This document shows positions 1 through 64,000 of a stretch of 64,000 bases of DNA, piece after piece. The stretch is from positions 124,001 through 188,000 of the forward strand of contig NZ_BPIJ01000001.1 in NCBI RefSeq assembly GCF_026004055.1, in the 5' to 3' direction. The DNA comes from Meiothermus sp. GTDB lineage: Bacteria > Deinococcota > Deinococci > Deinococcales > Thermaceae. Below the pieces are notes generated by a model that was given only the letters and a program-made list of their open reading frames with translations, did not search any database and was not told the origin of the DNA. The translations under genes and the position numbers were made by a program. Positions within the stretch are counted from its first letter, which is position 1. Every line of letters starts with the position of its first letter.

Positions 1-356
1 TTGCTACTGGCGGCGTTGACCCGGGCATCATGGGCGTGGGGCCCATCAAGGCGGTGCCCAAGGCCTTAGCCAAAGCCGGTATCGGCATGGACGACCTGAA
101 GCTGATCGAGTTCAACGAAGCGTTTGCCGCCCAGGTGCTGGCGGTAATGGGGGAACTTCAGATGAACCCCGATAAGGTCAACGTCAATGGCGGTGCAATT
201 GCCCTGGGGCACCCCTTGGGCGCCACGGGCGCCAAGCTCACCACTCAACTGGTGCATGAACTCGCAAAGCGCGGGGGCGGGTTGGGGATGGTGACTATGT
301 GCATCGGCGGCGGGATGGGCGCGGCGGGGGTCTTTGAGGTGTATCCCGGCGTGTAA
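1..356 (+). CDS. Acetyl-CoA acetyltransferase (thiolase), C-terminal part
   Basis: This is the last ~118 codons of a thiolase, read in frame 3 from the window edge; the N-terminal half with the nucleophilic Cys lies outside. Visible are the family blocks GVGPIKA, NEAFAAQ, the [11 protein letters not shown] block with its catalytic His, and the C-terminal CIGGGMG loop with the second catalytic Cys. Thiolases condense or cleave acyl-CoA in beta-oxidation and ketone body metabolism in the cytosol. The acyl-CoA dehydrogenases 3.5 kb downstream fit a fatty-acid setting, but intervening elements make a shared operon unlikely. Whether it is a degradative (FadA) or biosynthetic (AtoB) thiolase cannot be decided from this fragment. 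Confidence 0.95.
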
Positions 357-444
357 GAGCGGTTCCCACGAATAATTCCTACAGCGGTTTTTGCTGTAGG
401 GACTACAATACGAGCCACCGCGTGGGCCCTTTTGGTGGGAACGC
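357..444 (+). repeat. Family C 88-bp inverted-repeat element, copy 1
   Basis: The ends GGTTCCCAC and GTGGGAACG are inverted repeats. The middle holds a hairpin with arms CTACAGC and GCTGTAG around a GGTTTTT loop. A second copy of equal length lies at 60906-60993. It starts immediately after the thiolase stop codon. It has no coding potential and resembles a miniature inverted-repeat element (MITE). Confidence 0.75.
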
Positions 445-532
445 AATAAGTTGTTTCGCTGTGGTTCTAGCTTTTGCTGCGACAAACCGGGCGCAGGGCA
501 ACCTGCACCCTTTACTTTTGGCGAGGAGAGCC

Positions 533-803
533 TACAGCGCTCTTCACAGACGTGGCCGCCCACGAAAACGAGAAGGGACAAGCAGACGTGCCTCACCAAG
601 GTGAGGCACGCTTGTCTGCGTTGCGTCTGGGCCAGGTTAGCCACGTTGTGGCTATGGCATAAGCCATTCCCTGGCAGACGCATGTTACGCACTGGGGCGT
701 GGGCCACGGGTGCTTGGGTTTCGAGTTTCCCGGCGGCTACTGTTTTGTCCAGGACAAAAGATTCTTAGTCCCCGATGGCTCGATATTTGTGAAGAGCGCT
801 CTA
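533..803 (+). mobile_element. Family A 271-bp TIR element, copy 1
   Basis: Terminal inverted repeats AGCGCTCTTCACA (536-548) and TGTGAAGAGCGCT (788-800) are perfect, flanked on both sides by TA. Inside is a strong hairpin around 590-612 with arms CGTGCCTCACC and GGTGAGGCACG. Near-identical copies lie at 46607-47004 and, inverted, at 48836-49103. A short reading frame recurs in all three on the same element strand but is just conserved DNA. It has no transposase, so it looks non-autonomous. Confidence 0.8.
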
Positions 804-861
804 TTGTTGGCGCACCGGCGGCTTGGTCTGGCAGACTTGCGAGAAAGTCGGGAAAGGGGTA

Positions 862-895
862 TTATGTACATAACATAAAATTGCGTGGATAAAAT
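862..895 (+). promoter_or_regulatory. Candidate promoter region with 12-bp palindrome
   Basis: A perfect palindrome TTATGTACATAA (862-873) precedes a possible -10 box TAAAAT (890-895) upstream of the DUF1801 gene at 951. The stretch from 804 to 950 otherwise shows nothing else recognisable. The regulatory role is a guess from position and symmetry only. Confidence 0.3.
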
Positions 896-950
896 CCCCT
901 AGTTGAAGCAGTTTTCAGACCCAAGGCACACAGATACCCGGAGGGAGCCA

Positions 951-1304
951 ATGAGGGCGAGATTCAACTCACACGAAGCGTATTTTCAAAGCGTTGGGCC
1001 GGAGATTCGGGTTCTATTGTCGTCTATTCAGTCCAGGGTCGAGTCCCTGATCCCCAATGCATCGCGCTGCATTGCCTACAACATACCCGCGTTTAGACAA
1101 AAACGGGTTTTTTTCTACTTTGCGGCATTCAAAAAACACATTGGTATCTACCCCCCGGTTACCCGGGATGCCGCGCTCATCAAGGAACTCGAGCCATACA
1201 GAAACGAGAAAGGCAATCTGGCGTTTTCGCTCGATCAACCATTGCCCCTGGAGTTGATCGGGCGGGTGGCGGTTGCCCTAAGCCAAGAGTACGCGAACGA
1301 ATGA
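951..1304 (+). CDS. DUF1801 (YdhG-like) domain protein
   Basis: The 117-residue product carries the DUF1801 pattern: an N-terminal helix region, the CIAYNIPAF stretch, the FYFAAFKKHIGIYP core and a C-terminal helix containing LDQPLP. Family members are small cytosolic proteins of unsettled function, sometimes linked to iron or stress. The ATG at 951 was chosen because GGAGG lies 8-12 nt ahead; an in-frame TTG at 903 has no such support. The gene lies 37 bp ahead of the reductase pair at 1342-2603 and may be co-transcribed with it. CTCGAG is sparse here, so it may be a later arrival. Confidence 0.8.
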   Translation: MRARFNSHEAYFQSVGPEIRVLLSSIQSRVESLIPNASRCIAYNIPAFRQKRVFFYFAAFKKHIGIYPPVTRDAALIKELEPYRNEKGNLAFSLDQPLPLELIGRVAVALSQEYANE

Positions 1305-1341
1305 GTGTGCTCATCCAAAGCCCGCACTGCAGGGAGAGCCT

Positions 1342-1968
1342 ATGAAGACCCTTATCACCGAGTTCATCAGCCTGGACGGGGTTGTCCAAGCGCCCGGCGC
1401 CCCAGACGAAGACACCGAGGGCGGGTTTGCCCATGGCGGCTGGATGATGAAGTATTTCGACCCGGAGGTCATGGGCGGGACGTTCGACGCACTGGCCCAG
1501 CAGAGCGACGCGCTCTTGCAAGGACGGCGCACCTATCAAGTGTCGGCTGCTGCATGGCCTGAGCGGTCTGGCGATCGCTTCGCCGACTGGATCAACCGCG
1601 TGCAAAAGTATGTGGTCTCCGACACGCTCACCGAAGACGAGATCACTTGGAACCCCACCACCATCATCCGCGGCAAGGACTTTCTGAAGACCGTGGCCGA
1701 TCTACGGGCGCAGCCGGGTGGCTACATCTATGTGTATGGCAGCCCCACGATGGTGCAATCCCTCCTCGCCGCCGATCTGGTGGATGAGCTGCTGCTCACG
1801 GTCGTGCCCCTCGTCATCGGGAGCGGCAAGAAGCTCTTCCCGGCAATGGCCGGGCCCCTGCCATTCGAGCTGGTTTCTGCCGTGAAGGCCAGCACCGGGG
1901 CCCAGGTCTGCCGGTATGTGCGGGCTAATGTAGGGCCAGTTGCGAGTTCCGCGAAAGGAGCGGTATGA
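1342..1968 (+). CDS. RibD C-terminal/dihydrofolate reductase-like protein
   Basis: The 208-residue protein starts with the TEFISLDGVVQ strand typical of the YyaP/YwjB group of the RibD_C/DHFR fold. It continues with GRRTYQV and ends with the VYGSPTMVQSLL and VIGSGKKLFP blocks seen in this family. Members bind NADPH and reduce a pterin- or pyrimidine-like substrate, but the physiological substrate is generally unknown. GGGAGAG precedes the ATG by 4 nt. The last four bases (ATGA) overlap the next gene, a second member of the same family, so the two are translationally coupled paralogues. Confidence 0.85.
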   Translation: MKTLITEFISLDGVVQAPGAPDEDTEGGFAHGGWMMKYFDPEVMGGTFDALAQQSDALLQGRRTYQVSAAAWPERSGDRFADWINRVQKYVVSDTLTEDEITWNPTTIIRGKDFLKTVADLRAQPGGYIYVYGSPTMVQSLLAADLVDELLLTVVPLVIGSGKKLFPAMAGPLPFELVSAVKASTGAQVCRYVRANVGPVASSAKGAV

Positions 1969-2603
1969 GCAAAGTGTTCGTGAACATCGCCCTCAGCCTC
2001 GATGGCTTCATGGCCCCCGAAGGTATGACCATGGACAACTGGGACAGGCCGGAGTACAAAAACTGGGGCGCTAAGTGGGGTGCCCTGATGGCCTGGGTTT
2101 TCAATCAGCAGCATTTCCTCGAGAGTCTCAAGCTCGGCTCAGGGGGTGAGACCGGCCCGGTGAACGACATGCTTCGCCATACCGCCGAACGTACCGGTGC
2201 CCACATCATGGGCAAGCGCATGTTTGACGGCGGCGAGCGGGGCTGGCCGGAGGAGGCGCCGTTTCACACGCCGGTCTACGTGCTCACCCATACGAAAAGA
2301 GACCCCTGGGTGCGCCCGGGCGGCACCACCTTTTACTTCGTCAACGAAGGGCCGGAGCAGGCGCTGGCGCTGGCCAAAGAAGCCGCAGGCCATCGGGACG
2401 TGCGCATTTCGGGTGGTGCCCAGGTAATTCAGCAGTACCTGAACTTAGGGGTTGTGGATGAGCTGGAAATTGCTCTGGCACCGGTGTTGTTTGGGGGTGG
2501 GCGGCGGCTTTTCGAGAACCTGGAGGAGCCCCTCCCGCAGTTTCGTATAGACCGGGTTTTAGAGAGCCCAAATGCCACCCACCTGCGCTATGTACGCCGG
2601 TGA
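1965..2603 (+). CDS. RibD C-terminal/dihydrofolate reductase-like protein (paralogue)
   Basis: This 212-residue protein is of the same fold as its upstream neighbour. It has the FVNIALSLDGFMAP N-terminus, a GKRMFDGGE segment, RISGGAQVIQQYL, and the LFGGGRRLFENL motif near the C-terminus. The longer insertion around residues 20-70 (rich in Trp) sets it apart from its partner. Its start overlaps the preceding stop by four bases, indicating one transcript. The reaction is unknown; an NADPH-dependent reductase is the reasonable general prediction. The 207 bases that follow hold no recognisable gene. Confidence 0.85.
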   Translation: MSKVFVNIALSLDGFMAPEGMTMDNWDRPEYKNWGAKWGALMAWVFNQQHFLESLKLGSGGETGPVNDMLRHTAERTGAHIMGKRMFDGGERGWPEEAPFHTPVYVLTHTKRDPWVRPGGTTFYFVNEGPEQALALAKEAAGHRDVRISGGAQVIQQYLNLGVVDELEIALAPVLFGGGRRLFENLEEPLPQFRIDRVLESPNATHLRYVRR

Positions 2604-2810
2604 GGCTTGTTCCGAATTTCAAGCAGTGCTGACTGAGTACGGGGCGCTGCGGGTGGTGGAGTGTTGGTTAGGCGAATCTGGACTGGAGTCCCACGGAGTA
2701 ATCCAGCCCTTGGCTTGCAAGAGCGCTGAAAGAGTACGGGGTGCTTGGTAGCGCAGTACTTGTTACCGTTTAGAGCAGTAGCCACGTAAACTGGAAACCG
2801 GGGTGGGGTG

Positions 2811-3449
2811 ATGCGCTTTGTTTTGGCCACTGGACTTCTGATGCTGGCTGCCTGTGTGCCGGCACCGCTGGGAAGCGGGGTTTTCGCCCCTTTCAACCTC
2901 AACACCACGCCCAATATTGTTGTTTCAGCCGGGCAAAACTGGTATTTCAGCAAGAGCTACGATCCGGTGGGCTGGCGGGTGACTTATGTGTTCGATGTCT
3001 TAACCCACGATCTGCTGGGTCGTTCCTACGAGATAACGAGCCGCCCCAGCAGGCTGGTTTGGGGTAATCGGCCGGACTATGTGCTGAGCGATGTGGGCCG
3101 GCCAGATCGGTTGTGGTGTTTTAGCAGCACCTCGGGCCAGGGGCCGATGAGTTTTACCGTGCAGGTACGGCCCATCCAGCTTCCAGCAGGTTGGAGCCTG
3201 GACGTGGTAGAGGCTCGAGGTTTGCTCGAGTGCAGATCTGCGGATGCCCTCTTGAACCGTCGCCCCACTTTTGGCAGTGTACCGGTCCGCTACACCCTGT
3301 TGTACGAGTTCGAAACCCAGTATCGCTTTGTGTATGTGCTCAGGGTTCCGGCCGGTACAACTCCAGGACAGTATCCCTTGCAGTGGGAGGTGGCTGACCC
3401 AAGAGAAGGCAAAGCGGTGGTCGAAGGGGTTTGGGTCACCGTGCAATAG
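2811..3449 (+). CDS. Putative lipoprotein of unknown function
   Basis: This is a 212-residue product with a lipoprotein signal: Arg-rich start, hydrophobic stretch and an LMLAAC lipobox, so Cys16 is the likely lipidated residue. The rest is beta-strand rich with many aromatic residues and a late GQYPLQWEV segment, suggesting a secreted beta-sandwich. Only two other Cys are seen, possibly one disulfide. A GTG three bases upstream (2808) is an alternative start; GGGGTG just ahead serves either. It is followed by inverted repeats and a fresh promoter, so it is probably monocistronic. I do not recognise the family. Confidence 0.65.
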   Translation: MRFVLATGLLMLAACVPAPLGSGVFAPFNLNTTPNIVVSAGQNWYFSKSYDPVGWRVTYVFDVLTHDLLGRSYEITSRPSRLVWGNRPDYVLSDVGRPDRLWCFSSTSGQGPMSFTVQVRPIQLPAGWSLDVVEARGLLECRSADALLNRRPTFGSVPVRYTLLYEFETQYRFVYVLRVPAGTTPGQYPLQWEVADPREGKAVVEGVWVTVQ

Positions 3450-3508
3450 AATGACGTTCATCACTACACAGAACGGTGATGCGAACGGCACAAAAACTCG
3501 GTCAAAAG

Positions 3509-3614
3509 CGTCATTCCGCGCGCAGCGAAGAATCTGATGCCCTACCGTCCCCCCTATTTACAACCCTTGCGCCGTACCAGATTCCTCGTCGGCCAATGCC
3601 TCCTCGGAATGACG
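3509..3614 (+). repeat. Imperfect inverted repeat (GTCATTCC type)
   Basis: CGTCATTCCG with GAATCT at 3509-3535 is mirrored by AGATTCCTCG with CGGAATGACG at 3579-3614. A lone half-unit of the same sequence lies at 34970-35004, and a related GTCATTGCGAGC repeat lies near 60620. It sits between the lipoprotein gene and the next promoter. This is a dispersed intergenic palindrome with no coding potential. Confidence 0.7.
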
Positions 3615-3738
3615 GGGGCAATTTTGTTTGATTTGATGACCTTTGGGCCGCTATTACGGCCGCTCTCGGTAACCGATGATTCAATCTGCTGACAAAATAT
3701 CTAAACGATCCCAAGGGTTGTTTTTGTAATTCTGCTGA

Positions 3739-3786
3739 TTGACGTATCCGGTTTCTTGGGCTAAACTTTATACTCAGTATAAGTTT
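3739..3786 (+). promoter_or_regulatory. Promoter with overlapping palindromic operator candidate
   Basis: TTGACG (3739-3744), a 17-nt spacer and TAAACT (3762-3767) form a good sigma-70 type promoter for the acyl-CoA dehydrogenase gene at 3818. An imperfect palindrome, AAACTTTATACT facing AGTATAAGTTT (3763-3786), covers the -10 box. That placement suits a repressor; fatty-acid regulators of the TetR family are common in this phylum, but the binding protein is unknown. Confidence 0.55.
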
Positions 3787-3817
3787 GTAATAGGTCAAAG
3801 AAAGTCCGGAGGCCCAC

Positions 3818-5563
3818 ATGATTGCAGACAAAAAACTCTCCACCAAAGGCGGCGGCTGGTTGCTGGAAAAGACCGAGCAAATCTTCACCCCGGAAGACTT
3901 CGACGACACCACCCGCATGATTCAAGAAACCGTGCGGCAGTTTGTCGAGAAAGAGTACCGGCCGGTGGCGGAGGCCATGGAGCACGGGGCCCTCGAGCAC
4001 AACATCCCACTGCTCAGAAAGTGCGGCGAGTTGGGTCTTTTGGGGGTGGAGGTGAGCGAGGAATACGGGGGCCTCGACCTACCCAAAACCGTCAGCACCG
4101 TGATTGCCGAAGCCCTCTCGGGCACGGGCGGGTTTAGTGTGTCGTATGGCGTCCAGACCAGCATCGGCCTCTTGCCGCTGGTCTACTGGGGCACCAAGGC
4201 CCAGAAAGACAAATACCTGGCCAAACTGGTCTCGGGCGAGCTGATTGCCGCCTACTGCCTCACTGAGCCCCAGTCCGGCTCCGACGCCATGGGGGCCAAG
4301 ACCCGCGCCGAGCTCTCCGAAGACGGCCAGCACTACATCCTGAACGGCACCAAGATGTGGATCTCCAACGCCGGCTTTGCCCACCTTTTTACCGTGTTCG
4401 CCAAGACCCAGGAGGGCCTTACTGCCTTCCTGGTCGAGCGCGATACCCCAGGGCTGCGGCTGGGCGGCGAGGAAAAGAAAATGGGCATCAAGGCCAGCAG
4501 CACCCGCCAGGTCTTTTTGGAAGACGTGAAGGTGCCCAAGGAGAACGTGCTGGGCGAGCTGGGCAAGGGACACAAAATCGCCTTTAACGTGCTCAACGTG
4601 GGGCGCTATAAGCTCGGCGCGGGCGCCATTGGCGGGGCCAAGGGGGCCTTGGGGCTCTCGGCCAAGTACGCCAAGGAGCGCATCGCCTTCGGGCAGCCCA
4701 TCGCCAACTTTGGCCTGATCCAGCAGAAGCTGGCCGAGATGGCCACCCGCATTTTTGCGGGTGAGAGCGCGGTCTACCGCACCATGGGCCTGATTGACGA
4801 AGCCCTCTCGAGCCTCGATAAAGCCAACGCCGCCGAAGCGGTGCTGGCGGGCATCGAGGAGTACGCCGTCGAGGCCAGCATCATCAAGGTGCTGGGTTCG
4901 GAGGTGCTGGACTACGTGGTAGACGAGGGGGTGCAGATTCACGGGGGCTACGGCTACTCGGCCGAGTACGAGATTGAGCGGGCCTACCGCGACAGCCGCA
5001 TCAACCGCATCTTCGAGGGCACCAACGAGATCAACCGCCTGCTGATTCCGGGCATGTTGCTGCGCCGGGCCACCAAGGGCGAGCTGCCGCTTTTCGATGC
5101 CGCCATGAAGCTGCAAAAGGAGCTGTTGGAGCCCAGTTTCGAGGAACCCGAGGACAAAGAGATGGCCCAGCTCGAGGGCCTCAAGAAGCTGGCCCTGGCG
5201 GTGCTGGGCCTGGCGGCGCTCAAGTACGGCAAGAAGATTGAAGAAGAGCAGGAAGTGCTGGCCGTGGCCGCCGATATTTTGATCGACATCTTCGCCGCCG
5301 AGAGTGCTTTGCTCCGGGCTCGCAAACTGGAAGACAAGGTCTACGCCGACATGGCCCTGCTCTACTTGTACCAGGCCCTCGACCGCGCCCAGGCTGCTGC
5401 CCTCTCGATCCTGCCGCGCCTGGCCGAGGGCGACGATATGCGGGTGATGGCCTCCGCAGCTCGCCGTCTGACCAAGCACGACCCCCTCGACTTGGTCGAG
5501 TTGCGCCGCCGCATTGCCGCCAGGGTGCTGGAGGCCGATGGTTACCCGCAGCCCAAGGCTTAA
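3818..5563 (+). CDS. Acyl-CoA dehydrogenase, long form with C-terminal extension
   Basis: This 581-residue flavoprotein oxidises acyl-CoA to trans-2-enoyl-CoA in beta-oxidation. The ACAD core spans about residues 25-400, with CLTEPQSGSDA (flavin and substrate loop), WISNAGFAHLF, the QVHGGYGY-like VQIHGGYGYSAEYE block and the FEGTNEINR C-terminal helix. A ~150-residue helical extension follows, as in VLCAD-type and Bacillus FadE-like enzymes, which are often membrane-associated. The ATG has GGAGG nine bases ahead and a clear promoter. A terminator follows at 5577, so it is transcribed alone. Confidence 0.93.
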   Translation: MIADKKLSTKGGGWLLEKTEQIFTPEDFDDTTRMIQETVRQFVEKEYRPVAEAMEHGALEHNIPLLRKCGELGLLGVEVSEEYGGLDLPKTVSTVIAEALSGTGGFSVSYGVQTSIGLLPLVYWGTKAQKDKYLAKLVSGELIAAYCLTEPQSGSDAMGAKTRAELSEDGQHYILNGTKMWISNAGFAHLFTVFAKTQEGLTAFLVERDTPGLRLGGEEKKMGIKASSTRQVFLEDVKVPKENVLGELGKGHKIAFNVLNVGRYKLGAGAIGGAKGALGLSAKYAKERIAFGQPIANFGLIQQKLAEMATRIFAGESAVYRTMGLIDEALSSLDKANAAEAVLAGIEEYAVEASIIKVLGSEVLDYVVDEGVQIHGGYGYSAEYEIERAYRDSRINRIFEGTNEINRLLIPGMLLRRATKGELPLFDAAMKLQKELLEPSFEEPEDKEMAQLEGLKKLALAVLGLAALKYGKKIEEEQEVLAVAADILIDIFAAESALLRARKLEDKVYADMALLYLYQALDRAQAAALSILPRLAEGDDMRVMASAARRLTKHDPLDLVELRRRIAARVLEADGYPQPKA

Positions 5564-5576
5564 GCCTGAGTGCAAG

Positions 5577-5609
5577 CAACAGGGCGCACGAGTGCGTCCT
5601 GTTGTTTTT
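5577..5609 (+). terminator. Rho-independent terminator after the acyl-CoA dehydrogenase gene
   Basis: CAACAGGGCGCAC (5577-5589) pairs with GTGCGTCCTGTTG (5592-5604), followed by five Ts. One internal G-T mismatch is tolerated. It separates the gene at 3818 from the next, which has its own -10 box. Confidence 0.9.
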
Positions 5610-5634
5610 GGACTAGCTGGTACACTAAGCCCAA

Positions 5635-6828
5635 ATGGCCGCACAGACCGCCGATCTGGTTAAAGAAGTACAGGCTTTTGTGCAGGATGAAATTGTGCCC
5701 CTGGAACCCACATTCTTGAAGCACGGTTTCAGGGCGGTTTTGCCCGGCCTGAATAACATCCGGCAGAAGGTCAAGCAGAGGGGTTGGTGGCTGCCGCCGC
5801 TGCCCCAGCCCCTGGGCATGGGATTGAGCCTTAGCGCTTTTGCCCGCCTCAGCGAGGAACTGGGCCGAAGCCCGCTGGGCCACTATGCCTTCAACACCCA
5901 AGCCCCCGATATTGGCAACATGGAGGTGCTTTTGAAGCACGGCACGCCCGAGCAAAAAGAGCGCTTTCTGAAGCCCCTTGCGGCGGGCGAAGTTCGCAGT
6001 TCTTTCGCCATGACCGAGCCCGAGTACGCCGGTTCCAACCCGGTCTGGATGAACACCACCGCGGTGCTCGAGGGGGACGAGTGGGTCATCAACGGGCACA
6101 AATGGTACACCACCGGCTTCGAGGGCTCGGCCTTTTGCATTGTGATGTGCGTGACCGACCCCGACCAGCCCAACCCCTATGCCCGGGCCAGCCAGATTAT
6201 CGTGCCGACCAATACCCCGGGTCTGGAGCAGGTGCGCAAAATTTCCGTGATGGGCGAACCGGGAGAAGACTGGATGAGCCACTCGGAGATTCGGCTGCAC
6301 AATGTGCGGGTGCCCCAGGAAAACCTGCTGGGAGCGCGTGGGCGGGGCTTTGCCATTGCCCAGGAAAGGCTGGGGCCGGGGCGCATCCACCACTGTATGC
6401 GCTGGGTTGGCATTGCCCAGCGCAGCTTTGAGTTGATGTGCGCCCATGCGGCCCGCCGAGAGCTTGCCCCCGGCAAGCCGCTGGGCTCACGCCAGGCCAT
6501 CCAGCACCTGATTGCCGAGGCCAAAGCCGAAATCCACGCCGCCCGGCTGATGGTGCTGGACGCTGCCGAGAAGGTCGAACAGCAAGGGGCCGAGGGGGCT
6601 CGAGTCGAAATCTCGGTGATCAAATACTTTGTGGCCGGCGTGCTACAACGGGTGCTGGATCGGGCCATTCAGGTGCACGGGGGCCTGGGCATGTCCGACG
6701 ACCTGCCGCTGTCCTTCTTCTACCGCCACGAGCGGGCCGCCCGCATCTACGATGGGGCCGATGAGGTGCACAAAACCGTGGTGGCGCGGGCGGTGCTGAA
6801 GGAATATGGCCTCGAGGTTTCCCTGTAA
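5635..6828 (+). CDS. Acyl-CoA dehydrogenase family protein (ACAD10/11-like group)
   Basis: This is a 397-residue ACAD of normal family length. Visible are FAMTEPEYAGSNP (flavin contact), WYTTGFEGSAF, the RIHHCMRWVG segment, QVHGGLGMSDDLPL and YDGADEVHK near the end. The missing classic Glu in the usual place and the overall pattern resemble the ACAD10/11-type subgroup rather than straight-chain FadE. It is probably leaderless: TACACT (5621-5626) lies 8 nt before the ATG and no Shine-Dalgarno is seen. The next gene, a phosphotransferase, starts 15 bp after its stop, and the two together suggest hydroxyacyl-CoA metabolism. Confidence 0.88.
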   Translation: MAAQTADLVKEVQAFVQDEIVPLEPTFLKHGFRAVLPGLNNIRQKVKQRGWWLPPLPQPLGMGLSLSAFARLSEELGRSPLGHYAFNTQAPDIGNMEVLLKHGTPEQKERFLKPLAAGEVRSSFAMTEPEYAGSNPVWMNTTAVLEGDEWVINGHKWYTTGFEGSAFCIVMCVTDPDQPNPYARASQIIVPTNTPGLEQVRKISVMGEPGEDWMSHSEIRLHNVRVPQENLLGARGRGFAIAQERLGPGRIHHCMRWVGIAQRSFELMCAHAARRELAPGKPLGSRQAIQHLIAEAKAEIHAARLMVLDAAEKVEQQGAEGARVEISVIKYFVAGVLQRVLDRAIQVHGGLGMSDDLPLSFFYRHERAARIYDGADEVHKTVVARAVLKEYGLEVSL

Positions 6829-6843
6829 ACTCAGAGGTGCCCC

Positions 6844-7890
6844 ATGATCGACCAACCCGCGGCCACCCGACCCGGCGAAGAACTGGATATTCCTCGGCTG
6901 CAAAGCTATTTGCTGGATCACCTGCCCGACGCCAGGGGGAGCCTCGAGGTCTTGCAGTTTCCCCGGGGTTTCTCCAACCTCACCTACCTGCTCCGGCTGG
7001 GCGAGCAGGAACTGGTACTACGCCGCCCGCCCTTCGGCGCCAACATCAAGACCGCCCACGACATGGGCCGCGAGTATCGCATCTTGTTGGCCCTCAAGCC
7101 GGTGTACCCCAAGGTGCCCCGGCCCCTGCTCTACTGCGCCGACGAGAGCGTGCTGGGGGCGCCCTTTTATGTGATGGAGCGCCTGCGTGGGGTGATTCTG
7201 CGAACCGAGCCCCCCGAGGGCATGACCCCATCCCTCATGCGGGGGGTCTGCGAGGCCGCTTTGAATGCGATGGTCGAGCTACACGGCCTGGACTACCAGA
7301 AAGCCGGTCTGGCCGACCTGGGCAAGCCCGAGGGCTACGTGGAGCGGCAGGTACGGGGCTGGACGGAGCGCTACCAGAAAGCCCTTACTGAGGAAATTCC
7401 CGGTATGGAACAGGCGATGGCATGGTTGGCTACCCACATGCCTCCTGTTTCCGCTGTGGCCCTAATCCACAACGACTTCAAATACGACAACCTGATCCTG
7501 GATCCCAGCAACCTGACCCGGGTTATGGCTGTACTGGACTGGGAAATGGCCACCCGGGGCGACCCCCTGATGGATCTGGGCACCACCCTGGGCTACTGGG
7601 CCGAGGCCGACGACCCCCCGGGCCTCAAGAGCTTTGGCCTGACACACCTGCCGGGCAACTACAGCCGGGCCGAGCTGGTGCAGGCCTATGCCGAGCGCAC
7701 AGGCCGGGACGTTTCCAATATGTTGTTCTATTACGTTTTTGGGTTGTTCAAAGTGGGGGTGATTATGCAGCAGATTTATGCCCGCTACCAAAAGGGCCTC
7801 ACCCAGGACGCCCGCTTTGCCGCCCTCATTCACCTGATACGCGAGATAGGGCACAAAATTCAAAAAGCGTTGGAGACCGAAAAGCTCTGA
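6844..7890 (+). CDS. Aminoglycoside phosphotransferase-fold kinase, LvaA/ACAD10-like
   Basis: The 348-residue kinase has the nucleotide loop FPRGFSNLTYLL, the catalytic HNDFKYDN loop with Asp and Asn, and the metal-binding block VLDWEMATRGDPLMDLG. The latter block is characteristic of the subgroup represented by LvaA (levulinate catabolism in Pseudomonas) and the N-terminal part of ACAD10/11, which phosphorylate 4-hydroxyacyl-CoA, rather than of antibiotic kinases. It lies 15 bp after an ACAD gene, mirroring the domain pairing of ACAD10/11. The substrate here is inferred. GAGGTG precedes the ATG by 4 nt. Confidence 0.85.
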   Translation: MIDQPAATRPGEELDIPRLQSYLLDHLPDARGSLEVLQFPRGFSNLTYLLRLGEQELVLRRPPFGANIKTAHDMGREYRILLALKPVYPKVPRPLLYCADESVLGAPFYVMERLRGVILRTEPPEGMTPSLMRGVCEAALNAMVELHGLDYQKAGLADLGKPEGYVERQVRGWTERYQKALTEEIPGMEQAMAWLATHMPPVSAVALIHNDFKYDNLILDPSNLTRVMAVLDWEMATRGDPLMDLGTTLGYWAEADDPPGLKSFGLTHLPGNYSRAELVQAYAERTGRDVSNMLFYYVFGLFKVGVIMQQIYARYQKGLTQDARFAALIHLIREIGHKIQKALETEKL

Positions 7891-7933
7891 AACCCGTTGT
7901 ACCGACCCTCGAGGACTTCCCAGGAGCAATGCC

Positions 7934-8884
7934 ATGCGTCACGCGGAACTGGCTTTCACCGGCCCGGCCACCTTCCTCAAGGCTCCCCACCGCCCCCTTT
8001 CCGAACTTTGGACCGCCGACGTGGGCCTTTTGGGCCTGCCCTACGACTTTGCCGTGGGCTACCGCCCCGGTGCGCGCTTCGCGCCGGGTGCCTTGCGCGA
8101 GGCCAGCGGACGCTACGCCCCCGGCCCCGAGGGCTACTTCGACCTCGAGACCGAGACCTACCGCCTGCAGGGGGTGCGCATTGTGGATGCGGGCGACGTG
8201 GATCCGGTTCAGCTCGAGTACACCGAGACTTTCCACCGCATCACCCTGGCTGCCAGGGCCCTGCGCAAGCGGGTGCGGCTCCCGGTGTTTGTGGGGGGCG
8301 ATCACTCCGTGAGTTACCCCATCCTGCGGGCCTACGACGACCTGGCGGAGCTTTACGTGGTACAGCTCGACGCCCACCTGGACTTCTCGGATAGCCGCAA
8401 CGGCACCAAGTATTCCAACTCGAGCCCCTTCCGCCGCGCCGCGGAGGAGGTGCCGGGTCTGAAGCACATCACCACCATCGGCCTGCGCGGCCTGCGCACC
8501 AACCCCGAGGCCTACGGGGCGGCCAAAGCCAGGGGCCACACGCCGATTACGGCTTCCAGGGTGCGGGAGAACCTGCCCTGGGTGCTGGACCAACTCCCGC
8601 GGGGCAAAAAGGTCTACCTGAGCTTCGACGCCGACGTGCTCGACCCCTCGATTCTGCCCGGCACCAGCAGCCCCGAGGTGGAGGGGCTTTCGTATGCAGA
8701 GGCCATGGCGGTGGTGCGGCGAGCGATAGAGCAAAACAAGCTGGTGGGCTTCGACTTCGTGGAGCTGGCGCCCAACCTGGACAGCAGCGGCCTCTCGGCG
8801 CTGGTAGGAGCGCGGCTCTTGGCCGAGGTGCTGTGTGAGTGGGCCTCAGGTGCTAACGGGTTCGGCCTGCAGCCTGAGCCCTAG
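7934..8884 (+). CDS. Agmatinase/arginase family ureohydrolase
   Basis: The 316-residue protein carries the dimanganese signature of ureohydrolases: GGDHS, DAHLD and SFDADVLDPS. Members hydrolyse agmatine, arginine, formiminoglutamate or guanidino acids to release urea or formamide. The loop usually containing SHGTPFRR reads SNSSPFRR, so a substrate-contact His is Asn, and the substrate may not be agmatine. AGGAG lies 7 nt ahead of the ATG. The 3' end overlaps the convergent integrase-antitoxin gene by 39 bp, and the last residues may have been altered when the island arrived. Confidence 0.85.
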   Translation: MRHAELAFTGPATFLKAPHRPLSELWTADVGLLGLPYDFAVGYRPGARFAPGALREASGRYAPGPEGYFDLETETYRLQGVRIVDAGDVDPVQLEYTETFHRITLAARALRKRVRLPVFVGGDHSVSYPILRAYDDLAELYVVQLDAHLDFSDSRNGTKYSNSSPFRRAAEEVPGLKHITTIGLRGLRTNPEAYGAAKARGHTPITASRVRENLPWVLDQLPRGKKVYLSFDADVLDPSILPGTSSPEVEGLSYAEAMAVVRRAIEQNKLVGFDFVELAPNLDSSGLSALVGARLLAEVLCEWASGANGFGLQPEP

Positions 8885-9376
8885 GGCCTTGACCACCTTC
8901 ATCACCGTGGCAAACGCAGGATTGCCCTCACCGGAAAGGGCTTTGTACAGGCTTTCGCGTGAAAGCCCGGTCTCGCGCGCTACTTGCGACATCCCTCGAG
9001 CCCGGGCGATATCGCCCAGTGTGGCGGCGATCAGCGCCGGGTCGTCGTCTTCCAGGCAAGCCTCGAGGTTCTCGGGTAGGGGGTGCTCGAGTACCGTCTT
9101 GTACAAAAACAGCAGGGCCGAAAGCGCTACGTTCTGGGTGGAGGCCGATACGTTGTCTTCGGTAGCCAGGTGGGACAGGTAAGCCCGGATTTCCTCGACC
9201 TCCATCACCTTTGGACGGCGCTTGCCGTGAAAGCGAATGAAGTCTAATATGCAATACACATACGAGGTTTCGGTGCGTTGGCTCATGTGCTTGAGCCTTA
9301 GAACACTGCGAACCTCGTTGAGGAAGGGGGAAGTTTTGGGCGAGTACCGTTTCTGGCTATTGGGAATATCGGACAT
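8846..9376 (-). CDS. Chimera: integron integrase N-terminal domain fused to antitoxin-like HTH
   Basis: The ~176-residue protein has two unrelated parts. Residues ~10-95 match the core-binding (SAM-like) domain of integron integrases: SQRTETSYVYCILDFIRFHG, then a YLSHLA segment and VSASTQNVALSALLFLYK. Residues ~100-172 match the HigA-like addiction-module antidote family (DDDPALIAATLGDIARARG, ARETGLSRESLYKALS, GNPAFATVMKVV). The tyrosine-recombinase catalytic domain is absent, so recombination is not possible; DNA binding and repression remain plausible. It is divergent from the cassette genes as intI normally is. Start ATG 9376 is preferred; GTG 9388 is possible. No partner toxin gene is adjacent. 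Confidence 0.8.
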   Translation of the reverse strand: MSDIPNSQKRYSPKTSPFLNEVRSVLRLKHMSQRTETSYVYCILDFIRFHGKRRPKVMEVEEIRAYLSHLATEDNVSASTQNVALSALLFLYKTVLEHPLPENLEACLEDDDPALIAATLGDIARARGMSQVARETGLSRESLYKALSGEGNPAFATVMKVVKALGLRLQAEPVST

Positions 9377-9378
9377 GA

Positions 9379-9408
9379 CGTATAACACCCTAATACGGGT
9401 GTTATACG
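9379..9408. promoter_or_regulatory. Perfect 12-bp inverted repeat over the integrase-fusion promoter
   Basis: CGTATAACACCC (9379-9390) and GGGTGTTATACG (9397-9408) are perfect inverted arms around TAATAC. On the minus strand the spacer gives TATTAG, a plausible -10 box for the gene ending at 8846. Symmetry and position fit an operator for the gene's own HTH domain. It could alternatively be part of the attI recombination region. Confidence 0.65.
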
Positions 9409-9437
9409 ACAGCGTGACATTTAATCACTAGTTGGGC
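9409..9437 (+). other. attI-like recombination site
   Basis: GTTGGGC (9431-9437) fits the integron core consensus GTTRRRY. It lies between the divergent integrase fragment and the first cassette gene. Its bases are the exact reverse complement of GCCCAAC at 10348-10354, the expected relation between the start of a cassette and the R-double-prime box of its own attC. Confidence 0.65.
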
Positions 9438-9447
9438 AGATTGAACG

Positions 9448-10398
9448 ATGAACAGCGACAAGATCGAGACCTTGCTTGAGCGGATTGCAGTTGCACTGGA
9501 GCGACTAGCCGGGCAGCCAGATCACCGTAGGGCGTTCTCCGAGGGCTCTCACAGTGGCGAGGGCGCCGAGGAGGTCATCGCAGATCCCTCGGATCGGAAC
9601 TCCAGCCCCCGCCCTTTCTCAGTTCTGGAACCCTTCCTTAATTCCAGAGGAATCCGGATCAAGGCGAGGGCTGCCGATGACCCAGCCGATCAGGTGATCG
9701 ATAGCCTGTCGCTGTTTCTCGGAGAGCATTATGATGCCCTCTCGGGTCTTCTCGGCAAGATCAAACGCGCTATGCAGAATGGAATGCCGATCACCGAAAG
9801 CCTGAAGGGCCGCGCGCAACAAGACGTTAGCTCCACGTGCCAGTTTTGCACGCGCCTTCACGAGGTTGCGTTCCTTGAGGAGTACCAATACTTCCGTTCA
9901 CCCATTTACTTGATCAAGGCTAAGACAACAACTCTACCGAGGGCACAGCGCTTCTTCAGCGGGCAATGGTTAGAGCGGTTCGTTCTCCAGAAGGTCAAAG
10001 CAGTTTATAATCAGGTTGCCGCAGAGGTTACTGGGGAGCTAGGATTCGAGTATCTCATCAACCCTCAGATCACTCTACCCAACGGTGACGATTTCGAACT
10101 GGACGTCCTCGCGGCAATAGGCTCGAATGTCTACTGGATCGAAGCTAAGTCCGGTGACTACCAGCAACACGTGGCTAAGTACTCTAAGTTTGCTCGCCTT
10201 CTTGGCCTCGATTTCGATCATTCTTTGATGGTGCTGACGGATGCGCCTGATGATCGCTGCTCTGCGCTCTCATCGCTGTTCTCGATGACCGTTTGTAATC
10301 TGAGAATCTTCGAGGAAAAGTTGCTGGCGATCGCACGAACCGACACTGCCCAACAAAGCGCTGCAGCGGGCGGGCTGACACTCGCCGCCGAGCGCTAG
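9448..10398 (+). CDS. Cassette gene 1: Card1/DUF1887-like PD-(D/E)XK nuclease domain protein
   Basis: This is a 316-residue protein. Residues 5-22 form a leucine-rich helix, and 131-134 a CxxC. The C-terminal third (about 170-295) reads like the endonuclease domain of Card1/Can2 proteins: GQWLERFVL (Glu176), FELDVLAAI (Asp219) and WIEAKSGDY (Glu232, Lys234), the D-ExK pattern of restriction-like nucleases. A CARF sensor domain is not evident in the N-terminal part. Codon usage lacks the CTCGAG-rich habit of neighbours. The gene starts 10 nt after the attI-like core and its stop lies inside the attC, as in an integron cassette. Function as a defence nuclease is inferred. Confidence 0.7.
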   Translation: MNSDKIETLLERIAVALERLAGQPDHRRAFSEGSHSGEGAEEVIADPSDRNSSPRPFSVLEPFLNSRGIRIKARAADDPADQVIDSLSLFLGEHYDALSGLLGKIKRAMQNGMPITESLKGRAQQDVSSTCQFCTRLHEVAFLEEYQYFRSPIYLIKAKTTTLPRAQRFFSGQWLERFVLQKVKAVYNQVAAEVTGELGFEYLINPQITLPNGDDFELDVLAAIGSNVYWIEAKSGDYQQHVAKYSKFARLLGLDFDHSLMVLTDAPDDRCSALSSLFSMTVCNLRIFEEKLLAIARTDTAQQSAAAGGLTLAAER

Positions 10399-10406
10399 CA
10401 TTAGGC
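10348..10406 (+). other. attC recombination site of cassette 1
   Basis: This 59-bp site has the order R-double-prime GCCCAAC (10348-10354), AGCGCT (10357-10362), a GC-rich centre, AGCGCT (10391-10396) and ATTAGGC (10400-10406). The two AGCGCT boxes pair and the outer boxes nearly pair. Length and box layout fit attC sites (57-141 bp). The final core has A instead of the usual G at the crossover. The stop codon of cassette gene 1 lies within it. Confidence 0.7.
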
Positions 10407-10424
10407 GACAACGAGCATACGAAG

Positions 10425-10877
10425 ATGAAAATTACCCGCACACAACAAGACGTCGGTTCAGGCAAATGGATCGGATGGCACATCCTTACTGTGGGAGAGG
10501 CTGGATTCTCGATGCTCGATGTTTACGGCCGCCATTGGCATGGGCTTGATCTGCAAGTCATCGAGCAGTTCGCGGAGCGCATCAACCAGAATAACGAGTC
10601 TGGCAGCCTTCACCCTCGGGCGCCGATCAGTGCGGTTCCAAAGTGTTTCTTCCGCGACTACGCTGATTCGCGCAACCCGCAAGTCCTTGGCGAGTTTAGG
10701 CGGCACATCGCTGAGTTCCTTGATGCCAACCGCACTACCATTCACGCGAAGCAGTTGCTTGTTGATTTGCACGTTTCAGATCAACCTGTCCCGACACAGT
10801 ATCTTGACGCTGTCGAGGAGGTTTTGCGATCCCAAGGGCAAGAGTCCGGCATAGAGGAGGTCGTAATTTTCACATGA
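10425..10877 (+). CDS. Cassette gene 2: orphan protein of unknown function
   Basis: The 150-residue product is not recognised. It begins with a beta-rich, Trp-containing part (KWIGWHILTV, FSMLDVYGRHWHG). Helices follow at ~42-60 and 88-103, with a closing EEVLRSQGQESGIEEV helix and strand. It has no signal peptide or membrane segment, so it is probably cytosolic. It lies 18 bp after the first attC and is followed within 6 bp by a second attC-like site, the usual position of an integron cassette gene. Base composition matches cassette gene 1 rather than the host. Whether it works with the nuclease upstream is unknown. Confidence 0.65.
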   Translation: MKITRTQQDVGSGKWIGWHILTVGEAGFSMLDVYGRHWHGLDLQVIEQFAERINQNNESGSLHPRAPISAVPKCFFRDYADSRNPQVLGEFRRHIAEFLDANRTTIHAKQLLVDLHVSDQPVPTQYLDAVEEVLRSQGQESGIEEVVIFT

Positions 10878-10882
10878 CGAGT

Positions 10883-10946
10883 GTCAAACAAGTTGGTTGA
10901 GCGAACCGCCGCCCCACTTCACGGTTCGAGAGCCGCTGGCTTCGGC
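10883..10946 (+). other. Degenerate attC-like site of cassette 2
   Basis: GTCAAAC (10883-10889) resembles an R-double-prime box and CTTCGGC (10940-10946) a core site. Between them CGAACCG and CGGTTCG form a perfect 7-bp stem. The 64-bp length suits attC. Both outer boxes deviate from consensus (the first should complement TTAGGC), so the site appears decayed. Confidence 0.5.
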
Positions 10947-11013
10947 GATGCGCCCTGATAGTAGGGAGGTAAGGTTGTTATCATGGCGGGGTGGCTGTTT
11001 CTCAGTTCTGTCG

Positions 11014-11820
11014 TTAGCTTATATTTCGCAGGAAATCTTCCACCAGCCCCAGCACCAGGGCCTCCTTTTCCCGGTGGGGCACGTGGCCGCAGTCTGGCAA
11101 TACCTCCATGCGTGCCGGGCCTGCCACCCCGTGTACGATGCGCTCCGGGAAGGCCACAGAGCCGTACTCGTCGCGGTCGCCGTGCAGGGCCAGCACGGGG
11201 CAATGCACCCTGTTTAAGTAGGGTTCCAGCGTCCAGCCCCCAAACGCCGGCTCGAGCCAGACCCCCGTCCAGGCTTCCAGCACCCAGCGGGCTTTTTCGC
11301 CGTGCCAGCGGGCCAGCCGGGCGAACTGGGTGGGGTCTTGGAAGCTCTGCTGGGCGGCCCGGATGCCCTGTAGGGTGCGCTCTTCCACAAAGGCCTGGGC
11401 GGCTTCGGTAATCACGGCGCGGCACTGAGCCGGCTGGTGCGCGGCGATGCACAAAGCCATGGCGCCCCCCACGCTGTGGCCAAACAGGATGTATTCGTTG
11501 AGCTCGAGCCCCTCGGCAATGGCGGGGAAGTAGAGCCGGGCCTCCTCGAGGATAAAGTCCAACGAAGGGGGCTCGGTTCTGGGCGAAGACCGTCCAAAAC
11601 CCAGCCGGTCGTAAGCCCAGACATTCCGTCCGGTGGCCTGGGCCAGCGCCGCCGGAAACCCGCGCCAGAGCTCCACCGAGCCCAAGGAGTCGTGCAGCAA
11701 AACGATAGGGGTCTTATTTTGCTGCCCTATGTTCCACTGCCGCACAAAGACCTGGCCGCCGGGAACCTCGAGCCAGGCGTCGTGTACGTTGGGAGCAGCC
11801 ACGGCTACCGAGTCTACCAA
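11014..11820 (-). CDS. Alpha/beta hydrolase
   Basis: The protein is 268 residues from TTG 11820, or 262 from GTG 11802. The latter lies 8 nt after TAGACT and may be the true leaderless start. The catalytic triad is visible: nucleophile elbow GHSVGG, acid in LHGDRDEYG and His in PDCGHVPH. VLLHDSLGS is the oxyanion loop, with Asp replacing the usual Gly of HGxxG. Such enzymes are cytosolic esterases, haloperoxidase-like hydrolases or C-C hydrolases, and the substrate cannot be told. It points towards the integron island and ends about 70 bp from the second attC. Confidence 0.85.
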   Translation of the reverse strand: MVDSVAVAAPNVHDAWLEVPGGQVFVRQWNIGQQNKTPIVLLHDSLGSVELWRGFPAALAQATGRNVWAYDRLGFGRSSPRTEPPSLDFILEEARLYFPAIAEGLELNEYILFGHSVGGAMALCIAAHQPAQCRAVITEAAQAFVEERTLQGIRAAQQSFQDPTQFARLARWHGEKARWVLEAWTGVWLEPAFGGWTLEPYLNRVHCPVLALHGDRDEYGSVAFPERIVHGVAGPARMEVLPDCGHVPHREKEALVLGLVEDFLRNIS

Positions 11821-11978
11821 AAGGCTTGGTAGAGGGTGGAACCCGCACGCTTGCAGGGCGATTTCAGACGCGTTGCAGGCTTCCTTGTAAAACCTGTTCT
11901 TGAACTGTGCTTATGTTTGGATAACTTTTTTACAATCTGTGCATAAACTATAAGTTGATTCGGGAAAGGATTGTGTGG

Positions 11979-12374
11979 ATGCAAAACCCTCTGCCTTCCA
12001 AGACAAACCTGCAGCCAGCTTTGGTGCATCGGGCTATTTTGGTGATGGACTCCAGAACCGTGCGCACCCCTTTGCGGCGCCGAGCCCAGCCCAAGTCGGG
12101 TTGGTCGCAGCTTTACCAGGCCGGGCCCTACCACCTGGACTTGAGCCTCAAATGGGAGGAAGCCGAGGCTTGCCTGGTAGGACAGGTGATCTCGGGGGAA
12201 TCGGTGGATTTTGGGCAAGCCCAGGCGTATTTGACCCAGGGTTCGGAGCAGGTGCACACACCCCTGGATGGGTCGGGGCGTTTTAGTTTTCGGCTGGAAT
12301 CGGTGGACGATTGTAGCCTAAGAGTGCATATTCGGGACGAAATGGTCTGTTTGGAAGCTCTTAAGCTGAGCTAG
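11979..12374 (+). CDS. Conserved-looking hypothetical protein, regulatory beta-sandwich type
   Basis: This 131-residue protein is not recognised. The second half (GPYHLDLSLKW, LVGQVIS, then GSGRFSFRL and CSLRVHI) looks like a carboxypeptidase-regulatory-like beta-sandwich with a GQV...V...L...G.F pattern. The first half is basic. GAAAGGA lies 9 nt ahead of ATG 11979; an earlier TTG at 11955 is less likely. The stop codon TAG is completed by the first base of the family B element inserted at 12374, so the mobile element inserted in the stop codon without changing the protein. Confidence 0.65.
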   Translation: MQNPLPSKTNLQPALVHRAILVMDSRTVRTPLRRRAQPKSGWSQLYQAGPYHLDLSLKWEEAEACLVGQVISGESVDFGQAQAYLTQGSEQVHTPLDGSGRFSFRLESVDDCSLRVHIRDEMVCLEALKLS

Positions 12375-12713
12375 TGGTCTGGTAACTAAATTTCCGAAGT
12401 TATGTACCGTACACCGAATACATCGATGTAGAGATTCCATCCCACTTCGGCCCCCGAGATGGCCTAAAAACGCCCTCCCTACCGCGTAGGGAGGGTGGGG
12501 GAGGGTATCAGGCAAGGCCCCCAATCCGCTGGGTGAAGGGCCAGGTCAGCCACCCCACCTGGCCTCCCCTACGCAGTAGGGGAGGAAAGGGGCGAAGCGG
12601 GGTGGGGTGCTTTTTGCATGACCGTACAGGCAAGGCATCGAAGGCCCAGGTTTACGAGACACGGCGCGTTCTGAAGGCTAAACCCCATACTGCGTATTTT
12701 GTTACCAGACCAC
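12374..12713 (+). mobile_element. Family B 340-bp MITE, copy 1
   Basis: Ends GTGGTCTGGTAAC (12374-12386) and GTTACCAGACCAC (12701-12713) are perfect inverted repeats, with TA directly repeated on both sides. Hairpins lie at 12473-12495 (CCCTCCCTAC facing GTAGGGAGGG) and 12563-12585. CACCCCACC (12551-12559) pairs with GGTGGGGTG (12601-12609) before CTTTTT, an intrinsic-terminator shape. There is no transposase frame. Copies: 56780-57119 and 60267-60579. Confidence 0.85.
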
Positions 12714-12727
12714 TAGTACAGCGTCGT

Positions 12728-13273
12728 CTAACCGTACTCTACCGGGTAGCCCACCGCGGCAAACGCTGCCGGGTAGCGTACCACGCCCTTGTATTGCGGG
12801 GTGTAGGCCGAGAGCGGCCGGGCCATGTACTCCCCTGGCGCCACCGCAAAGGGCGGGCGGATGCCCAGTTGCTCCGATGGCACAAAACCGAAGCGGGGGT
12901 AGTAGTGGGCATGGCCCCGCACCAGCACCAGCGGCGCCCCCAGGGCTTCCAGCCGGGCCAACCCCGCTTGCACCAGGTGTTTGCCTGCACCCAGGTTTTG
13001 AAACCCCGGATGAACTGCTAGCGGGGCCAGCACCACCACTTTCCGCACCGGCCCGCTTTCGTCCTGCAACCCCACCTCGCTGAACAGGATATGTCCCACC
13101 GGCCGGCCCTCCACCACCGCCACCAGCGAAAGCTCGGGGATGTAAAAGGGTGACCGGCGCACCCAAGCCACCACCCGGGCTTCCTGCTCGCCCCCAAAAG
13201 CCAGGGTGTGGATTTGCTCCACCAGGGCATATTCGTCGGCACGCTCAGGTCGGATTTCCATGGCCTCCACCAT
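12728..13273 (-). CDS. GNAT family N-acetyltransferase
   Basis: The 181-residue cytosolic enzyme has the GNAT fold. Strands build up to VVVLAPLAVHPGFQNLGAGKHL, where QNLGAG is the acetyl-CoA pyrophosphate loop (usual form Q/RxxGxG/A), then a YYPRFGF block typical of the YhbS-like group. It transfers an acetyl group from acetyl-CoA to an amine, but the acceptor is not predictable. The start at 13273 has TACCGT 5 nt ahead on its strand; ATG 13261 with GGAGG is an alternative. It is convergent with the family B element at its 3' end and divergent from the beta-glucosidase gene 54 bp away. Confidence 0.88.
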   Translation of the reverse strand: MVEAMEIRPERADEYALVEQIHTLAFGGEQEARVVAWVRRSPFYIPELSLVAVVEGRPVGHILFSEVGLQDESGPVRKVVVLAPLAVHPGFQNLGAGKHLVQAGLARLEALGAPLVLVRGHAHYYPRFGFVPSEQLGIRPPFAVAPGEYMARPLSAYTPQYKGVVRYPAAFAAVGYPVEYG

Positions 13274-13327
13274 ACTTCACGGTATGCCCATGTGGATATG
13301 AACAGCAAGCTTTAGTAGATTGAAAAG

Positions 13328-14671
13328 GTGACAGCCTTTAGCAAAAAAGACTTTGGGCCTGGCTTCCGTTGGGGCGTGGCCACGGCAGCCTACCAGATTG
13401 AAGGCGCGGTGAACGAGGACGGGCGCAGCCCTTCCATCTGGGACACCTTTTCTCATACCCCCGGCAAGATCAAGACCGGCGAGAATGGCGATGTAGCCTG
13501 CGACTTCTACCATCGCTACCGTGAGGACATTGCCTTCATCCGCGAGATGAACATGCAGGTCAACCGTTTCTCGCTCTCCTGGCCCCGGATTCTTCCCGGC
13601 GGCACCGGGGCTGTGAACCAGAAGGGGCTGGACTTCTACCACCGGGTGATAGATCGCACCCTCGAGCTCGGCTTAGAGCCCTGGGTCACCCTCTACCACT
13701 GGGACTTGCCGCAGGTGCTGGAGGACAAAGGCGGCTGGACCAACCGGGACATCGTGGGCTGGTTTGGCGAGTACGTGGAGGTGTGCAGCAAGGCTTTTGG
13801 CGACAAAGTCAAGCACTGGATGGTGCTCAACGAGCCCACAGTTTTTACCGTGCTGGGCTACCTGCAGGGCAAGCACGCCCCGGGCCGCACGGGCTTTGGC
13901 AACTTTTTGCCTGCCGTGCACCATGCGGCGCTGGCCCAGGCCGAAGGGGGGCGTATCCTGCGGGCCAACGTGCCAGATGCCCAGATTGGCACCACCTTTT
14001 CGGCCTCCTACGTGCAGCCCGCCGGCCCCACCTGGCTAAGCCGTATGGCCGCCGCCAACCACGACGTAATCGCCAACCGGCTTTTTATCGAGCCGGCCCT
14101 GGGGCTGGGCTACCCCTGGCGCACCATGCCCTTCCTGCTTCTTTTGCGGCGCTACATCCGCCCCGGCGACATGGAAAAGCTGGCCTTCGACTTCGACTTT
14201 ATCGGCTTACAGACCTACTTCCGCCAACTGGTGCGCTTCGACCTTTTTACCCTGGGCACCTGGGGCTTGGAAGTGCCCCATAGTGAGCGCGGCAGCGGCG
14301 AACTCACCGAGATGGGCTGGGAGGTCTGGCCGGAAAACATCTACTATCTGCTCAAGCAGTTTGCCGCCTACAAGGGCGTCAAGCGCATCATCATCACCGA
14401 GAACGGAGCCGCCTTCCCCGATACCGTGGAGGGCGAGCGGGTACACGACCCCAAGCGCATTCAGTACATCCAGGATCACCTGGCCCAGGTGCTGCGAGCC
14501 CGGCGGGAGGGGGTGCCGGTAGAGGGCTATTTCTACTGGAGCCTGCTGGACAACTTCGAGTGGGCCGAGGGGTACAAACCGCGCTTCGGGCTGGTGTACG
14601 TGGACTACCCCACCCAGAAGCGCATCCTGAAAGACTCGGGTCGCTGGTTCCGCGACTTCCTGGCCGACTGA
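13328..14671 (+). CDS. Beta-glucosidase/beta-glycosidase, glycoside hydrolase family 1
   Basis: The 447-residue (beta/alpha)8-barrel enzyme is of typical GH1 length. The N-terminal signature is FRWGVATAAYQIEGA, the acid/base Glu sits in VLNEPTVF and the nucleophile in IITENGAAF. YWSLLDNFEWAEGY is the aglycone-site block near the end. It hydrolyses beta-linked glucosides or galactosides in the cytosol, as there is no signal peptide. The start is GTG at 13328 with AAAAGG shortly ahead. The gene stands alone; the sugar ABC operon at 61 kb is too distant to link. Confidence 0.95.
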   Translation: MTAFSKKDFGPGFRWGVATAAYQIEGAVNEDGRSPSIWDTFSHTPGKIKTGENGDVACDFYHRYREDIAFIREMNMQVNRFSLSWPRILPGGTGAVNQKGLDFYHRVIDRTLELGLEPWVTLYHWDLPQVLEDKGGWTNRDIVGWFGEYVEVCSKAFGDKVKHWMVLNEPTVFTVLGYLQGKHAPGRTGFGNFLPAVHHAALAQAEGGRILRANVPDAQIGTTFSASYVQPAGPTWLSRMAAANHDVIANRLFIEPALGLGYPWRTMPFLLLLRRYIRPGDMEKLAFDFDFIGLQTYFRQLVRFDLFTLGTWGLEVPHSERGSGELTEMGWEVWPENIYYLLKQFAAYKGVKRIIITENGAAFPDTVEGERVHDPKRIQYIQDHLAQVLRARREGVPVEGYFYWSLLDNFEWAEGYKPRFGLVYVDYPTQKRILKDSGRWFRDFLAD

Positions 14672-14704
14672 CCACCGGGTCAGTTTGTGGGTAGAATGAC
14701 CGGG

Positions 14705-16525
14705 ATGAGCAACCTACCCAAACGATCGGAGCTACCCAAGGAACAAACCTGGAACATAGAGGCGCTTTTTGCTTCCGAGGCCGACTGGCGCCGGGCCCTA
14801 GAAGAGGCTGCCCGCTCGGTAGACGAGGTTAAGCCGTTTGCCGGACGGCTGGGGGAGTCGCCTCAGCTTTTACTTCAGGCCCTAGAAACCTACGAGACGC
14901 GAATGCTCTTGGCCATGAAGGTTTTCCAGTACGCCTCGCTCCAGCTTGCTACCGAGGGTACCAACCCTACTTTTACCCGCATGGTAGGCGAGGCTCGGGC
15001 GGTGGTGACCCGGCTGGCGGCGGCAGGGGCCTATATCGAGCCGGAGATCTTGCGCATACCCGGCGAGACCTTAGCGCGCTTTCTGCAGGAAGAGCCCGCC
15101 CTGGCGGTGTACCGGCATTACCTCGAGGCCCTGCAAACCCGCCGGCCTCATGTACGCAGCGCCGAGGTCGAAGCGGTGCTGGCCGCCGCCTCCGACCCCC
15201 TGGGGGGCCATAGCGCCACTGCCTATGCCGCTACCAACGCCGACATGCAGTTCAGGCCGGTGGAGTACCAGGGCCAAAGCCTCGCCGTCTCGCACAGCAG
15301 CATCGGCGAACTCTTGGTGCACGAGCACCCCGAGGTGCGCAAGGCGGCCTGGGAGTCGTATGCCGACGGACACCTGGCCTTCAAGAACACCCTGGCCCAG
15401 ACGCTCCAGGGTAGCATCAAGAGCTTTGCCTTCCAGGCCCGTACCCGGGGCTACCCAAGCAGCCTCGAGATGGCCCTGGCCGTGAGCCGTACCTGCGGCG
15501 ACAACATTCCCAAGGCAGTCTACGACAACCTGTTGGCCATCTTCCAGGCGAACCTGCCCACCTGGCACCGCTTCTGGCGCATCCGTAAGAAAGCCCTGGG
15601 GGGCCGGCTCTACACCCACGACGTGCCCATATACGACGCTCCGGCGCCTTTGGTACTGAGCCCCAAAATTACCTTTTGGGAGGCTGCCGAGACCATCTGC
15701 CGGGGGATGCAGCCGCTGGGCTCAGAATATGTCGAACCCATGCGGCGGGGCCTGTTCGAAGAGCGCTGGGTGGACTGGGGCCAGAACCAGGGCAAGCGGC
15801 CCGGGGCCTTTTCTTCCGGGCTCAAGGGCACCTACCCCTACATCCTGATGAGCTGGTCGGACGACCTCTTCTCGCTGAGCACCCTGGCCCATGAGCTCGG
15901 CCACTCCATGCACAGCTACTTCACCCGCCAAAGCCAGCCCATCGTCTATGCCCGCTACAGCCTGTTTGTGGCCGAGGTGGCCTCCAACTTCAACCAGGCT
16001 ATGGTGCGGGCCATGCTGCTGCGCGAAGCCCAAACCCCCGCGTACAAACTGGCGGTGCTGGAGGAGGCCTTCGCCAACTTCCACCGCTACCTGTTTGTGA
16101 TGCCCACCTTGGCCCGCTTTGAGCTCGAGCTGTACCGGCGCATCGAACAGGGTGGGGCCCTCACCGCGCCCTTCCTGATCGAACGGCTGGCCGAGCTCTT
16201 CGCCGAGGGCTACGGTGGGGAGGTGGAGATAGACCAGGAGCGGCTGGGGGCGGGCTGGATGCACTTCTCGCACCTCTATAGCCCTTTTTACGTCTATCAG
16301 TACGCCACCGGCATTGCTGCCGCCAACGCCCTGGCCAAGGATGTGCTCGAGCAGGGCGAACCCGCTGCAAGGCGCTACCTCGACTTCCTGAAGGTGGGCG
16401 ACTCGGTGTATCCGTTGGAAGCGCTCAAAATTGCCGGCATCGACATGCACAGCCCCGAGCCGGTGGAGCGGGGGTTTGGGGTGCTGAAGGGCATGGTGGA
16501 CGAGCTCGAGAAACTGGTGGGCTAG
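14705..16525 (+). CDS. Oligoendopeptidase F-like zinc metallopeptidase (M3 family)
   Basis: This is a 606-residue M3B peptidase. The zinc site HELGHSMHSYF lies at about residue 397, with the downstream Glu in the VAEVASNFNQA helix; the first ~190 residues form the helical N-terminal lobe. These cytosolic enzymes cut short peptides. The ATG at 14705 was chosen over GTG 14687 because TAGAAT (14692-14697) stands 7 nt ahead, a leaderless arrangement. It is 33 bp after the beta-glucosidase but has its own -10 box. It is convergent with the metzincin gene, with one base between the stops. Confidence 0.93.
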   Translation: MSNLPKRSELPKEQTWNIEALFASEADWRRALEEAARSVDEVKPFAGRLGESPQLLLQALETYETRMLLAMKVFQYASLQLATEGTNPTFTRMVGEARAVVTRLAAAGAYIEPEILRIPGETLARFLQEEPALAVYRHYLEALQTRRPHVRSAEVEAVLAAASDPLGGHSATAYAATNADMQFRPVEYQGQSLAVSHSSIGELLVHEHPEVRKAAWESYADGHLAFKNTLAQTLQGSIKSFAFQARTRGYPSSLEMALAVSRTCGDNIPKAVYDNLLAIFQANLPTWHRFWRIRKKALGGRLYTHDVPIYDAPAPLVLSPKITFWEAAETICRGMQPLGSEYVEPMRRGLFEERWVDWGQNQGKRPGAFSSGLKGTYPYILMSWSDDLFSLSTLAHELGHSMHSYFTRQSQPIVYARYSLFVAEVASNFNQAMVRAMLLREAQTPAYKLAVLEEAFANFHRYLFVMPTLARFELELYRRIEQGGALTAPFLIERLAELFAEGYGGEVEIDQERLGAGWMHFSHLYSPFYVYQYATGIAAANALAKDVLEQGEPAARRYLDFLKVGDSVYPLEALKIAGIDMHSPEPVERGFGVLKGMVDELEKLVG

Positions 16526-16526
16526 C

Positions 16527-18140
16527 CTAGCGGGCCAAGACCAGGCGCTGGGTGCTAAGCCCGTCCGACAAGGCTACCTCCCAGCGCCCGCCCGAAGGCA
16601 GGCCCAGGGTGGAAAGCCTGGCCTCGCCTCCCTCAAGCCAAAGCCCTAGGGTAGTGCGCTCCTGGCCCAAGTGGGCCACCGAGGCGTAAGGAAAGGCTTG
16701 CCGGTTCCAGAAAAGGGTAAGGCTTCCGGCCTGCTCGAGTAGCCGCACCTCGGGCGTGCCCTGGCTTTGTACCTGCCGCTCTGCGGTGCGCTGAAGCAGC
16801 AGGCGGCCTGCCTGGGAGATGTCTAACCCCCGTATTGTGCCGGGGTTGGGCAGGCTAAAGCTAAAATGCTCCTCCGACCAGGCTTCCTCGGGGGGTTGGT
16901 CGGGGCCGTGCGGCGCCTCTACGCGCTCGGTCTGAAAGGAAACCTCTACCGGGCCCCCCGCAGTGTCCAGCCAGAGGCGGTAGGGGCCAGGACTGGGCGG
17001 TTCGGGGACGGCCTCTATCTTCACAAGGGGGTTGAGAATGGCCTCGCCATTGCGAATGCGCCCACTGATGAGCAGCACCTCTTGCGCTGTCCCCGGGTGC
17101 TGCAACTGAGCGCTGGAAGGGCGGGCCTCGAGGAAGCTTTGCATCCCTGCGTAGGTGTAGTCGGAGATCCACTGCGGGGTACAGTAACTCATCACGTCCT
17201 TGTACTGGGTTGGGCTGAACAGCAAGCCGCTGGCCAGGTTATAGCCCCAGGTGCCAATCGAACCCTCGGCGTAGGGATAGCCTGCATCGCCCGAGACGTT
17301 GCAGGGCGCATGTTCCCGGCCCAGGTTGTGCCCAATCTCGTGCGCCATCACCCGGGCGGCTGAGCTGTCCAAATCCCAACCTGCGCTGACCGGATAGCCG
17401 ATGAACCCGATCCCGGCAAGGCCGCTGGTGTAACCCACCCGCACCACCCCGTAGTAGTACCGGCTGCTGCCGTCACCGGTACGCAGGCTGCGCAGGGCGC
17501 TGAGCAGGTTGTTCCAGTCGCTGTTGGTATTGCCCACGGTCGCGCCGTAGCTGAACGGGGCCCGGGTGGTGGTCTGGACGCCCTGCACCGGGAGCATGTC
17601 CCGTAGCAAGTCCACTCCAGGAAGAGTGGGTGGGGTGGTCTGCCCCGGCTGCAGCACCGGCACCAGGGTGAGGGGGAGCTGCCTGCCCACCCCCACCGCC
17701 GGGGTGAGGGTTAGGCGGTTGTCGGCTTCGTTTTGTTCGGCAATTTGGTTGCTGGGGTCGGCCAGGAGCCGCACTGCCATCCCGGCTACCACCCAGCCCG
17801 CCGGCACCGTGGCCCGGTAGGTCTGGGCCAGTTGGGCGGGGTTGATGGTGGTGGGTAAGGTGGCGGGGCCGGTAAAGCTCAGCTCCCCTAGCCGGTTGGA
17901 ACCCTGAAACACCTCCCCCCTAAGGCTCCCCGGCAAGCCCTCCCGGTCGCCGGTGAGGTATACGCGCAACAGCGCCGGCTTACCCGCTACCAGGCGCAGC
18001 TCGGTTTTGAGGACGCTCTGGCCCCACTCGGTTTTTTGCAGGGTGACTTCGCCCGAGATGGCCGGCATACCAGGGCCCGGCGCCGACGGAGAGGGGTTGC
18101 AAGCCACCAAAGCCCCCAAAACCAGCACAAACCGGCGCAT
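16527..18140 (-). CDS. Metzincin-type zinc metalloprotease lipoprotein
   Basis: The 537-residue secreted protein has a lipobox (GALVAC, Cys14). Residues ~25-145 resemble a CARDB/immunoglobulin-like domain ending in EQNEADNRLTL. A catalytic domain follows with HEIGHNLGREH, matching HExxHxxGxxH in full, and a Met-turn KDVMSYC. The C-terminal ~180 residues are beta-rich and may anchor or bind substrate. By family knowledge it cleaves extracellular proteins from the cell surface. GGGGA lies ahead of the ATG. A propeptide cysteine switch was not identified. Confidence 0.85.
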   Translation of the reverse strand: MRRFVLVLGALVACNPSPSAPGPGMPAISGEVTLQKTEWGQSVLKTELRLVAGKPALLRVYLTGDREGLPGSLRGEVFQGSNRLGELSFTGPATLPTTINPAQLAQTYRATVPAGWVVAGMAVRLLADPSNQIAEQNEADNRLTLTPAVGVGRQLPLTLVPVLQPGQTTPPTLPGVDLLRDMLPVQGVQTTTRAPFSYGATVGNTNSDWNNLLSALRSLRTGDGSSRYYYGVVRVGYTSGLAGIGFIGYPVSAGWDLDSSAARVMAHEIGHNLGREHAPCNVSGDAGYPYAEGSIGTWGYNLASGLLFSPTQYKDVMSYCTPQWISDYTYAGMQSFLEARPSSAQLQHPGTAQEVLLISGRIRNGEAILNPLVKIEAVPEPPSPGPYRLWLDTAGGPVEVSFQTERVEAPHGPDQPPEEAWSEEHFSFSLPNPGTIRGLDISQAGRLLLQRTAERQVQSQGTPEVRLLEQAGSLTLFWNRQAFPYASVAHLGQERTTLGLWLEGGEARLSTLGLPSGGRWEVALSDGLSTQRLVLAR

Positions 18141-18217
18141 GATGTCCCCATGTCACCACAACCGGCGCCATAGCCGCGTGAGAAAAAGCCTAAGAAGCGT
18201 TACGATAACCTCGGTAT

Positions 18218-19357
18218 ATGAGAGGTCGCCGGCCCTTAGACCCCCAAACCCACCGCCGCTTGGTCGTTAAGGTGGGTAGCGCCGTGCTCAGCGGGCCGCA
18301 GGGCAGACAACACCAGCTCGAGATCGCCGCCGAAATTGCTGCTTTGCGGGCGGAGGGGCGCGAGGTGGTGCTGGTCTCGTCTGGGGCCCAGGCCACCGGT
18401 ATGCAAAAGCTGGGACTCACGGCCAAACCCAAAACTATGCCGGGCAAACAGGCCCTGGCGGCGGTGGGACAACCCACGCTTTTGTACCTCTGGGAGCAGG
18501 CTTTTAGCTGGTACGACCTGAAGGTGGCGCAAGTTTTGCTTACCGCCGAAGACCTGGCCCACCGCCACCGTTATCTGAACGCCCGCCAGACTTTGGAAAC
18601 GTTGCTCGAGTGGGGTATTGTTCCCATCATCAACGAGAACGATACCGTGATGGTGGACGAGATCAAGTTTGGCGACAACGATCAGCTCTCGGCGCTGATC
18701 GCCACGCTGGTAGGGGCCGATCTCCTGATTCTGCTCTCCGACATCGAGGCCCTCTACGAGGCCGACCCCCGCACCCATCCCCAGGCCCAGCCCATCCCCT
18801 ACGTAGAGCAAGTAGATGCTACGGTATTGCAGATGGCGGGCGACAATCCCAACCGTGTGGGCACCGGGGGGATGAAGAGCAAGCTGCTCGCAGCAGAGAA
18901 GGCCCAGGCCGCCGGGATTCCCACCCTGCTGCTGCCGGGAACCCGCCCCCAGAGCATCGCCCAGGCCCTACGCGGCGAGCTGGTGGGTACGCTTTTCGCG
19001 GGGGGTAACCGACGCTACAGCGGGCGCAAGCTCTGGCTCTACCAGCTTCCCAAGCCCCAGGGCGAGGTCGTGGTGGACGCGGGTGCGGCCCGGGCTTTGC
19101 GCCAGGGCGGGGCCTCGCTTTTGCCGGCGGGTATCCTCGAGGTGCGGGGGCAGTTTGGGGTGGGGGAGGCCGTGCGCTGCTTGGACGAGCAGGGCAGCCT
19201 GATTGGGGTGGGCCTGGTGAACTACAGCGCTACCGAACTCAAGCGCATCCAGCGCCGCCAGACCAAAGATATCGAGGCCATTCTCGGCTACAAAAACACC
19301 GATGAGGCCATCCACCGCGACTACTTTGCCCTGGCCTCGGAACTCGAGGCCCAGTAA
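18218..19357 (+). CDS. proB: Glutamate 5-kinase
   Basis: The 379-residue enzyme has an amino-acid kinase domain (1-~255) and a C-terminal PUA domain (~280-370). Diagnostic blocks are VVKVGSAVLS, VLVSSGAQATGMQ, INENDTVMVDEIKFGDND and GTGGMKSKL. It phosphorylates glutamate with ATP, the first step of proline synthesis, and is normally feedback-inhibited by proline. A TAACCT box 6 nt before the ATG suggests a leaderless transcript. proA follows after 46 bp, so the two form a proline operon. Confidence 0.97.
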   Translation: MRGRRPLDPQTHRRLVVKVGSAVLSGPQGRQHQLEIAAEIAALRAEGREVVLVSSGAQATGMQKLGLTAKPKTMPGKQALAAVGQPTLLYLWEQAFSWYDLKVAQVLLTAEDLAHRHRYLNARQTLETLLEWGIVPIINENDTVMVDEIKFGDNDQLSALIATLVGADLLILLSDIEALYEADPRTHPQAQPIPYVEQVDATVLQMAGDNPNRVGTGGMKSKLLAAEKAQAAGIPTLLLPGTRPQSIAQALRGELVGTLFAGGNRRYSGRKLWLYQLPKPQGEVVVDAGAARALRQGGASLLPAGILEVRGQFGVGEAVRCLDEQGSLIGVGLVNYSATELKRIQRRQTKDIEAILGYKNTDEAIHRDYFALASELEAQ

Positions 19358-19403
19358 ACTTGGGAAAGCCGCGGCTCGCCTTTGAGCCCCTGCCGAGGTT
19401 GCC

Positions 19404-20657
19404 ATGACCGCCACTCCCGAACTCAAAGCCCATGCCCTGGCGGCCCGAACCGCTGCGAGGGCGTTGTCCGCTGCTCCCCCCAGGGCCAAAAACCAGGCCC
19501 TCCTGACCATAGCCGCACTGCTCGAGGCCCAAAAAGAAGCCCTCTTCGCTGCCAACCAGAAAGACCTCGAGGCCGCCCAGACCGCAGGGTTTCCCTTGGC
19601 CAAACTCGACCGGCTGCGCCTGAGCGAAAAAGTGTTGGACGACCTCCGCACGGGCCTGCGCCAGGTGGCCGAAATGCCCGACCCGATAGGCGAAATCGAG
19701 GGCCTTCAGATTCGGCCCAACGGCCTGCAGGTAGGGCGGATGCGCATTCCGCTGGGGGTGATTGGCTTCATCTACGAGTCGCGCCCCAACGCCACCGTGG
19801 AGGCCAGCGCCCTCAGCCTCAAGGCCGGAAACGCCATCCTGCTCCGGGGGGGCAAGGAAGCCTGGCACTCCAACCAAGCCCTGGTACGGCTTATGCAGGA
19901 AGCCCTGCAAGAGGCCGGGCTGCCGCTGGAGGCCATTCAGCTGGTGCCCACCACCGACCGCAGCGCCATCCTGGAGATGTGCCACCTTGCGGGCTTGCTC
20001 GACCTGATCATTCCCCGGGGTGGCAAAGAACTCATCGAGCTGGTGCAGCGCGAGGCCCGGATGCCGGTGCTGGCCCACGCCGAGGGGGTTAATCACCTGT
20101 TTGTGGACGAGAGTGCCGACCTCGAGATGGCCGTGCGCATCGCCGTCAACGGCAAGGCCCAGCGCCCCAGCACCTGCAACAGCCTGGAGAAAGTCCTGGT
20201 GCATAGCGCCATCGCCCCGGTGTTTTTGCCCAGGCTGGCCCAGGCTATGCTCGAGGCCAAAGTTGAGCTTCGGGGCGATGAACGCACCTGCGCCCTTATT
20301 GCCGCCCGTCCCGCCACCGAACAGGACTGGCATACCGAGTACCTCGACCTGATTCTGACCGTAAAGGTTGTGGACTCGCTGGACGAGGCCCTGCAACACA
20401 TCGCCCGCTACGGTTCGCACCACACCGAGGTCATCTGCACCAACCGGCACGACCACGCCCTGCGCTTTTTGCGCGAGGTAGACGCCTCGCTGGTGCTGGT
20501 AAATGCCTCACCCCGCTTCAATGACGGCTTCCAACTGGGCCTGGGGGCCGAGATTGGCATCTCCACCAGCAAACTGCACGCCTACGGCCCCATGGGGGTG
20601 AAGGAGCTCACCACCACCAAGTTTGTGGCCCTGGGGCAAGGGCAGGTACGCGACTGA
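19404..20657 (+). CDS. proA: Gamma-glutamyl phosphate reductase
   Basis: This 417-residue aldehyde-dehydrogenase-fold enzyme reduces gamma-glutamyl phosphate with NADPH to the semialdehyde, the step after ProB. Motifs include PLGVIGFIYESRPN, ILLRGGKEA, IPRGGKELI and the catalytic Cys in RPSTCNSLEK. The C-terminal GPMGVKELTT block is diagnostic. The length is normal. It is co-directional with proB (46-bp gap), as expected for the ProA-ProB complex that channels the labile intermediate. Confidence 0.97.
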   Translation: MTATPELKAHALAARTAARALSAAPPRAKNQALLTIAALLEAQKEALFAANQKDLEAAQTAGFPLAKLDRLRLSEKVLDDLRTGLRQVAEMPDPIGEIEGLQIRPNGLQVGRMRIPLGVIGFIYESRPNATVEASALSLKAGNAILLRGGKEAWHSNQALVRLMQEALQEAGLPLEAIQLVPTTDRSAILEMCHLAGLLDLIIPRGGKELIELVQREARMPVLAHAEGVNHLFVDESADLEMAVRIAVNGKAQRPSTCNSLEKVLVHSAIAPVFLPRLAQAMLEAKVELRGDERTCALIAARPATEQDWHTEYLDLILTVKVVDSLDEALQHIARYGSHHTEVICTNRHDHALRFLREVDASLVLVNASPRFNDGFQLGLGAEIGISTSKLHAYGPMGVKELTTTKFVALGQGQVRD

Positions 20658-20753
20658 GGTTGAGGGTTCTGCGTCGAGCGTCAGAGGGCAAAGTTATTAC
20701 AGGAGTTTTTTAGCAGACGTTACCATCGGTATTTCGGACACCCTTCCGCAAAT

Positions 20754-21653
20754 ATGCAAGCCTTCCTCGGCCAGGCCTACCAGCTTTACATACGCTCACA
20801 CATTCCGTTTTTCTCGGCGGCGCTGGCCTATTATGCCCTTTTTAGTCTGATGCCGTTGCTGATTCTGCTGGCAGGCATCTTTGGTTTCGTGCTCTCGGGC
20901 AACGAAGACCTGCGCAACGCCGTGCTGGTGCGGCTGATCGAACTGGTGGTGCTGCTCTTCCCGACCCAGCCCGACCTGGCCCAGACGGTGGTGAACTTCC
21001 TAACTCGAGGGGCCTTCCCCCTCACGCTGGCCAGTCTGCTGATTTTGCTCTGGGCCAGCAGCAACTTTTTCGCTGCCCTGGCCTATGCCCTGGGCATCAT
21101 TTTTGGAAGCCCGGTGCCAAGCCATCCGGCGGCGGTCTCCCCGGAAAGCGCCGCCGTCGTCCACCCCCACCGCTTGCGCCGGCTATGGCAGCGCGGGTCG
21201 CACCTGTTGCAGGTCATGCGCGGGCGCATCGCCGGCCTGCTGGCCCCCCTGCTCTTGGGTCTGGCTCTGATTTTGCTGGCCCTGCTGGGGCTGGCCATGG
21301 GCTTTCTGTTGCGCTACCTGCCTGCTGAGTTGAGTTTTTTGCGTGGCGGGGTGGAGGTGGTGGTACCCATTCTGGGGGCGTTGTTGCTTTTTTTTCTCAC
21401 CTACATGCTGCTCCCCATCCCCACCCCGCGGGTGCTGGCGGCCTTTGCAGCGGCCCTGCTGGCGGCCCTGGCCTGGGAGGGGGTTCGGCTGGGGCTGCCG
21501 CTGCTGCTGCCCCGCACCCAGTACGAGCTGATCTATGGCCCCATCGCCGGTTTTTTGCTGGCTTTGGCGGGCTTTTACCTGACCATGTGGATTCTGCTGG
21601 TGGGGGCCTTGCTGGCCAAAATCTTGACGGATCGCTCGAGCGACACCATATGA
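20754..21653 (+). CDS. YihY/BrkB (RbnA-like) family inner-membrane protein
   Basis: The 299-residue polytopic membrane protein has the family start HIPFFSAALAYYALFSLMPLL. About six hydrophobic helices follow, including LLILLWASSNFFAAL, LLAPLLLGLALILLALLGLAMGF and FLLALAGFYLTMWILLVGALL. A basic loop (~120-160) lies between helices. The family was once called RNase BN, but its members are membrane proteins of unproven function. No close Shine-Dalgarno or -10 box decides the start; ATG 20754 gives a good N-terminus. Confidence 0.85.
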   Translation: MQAFLGQAYQLYIRSHIPFFSAALAYYALFSLMPLLILLAGIFGFVLSGNEDLRNAVLVRLIELVVLLFPTQPDLAQTVVNFLTRGAFPLTLASLLILLWASSNFFAALAYALGIIFGSPVPSHPAAVSPESAAVVHPHRLRRLWQRGSHLLQVMRGRIAGLLAPLLLGLALILLALLGLAMGFLLRYLPAELSFLRGGVEVVVPILGALLLFFLTYMLLPIPTPRVLAAFAAALLAALAWEGVRLGLPLLLPRTQYELIYGPIAGFLLALAGFYLTMWILLVGALLAKILTDRSSDTI

Positions 21654-21761
21654 AGGCCAAAGTGCATTCCTGCGTCAGGTCGCAAGTTGGAAATTGTCTG
21701 GAGTCGAACCCTTTGGGCGCTCAGATGCAGTCTGGGCCAGCGGCAAGGTTATGCTAATGCC

Positions 21762-23243
21762 ATGAGCCACCCCGTGCCCACCCCGGCCCCCCCCACCCAG
21801 GCGCCTGCTGCCATTAAGCTCTCGGGCGTTTCGGTGGCGTTTGAGGGGCAAGAGGTGCTCAAGGGGGTCGACCTCGAGGTGCAAAAAGGCGAGTTTGTGG
21901 CCATCATTGGCCCCTCGGGTGGGGGCAAGAGCACCCTGTTGCGGGTGGTGGCGGGGTTGCTCAAGGCCAAGCAGGGCACGGTGGAGGTGCTGGGCCGCCC
22001 GGCCATGGTTTTTCAAGATTACCGACTGCTGCCCTGGCGCACCGTGGAGCAGAACATCCGGCTGCCCATCGAACTCACCGGCCGGGGTAAAATTGAGACC
22101 TATCTGGGCATGAAGCCCTATCGCCACCTCTACCCACACCAGCTTTCTGGAGGCATGAAGGCCCGCGTGGCCATCGCCCGGGCCCTGGCCCAGGACGCCG
22201 AGGTGCTGCTGATGGACGAGCCCTTCGCGGCCCTGGACGCCCTGGTGCGCGAGCGCTTCAACCTCGAGCTCAAGCAACTCCACGAGCGCACCGGCAAAAC
22301 CATCCTGTTTGTGACCCACAGCATTCGCGAGGCGGTCTACCTGGCCGACCGGGTGGTGGTGCTCACGGGCGGCAAAATTGATGCGATTCTGGACACCAAG
22401 CACGAAGGGCGCATCACGGCCTTTACCGATGGACTCGAGGCCGAGTTGCGCGAACGGCTGGGCGTGGCCGACTCCACCTTGATCGAGCCGCCGCCCAAGC
22501 CCCTGCGCCCACCGTGGGAAGTGTTTGGGGTGCTGGGCTTGGCGGGGCTGTTGCTCCTGAGCTGGACTTGGCTCTCAGATCGAATCCCCCTGTTTTTTCC
22601 CTCGCCCTTTGCAGTGTGGCAGGCTGCGGTACAAAACGCCCCACAACTGGCCCAAAGCGCCTTGGCCACGCTCGAGGTCGCAGCACTGGGGGTGCTATGT
22701 GCCTTGTTGATCGGTATGCCTGTTGGCTACTGGATGGGGCGCAGTAGGATTGTTGAGCGGCTTTTGTCCCCTTTTATCGTGGCATTGCAGGCCATTCCCA
22801 CGGTGATCGTGGCCCCCCTTCTGGTGATCTGGTTCGGCTTTAGCTTAGAGGCCAAGCTCATTACCACCACCCTTATTTCCATTTTCCCTGTAATGGTCTC
22901 GACCATGGTAGGGGTACGCGAGGTGGATCGGATTTACCGCGAGGTGTTTCAGACCATAGGCTCAAGTGCCTGGGGGGTTTTTGCCAAGCTCGAGGTGCCC
23001 GGCGCTTTGCCGGTGGTGCTGGGAGGGTTGCGTCTTACGGTCTCACTGGCTCTGATCGGCGCGGTGGTCGCCGACTTCACCTTTCAAGGCGAAGGTTTGG
23101 GCGCGTTTGCTAACACCGAGCGGCTATCCTTCCGCTACGCCAACGCTTTCGCCGCGGTGGGGGTCAATGTGGTGCTGGGCATTGTGCTGTACGGGCTGGT
23201 GGCCTGGCTAGAAAGCTATGTGCTCCGTTACCGACGCAGGTAA
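21762..23243 (+). CDS. ABC transporter with ATPase and permease fused in one chain (riboflavin type)
   Basis: The 493-residue protein joins two ABC subunits. Residues ~15-235 form an SsuB/TauB-type ATPase: Walker A GPSGGGKST, Q-loop FQDYRLLPWR, signature LSGGMKARVAIARAL, Walker B VLLMDEPFAALDAL and the VTHSIREAV switch. Residues ~260-490 form a BPD permease with five or six helices and an EAA-like loop. The usual arrangement is two separate genes. TATGCT lies 6 nt ahead of ATG 21762, so it is probably leaderless. The FMN-riboswitch-controlled binding protein at 24055 suggests it is the RibX-like half of a RibXY riboflavin importer. Confidence 0.85.
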   Translation: MSHPVPTPAPPTQAPAAIKLSGVSVAFEGQEVLKGVDLEVQKGEFVAIIGPSGGGKSTLLRVVAGLLKAKQGTVEVLGRPAMVFQDYRLLPWRTVEQNIRLPIELTGRGKIETYLGMKPYRHLYPHQLSGGMKARVAIARALAQDAEVLLMDEPFAALDALVRERFNLELKQLHERTGKTILFVTHSIREAVYLADRVVVLTGGKIDAILDTKHEGRITAFTDGLEAELRERLGVADSTLIEPPPKPLRPPWEVFGVLGLAGLLLLSWTWLSDRIPLFFPSPFAVWQAAVQNAPQLAQSALATLEVAALGVLCALLIGMPVGYWMGRSRIVERLLSPFIVALQAIPTVIVAPLLVIWFGFSLEAKLITTTLISIFPVMVSTMVGVREVDRIYREVFQTIGSSAWGVFAKLEVPGALPVVLGGLRLTVSLALIGAVVADFTFQGEGLGAFANTERLSFRYANAFAAVGVNVVLGIVLYGLVAWLESYVLRYRRR

Positions 23244-23255
23244 AAAACGCCGCGC

Positions 23256-23684
23256 TCATTCATACCGCTGCATCAGGTTGTAAGCAAACTCCTCCAACAC
23301 CTCCGGGCGTTCTTCGGCCAGTTGCCACAAGAAGCGCAGCAGCTCGTCGTCGGAGAGCTCGAGCAAGGGCCCCAGGTTCACCGGGGTGCTTTTGCCCAGT
23401 TTTTTGCGGCTGAAAATTTCGGGGGCTTCCAGGGCGGCAAAGGCCACCGCCACCACGTGCTTGCACACCGGCCCCCAGGTGTAGGGGCACGAACACTGCC
23501 ACTTGCCTTTGCTCAGGTTGATCTCGACCCGATACGGAAAAGGCGCGCTGCCCTCGACCCTGGCCTGCAAACGCCCCCGGCTTCGGGCGGCCTCCTTCAC
23601 TGCCCCATGCAGAAAAAGTGCCTTGCCCCGCTCCAAAACCTTCTCGTCGGCCAGGGCCAGCAGGCTTTCTAGTTCCAGGCGCAC
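23256..23684 (-). CDS. SWIM zinc-finger protein
   Basis: The 142-residue protein has a SWIM motif CSCPYTW...CKHVVAVAFAAL (CxCxnCxH) at ~63-82, which binds zinc and usually mediates nucleic acid or protein contacts. It is preceded by a short beta-rich domain and followed by an acidic helical tail (LLELSDDELLRFLWQLAEERPEVLEEF). Such short forms often accompany SNF2 helicases, but none is adjacent. The start is GTG at 23684 after a G-rich stretch. The gene is convergent with the ABC fusion gene (12-bp gap) and divergent from the riboswitch. Confidence 0.82.
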   Translation of the reverse strand: MRLELESLLALADEKVLERGKALFLHGAVKEAARSRGRLQARVEGSAPFPYRVEINLSKGKWQCSCPYTWGPVCKHVVAVAFAALEAPEIFSRKKLGKSTPVNLGPLLELSDDELLRFLWQLAEERPEVLEEFAYNLMQRYE

Positions 23685-23762
23685 CCCCCCATCAAAATCC
23701 AGCCTGCTGCACTTTGCAAGCCCAGGGTTTGTGACTAAACTAACTTTGGGCCGATAGGCCCG

Positions 23763-23908
23763 ATTCCTTCAGGGCGGGGTGCAATTCCCCACCGGCGGTG
23801 ATGGAGCCAGCCTCCTGAGCCCGCGAAGCCTGGAAATCTGCCACACATCCAGGCCCGACTGCGTGCAAATCGCAGGCCGACGGTTACAGTCCGGATGGGA
23901 GAAGGAGT
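23763..23908 (+). promoter_or_regulatory. FMN riboswitch (RFN element)
   Basis: The conserved RFN blocks are all present in order: AGGGCGGGGTGCAATTCCCC, ACCGGCGGTGAT, AGCCCGCGAAGC, GGCCGACGGTTACAGTCCGG and ATGGGAGAAGGAG. The outer helix pairs ATTCCTTC at the 5' end with GAAGGAGT at the 3' end. A hairpin CCCAGG/CCTGGG (23913-23934) follows and may be the expression switch. It controls the binding protein at 24055, so riboflavin or FMN excess should reduce its expression. Confidence 0.95.
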
Positions 23909-24054
23909 GAAGCCCAGGAGCCCCTGTGCCTGGGCGAGAGAAGTGGGTAATACTTCGTAAATCCTCAACTACAGCGGGGTGTTCGGCGCAAAGCCAGAGG
24001 CAGTTCGTGCCTGCCTTGGCTATTTGTGGGTAGCACGGTGTGTTGAGGAGTGCA

Positions 24055-25032
24055 ATGAAACAACTGTTTGTTTTGCTGGCGGTCTTGATGTCGTTGGGGA
24101 TGGCGCAAACGCAAAAGGTGCGGGTGGGGCTTGGATACATTCCCGATGTGCAGTTTGCCCCTTTTTACGCTGGGGTGGTAGAGGGCTTGTATGGTAAACG
24201 GGGCCTCGAGGTGGAGTTTCAGCATGGTTTCGCCAGTGAGCTTTATCCCCTGCTTGCGCAGGGCAAGCTCGACTTTGTGGTGGCCGACGCCGAGGACGTA
24301 ATTGCGCTGCGGGTGCAGGGTATTCCCCTGAAGTACGTTATGGCGCTTTACCAGTCGGTGCCCAATGCCCTATTTTCTCTGGCCGAGAAGAACATCAAGT
24401 CGGTACGCGACCTTAAGGGCAAGACCATTGGCATGCCCGGGATGTTCGGGGTTTCGTTGACCTCCTTGCAAGCCATTCTGCGGGCGGCGGGCTTGAAGGA
24501 AAGCGATGTCAAGATTGTTAACATCGGCTTTACCCAAGCCGAGGCCATCGTACAGAAGCGGGTGGACGTGGCCATGGGCTTCGTCAACAACGAGCCGGTC
24601 TTCTTGCAAGGCCAGGGGATCAAGCTCAACGTAATCCCCGCTGGGCCCTACAACCGCTCGCCGGGTAACGGCATCATCACCACCGACAGGGTGCTCGAGA
24701 ACGCCGATCTAGTGAAGCGCTTTCTCGGGGCCTCGCAGGAGGCTTTAGCCTTCACCATCACCAACCCGCGCAAGGCCTTCGAAGCTGCCAAGAAATACGT
24801 ACAGAACCTCGACGAGATGCGATATGCGGTACTGACCGCCTCCATCAGGCTCTACCAGTCGCCCTACACCCGTCAGAACGGGCTGGGCTTCTCCAATCCC
24901 CAGGGCTGGCAGAGCAGCCTCACCTTGCTGAAGCAGACCGGGCGTGTCAAGACCGACCTGCCCCCCACGGCTTTTTACACCAACGAGTTCTTGCAGCGGG
25001 GCATACAGGCCCAAACCGCCGCTCAGCGCTAA
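24055..25032 (+). CDS. ABC transporter substrate-binding protein, NMT1/THI5-like, likely riboflavin (RibY-like)
   Basis: The 325-residue secreted protein has a cleavable signal peptide (LLAVLMSLGMAQ) and the NMT1/THI5-like fold: VRVGLGYIPDVQFAPFY near the start, then VVADAEDVIALR and LKGKTIGMPGMFG. Proteins of this group bind pyrimidine precursors of thiamine or, in RibXY systems, riboflavin. The FMN riboswitch directly upstream argues for riboflavin. GAGGAG lies 6 nt ahead of ATG 24055. The ATPase-permease fusion gene at 21762 is the obvious partner, separated by one opposite-strand gene. Confidence 0.88.
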   Translation: MKQLFVLLAVLMSLGMAQTQKVRVGLGYIPDVQFAPFYAGVVEGLYGKRGLEVEFQHGFASELYPLLAQGKLDFVVADAEDVIALRVQGIPLKYVMALYQSVPNALFSLAEKNIKSVRDLKGKTIGMPGMFGVSLTSLQAILRAAGLKESDVKIVNIGFTQAEAIVQKRVDVAMGFVNNEPVFLQGQGIKLNVIPAGPYNRSPGNGIITTDRVLENADLVKRFLGASQEALAFTITNPRKAFEAAKKYVQNLDEMRYAVLTASIRLYQSPYTRQNGLGFSNPQGWQSSLTLLKQTGRVKTDLPPTAFYTNEFLQRGIQAQTAAQR

Positions 25033-25048
25033 CGTACCTGGGGCCGTG

Positions 25049-25083
25049 ATACCCGGTACATCCGGTTTGGTTGTACCGGGTAT
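25049..25083 (+). terminator. Hairpin terminator candidate after the RibY-like gene
   Basis: ATACCCGGTACA (25049-25060) and TGTACCGGGTAT (25072-25083) form a perfect 12-bp stem. The following tract is only modestly T-rich. It lies between convergent genes and may serve both. Confidence 0.7.
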
Positions 25084-25091
25084 GTCTTGCT

Positions 25092-25901
25092 TTACTGCAC
25101 GGGATGGATGGGTGGGAAGCCCGATGAATCCACAATCTGAACCTGTGCGCCACCCGGATCGGTAAGGGTTTTGGGTGTTTGATTCCGGATGGCAATCCGG
25201 TAGCCCAGCAGCCCGGTGGCCCCGGGAGGGGCGGTGCGGCCCCGGGCCCACAGGTTGATACCGATGTGGTGGTGGTAGCCGTCGGCGGCCAAAAAGCGGG
25301 CACCGGGATAGTCGCCTTGCATCAACGCCAGGCCCAGCCCCTCGAAGAAGGCCTGGGCTTCGTCCAGGTCGCGCACGTGCAGGTGCAGGTGCCCCAGGGT
25401 GGTTTGGGCCTCGAGTGGGCGGCTGTTCCTTGCTTCGGAGAGAAGGGCCTCGAGATCGAGTGCTTTGGTGACCATGGCCAGCCGGTCGCCCCGAAAGGGC
25501 CACTCGGGCCGAGGCCGGTCACGGTAGAGCTCGAGGCCGTTGCCCTCGGGGTCGGCCAGGTAGAGAGCCTCCGAAACCCCGTGATCGGAAGCGCCCTGGA
25601 AATGGGGGTAGCGGGCCTCTACCAGCCGCCGGAAGATCGCAGCCAGATCGGCCCGGCTGGGTAATAGCAGAGCAAAGTGGTAAAGGCCCAGGGTGGGCTG
25701 GGGGCGCAAGGGGGCCGTGGGCTCGTGCAGTAGGGTGAGGGTGAACTGCCGGCCCGGAAGGGCCAGGTCGGTCTGGGGGCCTTGCTGGCGTATCACCTCG
25801 AGGCCCAGCAGGTCGCGGTAGAAGGCTAGTTGACGCTCCAGGTTCTGCACCCGTAGGGTGAGGCCGGTGAGCGCAAGGGTTTGGGTAGGGCTTTTCGTCA
25901 T
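25092..25901 (-). CDS. VOC family protein, CatE-like (catechol 2,3-dioxygenase-type)
   Basis: This 269-residue protein has two vicinal-oxygen-chelate modules (~8-125 and ~165-265). Candidate metal ligands are His in YHFALLLP and HLHLHVRDL and Glu in NGLELYRD. CatE-type members open catecholic rings or handle quinone-related compounds. TATTAT stands 6 nt before the ATG on the coding strand, a clear leaderless start. It is divergent from the sugar-nucleotide reductase gene; the 70-bp gap holds both promoters. Confidence 0.83.
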   Translation of the reverse strand: MTKSPTQTLALTGLTLRVQNLERQLAFYRDLLGLEVIRQQGPQTDLALPGRQFTLTLLHEPTAPLRPQPTLGLYHFALLLPSRADLAAIFRRLVEARYPHFQGASDHGVSEALYLADPEGNGLELYRDRPRPEWPFRGDRLAMVTKALDLEALLSEARNSRPLEAQTTLGHLHLHVRDLDEAQAFFEGLGLALMQGDYPGARFLAADGYHHHIGINLWARGRTAPPGATGLLGYRIAIRNQTPKTLTDPGGAQVQIVDSSGFPPIHPVQ

Positions 25902-25971
25902 GATTTTATAATATCCAAAGTGCTATAAAACGCAAAGCTTTGACCTTGTCAGACTGGTATATGCTGTTGGG

Positions 25972-26817
25972 GTGCGGGTTTTTATAACCGGTGGTAGCGG
26001 GTATCTGGGTAGCGCCCTGTTGCGCTTGCGACCCAGTTTGCCCTGGGTGCTGGGAGCCAGCTACCACAGCACTGTTCCGGCCTTGTCCGGGGTGGAGTGG
26101 GTACGACTGGATATTCGGGACGCCCAATCGGTAGAGGAGACCCTGGTGCGGTTTGAGCCGGAAGTTGTCATCCACACCGCTTACAGCAAGGCCGATCCGG
26201 AGGCCCTCTTGGCCATCACCGTGCGAGGCAGCGTCCACGTGGCCCAGGCGTGCCGGAAGGTGGGCGCCCGGCTTATTCACCTTTCCACCGACCAGGTGTT
26301 CGACGGCACACACCCACCTTATGCCGAGTCGGCGGTGCCCCACCCCATCACCCCCTACGGCCGGGCCAAGCTCGAGGCCGAGCGGTTCATACAGGCCATT
26401 CTGCCTGAAGCCACCATGGTGCGCACCTCGCTGATCTGGGGCCTGAACCCCCTAGACCCTACCAGCCGGATGGTATTGGAGATTGCCGATGGAGTGCGCT
26501 CAGGGGGGCTTTTTGTGGACGAGTACCGCTCTTTTGTGTTTGTCGAAGACCTGGCCCGAGCCCTGTGGGGGCTGGCCTCACTGAACCAGCCAGGGGTGCT
26601 ACACCTAGGCGGAGCCGAGGTGTTGAGTCGGCTCGAGTTTGGCCACTTAATTGCTCCCCTGCACGGGCGCGACCCGGCCCGGCTGGTGGCGCAGCGCCGT
26701 GCCGAATTCCCCGAGCCCCGCCCGGCCAACTGCGCCCTGGATAGCACCCGGGCCCAGTCGCTTCTAAAGACCCGCCTGCGGGGGGTGCAAGAGGTGGTTC
26801 AGGGTTTGCGCCGGTAA
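25972..26817 (+). CDS. dTDP-4-dehydrorhamnose reductase-like NAD(P)-dependent sugar oxidoreductase
   Basis: The 281-residue extended SDR has the Rossmann motif TGGSGYLGS, HLSTDQVFDG with the catalytic Thr/Ser-Asp region, and the YGRAK catalytic Tyr-Lys block. RmlD reduces dTDP-4-keto-rhamnose; related proteins include methionine adenosyltransferase regulatory-like proteins. No other dTDP-rhamnose genes are adjacent, so the substrate is open. The start is GTG with TATGCT 6 nt ahead (leaderless). The next gene follows at 46 bp with its own -10 box. Confidence 0.85.
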   Translation: MRVFITGGSGYLGSALLRLRPSLPWVLGASYHSTVPALSGVEWVRLDIRDAQSVEETLVRFEPEVVIHTAYSKADPEALLAITVRGSVHVAQACRKVGARLIHLSTDQVFDGTHPPYAESAVPHPITPYGRAKLEAERFIQAILPEATMVRTSLIWGLNPLDPTSRMVLEIADGVRSGGLFVDEYRSFVFVEDLARALWGLASLNQPGVLHLGGAEVLSRLEFGHLIAPLHGRDPARLVAQRRAEFPEPRPANCALDSTRAQSLLKTRLRGVQEVVQGLRR

Positions 26818-26863
26818 CCGCTGGCTATCGGCTATTTTCCTGAACTCGGTTATCCTGAGCCTC

Positions 26864-27676
26864 ATGAAGCTCGGTGTGGACTTTGGGCTTTCCAATACCG
26901 ATGTGGTCTTGGTGGAAGGCCAGACCCTCGTAACCTACCAAACTCTCAAGACCGGGCCGGCCAGTGCCGAAGCGCTGGCTAAAGTGTTGCAGACCTTGGG
27001 GGTACGGCCTTCGGAACTAGGGGCCATTGCCAGCGCCGGGGGTTTATCACACCGCCTCCCGGATACCTTTGAGGGGCTTCCCATCCAAAAAATCGGCGAG
27101 GCCCAGGCGGTAGGACGGGGGGCGCTGGCGCTATCCGGTTTATCGGAAGCCCTGGTGGTCTCGGCGGGCACCGGTACTGCCATGGTGGCTGCCCGGGGCA
27201 CCGAGGCCCGGCACTTTACCGGCTCGGCGGTGGGGGGCGGCACCTTGCTGGGCCTGTCCCGACTACTCCTGGGCACAGCAGACCCCCTCGAGGTGGCCCG
27301 ACTGGCTGCGCTGGGTAATCCTAGCGGCGTGGACTCAACGTTGCTGGACGTAATTGGCGGAGGTATCGGGCACCTTCCCCCCGACGCCACCGCGGTCAAC
27401 TTTGGGCGTTTGGTAGATGAGGTAAACCCCAGCCGCGAGGACTTAGCCGCAGGTCTGGTCACACTGGTGGGGCAGGTGATCGCCATGATTGCCATCAACG
27501 CGGTGCGGGCTGCCGGGTTGTCGCAGATTGTGATTGTGGGGCACCTGCCCGACCTCGAGCCCGTGCGCCGGGCCTTCGAGCGGGTCTGGTACTTCTACCA
27601 GATTGAGCCCAAACCCCTCATTCCCCCCCTGTCGGGTTGGGCTACAGCCTATGGCGCGGCGCTTTGTGCGGTCTGA
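26864..27676 (+). CDS. coaW: Type II pantothenate kinase-like protein
   Basis: The 270-residue protein of the ASKHA fold is similar in layout to staphylococcal CoaW: LGVDFGLSNTDVV (phosphate 1 loop), VVSAGTGTAMVA, GGGTLLGLSRLLLG, the TAVNFGRL block and IVIVGHLPDL. Type II PanK phosphorylates pantothenate to start CoA synthesis and, unlike type I, is insensitive to CoA. It may coexist with a type III enzyme elsewhere. TATCCT lies 7 nt ahead of the ATG, so it is leaderless. Confidence 0.85.
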   Translation: MKLGVDFGLSNTDVVLVEGQTLVTYQTLKTGPASAEALAKVLQTLGVRPSELGAIASAGGLSHRLPDTFEGLPIQKIGEAQAVGRGALALSGLSEALVVSAGTGTAMVAARGTEARHFTGSAVGGGTLLGLSRLLLGTADPLEVARLAALGNPSGVDSTLLDVIGGGIGHLPPDATAVNFGRLVDEVNPSREDLAAGLVTLVGQVIAMIAINAVRAAGLSQIVIVGHLPDLEPVRRAFERVWYFYQIEPKPLIPPLSGWATAYGAALCAV

Positions 27677-27729
27677 CAAGGGCTTGAAGCAAGGACGTCT
27701 GACACCCAAAACCGTCGTAAACTAAAGCT

Positions 27730-28158
27730 ATGAAACCTCCTGAAGGCTTCTGGGCCCACCTGGAAGACGACAACAACTACGACAACCTAAAACTGGTTTT
27801 GTCGGATGGGATAGGGGAGGAGACGGTGTGGCTTTCGGCCCTCGAGCTCGCCGAGGGCCTGGCCCACCTGGAAGAAGACGAACTGCTTGACCCCCACGAG
27901 TCGGCCTGGTCGCACGAGGCGGTCGAGGTGCCAGATGCCCACGTCTCGCCCTACGGTGTGGCCCGGCGTAGCCCTCGCCTCGAGGGAGCTTACCGCGCTG
28001 CCCAGGTCGAGCTCTACAACCCTTCCGGCCTCTTGTTGTTGCGCCGGGTGGTGGAGGATGGGGGGGATGTGCTGGAAATCACCACCCCCAACGGCTCGGT
28101 CTACACCTTCGACTACCAGCAAGTCCGGGCCTACCTGCGTCCTTTGCTTCCGCACTGA
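27730..28158 (+). CDS. Acidic hypothetical protein
   Basis: This 142-residue, strongly acidic cytosolic protein is not recognised. It starts with FWAHLEDDNNYDNLKLVLSDG and has an acidic helix (ELAEGLAHLEEDELLD). It ends with beta strands (AAQVELYNPSGLLLLRRVV, VLEITTPNGSVYTFDY), reminiscent of small nucleotide- or chaperone-like folds without a clear motif. TAAACT lies 6 nt ahead of the ATG (leaderless). The downstream terminator at 28187 is shared with the convergent protease gene. Confidence 0.65.
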   Translation: MKPPEGFWAHLEDDNNYDNLKLVLSDGIGEETVWLSALELAEGLAHLEEDELLDPHESAWSHEAVEVPDAHVSPYGVARRSPRLEGAYRAAQVELYNPSGLLLLRRVVEDGGDVLEITTPNGSVYTFDYQQVRAYLRPLLPH

Positions 28159-28186
28159 CCCCGGGCCCAGAGCCAGGATCAAAAAT

Positions 28187-28217
28187 GAACCGACCGATAG
28201 CAAAGATCGGTCGGTTC
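28187..28217 (-). terminator. Bidirectional terminator
   Basis: GAACCGACCGAT (28187-28198) and ATCGGTCGGTTC (28206-28217) form a perfect 12-bp stem with a 7-nt loop. The T tract ATTTTTGAT follows on the minus strand, so it serves the protease gene best. It also lies behind the + strand gene ending at 28158. Confidence 0.9.
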
Positions 28218-28232
28218 AAGCTTTGCAAAGAA

Positions 28233-29075
28233 CTACGGCTGGGGGAACAAGCCAAAGGTGGCGAGCCAGTCCAGGTCGTCTTTGCGGTCTACCCGGTAGA
28301 CCCCACCCGTGCCGGCGCAGTTGCCGTTCTTGCCAAACGAAGTCACCCCGCCAATCACATTGCTGTCGCCGATAAAGTTGGGCCCACCCGAATCGCCAAA
28401 GCAGGTACCCCCGGTGCTGGCGTTGTTGGACAACAAAATGGAGAAGTCGCCGGTCTGTCCGGGCACGTTAATCTGCACTAGGTGGGGGGTGGCAAACATG
28501 CGCACCCTGGCCGCCTCCACAAAAACCGGGTTAATCCGTTGCAGCCCGTAGCCCACCGCGGTGAAGGTGGTGTTTTTCAGGCCACGCCGACGGGCTAAGT
28601 CGTCGAGCACATCTTGTTTGGGCAGCGCCCCGTACCGGCTCATGTGCATTGCGCGGCTTGGATCCAGCACCACTAGCCCCAGGTCGTAGAGGTAGAAGGC
28701 GTTGGGGTTGTACTGCGGGTGGGTGTAGGGGGTTCCGCCGGTTTGGCCGGTGAAGGGATACCCATTGCCGGGTCTGCCGGCGTCCACGTCGGCATCGAAC
28801 CAGATTTCCACTTTTGCGGCGGGTGCTTCGGTGCAGTGGCCGGCGGTCAGGAAGAGCGTCGGGGACATTAGCGTGCCGCTACACCGCCAAAGGGGGTTGC
28901 CGGCTACGTCCTGGGCTACCATCAGGCCCACGTAGGGGTGGCGGTTGCCATCGAGCTGTCCATGGGTAATTTGCGACGAAACCTCGCCGCTTTCGGTGTT
29001 CTGTAGCGAACTCCCACAGGCTGCCAGAGCCAGGGCCAGCATGGCAAATAGGGCTTGCTTAGTGCATGGCTTCAT
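28233..29075 (-). CDS. Trypsin-like (S1) serine protease, lipoprotein
   Basis: The 280-residue secreted protease has a lipobox LALAAC (Cys20). The catalytic triad is visible: His in FLTAGHC, Asp in YLYDLGLVVL and Ser in CFGDSGGP. S1 enzymes cleave proteins outside the cytosol. The length fits a single domain of the subtype lacking an activation prodomain. A strong AGGAGG lies 6 nt ahead of the ATG, unlike many leaderless neighbours. It is one of two secreted lipoprotein proteases in this window, the other at 16527. Confidence 0.92.
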   Translation of the reverse strand: MKPCTKQALFAMLALALAACGSSLQNTESGEVSSQITHGQLDGNRHPYVGLMVAQDVAGNPLWRCSGTLMSPTLFLTAGHCTEAPAAKVEIWFDADVDAGRPGNGYPFTGQTGGTPYTHPQYNPNAFYLYDLGLVVLDPSRAMHMSRYGALPKQDVLDDLARRRGLKNTTFTAVGYGLQRINPVFVEAARVRMFATPHLVQINVPGQTGDFSILLSNNASTGGTCFGDSGGPNFIGDSNVIGGVTSFGKNGNCAGTGGVYRVDRKDDLDWLATFGLFPQP

Positions 29076-29268
29076 AAGACCTCCTGATCTGGATGTCCCA
29101 ACGGTGAGGTGGGTATCTAAGAAGATACACCTTTGATGGGTTAATTAACAAGAAATAACATCATTATCTTGCGTTACAAAAGAGCGTTCAACCCATCTGG
29201 GGCTATATGGGGTATTTAGACCACTTGGTCTACTTTTTACCCGGTTCGGTGGTATTAGACTGAAGTCC

Positions 29269-30492
<1,224 letters not shown>

Positions 30493-30738
30493 CGATTCGA
30501 ACTTTCGCAAGCCGGGACAAAAATTCCGAGTACACCTGTGCGCACTACAGCATTCACCGGAGTAGAGAGTTTGCTAACTACACCATCAGAGTGGCGTTTG
30601 TGTGTAACTCTGTGATTTGTACAATAGTTTTTGTGTGGTGTTTTGTGTGTATTTCTATCAGTTTTGTAAATATTGCGTGTTTGGGCCAAGCAAAAACAAC
30701 ACGGTTTCCCTTACCCTTGATGGCAAGGAGGGAGTACT
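30493..30738 (+). other. GT-rich leader without a gene
   Basis: The 246 bases after ispG are unusual for this genome. From ~30590 to ~30690 the + strand is dominated by T and G with very few C, for example GTGTGGTGTTTTGTGTG. No frame with coding character is present. TACAAT (30619-30624) is a possible -10 box. GGAGGGAG near 30728 is the ribosome-binding site of the small gene at 30739. Confidence 0.5.
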
Positions 30739-30933
30739 GTGGAAACCACCCTGATGCAAACCGGCAAGGCCCCCATGGGCCATTACCCCACCAACCATTA
30801 CCTGATTCGTCCTGCCCGCCTGATTCTCAGCCGCCCGCCCGCTAAGGGCTCGGTCAAGGCTATCTGGGATGGATTTCGCATGAGCAAGGCCTGGGCCGAA
30901 GCCCTCGAGACCTACGATCTGGCCCACGAATAG
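30739..30933 (+). CDS. Small orphan protein (64 residues)
   Basis: This short frame starts at GTG, preceded by GGAGGGAG and followed 17 bp later by a strong terminator, so it has the signals of a real gene. The product is basic in its first two thirds, with MGHYPTNHYLIRPARLIL, then a WDGFRMSKAWAEALETYDLA helix. There is no signal peptide or membrane helix. I do not recognise it. It may be a Meiothermus/Thermus lineage protein; a leader of ~240 nt upstream hints at regulated expression. Confidence 0.6.
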   Translation: METTLMQTGKAPMGHYPTNHYLIRPARLILSRPPAKGSVKAIWDGFRMSKAWAEALETYDLAHE

Positions 30934-30949
30934 GCCAATCGAAGAATAG

Positions 30950-30974
30950 GCGGCGGGAAAACCCCGCCGCTTTT
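30950..30974 (+). terminator. Rho-independent terminator
   Basis: GCGGCGGG (30950-30957) and CCCGCCGC (30963-30970) with TTTT following. It ends the small orphan gene and faces the convergent thioredoxin-like gene. Confidence 0.88.
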
Positions 30975-30994
30975 CTGTTTACAACAACCCGGCC

Positions 30995-31561
30995 TCAACC
31001 GATCCGCACCGTAGGTTCGTTGCCGGGCTTCCATTTGATGGTACAGCCGATGGCGTGGGCCTCGGTAACGGGCGGCTCCTGGCCCTGCACCAACGCCGAG
31101 AGCACCAGATCGAGGGTGTGTTCGGAGACGGTGGCGGGGTCTTTGGGGGTGTCGTTGACCCGCCCATGGTAGCGCAGCTTGCGGCTCTGGTCGAAGACAA
31201 AAACCTCTGGAGTCCGCAGGGCTTTGTACGCCTTTGCGGTGTTCTGGGTTTCGTCGAGCAGGTAAGGAAAGTTGAAGTTGTGGGTTTGGGCAAAAGAGCG
31301 CATGGCTTCGGGTGCATCTTCGGGGTAGCGCTCGTAGTCGTTGGAATTGATGCCCACAAAGGCCACCTGCCCTTGGTATTTGTGGGCCAGAGAAACAATC
31401 TCCTGGATGGAGCCCTTGACGTAGGGGCAGTGGTTGCAGATAAACATGACGGCCAGAAAGGGTTCGGTAAAGGCCGAGAGTTTGACCATTCGGCCTGAAA
31501 GGTCGGGCAACTCGGCGTCTATTAGGGGGCTACCCAGGGGTAACTGGTCGTACTCGAGCAT
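30995..31561 (-). CDS. Thioredoxin-fold redoxin (AhpC/TSA family)
   Basis: The 188-residue protein has the redoxin fold. [15 protein letters not shown] opens the domain, and the CNHC motif in [11 protein letters not shown] gives the redox-active pair at ~43-46. [26 protein letters not shown] segment contains the cis-Pro loop. It has no signal peptide. It is probably a thiol-disulfide reductase or peroxiredoxin-like protein acting on cytosolic substrates. TAGCAT lies 6 nt ahead of the ATG, consistent with a leaderless start. The upstream manA gene is 45 bp away on the same strand. Confidence 0.88.
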
Positions 31562-31605
31562 GGCATCATGCTAGCAAATTCTACCTGGAGAACAATAAAT
31601 GGCCC

Positions 31606-32577
31606 TTATAGAAAAACCCGAGCCGAGCTTGGATACCAGTCCAGCCATTCCGCCAAAGGCACAAAAGCCCCCAGAAACTGGGCCTGTCCGGTGAGCTCGA
31701 CGGTCTGCCCGGCTCCAACGAGCAGGGTATCGCCCCAGGAGAGCGATCCCTCGAGCCACTCGGCCCCCCCCACAATTAGGGTCAGGAGCAAGAAACTATC
31801 GTCAGGAGCCCGTAGGGTCAGTCTGCCGCGCAGGTGATGACGCTCGAGCACAAAGGCCTCGCAGGCCAGCAGGATTTCCTTGTGGTGGGCGGGCAGCGGA
31901 ACCGGGTGCGGGAGGGGGGTAGGGGTTCGTTTGGCCACATCCAGCCCTTTCTCCAGGTGCAACTCGCGGGGTCGTCCGTAGTCATACAGACGATAGGTCA
32001 GATCGGAGCGCTGCTGCACCTCGTAGAGCAACAGGCCCGGCCCCAGCGCGTGAATGGTGCCGGCGGGCACCGGAATGACCTGTTCCGAGACCACCCACTC
32101 CCGCCGAAGCCTGTCCCAGAGGGTGCCGTCCTGGGCTGCTCGGGCCAGGTTTTCGCGTTCCATCGGCTCCCGCAGGCCGTAGACGATTTCACCCTCGCCT
32201 TCCAGGATGTACCAGGCTTCGGTCTTGCCATGAAAACCACGGGCCGCCTCTACGGTGTGGGCATAGGCGTCGTCCGGGTGTACCTGTACCGAGAGCCACT
32301 CGGCGGTATCGAGGAATTTGACCAGCAGGGGGAGCTCGAGGCCATACTTGCTATACGCAGCTTTGCCGATAAAGTCGGCTCCTAGTTCGGGCAGGGCCTC
32401 AGCTAGGGTTTTACCGGCGAACGGGCCTGAGCCAATACGGTTCTGATCGTAGGCGAGCCAGAGCTCTCCAATGGGCTTTGGGCTCTGCAAACCGAGCCTT
32501 TGGGCCATGCGCGTTCCGCCCCAGATACGGGGCACGGGCTCGGCCATAAGGCCGACCGCAGGAATCACCGGCTTCAT
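31606..32577 (-). CDS. manA: Mannose-6-phosphate isomerase, class I
   Basis: The 323-residue cupin enzyme interconverts fructose-6-phosphate and mannose-6-phosphate. Zinc ligands lie in SVQVHPDD and GKTEAWYIL, and the VPAGTIHALGPG block carries a further ligand and is diagnostic. It feeds GDP-mannose and thus glycans or glycolipids, or lets the cell use mannose. The length fits the short Bacillus-type form. TAATAT stands 7 nt ahead of the ATG (leaderless). The redoxin gene downstream may be co-transcribed. Confidence 0.93.
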   Translation of the reverse strand: MKPVIPAVGLMAEPVPRIWGGTRMAQRLGLQSPKPIGELWLAYDQNRIGSGPFAGKTLAEALPELGADFIGKAAYSKYGLELPLLVKFLDTAEWLSVQVHPDDAYAHTVEAARGFHGKTEAWYILEGEGEIVYGLREPMERENLARAAQDGTLWDRLRREWVVSEQVIPVPAGTIHALGPGLLLYEVQQRSDLTYRLYDYGRPRELHLEKGLDVAKRTPTPLPHPVPLPAHHKEILLACEAFVLERHHLRGRLTLRAPDDSFLLLTLIVGGAEWLEGSLSWGDTLLVGAGQTVELTGQAQFLGAFVPLAEWLDWYPSSARVFL

Positions 32578-32827
32578 CCTGCCGATATTAAAGCCTGACC
32601 CGATAAATCACCAAGTAATCGGTGTAGGGCCTCTCTGCAAATACCGATTCGATTTCTGCAGTACCAGCAGCGGGGCAATTTGCTGGTAAATACGGGTCAA
32701 AATGCGTTTTTTGACAAAAAACCCTGGGTGTTTAGACTGTAGTCAAGTTAAAGCCGGTGTTGGCGTTAGCCAGTATCCGGTTGTGGGGTGGCCCCGGTCT
32801 TGCCCCTGCACGCAGGAGTACCCTGTA

Positions 32828-33454
32828 ATGCGCATTCTTGCCCTCTCCGACCAGGTTCACCCCTTCATTTACCAAGAACGCTTTCCCCACAACCTTCCCC
32901 CCTTTGACCTGGTGTTGGTGGCCGGCGATCTACCAGGCAGCTACATTGAGTTTGTGGCGACCAAGGTGACTGTGCCGGTGGTGTATGTGCACGGCAACCA
33001 CAAAGAGGAGTATGTGCAAGACTACCTGGGCCACCTAACCCCGCCGGGCGGGGCCATCAAGGCTCATGGGCGCATCGTGGAGGTGGCAGGGCTTCGGATT
33101 GCTGGCTGGGGGGGCTGCCCTCGCTACAACAACCGCCAGATTGGGCAGTATAGCGAAGCCGAAGCCCAGGGCCGTTTTTTGACTTGGTTTCCAAGCCTGA
33201 TGAGCCGCCGCCTCGTAAAGGGGCATGGGGTGGATATTTTGCTTAGCCATGCCCCGCCCCCCGGCCCCCATGCCGGCCCCGACTTTGCCCACCGGGGCAG
33301 CAGTGCGCTCGGCTTGTTCCACCGCTTGTACCGCCCTAAAATCCATGTTCACGGCCACATCCACCTGTATGAAGCCCAGCCCAAACGCGAGTACATTAGC
33401 CCGGAGGGTGTACGGGTCATCAATGCCTTCGAGTACACTTTGTTCGAGCTATGA
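32828..33454 (+). CDS. Calcineurin-like metallophosphoesterase
   Basis: The 208-residue enzyme has metal-binding motifs VAGDLPG, VHGNHKEE (GNH), LLSHAPPP and VHGHIH. The first motif, usually DxH, reads SDQVHPF, a variation seen in some subgroups. It probably hydrolyses phosphomonoesters or diesters in the cytosol, with the substrate unknown. ATG 32828 was chosen (CAGGAG ahead); the open frame back to 32702 lacks coding character. The stop overlaps the SDR gene by four bases, so the two are translationally coupled. Confidence 0.85.
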   Translation: MRILALSDQVHPFIYQERFPHNLPPFDLVLVAGDLPGSYIEFVATKVTVPVVYVHGNHKEEYVQDYLGHLTPPGGAIKAHGRIVEVAGLRIAGWGGCPRYNNRQIGQYSEAEAQGRFLTWFPSLMSRRLVKGHGVDILLSHAPPPGPHAGPDFAHRGSSALGLFHRLYRPKIHVHGHIHLYEAQPKREYISPEGVRVINAFEYTLFEL

Positions 33455-34254
33455 AGATTGCCGGAAGCCTCTGCGTGATTAGCGGGGCCAGCAGCGGGAT
33501 TGGCAAGTCCACTGCCCAGGAGCTTGCGGAGCGCGGGGCCCGGGTGGTGCTGGTAGCCCGCCGAGCGCAGGCCCTGGAACAGCTCCAGATTCAAATTCGC
33601 GCCGCAGGCGGGCAAGCCTGGGCCTTTCCTGCCGACCTTAGCAAACCCTACGAGGCCGTGCGTCTGGGTGAGTGGGTGCTGGGGGAGCTGGGTACCCCGG
33701 ACATCCTGATTCACAGTGCCGGGGCTGGAGAGTGGCGCTTCCTGGACGAAACCCCCCTCGAGGATCTCCAGCACCTGATGGACACCCCCTACTTTGCCGC
33801 CGCCTACCTGACCCGTGTCTTTCTGCCTGCCATGTTGCAGCGAAATCGGGGCTTTATCCTTTCGGTCTGCTCCCCGGCCAGCCGCTTAGTTTGGCCGGGG
33901 GCAACCGGCTATGTGGCCGCCCGCTGGGCCCTGAACGGCCTCACCGAAGCCTTGCGGGCCGACCTCTATCATACCGGGCTGCGGGTGTGTGCTTTTTTTC
34001 CGGGCAAAATCAGCGACTCCGAGTATTTCAGACGCAACACCGATACCGAGCGCCGCATCCCCCGGATCGGACGCTTGATTCCCGAAGTTACCTCCCGGCA
34101 AGCGGCCCTGGGCATTGTGCGGGCCCTCGAGCGCGACGCCCGGATGATGTTTGTGCCCTGGCAGTTGCACGCCTTCGACCTGCTGGCCCGCTGGTTTCCT
34201 CGCATTGCCGAGCACCTGGCCTGGAAAACCGGAGCCAAGCGCACAGACGCCTAG
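33451..34254 (+). CDS. Short-chain dehydrogenase/reductase family protein
   Basis: The 267-residue Rossmann-fold protein has the cofactor loop SGASSGIGKS and the SAGAGEW segment. The catalytic Ser lies in LSVCSPASR and Tyr in GYVAARWAL. The usual YxxxK reads YVAAR, so the catalytic Lys is Arg, which may weaken or change activity. The C-terminal helix with FDLLARWFPRIAEHL suggests a DltE/FabG-like lipid or polyol enzyme with membrane affinity. It is coupled to the upstream phosphoesterase by an ATGA overlap. Confidence 0.85.
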   Translation: MKIAGSLCVISGASSGIGKSTAQELAERGARVVLVARRAQALEQLQIQIRAAGGQAWAFPADLSKPYEAVRLGEWVLGELGTPDILIHSAGAGEWRFLDETPLEDLQHLMDTPYFAAAYLTRVFLPAMLQRNRGFILSVCSPASRLVWPGATGYVAARWALNGLTEALRADLYHTGLRVCAFFPGKISDSEYFRRNTDTERRIPRIGRLIPEVTSRQAALGIVRALERDARMMFVPWQLHAFDLLARWFPRIAEHLAWKTGAKRTDA

Positions 34255-34257
34255 GGG

Positions 34258-34887
34258 CTACCGATTATTCTCCTTCCACGCCTCGTAGCTAATCCGGGGT
34301 ATCTCGAACAGGTCGGTGGTGCGCACATACCCTCCGCGGCCCCCCATGCGTCCAATTAGGCCGAGTTCGGAAGTGCTCAGGTACAGCTTTTTTGCATCCG
34401 TTACCAGATGATCCTGGACAAAAGCCCCCAGCACCTCGCCAATTACCAGGCGGTTGCGGCCAATCTCGAGCACCGAATGCAGCCGGCACTCGAACCCCGC
34501 CGGGGCCTGGGCCAGCCTGGGAACAGGCACGTGCACTGAGGGTGCGGTTTGCAGCCCCGCTACCTCGACCTCACTGATCTCCTCGGGGAACTCGGCAGCG
34601 GTCAGGTTCATGGCTTCGGCTAGGGACTCGCTCACCAGGTTGACCACAAACACCCCACTGCGCTTGATGTTGGCCGCCGTATCTTTGGGACGCTGGGGGT
34701 GGTTGCCCACGCCGATGACCAGCAAAGCCGGGTCAGAGCCCATGGCGTTGAAGAAACTGAAGGGAGCGGCGTTGACCTGGCCGCCCGCTCCCAGACTGGT
34801 CACCCAGGCAATGGGACGCGGCACGATCAGCCCGGTCAGGAGCTTGTAACGCTCCTGGGGTTGCAGTTGGGCGAAGTCGAAGTTCAC
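34258..34887 (-). CDS. Flavin reductase-like domain protein
   Basis: The 209-residue FMN-binding split-barrel protein has the family pattern LLTGLIVPRPIAWVTSLG, NAAPFSFFNAMGSDP and FVVNLVSESLAEAMN. It reduces flavin or uses it to reduce small molecules. TAGACT is 6 nt ahead of the GTG start on the coding strand, so it is leaderless. It lies at one end of the cluster with a MhqD-like esterase and a ring-cleaving dioxygenase, both on the same strand, which suggests electrophile detoxification. It is convergent with the SDR gene. Confidence 0.88.
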   Translation of the reverse strand: MNFDFAQLQPQERYKLLTGLIVPRPIAWVTSLGAGGQVNAAPFSFFNAMGSDPALLVIGVGNHPQRPKDTAANIKRSGVFVVNLVSESLAEAMNLTAAEFPEEISEVEVAGLQTAPSVHVPVPRLAQAPAGFECRLHSVLEIGRNRLVIGEVLGAFVQDHLVTDAKKLYLSTSELGLIGRMGGRGGYVRTTDLFEIPRISYEAWKENNR

Positions 34888-34969
34888 CCACTTAGTCTAG
34901 CCTGGGTATGCGCCGTCTCTAAACTTGTAGCAGTTCAAATCATGAACCATGCCATATCCAAAATGCACC

Positions 34970-35004
34970 CGTCATTCCGAGGAGGCGTAGCCGACGAGGA
35001 ATCT
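34970..35004 (+). repeat. Solo half-unit of the GTCATTCC repeat
   Basis: CGTCATTCCGAGGAGGC and then CGACGAGGAATCT match the reverse complement of 3580-3614 with only a few differences. It is not mirrored locally. The surrounding gap (34888-35117) holds nothing else recognised. Confidence 0.65.
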
Positions 35005-35117
35005 GCGTTCCATGTTTGACAATTCATGGCCGACCTGATGCCTCCCTTTGGCTGCATTGAGCCCCAAGGAAGTGGGAACTAACCGCTTTTGCAAATCGGG
35101 GTTCTCCCGAAAAACTG

Positions 35118-35735
35118 CTATCGGAGATGCGCGGCCAGCCATACCTGGGCAGCAAGCAGTTCCTCGGAATAAAGCTGGTGGCCGCCCGCCTGCCAGCGCA
35201 ATTGTACCTCGGCACCTGCTTGTTCCAGGTGGTCGGCCAGCGCCTGCACCCGCACGGAAGGCGACCAGGGGTCTTGGGTTCCGGCTGCCAGAAAGGCCGC
35301 TTTCCCGGACAGATCGGGCAGCGGTTCAACCTCCAAAGGCAACACCGGACGCAGCAAAACGGCCCCGGCCAGCACCTCGGGATGCAGCAGCATCAGGGCC
35401 GCCGCCATGTTGGCCCCGTTGGAGTACCCCAGGGCATACACCTTACGGGCATCCAGGCCGTAGCGCTGGGCAGCATCCCGCACAAACTGGGCCAGGTCGG
35501 CGGCCTGGGCTTTGAGGTCGTCTTCATCGAATACCCCCATTGCCAGGCGCTTGAAAAAACGCGGGGCACCGTTCTCGAGCACCTTTCCCCGGGGCGAAAG
35601 CACGCTAACACCCGGCGCCAACTGCGCGGCCAGCGGCACCAGATCGTGTTCGTTGCCGCCGGTACCATGCAGCAGCAGTAGCGTGCTGGCCGAAGTACCG
35701 GCTTCGAAGCGGTGGGTAAAGCTCAGGGGGGTCAT
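35118..35735 (-). CDS. Carboxylesterase/phospholipase family hydrolase, MhqD-like
   Basis: The 205-residue alpha/beta hydrolase is of the short YpfH/MhqD type. The oxyanion loop is LLLHGTGGNEHDL, the nucleophile is in GYSNGANMA, Asp in AGTQDPWSP and His in WQAGGHQLY. In Bacillus the MhqD hydrolase is co-regulated with the MhqO dioxygenase under quinone stress, and here a ring-cleaving dioxygenase gene lies 98 bp upstream on the same strand. The substrate is unknown; cytosolic. The role in quinone detoxification is inferred from that pairing. Confidence 0.86.
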   Translation of the reverse strand: MTPLSFTHRFEAGTSASTLLLLHGTGGNEHDLVPLAAQLAPGVSVLSPRGKVLENGAPRFFKRLAMGVFDEDDLKAQAADLAQFVRDAAQRYGLDARKVYALGYSNGANMAAALMLLHPEVLAGAVLLRPVLPLEVEPLPDLSGKAAFLAAGTQDPWSPSVRVQALADHLEQAGAEVQLRWQAGGHQLYSEELLAAQVWLAAHLR

Positions 35736-35833
35736 GACTCAATCACGTTTTGCAGTTCAATCACCGGTCTGGGTTCAAGATTTGTAAGTTTGTCGGGCAA
35801 TGGGTTATCTGCAAAAAACAACCTAGCCTGTCG

Positions 35834-36790
35834 TTAGGGTTTCGCCAGGCTGGGGTTGGGAGCCTCGAGTCTGGGTAGCACAGCCTCAATCCGGGGGCGG
35901 TGCGGTTCCAGCCAGGGAGGCAGCACCAGCGATTCCCCCAGTTTGGCGGGGTCTTCGTCCACTGCGAAACCGGGGCCATCGGTGGCCAGCTCGAACACCA
36001 CGCCGCCCGGCTCGTTGAAATATACCGACTTGAACCAGAAGCGATCGATCTGCCTGGTAGCCGGGATGCCTGCGGCCAGAATCTGTTTGCGAACCTCCAT
36101 CTGGTGAGCAGTATCGTCCACACTCCAGGCCAGGTGGTGAATGCTGCCGGTGCCCCACTGCCCTTTGGGCAGATTGGGCAGTTCTTTGATGTCTACAAAC
36201 TTGCCCGAACCACCCCCCGCCACCGTGTAGCGGCTCCAGCCGTTTTCGTGTCCGGCGTATTCAAACCCCATCACCCGGGTCAGGAAATTGGCGCTGGGCG
36301 CCAGGGCTTGTTGCCACAGTCTGGCGCCATGCAAGCCCATGATCTGACGGTTTTCCGGTACGTGGGTGCGTTCCCAGGGGCTGAAAGGGCGCGGGGCCGT
36401 CTCGACCAGGGCCACCTCGAGACCATCGGGGTCATGGAAGGGCAGCGCCTTCTCGCCAAAGCGTTCCTCGGCTGCGCCCAGCCGCACCCCGTAGCCTTGC
36501 AAGCGGGCTTCCCAGTAAGCCAGGCTTCCCTGCGGTACGGCCAACTGCACCTCAACCGCCAGGCCAGTGCCTTTGCGGGGCGGGGCCATATTCTCCCAGG
36601 GGAAAAAGGTCAGGTCGGTGCCGGGACGCCCCTCTGCATCGGCATAAAACAGGTGGTAGGTGCCTGGATCGTCCTGGTTGACACTTTTCTTGACCAACCG
36701 CAACCCCAGCACCCCCGCGTAAAAATCCAGGTTGCGCTGGGCCTTGCCAGCAATGGCGGTCACGTGATGCAATCCGTTGACGGGTTTCAT
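35834..36790 (-). CDS. Ring-cleaving dioxygenase (VOC family, MhqO-like)
   Basis: The 318-residue protein consists of two VOC modules: GLHHVTAIAG at the start, then SIHHLAWSVDD and GGVVFELATDGPGFAVDED towards the end. These supply the His, His, Glu metal triad. MhqO-type enzymes open hydroquinone or catechol rings. AGGAG lies ahead of ATG 36790; a longer frame to 36838 is not supported. Together with the MhqD-like esterase and nearby HxlR regulator it fits a quinone response unit. Confidence 0.88.
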   Translation of the reverse strand: MKPVNGLHHVTAIAGKAQRNLDFYAGVLGLRLVKKSVNQDDPGTYHLFYADAEGRPGTDLTFFPWENMAPPRKGTGLAVEVQLAVPQGSLAYWEARLQGYGVRLGAAEERFGEKALPFHDPDGLEVALVETAPRPFSPWERTHVPENRQIMGLHGARLWQQALAPSANFLTRVMGFEYAGHENGWSRYTVAGGGSGKFVDIKELPNLPKGQWGTGSIHHLAWSVDDTAHQMEVRKQILAAGIPATRQIDRFWFKSVYFNEPGGVVFELATDGPGFAVDEDPAKLGESLVLPPWLEPHRPRIEAVLPRLEAPNPSLAKP

Positions 36791-37103
36791 GCCCGCTCCT
36801 TTCGTTTTGCTATCTTGCCGGAAAAACCTTCTACCCAACTGTGACCTGACCGTTCAATAGCTCCTGGGTGTCGAACTGGCGGTTGAGCGTTGCGGGACGA
36901 GAACCGTGAAGCTATCGGGCTATCGGCCAAGAGCTTCCACGATAATTTTGCCCCAGCTCCCCTTTGGCACATGGGCCGGTGCCGTACTTACCGGGTTCAA
37001 CCCGCTCAATGTGAAGCAGCTTATGTACCATCGGCTACCAAGGCCCAGCGCGACAAAATCCTGAAGAGCTTCTTTCGCTGAACGAAGTGGGGGGTGTAGG
37101 AAA
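36791..37103. other. Non-coding stretch, nothing recognised
   Basis: Several short frames cross these 313 bases, but none has a ribosome-binding site or a recognisable product. A GGTTCAACCCG stretch near 36991 is tRNA-like in isolation, but no acceptor stem or cloverleaf surrounds it. Confidence 0.5.
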
Positions 37104-37157
37104 GGTTTCCTGTTGAATCGTTTGGAATTTCAAACAAGTACGATGCAACAGGAAACC
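37104..37157 (-). other. Long imperfect hairpin downstream of the yceI gene
   Basis: GGTTTCCTGTTG (37104-37115) faces CAACAGGAAACC (37146-37157), a perfect 12-bp outer stem. Inside, ATCG/CGAT and TTTG/CAAA arms can extend it. It lies 40 bp past the stop of the minus-strand yceI-like gene and may be its terminator, though the T tract is short. Confidence 0.55.
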
Positions 37158-37196
37158 ATACAAAGTCTTAGAAATCCAGTCGCTGGCGCTGTTGCT

Positions 37197-37733
37197 TTAG
37201 GCCGCAACGGGGGATTGTGCGGCCACAGCCTCTACTTCGATGTTGAATCTGACTTCTTCCCCTACCAGCAATGCCCCGAGCTCGAGCACCTGGTTCCAGG
37301 TCAATCCCCAGTCCTTGCGGTTGAGAACGCCGGTAGCGGTCGCGCCGGTACGGGTTAGGCCCCAGGGGTCTTTGATGGCGGGAGTCAGTTCGGCCTCGAG
37401 TACCACCGGCTTGCTGATACCGCGGATGGTTAGATCGCCTTGGATTCGGTACCGGTTGTTGCCCAGGGCCTCAATCTGGGTGCTTACAAAGCGCAGTTCG
37501 GGGTACTGTTCGGCATCCAGAAAGTCGGAGGAGCGCAGATGCGCGTCGCGCTGGGCATCGCCGGTCTCGATGCTGGCGGCATCAATGGCGACCTCGATTT
37601 TATTGGGCACGCCCTGCTCGCTGGCCAGAATGGTGCCCGCAACCTTTTTGAATTGGCCCCGAACGGTGAAGATGCCCATGTGCTTAACGGCAAAAGCGAC
37701 GGTGGTGTGACTGCTGTCTAGGTTCCAGTTCAT
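37197..37733 (-). CDS. YceI family lipid-binding-like protein
   Basis: The 178-residue protein has the YceI lipocalin-like pattern: [26 protein letters not shown], then AAGTI-like and [20 protein letters not shown], and KPVVLEAEL. Thermus homologues bind polyisoprenoids in a deep barrel pocket. No signal peptide is visible, so this copy is probably cytosolic. AGGAGAG lies ahead of the ATG. It is divergent from an HxlR regulator across a 120-bp AT-rich promoter region and probably under its control. Confidence 0.92.
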
Positions 37734-37805
37734 GTGTCTCTCCTAGCTGCGATTCAAATCTTGCTTTGAATCGACGAGCGAATGATATTTTATAGCAATA
37801 TATTT

Positions 37806-37844
37806 TGTCAATCATTTGAGCAAAGAAAGTTAGTATGATATACT
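37806..37844. promoter_or_regulatory. Divergent promoters between yceI-like gene and HxlR regulator
   Basis: On the + strand TTGAGC (37816-37821), 17 nt and TATACT (37839-37844) form a promoter for the regulator. On the minus strand a TTGACA box (37806-37811) points towards the yceI-like gene. The -35 boxes nearly abut, so one bound regulator could control both directions. The short AT-rich palindromic stretches here are too common to name a specific operator. Confidence 0.55.
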
Positions 37845-37853
37845 CGGTTCAAT

Positions 37854-38198
37854 ATGGCTCATCCTGTAGCCCCAGAAGCTGAACACGGCTTTTGTCCTGT
37901 ATACGAAGCGATCAATATCTTGCAGGAAAAATGGACGTTGCACATTATTCGCAACCTATTGAGTGGCCCCAAGGGTTTCAACGAACTTTCCCGAGCTGTG
38001 GGCGGCTGTAATCCGGCTACCCTGGCCCAGCGGGTAGAGAAGCTCGAGCAACTCGGCATCATCTCCAAAACGGTTCACTCCACCATGCCCCCGCGTACTA
38101 GCTATGCCCTGACCGAGGCCGGGCAAGCCTTGCAGGCCGTCATCGAGGCCATAGACCGCTGGGGGCGACAGTACCTGCCGGAGCCGGCAGCAAAGTAA
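37854..38198 (+). CDS. HxlR/DUF24-type winged-helix regulator with N-terminal Cys
   Basis: This 114-residue regulator has the HxlR pattern: GFCPVYEAINILQEKWTLHIIRNLL, LSRAVGGCNPATLAQRVEKLEQLGII (recognition helix) and the YALTEAGQAL wing end. Cys14 sits where YodB, CatR and HypR carry their redox-sensing cysteine, so sensing of electrophiles or disulfide stress is likely. It is divergent from the YceI gene and near dioxygenase, esterase and flavin reductase genes. Two hairpins follow at 38263 and 38289. Confidence 0.9.
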   Translation: MAHPVAPEAEHGFCPVYEAINILQEKWTLHIIRNLLSGPKGFNELSRAVGGCNPATLAQRVEKLEQLGIISKTVHSTMPPRTSYALTEAGQALQAVIEAIDRWGRQYLPEPAAK

Positions 38199-38262
38199 GC
38201 GAGTACTTGTTCGGATTTGCGGCGAGGCCGAGGGACGACATTTTAGAGCGGTTTTCACAAAG

Positions 38263-38316
38263 AACCCAAAGTCTCACTTTGGGGTTTGCTGTCGCGAGCA
38301 TTTTTTTTCGCGACAG
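38263..38316 (+). terminator. Two consecutive hairpins after the HxlR gene
   Basis: AACCCAAAG with CTTTGGGGTT (38263-38286) forms the first stem. CTGTCGCG and CGCGACAG (38289-38296 and 38309-38316) enclose a loop with eight Ts. Both lie 65-120 bp past the regulator stop and are probable transcription ends. Confidence 0.55.
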
Positions 38317-38438
38317 TGGCAGTAAAGGTGGCGTAAACCGCGAGGGTTCAAGAAACCGGATTTGTTTCCCAAAAACTCCTATCGTTGCATTGTAGTGCTG
38401 GGATACCTGAACGACAGCAAATAGGTTACTCTAAAAAG

Positions 38439-38747
38439 ATGACCAAAACCATGGGAAGTTTCCTCGAGGCTGTACTCGAGTTGCTCGGCCAACCCGGGGT
38501 ATACACCATATTGCGTTTGCTGCAAGAGGGTTCCATGCGGTTTGGGGCACTGCAACAAGCCACCCATTTACCCCCGCGAGCCCTCTCTTTGCGGCTCAAA
38601 GAACTCGAAGAAGCGGGCCTGATTAGCCGAACCGAGTACCACGAGGTACCCCCTCGGGTAGAGTATGCCCTCACCCCCAAAGGCCGGGCCTTACAACCTG
38701 CGCTCGAGGCCCTTGAAGCCTGGGGAAAAACCGCCTTTCAACGTTAA
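38439..38747 (+). CDS. Second HxlR-type winged-helix regulator
   Basis: The 102-residue protein has the HxlR layout: SFLEAVLELLGQPGVYTILRLL, FGALQQATHLPPRALSLRLKELEEAGLI and VEYALTPKGRALQPALEAL. Unlike its neighbour it has no N-terminal Cys, so it is not an obvious thiol sensor. TACTCT (38427-38432) is 6 nt ahead of ATG 38439, a leaderless start; the frame back to 38385 is not needed. Its targets are unknown. Two regulators of one family 240 bp apart suggests duplication or layered control. Confidence 0.85.
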   Translation: MTKTMGSFLEAVLELLGQPGVYTILRLLQEGSMRFGALQQATHLPPRALSLRLKELEEAGLISRTEYHEVPPRVEYALTPKGRALQPALEALEAWGKTAFQR

Positions 38748-38805
38748 TCCAAGTATTGCTAAAGCGATCCGCCCCCGGATGCGCTGCAGATGTGGTCTTG
38801 GCAAC

Positions 38806-38838
38806 AGAAAACCCCAGCCGGAAAGGTCGGCTGGGGTT
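38806..38838 (-). terminator. Terminator of the beta-barrel-like gene
   Basis: AACCCCAGCCG (38810-38820) and CGGCTGGGGTT (38828-38838) form an 11-bp stem, followed on the minus strand by TTTTCTGTT. It also lies behind the + strand HxlR gene. Confidence 0.85.
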
Positions 38839-38852
38839 GATGTGGGCCGTTT

Positions 38853-39503
38853 TTAGAGCTTGAGGGCAAAACGCAGGGTCAGGTAGGCGGTGTTGAAATC
38901 GAAGTTGCTAAAGCCAAATTCGGGGTTGAAGGTTAGGTTGGAGAGGACATCGTAGCTGGCCCCGAGGTAAATGGTCTGGGCAAAGGGGCTGGGCACGATC
39001 TGGTCGAGTGAGATGCCCGCATACAGGCTTAGCATGTCCAGGGCATAGCCAAACTCGACATAACCGTCAATCAGCCAGCTAAAGCTCCCGCCCGAAGGCG
39101 CGATGGGCAGGGTGGTTACAAGGCGCAAGCCGCTGCTCAGGCTGGCCCCGCTGCCCAGGTCATAAGCCAGATCCACGCCCGCTTGGGGGGAGATGCTAAA
39201 GCTAAAGCCGCTGGTGGGCGCAATATCCAGGCTGATGGGAAGGCGTACTCGAGCATAAGCGCTTACGCTCAGGGGGCCTTCGTTCACCAGATCAGCCCCA
39301 TACTGGATGAAGGGGCGCACCAAGACCCCCACGCCAAAGGTCGGGGTGATGGGCACTTCCAGCCGACCCAGCACTCCTGCGGTCAGGTTGGGGGCCAGGG
39401 TGGTGCTGTAGTTGGCTTCAAGGCGTGTGCCCACACTAAACTGGGCCAAAGCAGGTGCAGAGAGGGCCAAAAGAGCGATTACACCGACAAGAAATTTCTT
39501 CAT
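38853..39503 (-). CDS. Secreted beta-barrel-like outer membrane protein
   Basis: The 216-residue protein has a signal peptide (KKFLVGVIALLALSAPALA, cleavage before Gln). Alternating strands follow, such as TRLEANYSTTLAPNLTAGVLG, VSAYARVRLPISLDI and DTAYLTLRF-like segments, ending in hydrophobic residues. This looks like an 8-10 stranded outer-membrane barrel, as expected in the diderm Thermaceae; function unknown. AGGAGGAAG precedes ATG 39503 closely, and it is a monocistronic unit with a terminator. Confidence 0.72.
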   Translation of the reverse strand: MKKFLVGVIALLALSAPALAQFSVGTRLEANYSTTLAPNLTAGVLGRLEVPITPTFGVGVLVRPFIQYGADLVNEGPLSVSAYARVRLPISLDIAPTSGFSFSISPQAGVDLAYDLGSGASLSSGLRLVTTLPIAPSGGSFSWLIDGYVEFGYALDMLSLYAGISLDQIVPSPFAQTIYLGASYDVLSNLTFNPEFGFSNFDFNTAYLTLRFALKL

Positions 39504-39681
39504 AGAGAACTTCCTCCTGCGGGTGAAAATAACATTAGAGTTCAATTTGTGCAAGTGCTAACAAGCTCTAGTGAAGCGCGTGCTTGGAGATTTTTATGTC
39601 CAGAACAGGGATTGCAACGTTAATAGCAGCATCACCAGCGTAACTGTAAGACTACTATCTTGAGCTTGGAAACAATGCAAC

Positions 39682-39713
39682 AAAACACCCAGCCCCAAAG
39701 GGCTGGGTGTTTT
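39682..39713 (-). terminator. Terminator of the groES-groEL operon
   Basis: AAAACACCCAGCCC (39682-39695) faces GGGCTGGGTGTTTT (39700-39713). On the minus strand it follows groEL by about 12 bp and ends in a T tract. Confidence 0.92.
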
Positions 39714-39726
39714 GCATAGAGCCGGT

Positions 39727-41400
<1,674 letters not shown>

Positions 41401-41449
41401 CTAATAGCTTTTGGGTTTTTGCTATGGACTATTAGCTATCGACTTTTTC

Positions 41450-41746
41450 TTACATCACAGCCAGCAGGTCACGTTCGGAGAGGATGATGTACTCTTCCCC
41501 GTCAATCTCGATCTCGGTGCCGCCGTACTTGGCAAATACCACCGTATCGCCCTGCTTAACTTCCAGGGGCACCTTGGTGCCGTTATCCAGCAGCCGACCG
41601 CTGCCCACGGCAATCACCTTACCTTTTTGGGGTTTTTCCTTGGCGGTGTCGGGCAGCACAATGCCACCTTTGGTCTTGGCTTCTTCTTCGATACGCTTGA
41701 CCACCACACGGTCACCCAGGGGTCTGAGCATGGTCGCTGTTGCCAT
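41450..41746 (-). CDS. groES: Co-chaperonin GroES
   Basis: The 98-residue co-chaperonin caps GroEL. It begins [17 protein letters not shown] and has the mobile loop [18 protein letters not shown] and the [15 protein letters not shown]-terminal block. AAGGAGG precedes the ATG by 9 nt. It is the first gene of the groESL operon, with a TTGACA promoter upstream. Confidence 0.98.
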
Positions 41747-41768
41747 AGAAACTTCCTCCTTACAGGTT

Positions 41769-41797
41769 TATTGACAGTCGTGGGTTTAGAGTGTCAA
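41769..41797 (-). promoter_or_regulatory. groESL promoter
   Basis: On the minus strand TTGACA (41792-41797), a 17-nt spacer and TCAATA (41769-41774) make a sigma-70 type promoter about 25 bp before groES. A TTAGCACTC-type CIRCE element was not found here by eye, nor a heat-shock sigma-32 pattern. Confidence 0.6.
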
Positions 41798-41950
41798 CCC
41801 AAGAAAGTATTATTTTGGGTTAGCTGAAGGATTGTCAAGAGGGCTGGGCTACAAGACCTAAAACAGTTGAGTATGCTTATATCAAGCCTACGCTGAGGCA
41901 TGAGGCAAAAATGTGCTGAGGCGCTGTTAGACTCGATTCAGCAAGTTGGG

Positions 41951-42098
41951 GGTCTGGTAACAAAATACGTAGTATGCTCTTTAGCTTTCAGAACAAGCCG
42001 CACATCGTAACCTTGGGCCTTTGGTGCAGTGCCAGTACGGCTACCTTTGTACGTCCGTGCAAAAACCACCCCACCCCGCTTCGTCCCCTACCTCCCCT
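41951..42098 (-). mobile_element. Decayed family B MITE remnant, inverted
   Basis: GGTCTGGTAAC at 41951 and the following ~145 bases match the reverse complement of the right part of family B with many changes. Shared pieces include CAAAATACG, CCTTGGGCCTTTGGTGC, GTACGTCCGTGCAAAAA and CCACCCCACCCCGCTTCG. The other end cannot be traced, so this is an old, truncated copy between groES and the SpoU gene. Confidence 0.7.
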
Positions 42099-42210
42099 TA
42101 TATCTTAGAAAAGGGCAAGGTGTAGTAGACCGTTCCTCCCCAGGGCTGTTTGAAAACGATCTTCTTGAATCCAGAACCAGTGTTGCGGAAAGGGGCCACC
42201 GTAAAAATTC

Positions 42211-43011
42211 TCATGTGGCGCCAGAACCACGCCGCTGCCGAACCGCCTCGAACAGCATCAAAGCCGCCGTTACCGAGACGTTAAGGCTATCAGCCTCACC
42301 TTGCATGGGAATCCGAACCTCGAGGTCGGCCCTGTGAAGCCATTCCGGACTCAATCCGGTGTGCTCGGGCCCCAGCACGATGGCCACCGGCCCCCGCAAG
42401 TCGGCGTCCCAGTAGGTTTGATCGGCGTGGGGGGTGGTGGCCACCAGCCGAATAGGGTGTTCTTCTAGCCACTCCAGCAGTTTCTGTTCGGAAGCAACAT
42501 AGGTGGGTTGTGAAAAAACCACCCCGGTGGAGTTGCGAATGACCTGGGGGCTGTACACATCCACCCCCCCAGCCACCAGCACTGCATGGGCGCCGGCGGC
42601 GTCTGCCGACCGTAGCAAAGCCCCCAGGTTGCCGGGTTTTTCCAGGCCCACCGCTACCAAGAGCAGGGCATTGGGTGGAGGCTTAAAATCGGCCAGAGAA
42701 GGGTTGGGCATCCGCGCCACGGCCACCACCCCAGCCGGGTTTTCGCGGGTGCTAAGCTTTTTGAGCACCGCTTCGGAGACTCGGTTCACCGGTGAGCGTT
42801 GTTGGCTTTCGAGCTCCTCAACCACCCGAGCCTCGTCGGGGCCAAGCTCCAGCGCGCAGTAGGCTTCTACCACCTTAATGCCTGCTGCCAAGGCGCGCTC
42901 GAGCTCCCGGTGGCCTTCAATCAGAAACAACCCGCTTCGCTCGCGTTCTCTGCGTTCTTTGAGCTTGGCGGCTGCTTTGATGCGGGGGTTGGCGATAGAG
43001 GTGAGGTACAT
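42211..43011 (-). CDS. RNA 2'-O-methyltransferase, TrmH/SpoU family
   Basis: The 266-residue enzyme has an N-terminal substrate-binding domain (RSGLFLIEGHRELERAL). The SPOUT knot domain has the three motifs: LEKPGNLGALLRSADAAGAHAV, AIVLGPEHTGLSPEW and IPMQGEADSLNVSVTAALML. It methylates a 2'-hydroxyl in rRNA or tRNA using SAM; the exact nucleotide is unknown. It begins 9 bp after the DUF1517 gene on the same strand, so the two are probably one operon, though a TAAGAT box 6 nt ahead of the ATG could start its own transcript. Confidence 0.93.
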   Translation of the reverse strand: MYLTSIANPRIKAAAKLKERRERERSGLFLIEGHRELERALAAGIKVVEAYCALELGPDEARVVEELESQQRSPVNRVSEAVLKKLSTRENPAGVVAVARMPNPSLADFKPPPNALLLVAVGLEKPGNLGALLRSADAAGAHAVLVAGGVDVYSPQVIRNSTGVVFSQPTYVASEQKLLEWLEEHPIRLVATTPHADQTYWDADLRGPVAIVLGPEHTGLSPEWLHRADLEVRIPMQGEADSLNVSVTAALMLFEAVRQRRGSGAT

Positions 43012-43020
43012 GGGCTCATC

Positions 43021-43989
43021 TTAGAGCAGCTCGAGCTTAGGCCAGCCCACCAGCAAATCCTGTTCGGTAAGGGATTCACCCTCGGCCTCGGGCGTCCAGG
43101 CGATGTAGGCGGCGAGGGTATTGGTGGGGCTCGAGGTAGCCAAGGCCATCAGGGCTTGCCGGGCCCCCTCGCGGCGCAGGGGGGTAGGTACCGGGGGCAG
43201 GCTACCGCTTACGGCCAGCAGCAGCGTTACCAATAGATACCGTCCGTCGGGCTCGGCTTTGGGCTGGTATCCGGCTTGCACCACTTCCTTGCCTTCGAAG
43301 TGCCGGTAGGTTTCTACAAACTCCGAGCGGGTCTCGGTCATCCAGGCGTCGAACTGCCCCTCGGCTTTTTGCAGACTGCCCGTCCAGACGTCATACATGC
43401 CAAAACGCCAGCCGGCCTGTTCGCGCAATAGCAACACGGCGGCGTTATCTATGAGGTCGGCTAGGCCCCGGGCGCTTTCGGTGTCGGCGGTTTGGGCCAG
43501 GTGGCGTAGGTTAGCTTGCAGCTCGGGAGAAAAAAGGGTGGCCAGCCGGAGCCGGGCAACGGTGCTCTCGGGTTCGTTGCCCACACTGCTCCCGGCCCGC
43601 TGCAAGCCCCGAATCATGGAAAAGCTCAACAGTACAATTCCCCCGATAAATACCAGGGCGATGAGGTCAAACCCGTAGCCCGAACCCGGGCTGATGAAGA
43701 TGGGGGGGCGGGTGCTGGGGTAGCTGGGGGCGTTGGGGGGGTAGTAATCGCGGGGGTAGGTGGGGTAGGTAGGATAGCTCCGGGGGGTTGGGAGGGGTAG
43801 GGAAGGAGCGGGTGAGGGATTGACCCGTGGAACTGAAGGGGCGGGTCTGGGGCTGGAAAAGCCGCCCCGACCCCCCACGCCGCCGCCGCTGCGCTGAGCC
43901 AAGGCGGAATTCCATCCAGGCCAGGGGCTATCCTCAGGAGCGGCTACCAAAGCCCCCAGCAGGAGGATATAAACCCAGGCCCATTTCAT
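43021..43989 (-). CDS. DUF1517-type membrane-anchored protein
   Basis: The 322-residue protein has an N-terminal hydrophobic segment (VYILLLGALVAAPE) acting as signal or anchor. A Gly/Ser/Pro/Tyr-rich linker (~30-90) follows, then a membrane helix FDLIALVFIGGIVLLSFSMI and a soluble C-terminal domain with VARLRLATLFSPELQANLRHLA. This fits DUF1517, found in cyanobacteria, plants and Thermus; function unproven. TATGCT stands 7 nt before ATG 43989, so this start was preferred to 44001. Confidence 0.78.
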   Translation of the reverse strand: MKWAWVYILLLGALVAAPEDSPWPGWNSALAQRSGGGVGGRGGFSSPRPAPSVPRVNPSPAPSLPLPTPRSYPTYPTYPRDYYPPNAPSYPSTRPPIFISPGSGYGFDLIALVFIGGIVLLSFSMIRGLQRAGSSVGNEPESTVARLRLATLFSPELQANLRHLAQTADTESARGLADLIDNAAVLLLREQAGWRFGMYDVWTGSLQKAEGQFDAWMTETRSEFVETYRHFEGKEVVQAGYQPKAEPDGRYLLVTLLLAVSGSLPPVPTPLRREGARQALMALATSSPTNTLAAYIAWTPEAEGESLTEQDLLVGWPKLELL

Positions 43990-44124
43990 CTTTATCAGCA
44001 TACGCTATTGCGCTCGAGGTTTTTATTGCTATTGATATAATCAGTAAACTTGATAATAATAGACTCAGATTGAGACCACAAAGACCCTATGCCCGCGGGT
44101 ATAAATGAGTGGACAGGAGATAAT

Positions 44125-46578
44125 ATGAGCGACAGAAACGATAAAAATAACACCCACCTCCCCGAGAGGCTCCCGGTCTGTCCGGTGCGCGGCTCGGTGA
44201 TTTACCCCAGCATGGTGATGCCCATAGATGCGGGGCGTCCTATTTCCATTAAGGCGATCGAGGCGGCTTTAGCCCAAGAGCGGGTCATTTTGATTGTGAG
44301 CCAGCGTGATAAGGAGGTGGAAGCGCCCGGCCCAAACGACCTGTATGAGGTGGGCACGGCCTGCAACATTCTGCGGATGCGCAAGAACGCCGACGGTTCG
44401 GTGCAGATGTTGGTGCAGGCCTTTGCTCGAGTCCGGGTGCAGCAGTACTACCAGGCCCAGGGTTATCTGGAAGCCAGAGTAGAACCGCTAACGGAAGTGG
44501 AAGGCAATGCTACCGAGGCCACTGCGCTTTTCCGTGAGGTCAAGGAGCGCTTTGAAAACCTCTTGCGGGAGGGCAAATACCTCTCGCCCGAGGTGGCCCA
44601 GTTCATCCTGAACCTCGAGGATGCTTCGCAACTAGCCGACTACATCGCCTATCACCTCGATTTCAAGTTAGAGGACAAACAGCAGATTCTGGCGACTCCC
44701 TCGGTGGTGGATCGGCTCAAGCGCATTGCCATTTTGCTCGACGCCGAGCTGGATTTGCTGGAAACCCAGCGCCGCATTCAGCAGCAGGTGAAGGAAGAAA
44801 TTGACAAAAACCAGCGGGAGTTTTATCTGCGGGAGCAGATGAAGGCCATCCAACGGGAGCTGCACGGTGAAGAAGGTGAGCTGGAAGTCGAGGAGTTCCG
44901 CAAAAAGATTGCGGCCCTCAAGCTGCCACCCAACGTATTGTCCGAGGTAGAGCGCGAGCTCTCTCGCTTTGCCCGCATGCACCCCGACTCGGCCGAAGCC
45001 AGTGTGGTGCGTACCTACCTCGACTGGATTATCAACCTCCCCTGGAATACCCGCACAGAGGATCAAATTGACCTCAAGGAGGCCAAAAAAATCCTGGACG
45101 AAGACCACTACGGCCTGGAAAAGGTCAAGGATCGTGTGCTGGAGTACCTGGCGGTGCGCAAACTGAAACTCGAGCGCCAACAAAAAGGAGAAATTCCGCC
45201 CGAAGAAGTCTCCAAAGGACCCATCCTGCTTTTTGTGGGACCGCCAGGTGTAGGCAAGACCTCCATTGCCATGTCCATCGCCAAAAGCCTGGGTCGCAAA
45301 TACCACCGCATCTCGCTGGGGGGTGTGCGGGACGAGTCCGACATTCGCGGACACCGTCGTACTTACATTGGGGCCATGCCGGGCCGCATCATCCAGGGAA
45401 TGCGCCAGGTCGGTAGTAAGAACCCGGTCATCCTGCTGGATGAAGTTGATAAGCTGGGGGTTTCCTACCAGGGCGACCCGGCGGCTGCGTTGCTAGAACT
45501 CCTCGACCCCGCACAGAACAAGGAGTTCACCGACCACTACCTGGGGGTACCCTTCGATATGAGCGAGGTGCTCTTTATTTGCACGGCCAACTTCCCCGAG
45601 AACATCCCCGGGCCGCTTTTCGACCGCATGGAGTTGATCGAGTTTACCAGCTACATCGAGCAGGAAAAGCTCGAGATTGCCAAGCGCTACCTGCTGCCTC
45701 GCCAGCTTGCCGAGAACGGGCTCAAGGAAAACCAGGTGCACATCACCGAGGCTGCCCTGATGCACCTGATCACCCACTACACCCGCGAGGCGGGGGTGCG
45801 GAACCTCGAGCGCGAGATTGGGGCGCTTTTGCGCAAGTCGGCTCGAGTCATTCTGGAAAGCGGCAAAAAACGGGTTCGCATTACCGATGCCGATTTGGAA
45901 AAATACCTAGGCCCGGCCCGCTTCCAACCCGAGGCTGAGGCTCGAACCCCGCAGGTAGGGGTGGCCACCGGGATGTTCTACACCCCGGTAGGGGGCGACA
46001 TCATGTTCATTGAGGTCTCGGTCATGCCGGGCAAGGGCAACCTGATCCTGACCGGCCAGCTTGGCGATGTGATGAAGGAGTCGGCGCGGGCGGCGCTTTC
46101 CTACGCCAAGAAAAACGCCACCCGCTTTGGCATACCGCTCGAGAAGTTCGATAACTCGGATGTGCACATCCATGTGCCGGCGGGTGCGGTGCCCAAGGAA
46201 GGCCCCTCGGCAGGAACCGCCATTACCTCGGCGCTGGTCTCGGCCCTGGCCGAAATACCGGTGCGCAACGAGGTGGCCATGACCGGGGAAATTACCCTCA
46301 CCGGCCGGGTGCTGCCCATTGGAGGGGTGAAGGAAAAGGTGCTGGGGGCTCGCCGGGCGGGTATCCGCGAGGTGATTTTGCCCAAGCCCAACCAAGCCGA
46401 CTTGCAGGATATACCGGCCTACTTACGGCAGAACCTGGTCTTTCACTTTGCCGAAAACCTAGACCAGGTGCTGGACTGGGCGCTGGTAGGGGGGTTGAGG
46501 GCGCTCGAGCAAAAAACGCTTACTTCTGTGCCCAAAAAATCCCGTAGAAGCAAAGCGCAACCGGTGGCCAGAGCCTAG
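44125..46578 (+). CDS. lon: ATP-dependent protease Lon
   Basis: The 817-residue AAA+ serine protease degrades misfolded and regulatory proteins in the cytosol. The LON substrate-binding domain is ~15-205, a coiled region ~215-290, the AAA+ module has Walker [10 protein letters not shown] and Walker [11 protein letters not shown], and the protease domain has Ser in [10 protein letters not shown] and Lys in [13 protein letters not shown] 44125 follows AGGAG by 5 nt; the earlier ATG 44089 is not supported. A family A element begins ~30 bp after the stop. Confidence 0.98.
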
Positions 46579-46606
46579 CCGGGCTAGACTTCCACCAGAG
46601 CGAGCT

Positions 46607-47004
46607 TACAGCGCTCTTTACAGACGTGGCCGCCCACGAAAACGAGAAGGGACAAGCAGACGTGCCTCACCTCGGTGAGGCACGCTTGTCTGCGTTGCGT
46701 CTGGGCCAGGTTAGCCACGTTGTGGCTATGGCATAAGCCATTCCCTGGCAGACGCATGTTACGCACTGGGGCGTGGGCCACGGGTGCTTGGGTTTCGAGT
46801 TTCCCGGCGGCTACTGTTCTGTCCAGGACAAAGGATTCTTATACCAGATTCGGTTAGTTCGTCACCGAATGGTGACGAACTAACCCGACCGAAGGGAGTG
46901 CTCTAGGATTCAAAAAGATAGCCTCTGGGTTTTTGGTTTTGAAGAGTATCCTTTTGAATCCGGTATTAGTCCCCGATGGCTCAATATTTGTGAAGAGCGC
47001 TCTA
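46607..47004 (+). mobile_element. Family A TIR element, copy 2, interrupted by a nested element
   Basis: Both terminal repeats are present: AGCGCTCTTTACA at the left with one change and TGTGAAGAGCGCT at the right. TA lies at each end. After removing 127 bp (nested element plus duplicated TTA) the length is 271 bp, the same as copy 1. Lies between lon and mscL. Confidence 0.82.
46842..46965. mobile_element. Nested 124-bp miniature element (family D)
   Basis: Comparison with copy 1 of family A shows an exact insertion here: TTA is duplicated at 46839-46841 and 46966-46968. The element ends are TACCAGATTC and GAATCCGGTA (one mismatch as inverted repeats). Inside are a perfect 15-bp stem GGTTAGTTCGTCACC/GGTGACGAACTAACC (46852-46885) and a second stem with GGATTCAAAAAGATA and TATCCTTTTGAATCC. 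Confidence 0.85.
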
Positions 47005-47085
47005 TTGCACTTTGCAGCAAATTAGTCCTATCGGTGGGATTAATTCGTTACTGAAAGATGACGAACCCCCCGAACGGGGTAAAAG

Positions 47086-47115
47086 CCCCTTACAGTTGAC
47101 CTGCACTGTAAGGGG
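47086..47115 (-). terminator. Hairpin after mscL
   Basis: CCCCTTACAG (47086-47095) and CTGTAAGGGG (47106-47115) form a perfect 10-bp stem 45 bp beyond the mscL stop. The following minus-strand sequence is only moderately T-rich. Confidence 0.55.
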
Positions 47116-47159
47116 TACTTACGCTGTAGGGGTGTGAATGTTGGCAAAACGATGACTGC

Positions 47160-47525
47160 TTATTTCTTCAGCGCATCGCGGATTTCCCGCAACAAAACAA
47201 TGTCTTCGGGGGGGGCTGCAGGGGCGGCGGGCTCTTCTTTCTTGGACATCTCCTGCAACTTGTTCATGGGCGTTACAACGAAGAAGTAAAGAGCGAAGGC
47301 CACCATCAAAAAGCTCACCACGGCGTTTAGAAACTTACCGATATTGAGCGCTCCGAGCTTGAGGGCCGAAAAGTCGGGTGCGCCGAAGATCATGCCGATT
47401 AAGGGGGTCAGGATGTCCGCTACCAGTGAGTTGACAATCGCGCCAAAGGCGCCCCCAATAATCACACCTACTGCCAGGTCGAGCACGTTTCCGCGCATGA
47501 TGAATTTTTTGAATCCTTCTAGCAT
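47160..47525 (-). CDS. mscL: Large-conductance mechanosensitive channel MscL
   Basis: The 121-residue pore protein releases solutes on hypo-osmotic shock. The N-terminal FKKFIMRGNVLDLAVGVIIGGAF gives the amphipathic helix and TM1, and LNAVVSFLMVAFALYFFVV is TM2. The Ala/Pro/Glu-rich linker leads to a C-terminal LLREIRDAL helix. AGGAGG lies 8 nt ahead of the ATG. It assembles as a pentamer in the inner membrane. It is apparently monocistronic. Confidence 0.97.
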   Translation of the reverse strand: MLEGFKKFIMRGNVLDLAVGVIIGGAFGAIVNSLVADILTPLIGMIFGAPDFSALKLGALNIGKFLNAVVSFLMVAFALYFFVVTPMNKLQEMSKKEEPAAPAAPPEDIVLLREIRDALKK

Positions 47526-47651
47526 ACAAACCTCCTAAGGTGGCTCTGGATATAGGCCGTCCCCACTTTTCCAGCAGCACTTTCCGGCGGCAATGGATTT
47601 GGTTCTATTGCGACGACCTTTTGCCAATCTAAGTCCTGAGCGGTTCGAACG

Positions 47652-48764
47652 TCAAGGCTCCCTTCCTACCGGGGCATTGCCTTGCAGCGCCGCGTGATAG
47701 ACCTGTTCGTACTGGTTGGTAATGGTTTCAGGGTTGAAGTGCTTCTCGGCATAGTGCCGGGCAGCTTCGCGCAGGTTTGCGAGGTTGGGCGAGGACAAGA
47801 GTTCTATCACAGCTTGAGCAAAAGCCTCGAGGTCGCCGAAAGCCACCAGGCGCCCTACCTCCGGGGTTAGCCATTCGGGAATACCCCCCACCCGGGTCGC
47901 CACCACCGGCACCCCACAGGCCAGGGCCTCGAGGCCTGACTGCCCAAAGCCCTCGTACTCCGAGGCCAGCAAGAACACATCCGCCGCTCCGATGACCGCT
48001 TCGGGGTTCTGGGCTGTAGCCAGGGAGGTTACCGCATCGTCCACCCCCAAGCTATGGGCGATGGAGAGAGCCTCGGCCCGCTCCGGGCCGGAGCCGAGCA
48101 AGACCAGCCGGGACTTGATTTTTTGGCGAACTTTGGCGAAGACGTGCACAATATCGCCCACCCGCTTGACCGCGCGAAAGTTGGAGGCGTGCACAAGCAA
48201 AAACTCGTCTGGGGCAGCGTAAAAGCGCTTGGCCTGGGGGTTGGGGCGGAAACGCGCGGTATCCACGGCGTTGTAGATTACCCGTGGATGCACCCCAAAG
48301 GTACGCTGGGCTTGCTGGGCCAGGTTTTGCGAGACCGCCGTCACAGCAGCGGCTTTCTGTAAGGCCTTGGCGGTGAGGGTCTGGTAGGCCGGGTCTATGC
48401 CCAGGAGGGTTACGTCGGTGCCGTGCAGGGTGTGCACCAGTGGAATATGGCCTTCGGTAGCTAGCTCGGCGGCCACGGCGTGGGGGATGGCGTAGTGGGT
48501 GTGGATAAGCTCGAGCCCATGCTCCCTAATGGCTCGCTCGAGGGCCCCCGCCAGGGCCAGGGTGTAGAGTGGAGCCGGAAAAACCGGGTAGTGGGGTACC
48601 TCCACCGGAATAAACTGCACCGGGCTGCCCTCGGGTAAGCGCATGGGAAGCTCGGTGGCAAACAAGAACACCCGGTGCCCCCGGTGGGCCAGCCGGTCGG
48701 CCAGCTCCGAGGCCACGATACCGCTTCCCCCCAGGCCCGGATAACACACCATTCCGATCCGCAT
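47652..48764 (-). CDS. bshA: N-acetyl-alpha-D-glucosaminyl L-malate synthase (bacillithiol pathway)
   Basis: This 370-residue GT4 glycosyltransferase has the BshA-type N-terminus MRIGMVCYPGLGGSGIVASELA. It continues with HTHYAIPHAVAA, VHTLHGTDVTLLG, ASNFRAVKRV and the C-terminal EYEGFGQSGLEALACGVPVVAT nucleotide-sugar block. BshA joins GlcNAc from UDP-GlcNAc to malate, the first step of bacillithiol synthesis, which is known in Bacillota and Deinococcota. TAGGCT lies 6 nt before the ATG (leaderless). Other bsh genes are not in the window. Confidence 0.9.
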   Translation of the reverse strand: MRIGMVCYPGLGGSGIVASELADRLAHRGHRVFLFATELPMRLPEGSPVQFIPVEVPHYPVFPAPLYTLALAGALERAIREHGLELIHTHYAIPHAVAAELATEGHIPLVHTLHGTDVTLLGIDPAYQTLTAKALQKAAAVTAVSQNLAQQAQRTFGVHPRVIYNAVDTARFRPNPQAKRFYAAPDEFLLVHASNFRAVKRVGDIVHVFAKVRQKIKSRLVLLGSGPERAEALSIAHSLGVDDAVTSLATAQNPEAVIGAADVFLLASEYEGFGQSGLEALACGVPVVATRVGGIPEWLTPEVGRLVAFGDLEAFAQAVIELLSSPNLANLREAARHYAEKHFNPETITNQYEQVYHAALQGNAPVGREP

Positions 48765-48835
48765 GGCCTTAGCCTACGCAACCGTGCTGCGCTTTATTGG
48801 TGCTGGGTGCACGGTTGGGGAAAGGAGGCGCATTT

Positions 48836-49103
48836 TAGAGCGCTCTTCACAAATATCAAGCCATCGGGAACGAAGCTTTTGTCCTGGACAGAACAGTAGC
48901 CGCCGGGAAACTCGAAACCCAAGCACCCGTGGCCCACGCCCCAGTGCGTAACATGCGTCTGCCAGGGAATGGCTTATGCCATAGCCACAACGTGGCTAAC
49001 CTGGCCCAGACGCAACGCAGACAAGCGTGCCTCACCGAGGTGAGGCACGTCTGCTTGTCCCTTCTCGTTTTCGTGGGCGGCCACGTCTGTGAAGAGCGCT
49101 GTA
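48836..49103 (-). mobile_element. Family A TIR element, copy 3 (inverted)
   Basis: AGCGCTCTTCACA near 48839 and TGTGAAGAGCGCT near 49089 are the terminal repeats, with flanking TA. It is 268 bp, reverse complement to copy 1 with few differences. It sits between bshA and the MFS transporter gene. The 178 bases that follow hold only the transporter's upstream region. Confidence 0.82.
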
Positions 49104-49281
49104 AGGAGGCTTTGGCCCTTAGGCTATACGCGCCGCGGCCTAAATTGCTGCTCGCAGCCGAGTTTTGGGTAGGTGGTATTGGTGGGAACCCGTGTTTTGC
49201 TACAACAAGTCAGGGCTTGGAATGTGCTCGAGGGCCGACCCGCAGCCAACAACATCTGCAAGCACAGTAGACTGGGAGGTC

Positions 49282-50439
49282 ATGAAGAAGCTGCCTCGTG
49301 AAGTCTATATTCTGGGCGCGGTTAGCTTATTTACGGACATCGCCTCGGAGATGGTTTATCCGCTCTTGCCGCTGTTTCTGACCGGTGTATTGGGAGCTTC
49401 TACACTGGTTGTGGGCTTGATCGAAGGTATAGCAGAAGCCACCGCCAGTCTGTTCAAGGTGCTGGGGGGGCGTATTTCCGACCGGATCGCGGCCCGCAAA
49501 CCACTGATACTGCTGGGTTATGGCTTTCCGGCCTTGCTGAGGCCGGTGCTGGCTCTGGCGGTAGCCCCCTGGCAGGTGCTGACTTTTCGCTTTCTGGATC
49601 GGGTAGGCAAAGGGCTTCGCACCGCACCCAGGGACGCGCTAATTGCAGAGGTTGCCAGTCAGGACACCTACGGACGGGCCTACGGGCTTCACCGGGCCAT
49701 GGATAGCCTGGGGGCTACGCTGGGGCCCTTTCTGGCCTTTTTGCTTTTGCCTGTGCTGGGCTTTCGGGGAGTGTTCTGGGTCTCGGCGATTCCGGCCATG
49801 CTGGCTACCCTGATCGTCCTCTTCCTTTTGCGAGAAAAACCCGGTCTGGCCAGACCCCTGCCCCCCCTTCGCTTATCGGCGTTTTCGAGTCAGTACCGCT
49901 GGTTCTTGCTGGTAACAGGGGTTGCTACGCTCGGACTGTCTTCCAATGCTTTTCTTATCCTTCGCCTGAATGACCTGGGGCTGGCAGCTGCCCAGGCCAC
50001 CCTGGTCTACACCGCTTACAACCTGCTTTATGCTTTGTTGTCCTATCCATTGGGGTCTTTGGCAGACCGGCTCGGTGCAAGGCGTATGGTGTTGCTGGGG
50101 TTTGGTACCTATGCTTTTGTGTACCTGGGTTTCGGACATAGCTCTGCTGCTTGGCACGGCATCGTTTTGTTTATGCTGTATGCCCTCTACAGCGCAGCCT
50201 TTGAGGGTAGCAGCCGGGCCTATCTGGCACAAATTATTCCCGCAACCGAAAAGGCCAGCGCCATTGGGCTCTACCACACCCTGGTGGGTTTGCTCTTGTT
50301 CCCAGCCAGCGCCATTTTTGGTTTCATATGGCAACACTTTGGTTCCAGTACGGCTTTTTTTACCGGTGCGGCCCTGGCCTTCGCGGCGCTGGTTTTATTC
50401 TGGCTTGACCCCACATCCAAGTCTGGCTATACTTCTTAG
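49282..50439 (+). CDS. Major facilitator superfamily transporter
   Basis: The 385-residue protein has ~12 membrane helices. [18 protein letters not shown] and [24 protein letters not shown] (motif A-like loop) lie in the first half, then [17 protein letters not shown]. The second half starts with [17 protein letters not shown]. The [12 protein letters not shown] segment is common in a drug/metabolite exporter-like subgroup. The substrate is unknown. GGGAGG lies 4 nt ahead of ATG 49282; upstream in-frame sequence is not coding. Located 71 bp ahead of rpsO. Confidence 0.9.
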
Positions 50440-50510
50440 TTGGCTCGCGTTTGGAGCCAAGAGGAAGCCCCGGTCAATCAGGCTGCGGCTCACCCGACGA
50501 GGAGAAAAAA

Positions 50511-50780
50511 ATGCCTTTTACAAAAGAAGAAAAAGCCAGCGTTATTGAAAAGCATGCCCACAAGCCCGGTGATACCGGCTCCACCGAAGTACAGGTGGCC
50601 CTGCTTACCGAGCGCATCAACCGCCTTTCGGCCCACCTCAATGCCAACAAAAAAGACATGGCGGCCAAACGAGGTCTTTTGACCATGGTAGGGCAACGCA
50701 AGCGCTTGTTGAACTACCTGGAAAACCAGGACAAGGCCCGCTACAAGGCCCTGATTGAAAAACTGGGACTGCGCAAATAA
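50511..50780 (+). CDS. rpsO: 30S ribosomal protein S15
   Basis: The 89-residue protein is of standard S15 length: [34 protein letters not shown], then [16 protein letters not shown] and [10 protein letters not shown]. It binds 16S rRNA helices 20-22 and helps form intersubunit bridges. GAGGAG lies 9 nt ahead of the ATG. A terminator follows at once; pnp comes next, preserving the classic rpsO-pnp order. Confidence 0.99.
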
Positions 50781-50784
50781 AAAA

Positions 50785-50814
50785 CGTGTCCGGGGGCAAC
50801 CCCGGACGTTGTTT
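50785..50814 (+). terminator. Terminator after rpsO
   Basis: GTCCGGGG (50788-50795) and CCCCGGAC (50800-50807) with a GCAA loop, then GTTGTTT. It separates rpsO from pnp; some read-through would still give a joint transcript. Confidence 0.85.
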
Positions 50815-51069
50815 ATCATGTACAATACGCTTGACACGGTAGGCGGGGCCTCGAGCGGGCCTCGTTCATGACCGGGCCAGTAGATGGAAAAATGGGTACA
50901 TCGCCCCGAGCCTATCCCCGGGCCACCGCATCTCGCAGATGCACTGTTCCGCACCACCTCTATGCGCGCAAGGTGAGGGTTTTGTGCCGTCCTGGACTGC
51001 CCGTGCGGAGGATTTTCAATTTTGCCCCAAAGCGTACCCAGCGCTATAACTGGGCCATCAGGAGTTACT

Positions 51070-53214
51070 ATGAGCGAGGAAAACCCGATACCCCAAGGCA
51101 AGCGCTATAGCGTGGATGTGGGGGGCCGCACCCTGACCATAGAGACCGGTAAGTATGCCAAACACGTGGCCGGCTCGGTCTGGGTGAGCTATGGCGAGAC
51201 GGTGGTAATGGCCACCGCCCAAGCCTCCGATGCCCCCATCCAGGCCGACTTCTTGCCCCTAACGGTGGAGTTTGAAGAGCGACACTATGCGGTTGGGCGC
51301 ATCCCCGGCAGCTTTATGCGGCGCGAGGGTCGGCCCGGCGAGAAGGCCATTCTCTCGGCCCGCCTCACCGACCGCCCCATTCGCCCTCTCTTTCCCAAGG
51401 GCTTCCGCCACGAGGTGCAGGTGCTCTTGACGGTACTTTCTGCCGACCAGGAAAACACCCCCGACATTCTAGGGCCCATTGCCGCCAGCGCGGCCCTCAT
51501 GCTCTCCGACATCCCCTGGGATGGGCCGATTGCCTCGGTGCGGGTGGGTTTGCAGAACGGCCGTTTGGTGTTGAACCCGGTAGCCCAGGAAGACAGCCAG
51601 CTCGACCTAGTAGTAGCGGGTTCCAAGGATGCCATCATCATGGTGGAAGCGGGCGCCCAAGAGGTCTCGGAGGATCTATTGGTGCAGGCCCTCGAGTTTG
51701 CTCATCGGGCCATGCAACCCATCCTGGAGCTACAAGAGCAGATGCGGGCCGAGTTGGGCAAGGAGAAGTTTGCTTATATACCCCCGGCCAAGCTGGACGC
51801 AGAAACCCAGGCGGCCCTCTACCAACGGGCCCTCGAGAAGGGGCTCTCGAGCGTTTTGCAAACCGCCTCCAAGGGGGAGCGTTCGGCGGCCCTGGAGGCC
51901 TTTGGCGCGGCCTTGCTAGAAGAGTTTGTCCCGCCTGCCGAAGACGGTACGGTGGACACGGAGCGGCGCAAACTGGTGGCCGAGGGCTTCGACGAGGTGG
52001 TCAAGCAGGAGCTGCGCCGCTTGATCTTGCAGGAGAACAAGCGGGCCGACGGGCGCACCCCCCAGCAGGTGCGACCCATCTGGATCGAGAGCAACGTTTT
52101 GCCCAGGCCCCACGGCTCGGCCATTTTCAGTCGGGGTGAGACTCAGGTACTGGGCGTGGTGACGCTGGGTACCGGGCGGGATGCCCAACTAGTAGACGAC
52201 CTCGGCCTCGAGACAGAAGAACCCTTCCTGGTGCACTACAACTTTCCCCCCTACTCCACCGGAGAGGTCAAGCGGCTGCGTGGGGTCAGCCGGCGCGAAG
52301 TGGGGCACGGCAATCTGGCCAAACGCGGCCTGCGGGCGGTGCTACCTCCCAGGGACGAGTTCCCTTATACCATCCGGGTGGTAGGGGATGTGCTCGAGTC
52401 CAATGGGTCTTCCAGTATGGCCACTGTTTGCGCTGGCTGCCTGGCTTTGCTGGATGCCGGGGTTCCGCTCAAGAAGCACGTGGCCGGGGTGGCCATGGGC
52501 CTGGTTAAAGAGGGCGAGCAGGCAGTGGTGCTGACCGATATTCTGGGCCTCGAGGACGCCCTGGGCGACATGGACTTCAAGGTAACCGGAACTCGCGACG
52601 GCGTCACCGCCTTGCAGATGGACATCAAGATCAAGGGCCTGACCCCCGAGATCATGCGGGCGGCGCTCTACCAGGCCCGTGAGGCCCGGCTCCACATCCT
52701 GAGCCTGATGGAAAAAGCCGTCCCCACCCATCGTGCCGAGATGAAACCCCAGGTGCCGCGCATTCTCACCCTGAAAGTGAACCCCGAGAAGATTGGTGGC
52801 ATTATCGGGCCGGGGGGTAAAAACATCCGTGCCCTAGAAGAGCTGGGGGTAGAAATAGACATCGAACAGGACGGCACCATCCGCCTTTATAGCGCCAACG
52901 CGGGGGCTGCCGAGGAGGCCAAAGCCCGCATTTTGGGCCAGACTGCTGAGGCCAAGGTGGGCGAGATCTACGAGGGTACCGTTACCCGCATCACCAACTT
53001 TGGAGCCTTCATCGAGATTCTGCCCGGCAAGGACGGGCTGCTGCACATCAGCCAGCTTGCCCAGGGGCGGGTTGAGAAAGTCGAGGATGTGCTGAAGCTG
53101 GGCGACAAAATCAAGGTCAAGGTCAATAAGATTGACGAGCAGGGCCGGGTGGACTTGATTCGTCCGGAGCTCGAGGGCCTGGTGGCTCCCCGTAAACCTC
53201 CGGTTCGACGGTAG
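51070..53214 (+). CDS. pnp: Polyribonucleotide nucleotidyltransferase
   Basis: The 714-residue phosphorolytic 3'-5' exoribonuclease has two RNase PH domains (~10-215 and ~310-530), a KH domain with [14 protein letters not shown] and a C-terminal S1 domain with [20 protein letters not shown]. It degrades mRNA as a trimer. ATG 51070 follows CAGGAG by 6 nt; the TTG at 51022 is upstream non-coding sequence. With rnj downstream this is an RNA-decay neighbourhood. Confidence 0.98.
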
Positions 53215-53448
53215 GGCTACCGGTTCAAGGGTGGGGCAGTACCGCGCAGGTATGGCCAAATCAATCTGGGGCATCCTTGCCCTAAGGCCAGGCACAACTA
53301 AAGCGATGAACGCTCTGCGATACACGAAGCTTGCCGTGGTTCTGGCATCCCTATCTTTCTTGACCAGGCCAAAGACTAGATATCCCATTAGGGCTGTCGG
53401 GGCCGGGCTAGTGCCCCACCCACACAGCAATACTTTGTTGGAGCGACC

Positions 53449-55179
53449 ATGAACGACAACCCACCTTTTAGCCGCCCTAGGGGGCCGCGCAAGCGGCAGG
53501 AGCGACCCAGACCCAAAGGGCCGATCATCCTGGGCAAACCCAACGGCGCCGTCGAGATTGTTTTTCTGGGCGGCACCGGTGAGATTGGCAAAAACATCAC
53601 TGCCATCCGCTACGAAGACGAGATGTTCGTCATAGATGGGGGCCTAGCCTTCCCGGATGCCCGGATGTTGGGCGTGGATATCGTGATTCCGCGCATCGAC
53701 TATCTGGTTCAGAATAAAGACCTGATCCGGGGCTGGGTGCTGACCCACGGCCACGAAGACCATATCGGCGCGCTGCCCTACCTGTTCCCCCAGTTGCCCC
53801 GGGTTCCGGTGTATGGGGCCAAGCTCACCCTGGGGTTGGTCAAGGGCAAGCTCGAGGAGTTCGGCATTAATCCGGGAGAGTTTAACTTTAAGGAAGTCTC
53901 GCCCGATGACCGCATCTCCATGGGACGCTATTTTCAGCTCGATCTGTTCCGCATGACCCACTCCATTCCGGACAATTTCGGCATGGTTATCCACACTCCC
54001 ATCGGCAAGATCGTGCACACCGGCGACTTTAAGCTCGATGAGCGCCCCATCGACGGTCAGACCTCGCACCTGGAAAAAATTGCCCAGGCCGGGGCCGAAG
54101 GGGTGCTGTGCCTGATTGCCGATTCCACCAACGGTGAACGCCCCGGCGTCACCCCCAGCGAGACCGAGGTGGCAGAGGAGTTAGACAAGGTTATCGGGGC
54201 TGCCAAAGGGCGCATCTTTGTCACCACGTTTGCCTCGCACATTCACCGCATTCAGTCGGTGGTCACGGCGGGCGAGAAATACGGGCGCAAGATTGCAGTC
54301 GAAGGGCGTTCGATGCTCAAGTATGCCCGCATTGCCCTCGAGCTCGGCTACTTCAAGCAAAAGGATCGCTTCTATACCCTGGACGAGATCAAAGACCTGC
54401 CGGACGAACAGGTGCTGGTGATTACTACCGGCTCCCAGGGCCAGCCTGAGGCCGTGCTGGCCCGTTTGGCTGCCGGTACCCACGCCAAGATGAGCATAAA
54501 GGAAGGCGATACCGTCATCCTGAGCAGCAGTCCCATTCCCGGAAACGAGGAGGCTGTCAACACCGTTATCAATCGGCTTTACGCCCTGGGGGCTTATGTT
54601 TTCTACCCTCCGCGCTACCGTGTCCACGCCTCGGGCCACGCCAGCCACGAAGAGATCAAGACCGTGCTTAACCTGGCCCGTCCAAAGTTTTTGCTTCCCT
54701 GGCACGGTGAAATTCGCCACCAAGTCAACTTCAAATGGCTGGCCCAGAGCATCCCGCAGCCGCCAGAAAAAATCCTGATTCCCGAGAATGGCCGCCTGAT
54801 TAAGCTCACGGCCCACAACATCGAGTTTGATGGCAAGGTTCCACACGGCCAGCTGTATGTGGATGGTTTGGGTGTGGGCGACATCACCGACGAAATTCTG
54901 GAAGACCGCAACCACATGGCCGCCGAAGGGGTGGTGATCATCACCGCGTTGGTGAGCCGTGATCCGCTGGTTGAGGTGATCTCCAAGGGCTTTGTGAAAG
55001 CTGGAGAGCGCCTCTTGGGCGAGGTGCGCAAGATGGCCATGGACTCGCTTTATAAAGGGGTGCGGGAGAAAAAGCGCCTCGAGGAGATCCGCGACGACAT
55101 CTACTACCCGGTCAAGAAATTCATTGCCAAGAACACCGGACGCAACCCGGTCATCCTCCCCATCGTGATTGAAGGTTAG
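53449..55179 (+). CDS. rnj: Ribonuclease J
   Basis: The 576-residue metallo-beta-lactamase/beta-CASP ribonuclease carries the zinc motif THGHEDHIGALPY, then HTGDFKLD and the beta-CASP region with FATFASHIHRI-like sequence. A C-terminal dimer domain (~470-570) follows. RNase J matures and degrades RNA by endo- and 5'-3' exonuclease action. A basic N-terminal stretch (RPRGPRKRQERPRP) precedes the core. TTGGAG lies ahead of the ATG. The stop codon abuts a family B solo end. Confidence 0.97.
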   Translation: MNDNPPFSRPRGPRKRQERPRPKGPIILGKPNGAVEIVFLGGTGEIGKNITAIRYEDEMFVIDGGLAFPDARMLGVDIVIPRIDYLVQNKDLIRGWVLTHGHEDHIGALPYLFPQLPRVPVYGAKLTLGLVKGKLEEFGINPGEFNFKEVSPDDRISMGRYFQLDLFRMTHSIPDNFGMVIHTPIGKIVHTGDFKLDERPIDGQTSHLEKIAQAGAEGVLCLIADSTNGERPGVTPSETEVAEELDKVIGAAKGRIFVTTFASHIHRIQSVVTAGEKYGRKIAVEGRSMLKYARIALELGYFKQKDRFYTLDEIKDLPDEQVLVITTGSQGQPEAVLARLAAGTHAKMSIKEGDTVILSSSPIPGNEEAVNTVINRLYALGAYVFYPPRYRVHASGHASHEEIKTVLNLARPKFLLPWHGEIRHQVNFKWLAQSIPQPPEKILIPENGRLIKLTAHNIEFDGKVPHGQLYVDGLGVGDITDEILEDRNHMAAEGVVIITALVSRDPLVEVISKGFVKAGERLLGEVRKMAMDSLYKGVREKKRLEEIRDDIYYPVKKFIAKNTGRNPVILPIVIEG

Positions 55180-55202
55180 AGCTCTGGTAACTAAATTTCC
55201 AA
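55177..55202 (+). repeat. Solo end of family B at the rnj stop codon
   Basis: TAGAGCTCTGGTAACTAAAT at the rnj stop resembles the left end of family B (TAGTGGTCTGGTAACTAAAT), differing in three bases. The rest of the element is absent, and guaA ends 8 bp further on. Could be a relic of insertion and deletion. Confidence 0.6.
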
Positions 55203-55209
55203 TCTGGCT

Positions 55210-56736
55210 TTACTCCCACTCGATGGTGGCGGGGGGTTTGCTGGTAATGTCGTAGACCACTCGCCCAATCTCCGGCACCTGACGGGTAATTTTGCGGGCT
55301 ACCTCATCCAGGAATTCCAGGGGCAAGCGGGCCCAGTCGGCGGTCATGAAGTCTACTGTGGAGACGGCCCGTAATCCCAGCACATAGCCGTAGCTGCGCT
55401 CGTCTCCCACCACGCCCACACTCTGCATCGAGGTCAGAATGGCCGCTGCTTGCGAGACCTGATCGTAGAGGTTCCAGTCGCGTAGGCTCGAGATAAAAAT
55501 ATCATCGGCCCGGCGCAGGATATCCAGTTTGTGTGGGGTGACCTCGCCCAAGATGCGGATAGAAAGGCCGGGGCCGGGAAAAGGGTGGCGCATGCGGATA
55601 GGCTCGGGCAGACCCAGCAGCAGGGCCAGTTCGCGCACCTCGTCCTTGAACAGGTAGCGGAAGGGCTCGAGCAGCTCGAACTGCAAATCCACCGGCAATC
55701 CTCCCACGTTGTGGTGGCTTTTGATGTTGGCACTGCCTTCACCACTGCCTGCCGACTCAATCACATCGGGGTAGAGGGTGCCCTGGGCCAGCCATTTGTA
55801 GCCCTGGGCCGAGAGCGCTCGGGCCTCCCGCTCGAAGACTCGGATAAACTCCCGGCCCACAATTTTGCGCTTCTGTTCGGGGTCGGTTACGCCCTGCAAG
55901 GCCCGCAAAAACTGCTCCGAGGCATCCACTACCCGCAGCGCTCCACCCAGAGGGCGCAGAGCCTGCTCGACCTCGAGGCGCTCCCCCAGGCGTAGCAGCC
56001 CGTGATCCACAAAGACCGCCGTAAGCTGCTCGCCAATCGTTTTGGAGAGCAGCAAGGCCAGGGTAGAAGAGTCTACCCCTCCCGAAACTGCCAGCAGTAC
56101 CTTGTCGTCGCCCACTTTGGCGCGGATATCGGCCATCAGGTTTTCCAGGGTGTGCTGGGCAGTCCAGTCCCGCTCGACCCCGGCTAGCTCCAAAAAATTC
56201 TCCAGAACCTGCATTCCTTTGGGGCTGTGTACAACCTCGGGGTGAAACTGCACCCCAAAAGTGCGTCCGTCCGGCGCCGCGATGGCCGCAACGGGGTTCT
56301 CGTCGGTGCGGGCAATCACCTGCCAGCCCGGAGGAAGCTCGGTTACAGCGTCGGAGTGGGACATCCACATCTGTAGTTCGCCTTCCAGGCCCGCAAACAG
56401 TGGGCCGGTGTGAAATACCAGGTTGGCCTTGCCGTACTCCCGCCGTCCGGCCCGTTCAACCCGGCCGCCGTAGTGCTGGGCCAGGTACTGCATCCCGTAG
56501 CAGATCCCCAAGACCGGCCAGCCTTGCTCGAGCACCCCCGCTGCAGGCCGCGGGCTGGCGGGATCGAATACCGAGGCCGGCCCCCCGGACAGAATCAAGG
56601 CTTGTGGATTTTCGGCCTGGATACGCTCTAGGCTGGCGCTTCCAGGTAGGATGACCGAATACGCCCGTAACTCCCGCACACGACGGGCAATCAGGCGGGT
56701 GTACTGAGAACCGAAATCGAGGATGACCACACTCAT
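55210..56736 (-). CDS. guaA: GMP synthase (glutamine-hydrolysing)
   Basis: The 508-residue enzyme of purine synthesis amidates XMP to GMP. The N-terminal class I amidotransferase has the Cys in [11 protein letters not shown] and His in [11 protein letters not shown]. The ATP pyrophosphatase P-loop is [11 protein letters not shown], with the C-terminal dimer domain ending in [17 protein letters not shown] lies 6 nt ahead of the ATG on its strand (leaderless). It is convergent with rnj; only ~30 bp separate the stops. Confidence 0.98.
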
Positions 56737-56779
56737 GCCAGCAGCATACGGCCAACGAAAGCCGAGCGTCGAGGGCTAA

Positions 56780-57119
56780 GTGGTTTGGTAACTAAATTTC
56801 CGAAGTTATGTACCGCACACCGAATACATCGTTGTAGAGATTCCATCCCACTTCGGCCCCCGAGATGGCCTAAAAACGCCCTCCCTACCGCGTAGGGAGG
56901 GTGGGGGAGGGTATCAGGCAAGGCCCCCAATCCGCTGGGTGAAGGGCCAGGTCAGCCACCCCACCTGGCCTCCCCTAGGCAGTAGGGGAGGGAAGGGGCG
57001 AAGCGGGGTGGGGTGCTTTTTGCATGACCGTACAGGCAAGACACCGAAGTCCCAGGTTTACGAGACACGGTGCGTTCTGAAGGCTAAACCCCATGCTGCG
57101 TATTTTGTTACCAGACCAC
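56780..57119 (+). mobile_element. Family B 340-bp MITE, copy 2
   Basis: GTGGTTTGGTAAC (56780-56792) and GTTACCAGACCAC (57107-57119) are inverted repeats with one mismatch. TAA is duplicated on both sides (56777-56779, 57120-57122). The interior matches copy 1 closely, including the hairpins and the GGTGGGGTG-CTTTTT terminator shape. It lies in the gap upstream of guaA; the 112 bases to the next gene hold nothing recognised. Confidence 0.85.
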
Positions 57120-57231
57120 TAAGGGAAGTTGAATACGACCTGGCTCTGGTGCGGGATCTATCACATTCCGCCCAAAAAGCTCACGTGACACCTCGTTTGG
57201 AGGATGCCAAACAGCTCATTGGTGGGGTGAT

Positions 57232-58692
57232 CTATTGCAGGCGGATGGTGACCCCACCTGGGTTGGGTACCTCAATCAACGACTCAACCAGGGCCCACCC
57301 CTGTACCCGTACGCGAATACGGTAGATGCCGGGTCGGTCGAAGTTGACCCGTCCTGGCAGTTGGGCTACCTCGGTGTTGAGAGGCATTTTGGAGCCTTCA
57401 GGTATTTCCAGAATCACCAGGCTTGCACTAGGGCCGGGTGGTTGCAAACGGAACTCTACCGGATACCCGGTGCCACCTGAATCCGGGGGCCTCGAGCGCC
57501 ACCACAAGCCCAGCCCCCCCGCCAACAAAAGAAGCGGAACCAGGACGAACCAGAGCAAGGTACGACGCCTGGTATGCGGTGGCTCAACCACCTCGAAAGG
57601 GGGCTCGAGTCGCTCCTCGATGCGGATGCGCCGTGGAGGGCTGGTAGCCGGTGCGGGTACGGAAGGTTCGCTTACCTGTACTTTGAGGCTTTTGCTGCCG
57701 GCAGGCCTTGCAACGCTGGGCTCAGGTACAGGTTTTTGGATCGTTTGATTCTCAGGTAAGGCTGTGGGCGCTTGAGGGTTGTTTGAATGGTGTGCGCCTG
57801 CGGCCTCGAGCGAAGACGAGGCCCCGGAAGAGGCTTTGGAGTGTTGGCCGAGTTCAGGATTGCTCGCGCCTGCGGCCTCGAGCGAAGACGAGGCCATGGC
57901 AGAGGGCTTGAGTTGCTGGGCGGGTTCAGGGGTGCTCGCGCCTGCGGCCTCGAGCGAAGACGAGGCCCCGGAAGAGGCTTTGGAGTGTTGGCCGAGTTCA
58001 GGATTGCTCGCGCCTGCGGCCTCGAGCGAAGACGAGGCTATGGCAGAGGGCTTGAGTTGCTGGGCGGGTTCAGGGGTGCTCGCGCCTGCGGCCTCGAGCG
58101 AAGATGAGGCTATGGCAGAGGGCTTGAGTTGCTGGGCGGGTTCAGGGGCCTCGAGCTGTTCCATCAGGGCGGCATAGTCGAGCTGCCCCGTTACGTAGTT
58201 TTCCAGGGCTTCCCGCCAGGGCAGGGCCGGGTAAGCATCCCCTGCCAGCACCTTGACCGTGTTGAGCAAACCCGCAAAATCCCATTTCTGCCCGGGATTG
58301 ACCACCCCCACACCTCCCAGCCAGACCCGGCTGCCCCGAGCCCAGATCAGCTCGGGAACGATGTATCCGATGGGTATATCGTTCTTCTGCGCCTGCTGTA
58401 GTACATCCACCAGTTGCTTGACCCATTGCAGGAGCCGGCCCAGCTCTACCCGCCCCGCCAGCCAGGAGGTTTGCACCGCGCCTACAGGAATTTCGGCAAT
58501 CCAGGCATCTTCCTCCCGATCTATCCAGGAAAGGGTGTGGGGGATGGATTGTTTGGGGGGTTCCTCGGGCAGAGACTTGAAAGCCAGCACCTCGATGCCG
58601 GTACGTACATCCTGCCCTTCAAACACTTCAGGTGCACTGCCTCCCGGTAGCGCGATGCGCCCTCGCAGTAAGTAGTGCCCCAGGCTTTCCAT
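57232..58692 (-). CDS. Membrane-anchored pseudokinase-like protein with 24-residue repeats
   Basis: The 486-residue protein has a first part (~1-180) that follows a protein-kinase fold. LLQWVKQLVDVLQQAQK resembles helix E, then IGYIVPELIWA where HRD is expected, WLGGVGV in place of DFG, and WDFAGLLNTVKVLAGD like helix F. Catalytic residues are missing, so it is probably a pseudokinase. Residues ~183-301 are five 24-residue Ser/Ala-rich repeats. A Pro-rich linker, one membrane helix (~377-398) and a PEGA-like outer domain follow. TATACT is 7 nt before ATG 58692 (leaderless). Role probably structural or signalling. Confidence 0.65.
   Translation of the reverse strand: MESLGHYLLRGRIALPGGSAPEVFEGQDVRTGIEVLAFKSLPEEPPKQSIPHTLSWIDREEDAWIAEIPVGAVQTSWLAGRVELGRLLQWVKQLVDVLQQAQKNDIPIGYIVPELIWARGSRVWLGGVGVVNPGQKWDFAGLLNTVKVLAGDAYPALPWREALENYVTGQLDYAALMEQLEAPEPAQQLKPSAIASSSLEAAGASTPEPAQQLKPSAIASSSLEAAGASNPELGQHSKASSGASSSLEAAGASTPEPAQQLKPSAMASSSLEAAGASNPELGQHSKASSGASSSLEAAGAHHSNNPQAPTALPENQTIQKPVPEPSVARPAGSKSLKVQVSEPSVPAPATSPPRRIRIEERLEPPFEVVEPPHTRRRTLLWFVLVPLLLLAGGLGLWWRSRPPDSGGTGYPVEFRLQPPGPSASLVILEIPEGSKMPLNTEVAQLPGRVNFDRPGIYRIRVRVQGWALVESLIEVPNPGGVTIRLQ
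57790..58146 (-). repeat. Five tandem 72-bp coding repeats
   Basis: Period is exactly 72 bp (24 codons). Unit type A reads PEPAQQLKPSAIASSSLEAA and type B PELGQHSKASSGASSSLEAA, each followed by a short GAS(T/N) end. In protein order they run A-A-B-A-B. High DNA identity with in-frame variation suggests recent expansion by slippage or unequal exchange. Confidence 0.95.
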
Positions 58693-58831
58693 AGCCTGTA
58701 GTATAGCGCTTTCGATTAGTCCAGTTTCTTCCTTGAGGTAAGTGCCCAAAGTATGGTTTAGGGCTGAGAGAACACGGCAAACACCGAACCCAGGGTTTGA
58801 CTTGGATTCCTTTTGCCTTTAGTTTGAGGAC

Positions 58832-59317
58832 ATGCCCGAACGGCGATACCTCTACCGGGGTCGCATTCTCAACCTGGCCCTCGAGGGCTCCTACGAGATC
58901 GTCGAACATGCCGATGCAGTGGCCATTCTGGCGGCGCAGAACGGCAGGGTGTTGTTTGTACGGCAGTATCGCCCGGCCATTGGTCAGGAAACCTTGGAGA
59001 TTCCGGCAGGCCTGATTGACCCCGGCGAAACCCCCGAAGCTGCGGCCAAGCGTGAGTTAGCCGAGGAAGCGCAGCTTACGGGCGACCTCGAGTACCTTGC
59101 GGGCTTCTACCTCTCGCCCGGCTTTTGCGATGAAAAACTACACGTTTTTCGTGCCAGCAACCTAAGGCCGGCCTACGCCACACCGGACGACGACGAACAC
59201 CTAACCGTCGAGTGGCACGACCCTTGGCAGGTTTTGCAGCAAGCTCGCGATGGTCAGGTGCAAATATCCGCCTCGGCCATGGCAGGAATCCTCTTTTATC
59301 TTGGGGGGAGGGTCTAG
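58832..59317 (+). CDS. Nudix hydrolase, ADP-ribose pyrophosphatase-like
   Basis: This 161-residue enzyme has the Nudix box GLIDPGETPEAAAKRELAEE (residues ~62-81); the last consensus Gly is Gln, as in some ADPRases. QETLEIPAG precedes the box, as in ADP-ribose pyrophosphatases, which split ADP-ribose to AMP and ribose-5-phosphate. GAGGAC lies ahead of the ATG. It is divergent from the pseudokinase-like gene and followed by ribF after 62 bp, possibly in one unit. Confidence 0.93.
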   Translation: MPERRYLYRGRILNLALEGSYEIVEHADAVAILAAQNGRVLFVRQYRPAIGQETLEIPAGLIDPGETPEAAAKRELAEEAQLTGDLEYLAGFYLSPGFCDEKLHVFRASNLRPAYATPDDDEHLTVEWHDPWQVLQQARDGQVQISASAMAGILFYLGGRV

Positions 59318-59379
59318 CGCCCTATGTACCCCTGCTTTTTTCAAGCGTTGGCCGATGGAGTTGAACACCGCACACCGCC

Positions 59380-60267
59380 ATGCTACTAATCAACGACCCC
59401 TCCGATGCACCCGCTGGCCCCAAGGTAGTGGCGATTGGCAGCTTTGATGGCTTGCACTTGGGCCACCAGCACCTGATTCACCAAGCCCAGCAGGAGGCCA
59501 AACAGCGGCACATCCCGCTGCTCGTCTATACCTTCGACCCTCCCAGCAAGGTTTTCATGAAGGGGGAGGGTTATCTGACCGATTTGGCGGAAAAGCTCGA
59601 GCTACTGCGAGGCCTGGGGGTGGAGGTTGCTCTAATTGTGCCTTTCAACGAGGCTTTCTCTCGTCGCAGCAAGGAAGAGTTTCTGGACGACCTGCGCACG
59701 CTGGATGCCCAGGTTATTTATGTAGGGGCCGATTTTCGCTTCGGAAAGGGAAGAGCTGGGAACCTGGAAGACCTAAAAACCGTTGCACCGACCCAGGTGT
59801 TGCCCTTGCTCGAGCTCAATGGAGGGCCGGTCAAGTCGAGCCGTATCCGCGAGCTGTTGCGTGAAGGGCAGGTAGACGAGGCCAAGCTGCTCTTGGGACG
59901 GTCGTATAAGGCCAGGGGCATTGTGCAGGAGGGCGACAAACTGGGACGACAGCTGAGTTTTCCCACTGCCAACATTGAAGTGGCCCCCCATAAAATTCTG
60001 CCGCTGGGCGTGTTTGCCGTGCGGGTGCAGACTGAACAGGGCTTGTTTGGTGGCATGGCCAATGTGGGTTACCGCCCCACCGTTTCGGGCCAGATCCTGC
60101 GTTTCGAGGTGCACCTATTTGGCTTTGCAGGTGACCTGTACGGCCAGGAACTCGAGGTGGAGTTTCTGACCAGGTTGCGGGGCGAGAAAAAGTTTGAGAG
60201 CCTAGAAGCCCTCAAAGCCCAGCTTGCGCAGGATGCCGAAGCAGCGCGCAGGGTGTTGGGGATCTAG
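59380..60267 (+). CDS. ribF: Bifunctional riboflavin kinase/FAD synthetase
   Basis: The 295-residue enzyme makes FMN then FAD from riboflavin. The N-terminal adenylyltransferase has GSFDGLHLGHQHLI, VGADFRFGKGRAGN and SSRIRELL; the C-terminal flavokinase has LGRQLSFPTANI and VGYRPTV. It is functionally linked to the predicted riboflavin importer at 21.7-25 kb. The stop codon TAG is completed by the first base of a family B element (60267), so that element probably terminates its transcript. Confidence 0.97.
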   Translation: MLLINDPSDAPAGPKVVAIGSFDGLHLGHQHLIHQAQQEAKQRHIPLLVYTFDPPSKVFMKGEGYLTDLAEKLELLRGLGVEVALIVPFNEAFSRRSKEEFLDDLRTLDAQVIYVGADFRFGKGRAGNLEDLKTVAPTQVLPLLELNGGPVKSSRIRELLREGQVDEAKLLLGRSYKARGIVQEGDKLGRQLSFPTANIEVAPHKILPLGVFAVRVQTEQGLFGGMANVGYRPTVSGQILRFEVHLFGFAGDLYGQELEVEFLTRLRGEKKFESLEALKAQLAQDAEAARRVLGI

Positions 60268-60579
60268 TGGTCTGGTAACTAAATTTCCGAAGTTATGTAC
60301 CGCACACCGAATACATCGTTGTAGAGATTCCATCCCACTTCGGCCCCCGAGATGGCCTAAAAACGCCCTCCCTACCGCGTAGGGAGGGTGGGGGAGGGTA
60401 TCAGGCAAGGCCCCCAATCCGCTGCGTGAAGGGCCAGGTCAGCCACCCCACCTGGCCGCGAAGCGGGGTGGGGTGCTTTTTGCATGACCGTACAGGCAAG
60501 GCACCGAAGGCCCAGGTTTACGAGACACGGCGCGTTCTGAAGGCTAAACCCCATACTGCGTATTTTGTTACCAGTCCAC
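60267..60579 (+). mobile_element. Family B MITE, copy 3 (313 bp, internal deletion)
   Basis: GTGGTCTGGTAAC (60267-60279) and GTTACCAGTCCAC (60567-60579, one change) are the ends, with TA duplicated at 60265-60266 and 60580-60581. It lacks the ~27 bases that form the CCTCCCCTAC hairpin in copy 1. GGTGGGGTG followed by CTTTTT remains. It begins inside the ribF stop codon. Confidence 0.85.
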
Positions 60580-60581
60580 TA

Positions 60582-60600
60582 GTGGTCTGGTAATAAAGTT
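60582..60600 (+). repeat. Second family B end, adjacent to copy 3
   Basis: GTGGTCTGGTAATAAAGTTT repeats the left end of family B directly after copy 3 with one base changed. No matching right end is seen. Probably the scar of a tandem insertion. Confidence 0.65.
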
Positions 60601-60617
60601 TGTGACACCGGCCTTCT

Positions 60618-60710
60618 CCCGTCATTGCGAGCATCCGCAGGATGCGAAGCAATCCAGAATCCCTGGCCTGGCCAGCCTGCACAAGGTTATTTGGATTGCT
60701 TCGTCGGCGG
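60618..60710 (+). repeat. Dispersed palindrome (GTCATTGCGAGC type)
   Basis: CCCGTCATTGCGAGCATCC starts the unit, and GAAGCAATCCA (60646-60656) faces TGGATTGCTTC (60692-60702), a perfect 11-bp pair. Repeats of this GTCATTGCGAGC/GCAATCC style occur between genes in many bacteria. The segment from 60711 to 60905 holds no gene. Confidence 0.65.
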
Positions 60711-60905
60711 GGGCCTTTGTAAGGCCCTATCTAGCCCTGTTGCTTTTGGATGCAGCCCAGCGCAAGTACAGTCGAAGTATTCAACGCCTTGCACAGAAGA
60801 GCGCTGTAGTACATGACCTACGGGAAACCCTACGGCAGTTGCAGGGTCGAACGGCTCAACCCAGCGCAGTCCTCTAGGATGCTCGAACCCTGCACCGAGT
60901 CCTGA

Positions 60906-60993
60906 GAGCGGTTCCCACGAATAGTCCCTACAGCAAAAACCGCTGTAGGGACTACAATACGAGCCACCACGGGGGCCTTTTTGGTGGGGACGC
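60906..60993 (+). repeat. Family C 88-bp inverted-repeat element, copy 2
   Basis: Same ends and length as 357-444. The central hairpin arms TCCCTACAGC and GCTGTAGGGA enclose AAAAACC, whereas copy 1 has GGTTTTT, the reverse complement, between its arms. Confidence 0.75.
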
Positions 60994-61127
60994 GATAACG
61001 GGTGTGGCTGCCTGGATAGGCGGCCGCTGTTTTGTACAGGACACCGCTTTCTCGAAGTCGAATGGTCTAAAATATGTTTGTCTTGAAGCCTGGGTGATGC
61101 GCTGTGGGTGCATTTTTGGGTCTGCTA

Positions 61128-61186
61128 TTGACAATAACAGTGAAGCTATATTAGTGTAACTAACACGAGTTAGTAACACGAGTTAG
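61128..61186 (+). promoter_or_regulatory. Promoter and tandem operator candidate for the sugar ABC operon
   Basis: TTGACA (61128-61133) with TATTAG (61149-61154, 15-nt spacer) is a possible promoter. It is followed by an exact 13-bp tandem duplication, TAACACGAGTTAG at 61161-61173 and 61174-61186, each with CTAAC/GTTAG-like symmetry. Such paired sites downstream of a promoter suit a LacI- or GntR-type sugar repressor, but no regulator gene is in view. Confidence 0.55.
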
Positions 61187-61210
61187 CCCATGGGGTTTTA
61201 GGGGGTAGGT

Positions 61211-62140
61211 ATGGCGTCAGAAAACCCGAAAGAGGCGGTTCATTCTTTGCCAAGGGGGTGGCGGGGTCGCACCCTGAGTCGAGAGGCCCTAGCGGGTTTC
61301 TTGTTCATACTACCCGCCCTGATTGGATTCGTTCTGTTCTACCTTATTCCCGTGATCCGCGCTTTGGAGATCAGCTTTACTGACTGGAACCTGTTGCGTC
61401 CACCCAAAGGAGTAGGTTTTGAGAACTATCGGAGGCTTGTTGCCGACGAGAACTTCTGGCATTCCTTGCGGGTTACCGGGCTTTACGTGCTTTATAACAT
61501 CCCGATTCAGACTGTTTTGGGACTCTTGCTGGCGGTACTGATGGATCGGGTGGTACGCGCTCTATGGCTGCGAGCGGTGGTTATCTTGCCGTATTTGCTC
61601 TCGAGCATTGTGGCAGGCATGATTTTTGTTTGGCTAACCAACCCTCAGCTGGGATATGTCAATGCGTTCATCCAGTGGTTGGGATTCGAGAAGCAACCCT
61701 TTTTTGGTTCGCCCGATCAGGCCCTGGCTTCGGTGGCTGCAGTAAACATCTGGAAGCACATGGGCCTTACGGCCCTGCTTTTTTATGCAGGCTTGCAGTC
61801 CATTCCCCGCTCACTTTACGAAGCCGCTTCAATTGATGGCTCGAGCGAATGGCATACCTTCTGGCACATCACCCTGCCGCTCCTGCGCCCGGTGATGGCT
61901 TTTGTACTGGTTACCAGCGTTATTGGCTCATTTCAAGTCTACGACATGATTGCGGTTACCACAGGCGGTGGCCCGGTGGATGCCACTCGAGTCATTGTGT
62001 GGTACATCTCCGAAAATGCCTTTAATTTCCTGCGAATGGGCTATGCGTCGGCCATGTCGGTGGTGTTGTTCTTGATTCTGATTGCCTTCACCCTCGTGCA
62101 GATGCGCCTGTTGCGGGCCAATCAGTCCGACCTGGGATAA
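61211..62140 (+). CDS. Sugar ABC transporter permease, MalF/UgpA type
   Basis: This is a 309-residue inner-membrane permease with six helices. It opens with a cytosolic N-tail, then FLFILPALIGFVLFYLIPVIRALEISFTDWN. The EAA loop that docks the ATPase is YEAASIDGSSEWHTFWHITLPLLRP. A G-rich stretch precedes the ATG. It is the first gene of an operon with a MalG-type permease (9-bp gap) and a binding protein. No ATPase gene is in the window; a shared MsmK-like ATPase elsewhere is the usual solution. Confidence 0.93.
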   Translation: MASENPKEAVHSLPRGWRGRTLSREALAGFLFILPALIGFVLFYLIPVIRALEISFTDWNLLRPPKGVGFENYRRLVADENFWHSLRVTGLYVLYNIPIQTVLGLLLAVLMDRVVRALWLRAVVILPYLLSSIVAGMIFVWLTNPQLGYVNAFIQWLGFEKQPFFGSPDQALASVAAVNIWKHMGLTALLFYAGLQSIPRSLYEAASIDGSSEWHTFWHITLPLLRPVMAFVLVTSVIGSFQVYDMIAVTTGGGPVDATRVIVWYISENAFNFLRMGYASAMSVVLFLILIAFTLVQMRLLRANQSDLG

Positions 62141-62149
62141 AGGTGTGCT

Positions 62150-63058
62150 ATGGAACCTACATTTTCCTCTACCAGAGAAGTGCGCAGATTTTCTTGGGGG
62201 CTCGCGCTGTCGTGGTTGCTGCTGGTGGTAATGATCTTTGTTACCCTGTTTCCATTGTGGGTAGTACTCAAGACGGCCATTACCCCCGCCAAGGATCTTT
62301 TTGCTGAGTCCACCAGGCTTTTCCCCAGCTCGCCGACCCTGATTAATTTTGAGCGGGTACTGGGTTTCTTAAGCCTCGAGCAAAACCAGGCAGCAGGAGG
62401 CTCCGGAGCGGTAATCAACTTCGCACACGCACTGCGCAACTCCCTGCTCTTTACCGCCTGTGTGGTGATCTTCCAGACCTTTTTTAGCGCCCTGGCGGCT
62501 TATGCCTTTGCCCGCTTGAAATTTCCTGGTCGAGACCTGATTTTCTTTCTGTTTTTATCGGCCACCATGATTCCGGGCGTGGTGCTGTTCATACCCAATT
62601 TCATCCTTATGCGCGATCTGGGCTGGCTCAACACCTTCCAGGGAATGGTAGCGCCTTATGTCCTGATGGCGCCTTTTGCGGTGTTCTTCCTGCGGCAGTT
62701 TTTCCTTTCGATGCCCAAAGAACTCGAGGAGGCCGCTTACCTGGATGGGGCTTCGCCTTTTTACATCTTCTGGCGGCTGGTGCTGCCTCTTAGCAAAACC
62801 CCTATCGCCACCTTAAGTATCCTGACCGCCATTGCTACCTGGAACGAGTTCTTTTGGCCCTACATTGTGGCCAGGGGAGATGAATGGCAGGTGATTACGG
62901 TGGCCCTCAAGGCCTTCCAATCGCAGTCGCCCCAGGGTGGTGCGGACTGGACCGGAATTATGGCAGCAACGTCCCTGGCAATCATTCCGGTGATCATCCT
63001 GCTGGTGGTGTTGGGGCGTCAGGTGGTGGAATCGCTGCAATTCAGTGGCGTGAAATGA
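62150..63058 (+). CDS. Sugar ABC transporter permease, MalG/UgpE type
   Basis: The 302-residue partner permease has six helices. The first is SWLLLVVMIFVTLFPLWVVLKTA; the EAA loop is EEAAYLDGASPFYIFWRLVLPLSK; the C-terminus is short as in MalG-type proteins. The stretch at ~75-95 (NQAAGGSGAVINF) is a periplasmic insertion. AAGG lies ahead of the ATG. Pairs with the upstream MalF-type subunit to form the membrane channel. Confidence 0.93.
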   Translation: MEPTFSSTREVRRFSWGLALSWLLLVVMIFVTLFPLWVVLKTAITPAKDLFAESTRLFPSSPTLINFERVLGFLSLEQNQAAGGSGAVINFAHALRNSLLFTACVVIFQTFFSALAAYAFARLKFPGRDLIFFLFLSATMIPGVVLFIPNFILMRDLGWLNTFQGMVAPYVLMAPFAVFFLRQFFLSMPKELEEAAYLDGASPFYIFWRLVLPLSKTPIATLSILTAIATWNEFFWPYIVARGDEWQVITVALKAFQSQSPQGGADWTGIMAATSLAIIPVIILLVVLGRQVVESLQFSGVK

Positions 63059-63131
63059 CGTAAAGGAGGCTTGAGAAAAAGCGGAGAGAGATCGGCAAAC
63101 CCGTCCTAGGCTTCTTTTTTGGAGGATAAAC

Positions 63132-64000
63132 ATGAAACAACTGACTCAAAAAGTAGGGATGCTGGCCATTGCAGGTTTCCTGGGTACGGCACTGGCCCAG
63201 ACCGAGGTCTCTTACTGGTTGTGGGATGCCAACCAGAAGCCTGCATACGAAGCTTGTGCGGCCGAGTTCAGCAAGCAAAATCCCAACATCCGTGTAAAGA
63301 TTGAGCAAAAAGGCTGGGATGACTACTGGACCAGCATTACCACGGGCTTCGTTGCGGGTACCGCTCCCGATGTCTTTACCAGCCATCTGGCCAAGTACCC
63401 CGAGTTTGCGCTCAACAACCAGATTGTTGACCTAACCCCTTACATCAAGCGGGATAATCTGGACACCAAAATCTACTATCCCGGCCTCTACGATTTATGG
63501 GGAAAAGACGGCAAGCAGTATGGTTTGCCTAAGGATTGGGACACCGTTGCCATTGTCTACAACAAGAAAATGTTGAGAGAGGCGGGGGTCACAGAAGCGC
63601 AGATCAAGAACTGGACTTGGAATCCCAAGGACGGCGGCACCTTCGGTCAGATTCTGGCCCGTCTAACCAAAGATAAGAACGGCAACAATGCCTTGAGCCC
63701 TCGCTTCGACCCGAAAAACGTGGTGCAGTACGGCTGGGTTAGCCCCAATGGGGGAGGGTACGGTCAGACCGAGTGGAGCTGGCTGGCTGTTTCTAACGGT
63801 TTCAAGTTCAACGATGGTCCGTGGTCGCGCAAGTACTACTACGATAGCCCCAAGCTGGCCGAGACCATCCAGTGGCTAGCCGACCTCGGGCTGAAGCGAG
63901 GTATTGCCGTGCCCTTCAAGGATCTGCCCACCAGCGGTGGTGTTGAGCCGCTTTTTACCTCAGGGAAAGCAGCCATGATGCCCCAGGGCTCTTGGATGAT
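63132..64000 (+). CDS. Sugar ABC transporter substrate-binding protein (3' end cut by window)
   Basis: The first 289 residues are visible and the frame is open to the window edge. A signal peptide (LAIAGFLGTALAQ) precedes a family 1 extracellular solute-binding domain: VSYWLWDANQKPAYEACAAEF, then TTGFVAGTAPDVFTSH, YGLPKDWDTVAIVYNKKML and LFTSGKAAMMPQGSWM. These proteins capture oligosaccharides or sugar alcohols for import. GGAGG lies 6 nt ahead of the ATG. It follows the two permeases by 73 bp, the reverse of the common order. Confidence 0.93.
   Translation, partial: MKQLTQKVGMLAIAGFLGTALAQTEVSYWLWDANQKPAYEACAAEFSKQNPNIRVKIEQKGWDDYWTSITTGFVAGTAPDVFTSHLAKYPEFALNNQIVDLTPYIKRDNLDTKIYYPGLYDLWGKDGKQYGLPKDWDTVAIVYNKKMLREAGVTEAQIKNWTWNPKDGGTFGQILARLTKDKNGNNALSPRFDPKNVVQYGWVSPNGGGYGQTEWSWLAVSNGFKFNDGPWSRKYYYDSPKLAETIQWLADLGLKRGIAVPFKDLPTSGGVEPLFTSGKAAMMPQGSWM

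Follow-up and report, generated by a model that had tools for sequence, protein, structure and literature searches.

A Can2-type nuclease without a CARF domain, carried as the first cassette of a Meiothermus chromosomal integron, and its multi-phylum relatives

Can2 and Card1 are CARF-PD-(D/E)xK ancillary nucleases of type III CRISPR systems (7bdv, 8q3y, 6wxw), known as effectors that are switched by cyclic oligoadenylate. In Can2, the CARF domain spans residues 3 to 151, activity requires E276 and D278, and the accessory motif, also present in VC1899, is built of four helices and two strands (PMC7969007). VC1899, a DUF1887 protein of Vibrio cholerae (1xmx), is reported to have its key active-site residues and yet to be inactive in vitro (PMC7969007). 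Cdn1, the CARF-domain dual-activated nuclease (8z4i/9u49), is gated by cA3/cA4 through its CARF. Integrons, in turn, are established as stores of anti-phage cassettes (PMC12409362).

We analyzed a 64,000-nucleotide stretch of a Meiothermus sp. genome (referred to below, at its full length, as the window), in which a predicted nuclease gene lies next to an integrase remnant (Table 1). Its product shares with Can2 and Card1 the accessory motif and nuclease core, including GGW(L/F)E and the E-x-D...E-x-K signature. Unlike them, it has no CARF, begins with a helix and a linker, lies outside any CRISPR locus, and is borne on an integron.

Table 1. Features of the nuclease cassette and its surroundings, in window coordinates (a slash within a site marks the crossover)
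Feature	Position	Strand	Basis or remark
Truncated intI: N-terminal domain of the integron integrase (residues 22-105) with an in-frame fusion to an HI1420-type addiction antidote HTH	8846..9388	-	
attI region, core ...GTGACATTTAATCACTAG/TT, crossover 9431/9432	9360..9431	+	Comparison with G002, G014, and G015
Gene cassette 1, 969 bp, begins TTGGGC	9432..10400	+	Border common to the cyanobacterial (L104) and spirochete (L108) copies
Predicted CARF-less Can2/Card1-type nuclease gene, 316 aa	9448..10398	+	ORF list, profile searches, AF2 model, structure alignment
attC of cassette 1: R'' GCCCAAC (10348-10354), R' ATTAGGC (10400-10406)	10348..10406	+	Overlap with the nuclease gene at its 3' end
Gene cassette 2, 613 bp, at G/TT of attC 1	10401..11013	+	Missing from the same locus in G007
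Cassette 2 ORF, 150 aa, no family match	10425..10877	+	Pfam/NCBIfam/PADLOC searches

The nuclease half and the missing CARF

The first-pass annotation of this DNA had read the gene as a Card1/Can2-type PD-(D/E)xK nuclease without a CARF, and it had placed the motifs GQWLE (E176), ELDVL (E217/D219), and IEAKSG (E232/K234) correctly, far above chance. The catalytic D-ExK residues are retained in homologues: in an alignment of 37 relatives drawn from many phyla, no substitution occurs at G172, W174, E176, E217, or D219, and E232 and K234 are conserved in at least 90%. In a profile alignment, the active sites pair one to one, with E217/D219/E232/K234 of the window protein corresponding to E276/D278/E291/K293 of Can2. 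The PADLOC models CARF_PDDEXK and Csx1 match residues 142 to 254 (about 1e-7; 2.5e-7) and thus recognize solely the nuclease half, and one or the other is matched by all 37 family members scanned (best, 3.5e-17). No Pfam or NCBIfam model exceeds its cut-off for the window protein, PF09002 alone giving a weak match below the Pfam threshold (E = 0.011), while a search with the family profile retrieves Can2 (6e-7), Cdn1 (7e-7), Card1 (5e-6), and VC1899 (2e-5).

The AlphaFold2 model (pLDDT 86.8) consists of a helix at residues 3 to 22, a disordered linker at 23 to 54, and a compact part from about residue 58, comprising the accessory motif (~58 to 163) and the PD-(D/E)xK core (~164 to 297), followed by a tail encoded by attC. 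With VIA-align 2, residues 58 to 297 superimpose on Can2 141 to 365 (Z 17.6, rmsd 3.3, 201 aligned); Cdn1, with the same nuclease half (Z 16.8), VC1899, which shares both accessory motif and nuclease (Z 15.7), and Card1 (Z 12.3) also score well above unrelated rows (~7.5). These four proteins are the only Foldseek matches to the model at E < 1e-3, and the assignment to the Card1/Can2 type is upheld by structure alignment as well as by profile search.

Residues 58 to 300 correspond to all of Can2, VC1899, Cdn1, and Card1 apart from the CARF, including the helical motif with two strands that precedes the nuclease core (58 to 163, aligned with Can2 from 141). The ~57 residues ahead of this shared part, a helix and disorder, stand where a CARF of ~140 residues would be. 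VC1899 retains that domain and Cdn1 is gated through it, whereas the window protein has no domain able to bind cyclic oligoadenylate.

Two proposals made earlier for the N-terminal part fared less well. Residues 1 to 165 had been taken for a different sensor or substrate module, but residues 58 to 165 match the accessory motif found in Can2 and VC1899; the middle region is therefore not a new sensor, and the missing piece is the CARF alone. A CxxC noted in the same region does exist (C131/C134), but it is not a conserved feature; because C131 is replaced by T in most relatives, we dismissed the pair as a zinc or other conserved metal site. From motifs and fold, we predict that the gene product is a stand-alone metal-dependent PD-(D/E)xK nuclease.

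Carriage on a chromosomal integron

The nuclease gene is proven to occupy the first cassette position of a Meiothermus chromosomal integron, and the integron carriage proposed in the first-pass annotation is borne out at the nucleotide level by divergence at attI, by an attC junction in another genome, and by the borders of copies in other phyla. Next to intI, the attI sequence is identical in the window and in three other Meiothermus genomes (G002, G014, G015) through CTAG/TT, beyond which all of them differ; sequence common up to GTGACATTTAATCACTAG/TT and divergent thereafter therefore fixes the attI crossover. At the other end, the same gene remnant and attC in G007 run straight into a hydrolase gene, and the window has 613 bp extra exactly at G/TT. 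This insert, cassette 2, occurs only in the window's Meiothermus genome among 18 searched.

DNA similarity of the window to copies in Gloeomargaritales (L104) and Spirochaetia (L108) begins exactly at the core of the cassette (9431) and stops where the cassette does (10393/10399). The L104 copy lies within an array and is flanked on both sides by GTTATGT/ACATAAC sites, and the L108 copy carries the covarying pair GTTGAGC/GCTCAAC. These attC-type sites were identified by eye; a regex attC scan with an energy threshold returned no match in L104 or L108, the threshold being too strict. The R''/R' boxes are complementary (GCCCAAC/GTTGGGC and GCTCAAC/GTTGAGC), and the bottom strand of the cassette 1 attC takes an attC-like hairpin shape, with a fold energy that is not significant against shuffles (z -1.1). 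Meiothermus copies outside integrons keep the C-terminal DTAQQSAAA tail and have lost the R'' box. The tail had been considered as an argument against an attC; it is overruled by the G007 junction and by a similarity to L104 and L108 that spans exactly the cassette.

The integron occupies a fixed chromosomal site in Meiothermus, adjoining an agmatinase-like gene (window 8846-9388, L067-L071). At the same locus, intI is full length in G002, G007, G015, and G006; in the window it is reduced to its N-terminal domain, and a functional integrase in cis is lacking. Between intI and attI lies an inverted repeat, TATAACACCC-TAATAC-GGGTGTTATA (~9381-9406), which is partly kept in related integrons and is possibly an operator of intI. 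No sigma-70 promoter turned up in a scan at attI, and no RNA in an Rfam search of the region. The first cassette of the G002 integron (L067:5139-7709) encodes an 856-aa N6-methylase-type, restriction-modification-like protein, possibly another defense cassette at position one.

Large integrons commonly hold toxin-antitoxin cassettes, and the window cassette could be of an addiction or toxin-like kind, in which a mildly toxic nuclease stabilizes the array and has no direct anti-phage role. The HI1420-type antidote HTH fused to the adjoining intI remnant would fit such a role, as would the HicB-like UPF0150 domain of a sister branch (see below). The cassette has no antitoxin gene, however, its relatives have no conserved partner, and close relatives persist singly at unrelated chromosomal sites, and we regard an addiction role as very improbable.

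A patchy family of relatives

Relatives were recovered solely through genome searches and the family alignment. Queried with the single sequence, collections of genomes, viruses, plasmids, and phages returned none, and a second scan of viral contigs, made with the family alignment, was equally without relatives. The genome-wide alignment scan yielded 64 loci, hosted by Cyanobacteria, Chloroflexota, Pseudomonadota, Bacillota, Bacteroidota, Spirochaetota, Acidobacteriota, Deferribacterota, Armatimonadota, Synergistota, and one archaeon; within Chloroflexota, a family member is present in 5 of 400 genomes. Most relatives lie outside defense islands, and no recurrent partner gene was found among them.

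In the tree, a clade with support of 98/97 covers Deinococcota, Cyanobacteriota, Spirochaetota, Pseudomonadota, and Bacillota. The window protein groups with L104, L108, Gammaproteobacteria, Clostridia, and other Meiothermus copies, distant from a chromosomal form found in Thermaceae, and it is 77 to 78% identical to the cyanobacterial and spirochete copies versus ~24 to 34% to the Thermaceae form. The cassette has moved between phyla: a cyanobacterium and a spirochete both carry it, so the nuclease module has spread by itself.

N-termini vary across the family. Most relatives from the genome-wide scan carry a short LLERIAxALERIA helix, and cyanobacterial relatives have apparent transmembrane helices, as judged from sequence. 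The relatives thus constitute a family of CARF-less Can2-like nucleases that is scattered patchily over many phyla and whose N-termini are interchangeable. Three Fretibacterium proteins (L120, L124, L125) reach ~600 aa; in these, the nuclease module is preceded by a long, repetitive N-terminal part and a MarR-like wHTH.

The Thermaceae chromosomal form, a 370-aa protein, has the same middle and nuclease module as the window protein; it differs in carrying a HicB-like UPF0150 domain (PF21748, E 1e-13 to 1e-15) in place of the short helix and in being chromosomal and vertically kept. Its N-terminal 69 residues match TTHA0281 (2dsy; Z 12.1), and this domain, present in the chromosomal homologues of Thermus and Meiothermus, is absent from the window protein. 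These homologues are conserved chromosomal genes in all Thermus-like genomes surveyed, in most related genera, and in some Meiothermus. The fusion gene (L016-L030, L038-L055) lies before murJ in Thermus and in an arginine operon in Meiothermus. Conservation of the UPF0150 branch beside arginine-biosynthesis and murJ genes suggests a housekeeping function in that branch, and the module may be used otherwise than for defense in at least one lineage.

By extension, the window gene could encode a Thermaceae nuclease with a housekeeping or DNA-repair function, captured by an integron by chance, a reading in keeping with the presence of the UPF0150 branch in every Thermus-like genome surveyed and most related genera, in metabolic or cell-wall neighborhoods. 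That branch did not, however, give rise to the window protein. The protein belongs to a cross-phylum clade far away from it, its identities point to the cyanobacterial and spirochete copies rather than to the Thermaceae form, and nucleases of its type are rare and patchy elsewhere. Chance capture of a housekeeping gene is therefore unlikely.

A link to CRISPR is partial. The first-pass annotation had seen no CRISPR locus, which holds locally, but the genome does encode Cas10/Csm1 on another contig; cyclic oligoadenylate may thus be made in the cell. Relatives in CRISPR contexts (L130, L133, L135, L110, L122) include three on Chloroflexota contigs that adjoin cas10 together with a csx14-like or ring-nuclease-like gene (matches below curated cut-offs), one of these contigs also carrying csx15 and csx10. 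A further relative adjoins cas1 (Thiomargarita), and another has two CARF-HEPN genes nearby (Methanobrevibacter). In Chloroflexota, a wider sample gave no support for a broad CRISPR link: the three further loci read are solitary.

These neighborhoods, and Cas10/Csm1 in the window's own genome, would fit a split sensor-effector in which the protein supplies the nuclease and is activated in trans by a separate CARF protein that binds cyclic oligoadenylate. The CRISPR-linked relatives are distant branches, though, and the close relatives stand alone as cassettes, or are genes without a CARF neighbor; the csx14 and ring-nuclease matches also fall short of curated cut-offs. For the window copy, we consider a split system quite improbable.

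Proposed role and significance

The reading that we favor, and hold to be fairly probable as a whole, is a CARF-less Can2-half nuclease on a mobile cassette that dimerizes through its helix and serves in defense. The N-terminal LLERIAxALERIA helix would hold the dimer, assuming the dimerizing role of the CARF. The nuclease would nick or degrade DNA, possibly RNA, with Mn2+/Mg2+ via E217/D219/E232/K234, and within its own chain it would not be gated by a cyclic nucleotide. Its biological role would be defense against phages or other mobile DNA. Mobility, patchiness, the position as first cassette, and the partial CRISPR linkage favor defense, and anti-phage defense by the window copy is plausible. 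Weighing against it are the lack of a recurrent partner gene, the position of most relatives outside defense islands, the absence of members from the phage and plasmid collections and from two scans of viral contigs, and the housekeeping function suggested for the UPF0150 branch. Like the anti-phage cassettes of chromosomal and mobile integrons (Darracq 2025 and Kieffer 2025, reviewed in PMC12409362), the window cassette is small and holds a single gene; it occupies position one and is a candidate. No Can2-type nuclease is among the anti-phage cassettes mentioned in the consulted sections of that review.

CARF-less relatives of Can2 have no description in the literature searched, most subscription journals being outside its reach, and no library searched describes such a nuclease, so that the label "undescribed" given at first pass still applies. 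As a tentative generalization, the nuclease half of Can2/Card1 might be an autonomous multi-phylum module whose N-terminal regulators vary, borne on integrons and, in some type III operons, working as part of a split sensor-effector.

A mobile effector half without a CARF raises the question of how the nuclease is controlled in the absence of a second messenger, and the CARF-less family likewise poses the question of whether the CARF was gained or lost. One cassette is shown in three phyla with its borders at base level, and Deinococcota join the hosts whose chromosomal integrons carry candidate defense cassettes. If the tentative generalization above is true, these proteins would represent a CRISPR-independent family of anti-phage nucleases that has the Can2 effector in common.

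Follow-up and report, generated by a model that had tools for sequence, protein, structure and literature searches.

The closest described relative of the locus considered here is the RibXY or RibXYZ system of the Chloroflexi, for which Rodionova et al. are cited. Two papers (PMC3766115, PMC4418817) present RibXY/RibXYZ as a riboflavin ABC transporter found in Chloroflexi, and RibXY of C. aurantiacus is stated to rescue an E. coli riboflavin auxotroph (PMC4418817). The latter paper, from 2015, also places monocistronic FMN-riboswitch-ribY units in “some Deinococci species” and leaves their permease unidentified.

The window (the whole 64-kb stretch of Meiothermus DNA that was analyzed) carries a fused ATPase-permease gene, followed by an FMN riboswitch and ribY (Table 1). 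From sequence comparison, we consider these genes to be a riboflavin ABC importer of the RibXYZ type, with RibZ and RibX fused and RibY alone under riboswitch control, at a probability of roughly 0.87, riboflavin being the presumed substrate. This reading follows from the co-occurrence of the two genes, the loss of RibH and the operons of Chloroflexota, which together point to an importer resembling RibXYZ whose ATPase and permease are joined. The initial annotation had claimed an ATPase and a BPD permease in one protein, an RFN element before an NMT1/THI5-like binding protein 2.3 kb further on, and an opposite-strand SWIM gene splitting the locus; each was recovered by model searches. Note that 2.3 kb is the distance from the start of the fused gene.

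Table 1. Positions of features in the window.
Feature	Position	Strand	Evidence
Candidate −10 hexamer TATGCT, leaderless-type promoter of fused gene	21750..21755	+	sequence and conservation
Fused ABC ATPase-permease (RibZ-RibX-like), 493 aa	21762..23243	+	PF00005 and PF00528, single frame
SWIM zinc-finger gene, 142 aa, between fused gene and riboswitch	23256..23684	-	PF04434
FMN riboswitch aptamer (RFN element)	23761..23910	+	RF00050
Putative anti-Shine-Dalgarno strand UCCUCAAC, expression platform	23962..23969	+	pairs with 24042-24049 in MFE structure
ribY Shine-Dalgarno strand GUUGAGGA	24042..24049	+	pairs with upstream strand in predicted folds
ribY, NMT1/THI5-like substrate-binding protein, 325 aa, N-terminal signal sequence	24055..25032	+	PF09084 E 1.1e-45
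Terminator-like hairpin after ribY, 12-bp stem	25049..25083	+	fold -28 kcal/mol, z -2.90
RibF flavokinase domain (FMN/FAD synthesis from riboflavin)	59893..60258	+	PF01687 E 3.2e-41, G000:C1:183893-184258

The fused gene is one open frame, with PF00005 at residues 33-156 in its N-terminal part and PF00528 at residues 318-485 in its C-terminal part. The Walker A motif GPSGGGKST and the LSGGM signature, as well as the Q-loop, Walker B and H-loop, can all be read from its sequence. None of the NCBIfam matches listed for the protein (25 of 208) reached its cut-off, and its structure model (pLDDT 64.7) was too poor for use. Orthologues were found in 30 of 111 genomes of the phylum, the Meiothermus genome included. 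In a search reaching beyond the phylum, restricted to relatives of the query and to 80 of 255 confirmed matches, both halves lay in one ORF at 10 loci, all from Thermaceae; the other 70 lacked such an ORF, and at 10 of these there was no permease match at all.

Fused gene and ribY occur together. Among the 85 good genomes of the phylum, 29 have both, none has either alone and 56 have neither; for all 111 genomes the corresponding counts are 29, one, one and 80. Fisher tests on these counts ignore shared ancestry. For an alternative in which the fused engine serves another binding protein, and RibY another permease, it speaks that the two genes lie on different contigs in 9 of the 29 genomes (G003, G007, G008, G030, G033, G034, G037, G041 and G096). 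Some of these splits arise because assemblies break, but in G033 both genes are far from contig ends, and no riboswitch belonging to the fused gene itself was seen at the loci scanned. Against such a rearranged pairing stand the co-occurrence without exception in the good genomes and the mosaicism of Meiothermus and Calidithermus sequence in both genes, with Calidithermus-like sequence in the permease half and in the central part of RibY in the Meiothermus genome. Pairing of the fusion with a different binding protein, a prospect raised in the initial annotation, is unlikely because the genome encodes just one further strong NMT1 protein, which comes with an ATPase and two permease ORFs of its own; four additional NMT1 matches are weak (26-39 bits). 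We regard separate partners as very improbable and take the fused protein and RibY to belong together.

Relatives in the Chloroflexota indicate what such a pair may transport. Nine Chloroflexota loci were scanned, and at eight of them an FMN riboswitch precedes ribX, ribY and ribZ as three separate genes; at the remaining one, L125, neither a permease nor RibY was matched. Among the loci compared, the best-scoring unfused permeases for the permease half were the RibX proteins of these eight RFN-linked loci (34-37%), and RibY is 34-39% identical to its Chloroflexota counterparts. Identity of the ATPase half to RibZ is 45-49%, with several non-RFN ATPases scoring equally well or better (L088 and L092, for example). 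Trees of 38 chosen rows, whose deep branches are weak, did not resolve the fused permease and ATPase as sisters of RibX and RibZ.

Searches with protein models gave no match for RibH, RibB or RibE in the Meiothermus genome, which is 99.65% complete; in control genomes the same models matched RibH in 14 of 14, RibB in 14 of 14 and RibE in 11 of 14. RibD gave only a match below the cut-off. Because these three enzymes were not found and RibF is kept, which is the gene pattern of a riboflavin auxotroph, auxotrophy is predicted for this organism. Among the good genomes, RibH is absent in 19 of the 29 that carry the transporter (the present one included), compared with 5 of the 56 that do not carry it; the other 10 carriers keep RibH. 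A search for other importers that covered ECF- and PnuC-type families gave no match.

The substrate might instead be thiamin or a pyrimidine precursor of thiamin, the FMN riboswitch then coupling its uptake to flavin status. The solved neighbours of RibY in fold and sequence are thiamin-, FAMP- and HMP-related, with thiamin or FAMP as the ligand in the nearest of these structures. The RibY model (pLDDT 91.7) superimposes on thiamin-bound 4nmy with a TM-score of 0.79 by query length, indicating the same SBP fold; identity to solved thiamin, FAMP and Thi5 structures is 19-26%. The genomic evidence argues otherwise. An FMN riboswitch lies 23-282 nt 5′ of ribY in 23 of 30 ribY genomes (in five, G001, G002, G003, G007 and G109, none was found before ribY), FMN riboswitches also head the homologous Chloroflexota operons, and presence of the transporter tracks loss of RibH. 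No TPP riboswitch, the linkage typical of ThiXYZ, was found in the 64-kb window or at 13 loci scanned, where a search for TPP or other riboswitches yielded a single match, to rRNA. The C. aurantiacus transporter, as noted above, rescues a riboflavin auxotroph (PMC4418817). Thiamin uptake is thus quite improbable. The earlier proposal of a riboflavin importer gains comparative support from the co-occurrence, the apparent loss of RibB, RibE and RibH and the Chloroflexota operons, and riboflavin is retained as the probable substrate.

Control appears to fall on ribY. The RF00050 match spans model positions 1-138 of 138 with 105.3 bits (cut-off 66.2), and its E value of 1.9e-23 rules out a chance match; it is the only one in the whole genome and ends 144 nt before the start of ribY. 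For the fused gene, TATGCT lies at −12 to −7 relative to the ATG. Among 24 further Thermaceae rows, which by coordinates represent about 17 genomes (several in duplicate), TATGYT occurs at the same position in 22 and TAnnnT in all 24. A general sigma-70 scan of the importer region was negative, so the argument for a leaderless promoter is one of conservation. No FMN riboswitch was present at any of the six scanned fused genes whose ribY is on another contig. These results agree with the initial annotation, in which the transporter gene had a leaderless promoter and no riboswitch and only the binding protein was flavin-controlled; the latter claim is supported comparatively, the riboswitch preceding ribY and the engine lying outside its control.

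The most likely mode of ribY control, judging from predicted folds, is sequestration of the Shine-Dalgarno sequence, with FMN presumably turning translation off. Using single-sequence folding, the Shine-Dalgarno and upstream strands were paired in 18 of 20 Thermaceae leaders: 14 of 14 in a first set that omitted the six most divergent, and 4 of those 6 (G028, G032, G033 and G034, with the same upstream place) when they were folded afterwards. Such pairing was absent from G030 (probability 0.38) and G037 (a small local hairpin). The predicted pairing persists even without a ligand term, and no ON-state anti-sequestor was identified in the leader folds. The riboswitch could alternatively act through transcription termination or Rho, given a terminator-like pattern flagged at 23997-24017, where GTTCGTGCC is invariant across 14 aligned platforms; the RNAalifold platform consensus chooses this hairpin and lacks the Shine-Dalgarno helix. 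The hairpin has no long U-run, its tail being GGCTATTTGT, and the pairing in 18 of 20 platforms also speaks against termination, which we consider unlikely. Sequestration remains the preferred mode.

The ribY gene appears to be monocistronic: a terminator-like hairpin follows it (not flagged by a simple terminator scan), and the next long ORF is on the opposite strand. The SWIM gene, whose PF04434 match is weak (22.1 bits, cut-off 19.6), gave no match at loci such as those of G032, G033 and G006, and in G031, G038 and G043 it is located beyond the fused gene. Because of this variability among relatives it was rejected as an importer component, and it is probably incidental.

In the proposed mechanism, the fused protein would be a half-transporter, two copies of which would form the membrane engine that works with periplasmic RibY. 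RibF would convert imported riboflavin to FMN and FAD, and, with biosynthetic genes missing, import would likely be the main or sole source of flavin. The engine mRNA seems to be leaderless, which would leave no room for a riboswitch; RibY alone would be regulated, the leader most likely hiding the ribY Shine-Dalgarno sequence at high FMN. A broader proposal for the Deinococcota should be considered tentative, with odds somewhat below even: that a constitutive, leaderless fused motor-channel is set only by its riboswitch-controlled receptor, that possession of both genes allowed riboflavin synthesis to be lost repeatedly, and that in the Meiothermus genome matching channel and receptor pieces were swapped in jointly from a donor resembling Calidithermus, which would mark a docking interface under co-evolution.

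The system would be a compact two-gene riboflavin importer, testable by complementation, in a thermophile whose genes for vitamin B2 synthesis have apparently been lost. Its RNA switch would act on the vitamin-catching part alone, a simple regulatory logic that is directly testable. It may also give a genomic reason for many Meiothermus needing outside riboflavin and is therefore relevant to how vitamins are exchanged in hot-spring mats; the flux-balance prediction of a riboflavin need in M. ruber strain A (PMC5132105) fits. The listings of a literature search, largely of papers outside subscription journals, showed no report of a fused ribY partner.

The locus resembles RibXYZ of the Chloroflexi in its NMT1-type RibY, BPD permease (RibX), FMN riboswitch and, when present there, ATPase (RibZ). 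It differs in that ATPase and permease are one protein, and in that the engine lies upstream of the riboswitch and outside its control rather than as separate genes in a single operon. Meiothermus RibY has a plain signal sequence, whereas six aligned Chloroflexota RibY proteins carry a lipobox-like cysteine. Both ATPase and permease fall within the broad SsuABC/TauABC/NrtABC family, in which the two are encoded by separate genes. ThiXYZ/ThiY and THI5, which bind HMP, FAMP or thiamin, have the SBP fold in common with RibY, but the Meiothermus system has an FMN riboswitch and a link to flavin auxotrophy. The lone riboswitch-ribY units of Deinococci, as described in PMC4418817, share their arrangement with Meiothermus, and the fused gene, proposed here as their missing permease partner, likely fills the gap left in 2015.

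Taken together, the fused gene and ribY, which encodes an NMT1/THI5-like binding protein, are on the genomic evidence a real, well-conserved pair that probably forms a variant riboflavin importer. The initial annotation had read the locus as a fused riboflavin importer, and it was right on the strength of the co-occurrence of the pair, the accompanying absence of RibH and the riboswitch operons of Chloroflexota described below. The genome is 3.18 Mb in 3 contigs and 99.65% complete. A terminator-like hairpin lies 3' of ribY, and the next long ORF beyond it has the opposite orientation.

Features of the locus and of related genes (plain coordinates are window positions; outside the two tracts the locus is Meiothermus-like)
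Feature	Position	Strand	Remarks
Fused gene	21762-23243	+	single open frame; ABC ATPase domain residues 33-156, BPD permease domain 318-485
SWIM gene	23256-23684	-	next after fused gene
FMN riboswitch	23761-23910	+	105.3 bits; sole match in genome
ribY (NMT1/THI5-like)	24055-25032	+	starts 144 nt past riboswitch
Calidithermus-like tract	22497-23200		permease half of fused gene
Calidithermus-like tract	24235-24830		ribY middle
Second NMT1-type ABC importer	L158:7462-11595 (G000:C1 about 1061461-1065594)		window's own genome; ATPase and two permease ORFs
RibE-family (riboflavin synthase) gene	G035:C9:11226-11834		Meiothermus without RibH/RibB
RibE-family gene	G036:C1:4419-5030		as above
RibE-family gene	G037:C94:3670-4284		as above

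Across the 111 genomes of the phylum, ribY was found in 30 and the fused gene in 30, with both in 29; the two genomes with only one gene of the pair are 58% and 85% complete. When the count was restricted to the 85 genomes with completeness of 90% or more and contamination of 5% or less, 29 had both genes, none had either one alone and 56 had neither. The pair holders span four family groups (f1, f2, f3 and f5), and the co-occurrence p-value is inflated by shared ancestry. Note that gene order is variable: the two genes share a contig in 20 of the 29 genomes, either in tandem as in the window or divergently (G031, G038, G043 and G097), and lie on separate contigs in 9, some of which stem from assembly breaks. 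Only one other strong NMT1 protein is encoded in the window's genome, with its own ATPase and permease genes, and an Rfam scan near it gave no match. Four further NMT1 matches in this genome are all weak.

A same-strand riboswitch was located 23-282 nt upstream of ribY in 23 of the 30 ribY genomes. In G041 a contig break separates the two, and in G096 the ribY copy is truncated. No FMN riboswitch was found upstream of ribY in G001, G002, G003, G007 or G109; that of G001 lies ~147 kb from ribY, near its RibB and RibH genes. Six fused genes on contigs apart from ribY (L159, L161, L163, L165, L172 and L173) showed no riboswitch in the Rfam scan. Upstream of the window's fused gene, a TATGCT hexamer occupies -12 to -7 relative to the ATG; among 24 further Thermaceae rows (about 17 genomes, several represented twice), TATGYT is conserved in 22, and it was not seen at that position in five non-Thermaceae rows. 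Because the conserved hexamer sits so placed, the fused-gene mRNA should be leaderless.

In RFN elements, FMN corresponds to the OFF state, and the ribY riboswitch would work in the same direction. In the ribY leader, UCCUCAAC (23962-23969) was predicted to pair with GUUGAGGA (24042-24049), and the platform folded at -64.3 kcal/mol (z -2.86). Predicted folds paired the Shine-Dalgarno sequence with an upstream strand in 18 of 20 leaders (14/14 first chosen and 4/6 others). Longer leaders folded at 37 and 60°C kept the Shine-Dalgarno sequence paired in 14/14, with probabilities of 0.73-1.00, in a set including the G041 leader without its aptamer and three rows lacking an aptamer marker that were folded as the whole 480 nt. 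The RNAalifold consensus of the platform did not pick the Shine-Dalgarno helix, and no ON-state partner was found in the ribY leader. Within the platform, GTTCGTGCC (24003-24011) is invariant in 14/14 aligned Thermaceae leaders.

The fused gene is a mosaic, as judged at sites fixed between Meiothermus rows (five, two apparently from one genome) and Calidithermus-side rows. The Meiothermus state was observed at 12/13 fixed sites up to 22482, the Calidithermus-side state at 34/37 from 22554 to 23167, and the Meiothermus state at 4/4 from 23202 (9 runs, 54 of 58 sites classified; 0/10000 shuffles as low). For ribY, the corresponding counts were 2/2 Meiothermus at the start, 12/14 Calidithermus-side at 24265-24824 and 6/6 Meiothermus thereafter (7 runs, 22 of 24 sites classified, p 0.026). 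At the protein level, Meiothermus sequences are the nearest match to the ATPase half (93% identity), and Calidithermus sequences to the permease half (88%). Since identity to donor-like sequences inside the tracts is about 69-92%, the true donor lies outside the compared set. Change in both interacting parts lends mild extra support to the two genes working together.

RibH, RibB and RibE were searched for in the window's genome and none was found; RibD gave only a sub-cut-off match (41.6 bits), and RibF is present within the window itself. A search for ECF-type and PnuC/RibM-type importer families found neither. RibH is absent from 19 of the 29 good genomes that carry both genes, and from 5 of the 56 that carry neither. 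Because genus groups g1 (the window's own) and g2 each contain both RibH-positive and RibH-negative genomes, RibH was probably lost more than once. Three genomes without RibH and RibB (G035, G036 and G037) retain a RibE-family gene, possibly encoding a flavin- or lumazine-binding protein. The Meiothermus-group genome G039 (84% complete) has RibH and RibB, and neither gene of the pair was found in it. In five good f5 genomes (G073, G091, G092, G093 and G094), RibH and the transporter are both absent, and the FMN riboswitch search gave no match. For M. ruber strain A, PMC5132105 gives a flux-balance prediction of inability to make riboflavin, describes the prediction set as largely consistent with known nutrient needs, and places the riboflavin pathway among those with the poorest agreement between model and expression.

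A GTDB genome search returned 255 confirmed matches, 80 of which were used for comparisons. The fused architecture occurs in 10 of these 80 loci, all Thermaceae; in the other 70, no single ORF matched both halves. Of 16 unfused loci covered by the Rfam scan, eight, all Chloroflexota (labeled Anaerolineae, Anaerolineales, Thermoflexales or Roseilinea), have the order FMN riboswitch-permease-binding protein-ATPase, and no such array was found in the remaining eight (one Chloroflexota, L125). Identities of the riboswitch loci to the window proteins are 34-37% for the permease, 35-40% for RibY and 45-49% for the ATPase. Among the permeases of the 70 unfused loci, the eight riboswitch-linked ones score best (worst 2.0e-34; best other 6.7e-32). 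In the ATPase comparison, several loci without an RFN element equal or outscore the riboswitch-linked eight. The fused and Chloroflexota clades are separate in the permease tree, with no sister relation resolved between them, and the ATPase tree places one Chloroflexota row (L103) away from the other seven.

The importer family itself is already known. That RibXY systems have a separate ATPase or none, as the initial annotation stated, agrees with PMC3766115 and PMC4418817. The latter also describes some Deinococci with a monocistronic ribY and FMN riboswitch, and suggests either a permease encoded in a separate transcriptional unit or its replacement by the permease of another system. The fused gene fits this gap, as the proposed permease partner of the Deinococci ribY. 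Relative to the known systems, what would be new is the joining of ATPase and permease in one protein, the proposal that this protein is the missing partner, control of the receptor only and the link to auxotrophy.
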